Origin: an uncultured Gaiellaceae bacterium | Lineage (GTDB): Bacteria; Actinomycetota; Thermoleophilia; Gaiellales; Gaiellaceae | Assembly (NCBI GenBank): GCA_955652075.1 | Contig: CATPAS010000276.1 | Span: forward strand, 1-11,555 | DNA: 11,555 nt | Direction of reading: 5' to 3' | In this document: in pieces, positions 1-11,555 of the stretch | Numbering within the stretch: the first letter of the stretch is position 1 | Layout: each line of letters opens with the position of its first letter | Made by a program: the position numbers and the translations under genes | Notes under the pieces: generated by a model | What the model was told of the DNA's origin: nothing | The model's input: the letters and a program-made list of their open reading frames with translations, nothing else | Database searches by the model: none

Positions 1-56
1 CCGCAGCCAACCCCAGGTCCTCGTCCGGCCGCCTACGTGTCGGAGTCAAGACCTAG
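1..56 (+). CDS. rsmH: RsmH (MraW) C-terminal end, partial
   Basis: The 3' end of a gene cut by the window edge; codons begin at base 3 and the stop is TAG at 54-56. The 17 visible residues contain NPRSSSGRLR, which matches the conserved C-terminal NPRSxSAxLR signature of the 16S rRNA m4C1402 methyltransferase RsmH, a cytoplasmic enzyme that uses SAM. The catalytic part lies outside the window. The position immediately before ftsL is the standard one in the dcw cluster, and only 3 bases separate the stop from the ftsL ATG, so the two are almost certainly co-transcribed. The call rests on a short tail plus context. Confidence 0.8.
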   Translation, partial: AANPRSSSGRLRVGVKT

Positions 57-59
57 CCC

Positions 60-410
60 ATGGCTGCCTGGGCCGCCGCCGCCAGAGCCGAAGAGACAGT
101 CGCCGTCCCGCGATCGCGACCGCGCGTCGTCAAGCGCGAGCGCCGGGTCACAGGTGGAGTGTTCTGGATCGGGATCGTCGCCACCCTCCTCGCGGGTGTC
201 GTCGCGACCAACGTCGCCGTGCTGCGCCTGAACATGAAGCTCGACAGCCTCGGTCGTGAGCGCGCCGCCCTGCGAGCTCAGAACGCGGAGCTCTCGTCGC
301 AGCTGTCGACCGCAGCCTCCGCGCCGCTGATCCAGCGGCTCGCCGCGAAGCGGCTCGGGTGGGTCCAGGCCACCTCTGACCAGACGACCTATTTCAACCT
401 CCACCCTTAG
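60..410 (+). CDS. ftsL: cell division protein FtsL-like, bitopic coiled-coil membrane protein
   Basis: A 116-residue bitopic membrane protein. A basic cytoplasmic N-terminus (residues 1-32, rich in Arg/Ala) precedes one membrane span at about 34-54. A leucine-containing heptad-like segment with MKLDSLGRERAALRAQNAEL follows at about 59-85, and then a short extracytoplasmic tail with the KRLGWVQ pattern (98-103) seen in FtsL/FtsB-type septum proteins. In the known divisome FtsL pairs with FtsB and links FtsQ to FtsW-FtsI. Sequence alone cannot fully separate FtsL from FtsB/DivIC, but the place between rsmH and ftsI is the FtsL slot. The ATG at 60 lies 3 bases after the rsmH stop; a GGAG at 42-45 is rather far away for a ribosome site. 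The ftsI ATG follows 6 bases after the stop. Confidence 0.85.
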   Translation: MAAWAAAARAEETVAVPRSRPRVVKRERRVTGGVFWIGIVATLLAGVVATNVAVLRLNMKLDSLGRERAALRAQNAELSSQLSTAASAPLIQRLAAKRLGWVQATSDQTTYFNLHP

Positions 411-416
411 GGTCGT

Positions 417-2090
417 ATGAACCGCCTAGTCAACCGGCGGATCAGGGTCTTTCTCGCAGCCATCGGGCTCGCGTTCGCACTACTGCTCGTGCGCGCGACC
501 TGGCTTCAGACGGTGCAGGCCGGGTCGCTGTCGAGCCTCGGCCAGACACAGCATCGTGAAGCGGTCACCCTCCCTGCCGGCCGCGGGACGATCTTCGACC
601 GCAGCGGCGTCGAGCTCGCTCTCGGCGAGAGTGCGACCACCGTCTACGCCAACCCGAAGCAGATTGCGAATCCGCGTCAGGCCGCCGCGGCCGTAGAACG
701 CACGCTCGGACTGAATGCCGACCAGGTCTTCTCGTCCCTCGCCGACCGTACGCACGGATTCGTCTACGTCGCCCGTCAGGCGGATCCGGCGCAGGCCGCC
801 GCCTTGCAGCGCCTGAAGCTCCCCGGCTTCGGCTTCTATCCCGAGGAGCACCGCAACTATCCGCAGCGATCGGTGGCGGCACAGATCCTCGGCTTCGTCG
901 GGACCGACGGCAACGGCCTCTCGGGATTGGAGCTGCAGTTCGACCGCGCGCTCGCGGGCCGTGCCGGCACGGAGACCGTCGTCAAGGATCCGGGCGGCCG
1001 GGTGATCGAAGTCCAGAACCAGCATCCGGAGGTCCCGGGACGGGACGTCTATCTCACACTCGACCACAGCATCCAGGCGAACGCGGAGCAAGTGCTCCGC
1101 GACACCGTGCGCAAGTGGAGCGCCAAGAGCGCAAGCGCCATCGTGCTGGACCCGCGCACCGGCGCGATCCTGGCCATGGCCGTGCAGCCCGGCTTCGACG
1201 CGAACCGCTTCCCGTCGGCGCCGAGTGACCTGCAGCGGAACACAACCGTCACGGACACCTACGAGCCCGGTTCCACGTTCAAGCTGATCACGGTCGCGGG
1301 CGCGCTCTCCGAGCGGATCGTCTCGCCGACGACGCGCTTCCGGCTGCCGTACTCGTTGCACGTGGCCGACCGCGTCATTCACGACGCGGAGCAGCGCGGC
1401 ACCGTGAACTACTCCGTCTCGCAGATCCTCGCGCACTCCTCGAACATCGGCGCGATCACGCTGGCACAGATGCTCGGCCGCACGCGCCTGTCCGCCTGGA
1501 TCACCCGGTTCGGATTCGGGCGCACGACGGGAATCGACTTCCCCGGCGAGAGCCCTGGGATCGTGCTGCCGCCGGACAAGTGGTCCGGCTCGACGATCGG
1601 CAATGTCCCGATCGGGCAGGGTATCGCCGTCACGCCTGTTCAGATGGCCGCCGCGTACGCGGCGGTCGCGAATCGCGGCGTCTGGTCCCGGCCGCACCTC
1701 GTCGACCACGTTACGGGTGGAGGAAGGCCCTCCCTGAACAAGCGCCGGATCGTCTCCCCGCGAATCGCCAAGCAGCTCATGAGCATGCTCAAGGACGTCG
1801 TCGCCGAGGGCACCGGCCAGTACGCGGCGGTGCCCGGCTATCAGGTGGCGGGGAAGACCGGGACCGCACAGAAGCCCGATTCCCACGGTGGCTACGCAAC
1901 CGGCCGCTACGTCGCCTCGTTCGTCGGGATCGTGCCTGCTTCCCGGCCGCGCTTCGTCATCCTGGTCAGGGTCGACGAGCCTCGCGGCGCGATCTGGGGC
2001 GGCACCGTCGCAGCGCCAGCCTTCCAGCAGATCGCGCGCTTCGACCTGCAGTACCTCGAAGTCCCGCCGGACGCGTCCACCGGACACTGA
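417..2090 (+). CDS. ftsI: FtsI / PBP3-type septal peptidoglycan transpeptidase
   Basis: A 557-residue class B penicillin-binding protein that cross-links septal peptidoglycan outside the membrane as the partner of FtsW. One N-terminal membrane anchor lies at about 10-30. A PBP dimer/pedestal domain covers about 50-210, with the conserved GRGTIFDRSG near 55-64. The transpeptidase domain covers about 235-545. All three active-site motifs are present: SxxK as S286-T-F-K289 in YEPGSTFK, SxN as S341-S-N343, and KTGT at 480-483. No C-terminal PASTA domain is present, as usual for FtsI. The length is normal to slightly short for the family. ATG at 417 has an AGGG at about 409-412 upstream, overlapping the ftsL stop. 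It ends 26 bases before the convergent DUF4260 gene, with no hairpin in the gap. Confidence 0.96.
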   Translation: MNRLVNRRIRVFLAAIGLAFALLLVRATWLQTVQAGSLSSLGQTQHREAVTLPAGRGTIFDRSGVELALGESATTVYANPKQIANPRQAAAAVERTLGLNADQVFSSLADRTHGFVYVARQADPAQAAALQRLKLPGFGFYPEEHRNYPQRSVAAQILGFVGTDGNGLSGLELQFDRALAGRAGTETVVKDPGGRVIEVQNQHPEVPGRDVYLTLDHSIQANAEQVLRDTVRKWSAKSASAIVLDPRTGAILAMAVQPGFDANRFPSAPSDLQRNTTVTDTYEPGSTFKLITVAGALSERIVSPTTRFRLPYSLHVADRVIHDAEQRGTVNYSVSQILAHSSNIGAITLAQMLGRTRLSAWITRFGFGRTTGIDFPGESPGIVLPPDKWSGSTIGNVPIGQGIAVTPVQMAAAYAAVANRGVWSRPHLVDHVTGGGRPSLNKRRIVSPRIAKQLMSMLKDVVAEGTGQYAAVPGYQVAGKTGTAQKPDSHGGYATGRYVASFVGIVPASRPRFVILVRVDEPRGAIWGGTVAAPAFQQIARFDLQYLEVPPDASTGH

Positions 2091-2116
2091 TCGAGCGGGA
2101 CGTTCGCGTGTACCTA

Positions 2117-2476
2117 TTAGACGCGGCTGAGGTGCGTGTCCCTGAAGGCCGTCGGGTACTTCAGGCCGTAGCCGAGCAGCCGGTCCGCGCCGATGTGCGC
2201 AAGCCAGATCAGTGCGACCTTCGTCGCGGCGGTCGAATCGGCCACGACCCCCAGCGTGCCGAGCGCAACCGGGAGGATCTCGGTGTGCAGCGAGTTGTAG
2301 GCAATCGTCCCCACGTTCGGCCCGAAGGCGTAGCCGATGAAGGAAAGATCCGGGGCGAGGATCAGCGCGATGAAGAGGATCCACCCGAAATCCTTGTGGA
2401 AGTAGAGCACGACCGCGGCGGCCAGGACGGCAAGCCCTTCCAACCGGAGCAGCAGGTGCGGGAGGCGGTCCAGCAT
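2117..2476 (-). CDS. DUF4260 family small membrane protein
   Basis: A 119-residue, very hydrophobic protein of the DUF4260 family, whose biochemical role is unknown to me. About four membrane segments are visible (roughly 9-25, 31-52, 64-80 and 84-98). Recognisable family signatures are RLEG (11-14), APDLSFIGY (41-49), YNxxH (60-64) and the C-terminal WLAHIGADRLLGYGLKYP (91-108) followed by DTHL. The ATG at 2476-2474 is chosen because family homology starts right after it; the reading frame stays open further upstream to 2545, but that would overlap murE and adds nothing conserved. The stop is TAA. It is the only minus-strand gene inside the cluster, convergent with ftsI and divergent from murE, and is not a usual dcw member. 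No function in cell-wall synthesis can be claimed. Confidence 0.88.
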   Translation of the reverse strand: MLDRLPHLLLRLEGLAVLAAAVVLYFHKDFGWILFIALILAPDLSFIGYAFGPNVGTIAYNSLHTEILPVALGTLGVVADSTAATKVALIWLAHIGADRLLGYGLKYPTAFRDTHLSRV

Positions 2477-2525
2477 GGTGCAACCGTAACGCCGTAGGGC
2501 GCCCACACTAGACTTGGGCGGCGAA
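2477..2525. promoter_or_regulatory. possible divergent promoter region between DUF4260 and murE
   Basis: These 49 bases are the only real non-coding gap between divergently transcribed genes in the window, so murE and the genes behind it probably need a promoter here unless transcription reads through from ftsI. On the plus strand TAGACT at 2509-2514 fits an actinobacterial -10 (TANNNT) and would place the transcript start a few bases before the murE ATG at 2526. On the minus strand TACGGT (plus coordinates 2488-2483) fits the same pattern 6 bases before the DUF4260 ATG. Both would give leaderless or nearly leaderless messages. No convincing -35 box is seen, and TANNNT occurs often by chance, so this is tentative. 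Confidence 0.3.
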
Positions 2526-3890
2526 ATGCAGCTGGAGCGGCTCATCGCAGCGCTCGCTCCGACCGACGTCGTTGGAGACAGTGCCCTCGAGATCCGCGAG
2601 CTGGCGTACGACGCGCGGGAGGTGCGGCGCGACTCCCTGTTCTTCTGTGTCCCGGGCGCGAGGGCGGACGGCCACGACTTCGCCGCCGAGGCGCTCGAGC
2701 GGGGAGCGGCGGCGCTCGTGGTCGAGCGCAGGCTCGAGCTCGAAGCTCCGCAGCTCGTGGTGCCGAGCGTGCGCGCCGCGATGCCGCGGGCCGCAGTGGA
2801 GTTCTTCGGCGATCCGACGGCACAGCTTCAGGTCGCGGCGATAACCGGTACCAACGGCAAGACGACCACCGCCTACCTGCTCTGGTCGATCCTCGCCGCC
2901 GCAGGTGAGCAGCCGGGGTTGCTCACGAACGTCGAACGGCGTGTCGGCGGCGACGTGCGCGAAGTCGGTCTCAACACGCCCGAGTCGATCGATCTCCAGC
3001 GACTCTTCAGCGAAATGCTCCGGCAGGGAAATCGCGTATGCGTGATGGAGGCGACGTCGATGGCCTCCGCCAAGGGACGGCTCGAGGGAACACGCTTCGC
3101 CGTGCTCGTCTTCACCAACCTGACGCAGGACCACCTCGACTTCCACGGGACGATGGAGGAGTACTTCGAATCGAAGCGGCGCCTGTTCGGGCAGGCAGGT
3201 CGTGCGGTCGTCAACGTCGGCGACGAGTACGGCGAGCGGCTCGCTGCCGAGTTTCCCGAAGCGATCACCTTTCGGCCCGAAGACGCACTCGGCGAGGCGG
3301 ATCTCAAGCTCCCTGGGCGCTTCAACGTCGAGAACGCGCTCGCAGCCGCCGCCGCCGCGCGAACGCTTGGGGGCGGCGAGGAGGCAATCAAGCACGGCAT
3401 CGAGGCCGTCGACCGCGTCCCAGGGCGCTTCGAGCGCGTGGACGAGGGACAGCCGTTCACCGTGCTGGTCGACTACGCGCACACACCGGGCGCGCTCGAG
3501 ACGGCTCTCGAGGCTGCGCGCGAGCTCGGAGTCGGCGGCCGCGTGATCTGCGTCTTCGGCGCAGGCGGCGATCGCGACCGGGTGAAGCGCCCGCTGATGG
3601 GAAAGGTCGTCTCCAGGCTCGCCGACGTCGCGCTGGTGACGTCGGACAATCCGCGCAGCGAGGATCCGGCCACGATCGCCGCCGAGGTCGTCGACGGGCT
3701 CGATCTCGAGGTGGAGCTCGACCGTCGTCGCGCGATCCAGCGCGCACTCGAGTCCGCACGAGCCGGCGACGTGGTCGTGATCGCGGGCAAGGGTCATGAG
3801 CAAGGTCAGGAGATCGGTGGGCGCAAGCTTCCCTTCGACGACCGCGAGGTCGCGCGGGAGGCGCTCCGCCGCTTGGGGGCGCCGACGTGA
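2526..3890 (+). CDS. murE: MurE, UDP-MurNAc-L-Ala-D-Glu:meso-diaminopimelate ligase
   Basis: A 454-residue cytoplasmic ATP-dependent ligase that adds the third stem-peptide residue. Visible motifs are the P-loop GTNGKTTT (108-115), NTPESIDLQ (150-158), TQDHLDFHG (200-208), the carbamylated-lysine segment FESKRRLF (K217), GRFNVEN (264-270), DYAHTPGALE (316-325), GGDRDRVKRPLMG (347-359), DNPR (374-377) and GKGHEQGQ (421-428). DNPR is the established mark of meso-diaminopimelate specificity rather than lysine. It is shorter than the usual ~490 residues because the stretch between residues ~230 and 264 lacks the normal central-domain strands. The usual EVSSHAL motif reads EATSMAS (175-181). ATG at 2526 is preferred over the in-frame TTG at 2514 because family homology begins there; no strong ribosome site is seen. 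It overlaps murF by GTGA. Confidence 0.95.
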   Translation: MQLERLIAALAPTDVVGDSALEIRELAYDAREVRRDSLFFCVPGARADGHDFAAEALERGAAALVVERRLELEAPQLVVPSVRAAMPRAAVEFFGDPTAQLQVAAITGTNGKTTTAYLLWSILAAAGEQPGLLTNVERRVGGDVREVGLNTPESIDLQRLFSEMLRQGNRVCVMEATSMASAKGRLEGTRFAVLVFTNLTQDHLDFHGTMEEYFESKRRLFGQAGRAVVNVGDEYGERLAAEFPEAITFRPEDALGEADLKLPGRFNVENALAAAAAARTLGGGEEAIKHGIEAVDRVPGRFERVDEGQPFTVLVDYAHTPGALETALEAARELGVGGRVICVFGAGGDRDRVKRPLMGKVVSRLADVALVTSDNPRSEDPATIAAEVVDGLDLEVELDRRRAIQRALESARAGDVVVIAGKGHEQGQEIGGRKLPFDDREVAREALRRLGAPT

Positions 3891-5113
3891 TCGCGCTCGA
3901 GACGACCGTGCTCGACAGGCTCGGCAACGTCGAGGCGCGCGCCGACAGCTTTACCGGCGTGCAGGTCGACTCGCGGCGCGTCGCGCCCGGAGATCTCTTC
4001 GTCGCCGTGGGCGGCGGATCGGCATTCGTGGACGACGCGCTCATCCGTGGCGCAGCGGTGACGCTCGAGCCACACGACGCCTTCGCAGCTCTTGCCCACG
4101 TCGCGAGAGAGGTCCGCGAACGGAGCTCCGCGCGCATCGTGGCCATCACGGGCTCGATGGGCAAGACGTCGACGAAGGACATCCTCGCCGCGTTGAGTGC
4201 TCCGTCTGCCCGGACGATCGCAGCCGAGGCCAGCTTCAACAACGAGATCGGGGTGCCGCTGACGCTCTGCCGCCTCGAAGAGGACACGGAGGTCTGCATC
4301 CTCGAGCTGGCGATGCGCGGCTTCGGCCAGATCGCCACGCTCGCCGAGATTGCTCAGCCGCAGATCGGTGTCGTGACGAACGTCGGTCCCGTTCACCTCG
4401 AGCTCGTCGACTCGCTGGACGGAGTCGCACGCGCGAAGGGCGAGCTCATCGCCGCGCTTCCCGCGGGCGGCACCGCGATCGTGCCCGTGGACTTTCCGGT
4501 CTCCCGCGACGACGTCGAGGTCGTCCGGGTCGGCGCACAGGAGGCGATTCGCGTGGAGGGGCGAACGGTCGTCGGCGGAGTGAGCTTCAACTTCACCGCG
4601 CAGCACCAGGTCGAGAACGCAGCGACCGCGCTTGCCGCGTTGACCGCCCTCGGCCTGCCCCGGCCGGAGTCCGTCGACGTGGATTTCGCCCGGTGGCGGG
4701 GGGAGGAGCAGGAGCTCCCCGGCGGGGGCCTCCTCATCAACGACGCTTACAACGCCAACCCCGTCTCCATGCGCGCGGCGCTCGCCTATCTCGCGGAGCG
4801 GGCCGGGGCCCGGCGACGCGTGGCGATCCTCGGCGACATGGCCGAGCTGGGGCGCACGGGCCCGGAATATCACCGGGAGGTCGGCGCCGCGGCGGCCGAG
4901 CTCGGCGTGGACGAGCTCCTCGCCGTTGGCGAGCTGGCCCGCGGGTACCTTGAGGCCGGCGTCCCCGGTCGCTGGGTCGCAAACGTCCACGACGCGCTGC
5001 GTCAGGTGGACGAGCTCGTCCGCCCGGGCGACGCGGTGCTCGTGAAGGCGTCGCGGGCCGTCGGTCTCGAAGCTGTGGCAGCCGCTCTCACTCAGATCCC
5101 AACGACGACGTGA
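3887..5113 (+). CDS. murF: MurF, UDP-MurNAc-tripeptide:D-Ala-D-Ala ligase
   Basis: A 408-residue cytoplasmic ligase that adds D-Ala-D-Ala to finish the UDP-MurNAc-pentapeptide. Motifs are DSRRVAPGDLFVAVGG (28-43), the P-loop GSMGKTST (89-96), FNNEIGVPLTL (117-127), TNVGPVHLE (164-172), the carbamyl-lysine segment ARAKGEL (K184), NDAYNANP (285-292), AILGDMAELG (313-322) and VLVKASRAVGLE (384-395). The N-terminal uridine-binding domain and the central domain are both shorter than in typical MurF (about 450-480 residues). The usual G-x-H-N-x-x-N motif reads AQHQVEN (238-244). The GTG start at 3887 overlaps the murE stop as GTGA and has a G-run (3875-3879) at ribosome-site distance. It ends in the same kind of overlap with mraY. 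Confidence 0.94.
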   Translation: MIALETTVLDRLGNVEARADSFTGVQVDSRRVAPGDLFVAVGGGSAFVDDALIRGAAVTLEPHDAFAALAHVAREVRERSSARIVAITGSMGKTSTKDILAALSAPSARTIAAEASFNNEIGVPLTLCRLEEDTEVCILELAMRGFGQIATLAEIAQPQIGVVTNVGPVHLELVDSLDGVARAKGELIAALPAGGTAIVPVDFPVSRDDVEVVRVGAQEAIRVEGRTVVGGVSFNFTAQHQVENAATALAALTALGLPRPESVDVDFARWRGEEQELPGGGLLINDAYNANPVSMRAALAYLAERAGARRRVAILGDMAELGRTGPEYHREVGAAAAELGVDELLAVGELARGYLEAGVPGRWVANVHDALRQVDELVRPGDAVLVKASRAVGLEAVAAALTQIPTTT

Positions 5114-6120
5114 TCCGCGTCCTTGCCGCGGGAGTGGTCGCGATGATCGTGTCGATCGTGGTCGGTCCCAAGTTCATCGAGTTTTTGCGCAGAAACGAGT
5201 TCGGCCAGCACATCCGTGCCGAGGGACCGGAAGGCCACGGCGTCAAGCAGGGAACGCCGACAATGGGCGGACTGTTGATCCTCGTCGTCGCGACGGGTGC
5301 GTTTCTCGCCTTCTCGAAGTACAAGGTCCCGGCACTCACCGTGCTCTTCGTTACGCTCGGCTGCGGGGCGATCGGGTTTCTCGACGACTTCATCAAGCTC
5401 ACGCACCGGCGGTCCCTCGGGTTGCGCGGACGCTGGAAGATGCTGCTGCTCGCCCTGATCACCGTCGGTGTCGGCTTCGCAGCGGATCACCAGCAGCTCC
5501 CCACGACCGTCTTCATCCCCCTCGTGCACTGGAACGTCGCGCTGTCGTGGGGCTGGTACGTGCTGCTGTTTCTCGTGATCGCCGGGACCGCGAACGGCGT
5601 CAACCTCACCGACGGCGTCGACGGCCTCGGGGCCGGAACCGGGATCATCGCGCTGATCACGTTCACGGCGATCTCGGTCGTGACCTACATCCGTTCCGGC
5701 AATCCCGGCGGGCGCTTCGACAGCCGCCTCGATCTCGCCATCGTCGGTGCCGCACTCATCGGAGCCACGATTGGATTTCTCTGGTACAACGCGTTCCCTG
5801 CCGAGCTGATCATGGGCGACACCGGAGCAATGGCGATCGGCGGCGCCCTGGCCGCGATGGCGATCTTCACGCAGACGATCTTCCTGCTCCTTTTCATCGG
5901 CGGGATCTTCGCGATCGAGGCGCTCTCCGTGATCGTGCAGGTCGTCTCCTTCAAGTACTACGGCCGCCGCGTCTTTCTGATGGCGCCGATCCACCACCAC
6001 TTCGAGATGAAGGCGTGGTCCGAGACGAAGATCATGGTGCGCTTCTGGATCATCACCGCGATCCTTTGTGCGATCGGCTTTGCCCTCTTCTACCGCGACT
6101 TCACGTTCTTCCGACACTGA
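5110..6120 (+). CDS. mraY: MraY, phospho-MurNAc-pentapeptide transferase
   Basis: A 336-residue polytopic inner-membrane enzyme, with about ten spans, that transfers phospho-MurNAc-pentapeptide from UDP to undecaprenyl phosphate to make lipid I. The Mg-dependent catalytic motifs are all present: the acidic pair D92-D93 in GFLDDFIK, NLTDGVDGL (165-173), D237 in MGDTGAMAIGG (235-245; GDTGS is more common), and the HHH loop APIHHHFEMK (292-301) followed by WSETKIMVRFW (303-313). It also has the KQGTPTMGG substrate loop (46-54). The length is close to the family norm, though on the short side. The GTG start at 5110 overlaps the murF stop (GTGA). The next gene probably begins inside its stop codon. 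It links the soluble Mur steps to the membrane steps. Confidence 0.97.
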   Translation: MIRVLAAGVVAMIVSIVVGPKFIEFLRRNEFGQHIRAEGPEGHGVKQGTPTMGGLLILVVATGAFLAFSKYKVPALTVLFVTLGCGAIGFLDDFIKLTHRRSLGLRGRWKMLLLALITVGVGFAADHQQLPTTVFIPLVHWNVALSWGWYVLLFLVIAGTANGVNLTDGVDGLGAGTGIIALITFTAISVVTYIRSGNPGGRFDSRLDLAIVGAALIGATIGFLWYNAFPAELIMGDTGAMAIGGALAAMAIFTQTIFLLLFIGGIFAIEALSVIVQVVSFKYYGRRVFLMAPIHHHFEMKAWSETKIMVRFWIITAILCAIGFALFYRDFTFFRH

Positions 6121-6575
6121 GCGGAGAACTCGAAGCACTCGTTCGGCCCGGTGAGACCGTCGTCGCCGTGGGGGCAGCCGAGCTGACGGAGAGGCTCGCC
6201 AAGCGAGTCGCGCCCGACGGAGACGTGCTCCTCGTCGACGAATCCGTCGACGAGCTCGAACGGGTGCTCACGAGCGCGCCGGGCCCAAATGTCTTCTACC
6301 TCGTCGGCGTCGCGGACGTGCTTCCGCTCACGGACGGGAGCGTGGATGCAGTCATGAGCGGAGTCGCCGTGACCGAGGCCGCGCCGGCCGAGTTCTTCCG
6401 CGTCCTCCGGGACCGTGGGCGGATCTGGGTCTCGGCGGACGACCAGGACCCGCGGGGCTCGGCGTTGAACCTAGAGCCTTGTGAGGTCGAGCGACTCTTC
6501 AACGACTCCGGATTCGCCGGCGTGACCGTCGAGTCGGCAGACGGCCGGGTCTCGGTCGCCGCGCACAAGCCGTGA
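6117..6575 (+). CDS. class I SAM-methyltransferase-fold protein, degenerate, unknown role
   Basis: A 152-residue protein with the order of motifs of a type-11/UbiE-like class I methyltransferase: motif I region ETVVAVGAAE (13-22), the acidic ribose-binding position in VLLVDES (D41), GVADVLPLTDGSVDAVMSG (64-82), the strand-turn FFRVLRDRGRIWVS (93-106), and a C-terminal helix-strand ending VSVAAHKP. The glycine-rich loop, normally DxGxGxG, keeps only one glycine (G19), so SAM binding and catalysis are doubtful. No ATG or GTG lies at a sensible place; a GTG at 6168 would cut into motif I. CTG at 6117 forms a CTGA overlap with the mraY stop, like the GTGA overlaps elsewhere here; an in-frame TTG at 6066 is the alternative. 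It overlaps murD by GTGA. Its partner or substrate is unknown. That it is a real gene is clear; its start is not. Confidence 0.72.
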   Translation: MSGELEALVRPGETVVAVGAAELTERLAKRVAPDGDVLLVDESVDELERVLTSAPGPNVFYLVGVADVLPLTDGSVDAVMSGVAVTEAAPAEFFRVLRDRGRIWVSADDQDPRGSALNLEPCEVERLFNDSGFAGVTVESADGRVSVAAHKP

Positions 6576-7825
6576 AGCTTCCGCGCCGGGCGCTCGTCCT
6601 GGGGCTCGCGCGCTCCGGTCAGGCAGCCGCCCTGGCGCTCGCCCGCCGTGGCGTGCCCACTGTGGGCGCCGACCGGGCAGAGGGCCTGGACACCGGGAGG
6701 CTTGCCGAAGCAGGCGTCGAAGTCCACCTGGGGACTGAGGAGGAAGGTCTGCTGGACGACGTCGAGTTGCTCATCAAGAGCCCGGGCGTGCCCGGGGAGT
6801 CGCCGCTGGCAGCGGCCGCGCGCACGCGTGGGATCCCGATCTGGAGCGAGGTCGAGCTCGGCTTCCGCTTGCTGCGCAACCCTTTCGTCGGGATCACGGG
6901 AACGAACGGGAAGACGACGACCAGCGAGCTGCTCGGCGCGATGTTCCGCGCCGCCGGCAGGCCGGTCGCCGTCGCCGGGAACGTCGGTCGCCCGCTCACG
7001 AGCTTCGATGGGACGCTCGAGAAGGAAGCCTGGATCGTGTGTGAGCTGTCGAGCTTTCAACTCGAGGACATGCACCGCCTGCGTCCCCGCGTAGCCGTGC
7101 TGCTCAACCTCGAACCGGACCACCTCGACCGCCATGGTTCCTACGAGGCCTACAAGGACGCGAAGCTGCGCATCTTCGAGAACCAGACCGAGGCCGACGT
7201 CGCCGTTGTCCCGCGCGACTTCGGAGCAGTGCCCGGCGGCGCCGACCGGGTCGAGTTTCGAGCGGACGATTCGCTTCCCGCCGAGCCGCTCATCCCCGGC
7301 GAGCACAACCGTGAGAACGCGGCCGCTGCGACCGCCGCCGCTCGCGCTGCAGGAGTCCAGGAAGACGCGATCGCAGAAGCGCTGCGCATGTTTCCGGGCG
7401 TCGAGCACCGGCTGGAGCTGGTGGGCGAGCTCGACGGCGTTCGCTTCGTCAACGACTCGAAGGCGACGAACACGGCCGCGGCCCGTCGAGGCATCGCGGC
7501 CTTTGCCGGCCAGCCGCTGCGCCTGATTCTCGGAGGCTCGTTGAAGGGCGAATCGTTCGACGAGCTCGCCGAAGGACTTCCGGCCTCGGTGCGCTCGATC
7601 GACCTCATCGGCGAAGCGACGGAGGACCTGGCGGCGTCACTCGGTCGTGCAGGACGCTCGTTCCGGCGTTCCGGCGATCTCGCAACCGCCCTGGGCGCTG
7701 CCGCGGGAGACGCCGAGCCGGGTGACGTCGTGCTCCTGTCTCCGGCGTGCGCGAGCTATGACCAATTCCGCGACTTCGAGGAACGTGGTGAGACGTTCCG
7801 CCGGCTCGTCGGGGAGTTGTGGTGA
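6572..7825 (+). CDS. murD: MurD, UDP-MurNAc-L-alanine:D-glutamate ligase
   Basis: A 417-residue cytoplasmic ligase that adds D-glutamate to UDP-MurNAc-L-Ala. The N-terminal Rossmann-like domain has LVLGLARSGQAA (8-19) and LLIKSPGVP (66-74). The ATPase domain has GTNGKTTT (110-117), CELSSFQLE (157-165), EPDHLDRHG (181-189) and the carbamyl-lysine region (K198). The GEHNRENAAAA motif is at 243-253, EHRLE at 278-282 and NDSKATN at 294-300. The C-terminal domain has GGSLKG (321-326), where GGxDKG is more common, and SPACASYDQFRDFEERG (390-406). The central domain is shortened between about residues 214 and 240. GTG at 6572 overlaps the preceding stop as GTGA; there is no good ribosome site, which fits coupled translation. 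Confidence 0.96.
   Translation: MKLPRRALVLGLARSGQAAALALARRGVPTVGADRAEGLDTGRLAEAGVEVHLGTEEEGLLDDVELLIKSPGVPGESPLAAAARTRGIPIWSEVELGFRLLRNPFVGITGTNGKTTTSELLGAMFRAAGRPVAVAGNVGRPLTSFDGTLEKEAWIVCELSSFQLEDMHRLRPRVAVLLNLEPDHLDRHGSYEAYKDAKLRIFENQTEADVAVVPRDFGAVPGGADRVEFRADDSLPAEPLIPGEHNRENAAAATAAARAAGVQEDAIAEALRMFPGVEHRLELVGELDGVRFVNDSKATNTAAARRGIAAFAGQPLRLILGGSLKGESFDELAEGLPASVRSIDLIGEATEDLAASLGRAGRSFRRSGDLATALGAAAGDAEPGDVVLLSPACASYDQFRDFEERGETFRRLVGELW
7811..7816 (+). promoter_or_regulatory. ribosome binding site deciding the ftsW start
   Basis: GGGGAG lies inside the last codons of murD. It is 5 bases from the GTG at 7822 but only 2 bases from the adjacent in-frame GTG at 7819. The spacing favours 7822, which also reproduces the GTGA stop/start overlap seen at other junctions of this cluster. 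Confidence 0.5.
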
Positions 7826-8985
7826 AAAAGGCTCAGCTCGAATCGCACCTGCTCGTGCTAGTGACGCTGGCGCTCGTCGCCTTCGGCCTGGTGATGGTGT
7901 ACAGCGCGACGTCCGCGCCCGCCGCGCTCGCGCGTACCGACCCGATGTCGTACCTGAAGAAGCAGGCTGTGTACGCCTTCATCGGCGTCGCGCTGATGAT
8001 GACTGCATCGCGATTCGACTACCGGCGACTGCGCTTGCTCGCCCCGGCGCTCGTGCTGACCGCGCTCGGTGGCTGCCTGGCCGTGCTCGTGATCGGCTCG
8101 CGCATCAACGGCGCGCGCCGCTGGATCGAGCTCGGTCCCGCGACGTTCCAGCCTTCGGAGCTCGCCAAGCTCGCGCTCGCCGTGTGGGCGGCCGCTTATC
8201 TCTCCAAGCGGCCGGCGCCGCGGTCCCTGCGGGAGCTCTGGCGCCCGATCGGGTTGCTGCTCGGCGTCTTCTGCCTGCTCATCCTCGCCGAGCCGGATCT
8301 CGGCACCGCGATCTCGCTCGTCGTCGTCCTGCTCGCAGTGCTGTTGATCTCAGGCACGCCGGTCCCGACGCTGGCGGCAGGAACGGGTATCGCGGTCGCC
8401 CTCGGTCTCGTCGCGATCTGGTTCGAGCCGTATCGGCGCGCGCGCATCTTCAGCTTCATCGATCCCTGGAAAGACCCACAGGGCGCCGGCTTCCAGACCG
8501 TGCAGGCGCTGATCTCGTTCGGATCCGGCGGCTTTCTCGGCGCCGGGCTCGGCCACGGCGTCGCCAAGATCAACTATCTCCCCGAGGCGCACACGGACAT
8601 GATCTTCGCCGTCATCGGCGAGGAGCTCGGGCTGCTCGGCGTGACCGCGGTGATCGCCGCCTACGGAACGTTCGCCTACGCGGGCCTGCGCGTCGCCCTC
8701 GCGTGCAAGGATCCGTTCGGCAAGCGTCTCGCAGCCGGGATCGTCGGGCTCGTCTGTGGGCAGGCGGTGATCAACCTCGCGGCAGTCCTCGGCCTGGCTC
8801 CGCTGACAGGAATTCCGCTGCCGTTCATCTCCTACGGTGGGTCGAGCCTCGTGGTCGCGCTCCTCGGCGTGGGGATCCTCCTTAACATCGCCGGCAGGCA
8901 TGGAGCAGCAGAAGCGAAACGTGCGGTGCCTGATCGCAGCCGGCGGGACAGCGGGACACGTCGCGCCGTCGCTGGCGGTCGCTGA
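7822..8985 (+). CDS. ftsW: FtsW, SEDS-family septal peptidoglycan polymerase
   Basis: A 387-residue polytopic SEDS glycosyltransferase, with about ten membrane spans, that polymerises lipid II at the septum together with FtsI. Recognisable segments are MVYSATS (25-31), the extracellular GARRWIELGPATFQPSELAKLAL (97-119), AEPDLGTA (156-163), RIFSFIDPWKDPQGAGFQ (208-225), the catalytic-aspartate loop LPEAHTDMIFAVIGEELG (253-270; D259 corresponds to the essential Asp of FtsW/RodA), and PLPFISYGGSS (332-342). The GTG at 7822 is chosen over 7819 for ribosome-site spacing. The last ~28 residues, after the final span, are polar and basic and are encoded in DNA that also encodes the start of MurG in another frame. 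FtsW rather than RodA is chosen on context and motifs. Confidence 0.95.
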   Translation: MKKAQLESHLLVLVTLALVAFGLVMVYSATSAPAALARTDPMSYLKKQAVYAFIGVALMMTASRFDYRRLRLLAPALVLTALGGCLAVLVIGSRINGARRWIELGPATFQPSELAKLALAVWAAAYLSKRPAPRSLRELWRPIGLLLGVFCLLILAEPDLGTAISLVVVLLAVLLISGTPVPTLAAGTGIAVALGLVAIWFEPYRRARIFSFIDPWKDPQGAGFQTVQALISFGSGGFLGAGLGHGVAKINYLPEAHTDMIFAVIGEELGLLGVTAVIAAYGTFAYAGLRVALACKDPFGKRLAAGIVGLVCGQAVINLAAVLGLAPLTGIPLPFISYGGSSLVVALLGVGILLNIAGRHGAAEAKRAVPDRSRRDSGTRRAVAGGR

Positions 8986-9970
8986 AGCACTGGAGCGGCG
9001 CGGCGCAGACGTGACGTTCGCCGGATCCCCGGATCGCATCGAGGCTCGGCTGGTTCCCGAGGCGGGCTACGAGCTCGACACCTTTCGCATTTCCGGACTG
9101 CCGCGCAGGCCCTCGCCCGCGCTGGCGCGCGCACTGCTGCTGGCCGGACGGGCGCCGCGCGCCTGCGCGCGGATCCTGGAGGCACGCCGCCCGGACGTCG
9201 TGCTGGGCGGCGGCGGTTATGTCGCGGGACCGATGGTGTACGCGGCGGCGCGCCGGAAGATCCCGACGGCGCTGATGGAGGCCGACGCGCATCTCGGGCT
9301 TGCCAACAGGCTGGCCGCGCCATTGGCGCGTCGCGTGTTCCTCTCGTTACCGCTCGCCGGCCGGGAAGTGTCGAAGTACCGGGTCCCCGGCAGACCGATT
9401 CCGGCGCGTGCGCGAGCCCGGCCGCAGGAGGAAGCGCGCAGGCTCTTCGGCCTCCCGGAAACCGGCCCGGTGCTGCTCGTCTTCGGCGGCTCGCTGGGCG
9501 CGCGCGTGCTCAACGAGCTCGCGATCGATGCTTTCGGCGAGGCGGGGCCCGCGGTGCTGCATCTGGCGGGCACGCGCGACTACGACGAGTTGCGGTCGAG
9601 GGTGTCGCGGCCCGACTATCGCCTCTTTGCATTCACCGAGGAGTTCGGGGCGGCACTCGGCGCGAGCGACCTCGTGCTGGCGCGAGCCGGCGGCTCGGTC
9701 TGGGAGCTCGCTGCCGCGGGGAAGCCGGCGGTGCTCGTGCCCGGTCTCTTCGCCACGGGCGATCACCAGGAGAAGAACGCGCACTACTTCGAGCAGCTTG
9801 GAGGTGCGGTCGTCGTGCCGGAGACCGAGGTCGGGCGCGCACCCGACCTGATCCGCTCGCTACTCGATGATTCCAAGAGGCTTGCGCAGATGTCCGCTGC
9901 GATGAAGCGGCTTGCCCGGCCTGATGCCGCGGACAAGATCGCCGAGGAGCTCATTGCCCTCGCCTCTTGA
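8900..9970 (+). CDS. murG: MurG, lipid II synthase (UDP-GlcNAc transferase)
   Basis: A 356-residue GT28-family enzyme of the inner membrane face that adds GlcNAc to lipid I to give lipid II. Motifs are the first glycine loop AAGGTAGHVAPSLAVAEAL (13-31), the second loop GGGGYVAGP (103-111), the acceptor-side segment MEADAHLGLANR (126-137) in place of the common HEQNxxPGxxNR, GGSLGARVLNE (196-206), the UDP-GlcNAc site RAGGSVWELAAAGKPAVLVP (262-281) and DHQEKNA (288-294). ATG at 8900 gives seven residues before the first strand; GTG at 8921 would give the more usual start MRCLIAAGG, and neither has a strong ribosome site. Either choice overlaps the ftsW end (86 or 65 bases). The murC start lies inside its last codons. 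Confidence 0.94.
   Translation: MEQQKRNVRCLIAAGGTAGHVAPSLAVAEALERRGADVTFAGSPDRIEARLVPEAGYELDTFRISGLPRRPSPALARALLLAGRAPRACARILEARRPDVVLGGGGYVAGPMVYAAARRKIPTALMEADAHLGLANRLAAPLARRVFLSLPLAGREVSKYRVPGRPIPARARARPQEEARRLFGLPETGPVLLVFGGSLGARVLNELAIDAFGEAGPAVLHLAGTRDYDELRSRVSRPDYRLFAFTEEFGAALGASDLVLARAGGSVWELAAAGKPAVLVPGLFATGDHQEKNAHYFEQLGGAVVVPETEVGRAPDLIRSLLDDSKRLAQMSAAMKRLARPDAADKIAEELIALAS
9944..9949 (+). promoter_or_regulatory. ribosome binding site deciding the murC start
   Basis: GAGGAG within the last codons of murG, 4 bases before an in-frame TTG at 9954. The other candidate starts for murC (ATG 9924 and TTG 9912) have no such purine run upstream, so this supports the TTG. Confidence 0.45.
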
Positions 9971-11138
9971 CGGACGCAGGCTGTGGATCGCCGGCATCGG
10001 CGGCGCGGGAATGAGCGCCTACGCGGTGCTCGCGCGTGCATGGGGGGCGGAGGTGCGCGGCTGGGATCGAGTGCGCACGCCCTATCTCGAGCAGCTCGAA
10101 GGGATCGACATCGAGATCTCGGACGAGCCGCCGCAGCCGCCGGAGGGTTGGGACGTGTTCGTGTCGACGGCGTTCGCGGGACGTGTTCCGGGGAAGACAC
10201 GCGCGGCGCTGCTCGCCGAACTGGTGTCGCTGCGTGAGTCGATCGTGGTCGCGGGCGCGCACGGCAAGACGACGACGAGCGGGATGATCGCCTTCTGTCT
10301 CGAGCGGCTCGGCTGCGATCCCGCCTGGCTGATCGGCGCCGACATTCCGCAGCTCGGTGGGAACGCCGGGACCGGAGCGGGCTGGCTCGTCGTCGAGGGA
10401 GACGAGTCCGACCGGACGGTCGCCGAGCTGCGCCCTCGCGTCGCAGTCGTGACGAATGTCGACCTCGACCATCATGCGACGTTCGCCTCGCGTGCAGAAG
10501 TCGCGGAGCTCTTCGAGGAGTGGCTGGCAAACGCCCCGGCGATCGTGCGCGGAGAGGAGCTCACGCCGTACGACGGACCGCTGTCGATTGCCGGCGCGCA
10601 CAACCGGCGCAACGCGGCAGCCGCGCTCGCGGCGCTCGAGCTGGCGGGAGTGAGCCGTGAGGATGCCGCGGGTGTGCTCGCGGAGTTTCGCGGCGCGGCG
10701 CGCAGGCTCGAGCGCCGCGGCGAGGCGGGCAGCGTCGAGGTGTACGACGACTACGCCCACCATCCGGCCGAGATCGCCGCGACGCTCGACGCGCTGGGGA
10801 ACGGGGAAGGGCGCCTGATCGTCCTCTTCCAACCGCACCTCTACTCACGCACGCGGCACCTTGCGCGCGGGCTGGCGGAGGCTCTCGCCGCCGCTGACGT
10901 CGTTGTCGTGACCGATGTCTATCCCGCGCGCGAAGAACCGGTGGAAGAAGTTACCGGCAAGCTCGTCGTCGACGCTCTCGCAGATCTGCGCCCGGGCATG
11001 CTCGTCGCCTGGACGCCTTCCGTCGACGAGGGCGCGCGCTTCCTCGCGGGCCTGGTTCGCTCCGGCGACCGCGTCGTGACGATCGGCGCCGGGGATGTCG
11101 ATCGCGCGGCGGGAGCCATCCTGGAGACCCTCGCGTGA
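9954..11138 (+). CDS. murC: MurC, UDP-N-acetylmuramate:L-alanine ligase
   Basis: A 394-residue cytoplasmic ligase that adds L-Ala to UDP-MurNAc, well short of the usual ~450-490. Motifs are GIGGAGMSAYA (14-24), STAF (71-74), the P-loop GAHGKTTT (101-108; GTHGKTTT is more common), EGDESD (148-153), TNVDLDHH (167-174), GAHNRRNAAAA (214-224), YDDYAHHPAEI (264-274), FQPHLYSRTR (292-301) and DVYPAREEP (321-329). All core ATP and ligand motifs remain. The missing length is in the central domain, where only about 25 residues lie between LANAP (191-195) and the GAHN motif. The TTG start at 9954 is preferred because of GAGGAG at 9944-9949 and family length before GIGGAG; ATG at 9924 is an alternative. 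It overlaps murG by 17 bases and murB by GTGA. Confidence 0.94.
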   Translation: MPSPLDGRRLWIAGIGGAGMSAYAVLARAWGAEVRGWDRVRTPYLEQLEGIDIEISDEPPQPPEGWDVFVSTAFAGRVPGKTRAALLAELVSLRESIVVAGAHGKTTTSGMIAFCLERLGCDPAWLIGADIPQLGGNAGTGAGWLVVEGDESDRTVAELRPRVAVVTNVDLDHHATFASRAEVAELFEEWLANAPAIVRGEELTPYDGPLSIAGAHNRRNAAAALAALELAGVSREDAAGVLAEFRGAARRLERRGEAGSVEVYDDYAHHPAEIAATLDALGNGEGRLIVLFQPHLYSRTRHLARGLAEALAAADVVVVTDVYPAREEPVEEVTGKLVVDALADLRPGMLVAWTPSVDEGARFLAGLVRSGDRVVTIGAGDVDRAAGAILETLA

Positions 11139-11434
11139 AGGTCGAGGAAGGCGTTCGGCTGTCGCGCTTCACGACGCTCGGCACCGGAGGGCGCGCACGG
11201 GCCTTTGCGCGGCCCGAGAACGTCGAGGAGCTGCAGGGCGCACTCGATCTCGCGCGCGAGCGATGTCTGCCTGTGGCGGTGCTCGGCCTCGGCTCCAACC
11301 TGCTCGTCGCCGACGACGGCTTCGAGGGCCTGGCGCTGAAGCTCGCCGGTGAGCTCGCGCAGGTCGACGTGCGGGGAGAGCTGCTCGTGGCCGGCGGCGG
11401 AGCGCCGAATGCCGTCGCCCTCCACCGTGCCCGG
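11135..11434 (+). CDS. murB: MurB N-terminal part, UDP-N-acetylenolpyruvylglucosamine reductase, interrupted
   Basis: The first ~100 residues of MurB, the FAD/NADPH enzyme that makes UDP-MurNAc from UDP-GlcNAc-enolpyruvate. TTLGTGGRAR (13-22), the flavin-binding VLGLGSNLLVADDGF (49-63) and LLVAGGGAPNAVALHRAR (83-100) are clear. Homology then stops. Where MurB should continue with a GLGGxEFAxGIPGTxGG-type segment, the reading frame instead runs into unrelated residues (HPQTLLDVLATGD and on), although it stays open to the window end. The substrate-binding and catalytic C-terminal two thirds are therefore absent here. GTG at 11135 overlaps the murC stop (GTGA), with GGAG at 11123-11126 as ribosome site. 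The break is either a chimeric sequence end or a real gene disruption. Confidence 0.85.
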
Positions 11435-11555
11435 CACCCTCAGACCCTGCTCGACGTGCTTGCGACGGGCGACCACGGCAGCGACCCGATCATTGAACGT
11501 GATGGGCGACGATCCGGGCGGTCCCGAAAGGCACTTCTGCAGGCCGGCCGAGGCC
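11435..11555 (-). CDS. internal fragment of an alanine/serine-glyoxylate-type aminotransferase (class V, PLP)
   Basis: Read on the minus strand from base 11554, the last ~120 bases encode about 38 residues including GLQKCLSGPPGSSPITF, then NDR and RRKHVEQGLR. This resembles the PLP-lysine segment (QKCLxGPPGxxPITxxDR) of the fold-type I, class V aminotransferase group that contains alanine-glyoxylate, serine-glyoxylate and ureidoglycine-glyoxylate aminotransferases; the Schiff-base lysine would be the codon at 11536-11534. The gene is cut at the window edge and also stops matching at about 11438, where plus-strand murB sequence begins. It has no place in a dcw cluster. The family call is from memory of the motif and covers only a short piece, so the exact enzyme is open. 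Confidence 0.6.

Follow-up and report, generated by a model that had tools for sequence, protein, structure and literature searches.

The stretch of DNA analysed here (11,555 nucleotides, referred to as the window) carries between mraY and murD a 152-codon open reading frame that had been proposed in a preliminary description of this DNA. A stop/start overlap with murD, also claimed there, is present as a GTGA tetranucleotide, and the gene likewise overlaps the mraY stop (CTGA). The features of the locus are as follows.

5110..6120, + strand: mraY, upstream neighbour (Pfam Glycos_transf_4, MraY_sig1)
6117..6575, + strand: the junction gene of the window, with a probable CTG start; its product is a reduced protein of methyltransferase fold, 152 residues long before the stop
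6117..6120, + strand: CTGA overlap between the start CTG of the junction gene and the mraY stop TGA
6159..6182, + strand: remnant of SAM motif I, VVAVGAAE, residues 15-22
6237..6239, + strand: D41, the acidic residue that closes strand 2, retained
6288..6347, + strand: best kept block, NVFYLVGVADVLPLTDGSVD, residues 58-77, whose columns are invariant or nearly so in alignments
6572..6575, + strand: GTGA overlap between the murD start GTG and the stop TGA of the junction gene
6572..7825, + strand: murD, downstream neighbour (Pfam Mur_ligase_M, Mur_ligase_C, MurD-like_N)

Overlap with mraY is seen in 20 of the 22 genomes that carry this gene family at the junction, and overlap with murD in all seven such members of the window's genus (g1). 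Since a spacer of 24 to 221 bases separates the gene from murD in genus g41, coupling to murD is not general. Five g41 genomes (L181-L185) have a spacer of exactly 164 bases between the mid-size gene and murD, and this segment contains a G+C-rich hairpin-like stretch; it might serve murD as an internal promoter or an attenuator. The two of these five loci that were searched (L181, L182) gave no Rfam match. A structured RNA at the mraY-murD junction was also considered and rejected, as no Rfam family reached the gathering threshold at eight loci. Elsewhere in the window, a DUF4260 gene (Pfam E 2e-40; 2117-2545, - strand) lies on the opposite strand between a penicillin-binding protein gene and murE, and overlaps the beginning of the listed murE frame. 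In the last hundred bases (about 11450-11555) the expected MurB reading is not continued, possibly an artefact of the assembly end.

The codon of the junction gene at the mraY overlap (position 6117) is CTG, with no ATG, GTG or TTG at that place, and the nearest in-frame alternative upstream is a TTG within mraY, at about 6066. All seven gene-bearing g1 members, and G064 too, have CTG in the overlap, while 13 of 13 g41 genomes have ATG or GTG at this offset. In one of these, G117, the start at this offset yields three codons only and a second ATG follows. The gene of G029 starts with an ATG 166 bases downstream. Database gene calls of homologues begin late (P0002 at residue 18) or upstream, some of them (P0003, P0037) using starts inside mraY. 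Altogether, initiation of the window gene at CTG, by reinitiation, appears likely from the arrangement of the frames. A related observation concerns murD, for which CTG seems to be the start codon in G005, G010, G061 and G063 (L038, L043, L220 and L201), within a CTGA that also contains the mraY stop. In G005, a congener of the window lacking the junction gene, murD is in frame with the CTGA and the closest upstream ATG, GTG or TTG is located within mraY, at a distance of 51 bases; the corresponding in-frame distance in G061 (g14) exceeds 400 bases. It is possible that an essential gene has a CTG start in these four genomes.

The junction gene is found in 22 of the 71 tabulated genomes of the bacterial family and in 4 of its 32 genera (g1, 7 of 8; g21, 1 of 1; g36, 1 of 1; g41, 13 of 13), with none in the other 28. 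The table also included seven genomes of the order from outside this family, and none of them has it. Conserved synteny, to which the preliminary description had looked for a sign of a cell-wall role, thus does not hold across Thermoleophilia, and on these counts the gene was rejected as a general dcw gene of the order. Even within the window's own genus, the species G005 lacks it, murD directly overlapping mraY; the gene is therefore dispensable there, and a constant role in Mur-pathway dosage, suggested earlier from the overlap with murD, is not implied.

Among 103 genomes of the bacterial family, 93 yielded mraY and 92 murD, and 71 genomes entered the junction table. Tblastn misplaced murD in G012, G031 and G033, which were counted as lacking the junction gene on other evidence. 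Further cases at a located junction were found neither with a full-length query in the 103 family genomes (E <= 1e-25) nor with a mini-form query in 129 genomes of the order (E <= 1e-6). Large mraY-murD gaps in G012, G024 and G032 gave no tblastn match to the window gene, and the gap in G085 encodes a small secreted-looking protein. In the g38 genomes G086, G089 and G091 (L174, L176 and L177) the junction holds a different gene, from its sequence a putative EamA-type transporter; the mraY-murD junction has thus acquired other genes too.

Members of the family form a size series at this one locus. Full-length forms measure 274 (G004), 278 (G064), 283 (G115) and 271 (G111) residues, and the form of G116 measures 224. 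Mid forms have 152 residues in G000 and G008, 146 in G009, 138 in G007 and 156-159 in five g41 genomes; mini forms have 86 (G001), 82 (G006) and 80 (G029), with 83-85 in five g41 genomes. In the alignment, the mid-size groups of both genera are without the N-terminal region, most of the segment following strand 5 and the C-terminal subdomain, and both have two residues of the glycine loop deleted (only one in G007). They retain the block around YLVG..VLPL.D and the last strand. The mini forms amount to about half of the core: they end after strand 4, with similar termini (ARVLR, ARVTR, ARVKAP).

Assignment of the window protein to the methyltransferases, advanced in the preliminary description, is borne out by Pfam profile searches, with scores above cut-off for both Methyltransf_25 (E 1.6e-7, 32.4 bits, cut-off 27) and Methyltransf_11 (E 1.1e-6, 29.6 bits, cut-off 21.2). 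The Rossmann-like core fold of class I SAM methyltransferases is present and nearly complete. The broken SAM loop noted earlier is equally real: motif I reads VVAVGAAE, with one glycine, and does not fit [DE]xGxGxG, the acid and two glycine-loop residues being gone relative to full-length relatives (DVGTGTG in G004). Against NCBIfam NF008823 the window protein scores 26.6 bits for a cut-off of 263, and full-length G004, at 69.1, also falls below. Without motif I and with scores below the NCBIfam cut-offs, the protein was not classified among active methyltransferases; its ancestry places it with the UbiE/ArsM-like class I enzymes. Its lack of the cofactor motif is combined with purifying selection (see below), and it appears, from its sequence, to behave like a pseudoenzyme, a known kind.

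Loss of motif I follows length. At the junction the motif is present in all four full-length forms and in none of the 18 reduced ones. A first homologue search of database proteins found it in all 7 long matches and in none of the 22 short ones, several of the short proteins beginning past motif I by gene call, so that their lack of it is partly trivial. In a further search it was present in 113 of 114 matches, the exception (P0050) being 170 residues long, and it was absent from all 120 mini homologues among the matches listed. Length and motif are thus tightly linked, late gene calls being a caveat. The mini-form search returned 568 clusters at E <= 0.001. The 120 mini homologues among the matches listed have no Pfam domain and, where named, are called 'hypothetical protein', except two (P0235, P0254) named phospholipid N-methyltransferase at the source. 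Several homologues of the window protein carry NCBI names of Gaiellaceae, and one is labelled Acidobacteriota. The 83-residue form occupies the mraY-murD locus in 16 of 16 order-level genomic matches.

The number of reductions was examined with two trees. A MraY plus MurD tree was built from 78 genomes and 719 columns, leaving out murD of G012, G031 and G033; in MraY of G017 and G064, the stops in the read frame were entered as X residues. The gene tree comprised 46 rows and only 83 columns, and three of six paralogues from outside the dcw cluster (L226, L227, L228) were left out. In the first tree, carriers of full-length and reduced forms are interleaved: G001 (86 residues) and G004 (274 residues) are sisters with support 100, and full-length G115 is the sister of the g41 mid clade with support 97. 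In the gene tree, the g1 reduced forms and all minis lie on one side of a branch (99/99), the g41 mid clade (100/99) is nested among full-length forms, and the G001 mini groups with the G009 mid form, not with its sister species G004. AU tests rejected a single shrinkage, with all reduced forms in one clade (p 0.0205 on 83 columns), as well as a joint clade of g1 and g41 mid forms (p 0.000321), and did not reject one clade of all minis (p 0.356), these p values being weakened by the naming of the groups after a preliminary tree was seen. At least two in-frame reductions at the locus are supported by these comparisons. Additional reductions, a swap of the locus among lineages, convergence that pulls reduced forms together, or a tree artefact may account for the conflict between the trees.

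All 22 junction frames are open, with no internal stop, and selection on the protein was estimated from pairwise dN/dS (NG86). For G000 and G008 the true frame gives 0.27 (bootstrap 0.16-0.43, Fisher p 1.5e-8), as opposed to 1.17 and 2.82 in the other two frames; the frame is thus not simply one left open by chance in DNA of high GC content. Values range between 0.27 and 0.57 in the six pairs of g1 mid forms, 0.15 and 0.32 in ten pairs of g41 mid forms, and 0.11 and 0.51 in ten pairs of g41 minis, and both wrong frames exceed 1 throughout the same 26 pairs. The purifying selection that the preliminary description had named as a check on a cell-wall role is therefore present. The single g1 mini pair (G006-G001) gives 0.65, a value that has no wrong-frame control; full-length G004 against mini G001 gives 0.22 at a dS of 1.6, near saturation, and full-length forms compared between genera give 0.46-0.77 at high divergence. 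Corresponding values for mraY and murD in g1 mid pairs (0.05-0.16) are well below those of the junction gene, which makes constraint in g1 moderate; in g41 mid forms it approaches that of murD (0.15-0.20). Synonymous distances resemble the ones that the same pairs show for mraY and murD, giving no sign of extra constraint at the nucleotide level. Finally, 52 of the 120 mini homologues listed, when aligned, show a mean column identity of 74% and 35 invariant residues.

These data bear on the idea that the frame serves as a translation relay, an open coupled frame carrying ribosomes from mraY to murD in which sequence is irrelevant and a useless gene erodes by in-frame deletions. Such a relay would fit the 22 open frames, the frequent overlaps with mraY and, in g1, with murD, the graded shrinkage and the loss in G005. 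We consider it unlikely: it is disfavoured by the contrast between true and wrong frames in the 26 pairs, and the ordinary synonymous distances, the identity among the mini proteins and the g41 spacer ahead of murD also speak against it. A similarly small probability attaches to a small-molecule sensor, a Rossmann half whose nucleotide site would report the level of a cofactor or precursor to MraY or MurD. Residues G9 and E30, invariant in the aligned mini forms at the positions of the loop and the strand-2 acid, agree with this proposal, which is countered by the g41 mid forms, where the strand-2 acid is lost. In all five of these the residue equivalent to D41 is an arginine, which also argues against a divergent but active methyltransferase whose altered loop binds SAM and whose substrate is a wall precursor or lipid. 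The nearly complete core, the retained D41 and the intact appearance of full-length relatives at the locus favour such an enzyme; nevertheless, with motif I missing from every reduced junction form, the C-terminal subdomain absent along with most of the segment that follows strand 5, and mini forms down to about half of the core, it seems improbable. An ordinary decaying pseudogene, to which shrinkage, loss of the cofactor motif and loss of the gene in G005 might point, is very improbable in view of the stop-free frames, dN/dS well below 1 in 26 pairs and the many conserved mini homologues. A prozyme acting with a full-length partner of the same family was a further candidate and was rejected: a same-family gene outside the junction was found in two of the 18 reduced-form genomes (G121, G122) and in none of the six g1 reduced-form genomes (E <= 1e-25; genomes incomplete).

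We therefore favour, as the probable explanation, repeated trimming of a full-length methyltransferase within the dcw cluster to a small non-catalytic protein maintained by selection. The ancestor would have been a full-length UbiE/ArsM-like class I SAM methyltransferase whose gene, in a group of bacteria of the Gaiellaceae type, became lodged between mraY and murD. In-frame trimming at the locus, at least twice, would have removed the N-terminal region, one or two glycine-loop residues, the C-terminal subdomain and the greater part of the segment past strand 5, leaving a bare Rossmann core (138-159 residues, the window protein included) or about half of it (80-86 residues). Having presumably lost the usual SAM binding and methylation, the small protein would most likely contact MraY, MurD or another wall enzyme, and would be made in step with its neighbours through termination-reinitiation. 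D41 is retained, and SAM might still be bound in a different geometry. The window protein has probably become a non-enzymatic helper. The pseudoenzyme role considered in the preliminary description is the best reading left; the tie to lipid I synthesis made there had position alone behind it, and position is likewise the only evidence that suggests MraY or MurD as the partner. More tentatively, and with less than an even chance in our estimate, a captured methyltransferase could have been converted more than once, through mostly identical deletions, into a minimal Rossmann pseudoenzyme, at its smallest a conserved 83-residue family. It would be a regulatory or scaffold subunit devoted to the MraY-MurD step, with translation by reinitiation and, in the window's genus, from a CTG start.

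With UbiE/arsenite methyltransferase-like enzymes (NF008823, TIGR01934; Methyltransf_11/25) the window protein shares fold and sequence core; full-length forms at its locus keep motif I, whereas the reduced forms lack this motif as well as the substrate and C-terminal parts. Methyltransferase-fold pseudoenzymes, such as the prozyme of the Trypanosoma PRMT1 enzyme-prozyme complex, are similar in that the fold is kept, the cofactor motif lost and the protein conserved. Unlike that prozyme, the window protein is far smaller, bacterial and encoded in a dcw cluster, with a same-family full-length gene in so few reduced-form genomes; 6dnz was only a middling structural match to the mini model. The 83-residue Gaiellaceae 'hypothetical protein' (P0152 and relatives) shares the locus and a homologous core block, but comprises about half the core and stands apart from the window's close relatives in the gene tree, though it shares its side of that tree with the g1 reduced forms. 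Literature searches on dcw clusters, the Gaiellales cell wall and methyltransferase pseudoenzymes brought up neither a methyltransferase locus between mraY and murD nor repeated stripping to a core or half core within a dcw cluster.

If the proposed explanation is correct, the locus would offer a natural series, between two essential genes, in which an enzyme is pared to its non-enzymatic core. As close relatives display full-length, mid-size, minimal and absent states, what a pseudoenzyme keeps would become directly testable. An evolutionary origin would also be provided for an 83-residue, mostly 'hypothetical' protein devoid of domain annotation, and a possible new factor would be placed at the lipid I/MurD step in a large, mostly uncultured group of soil bacteria.
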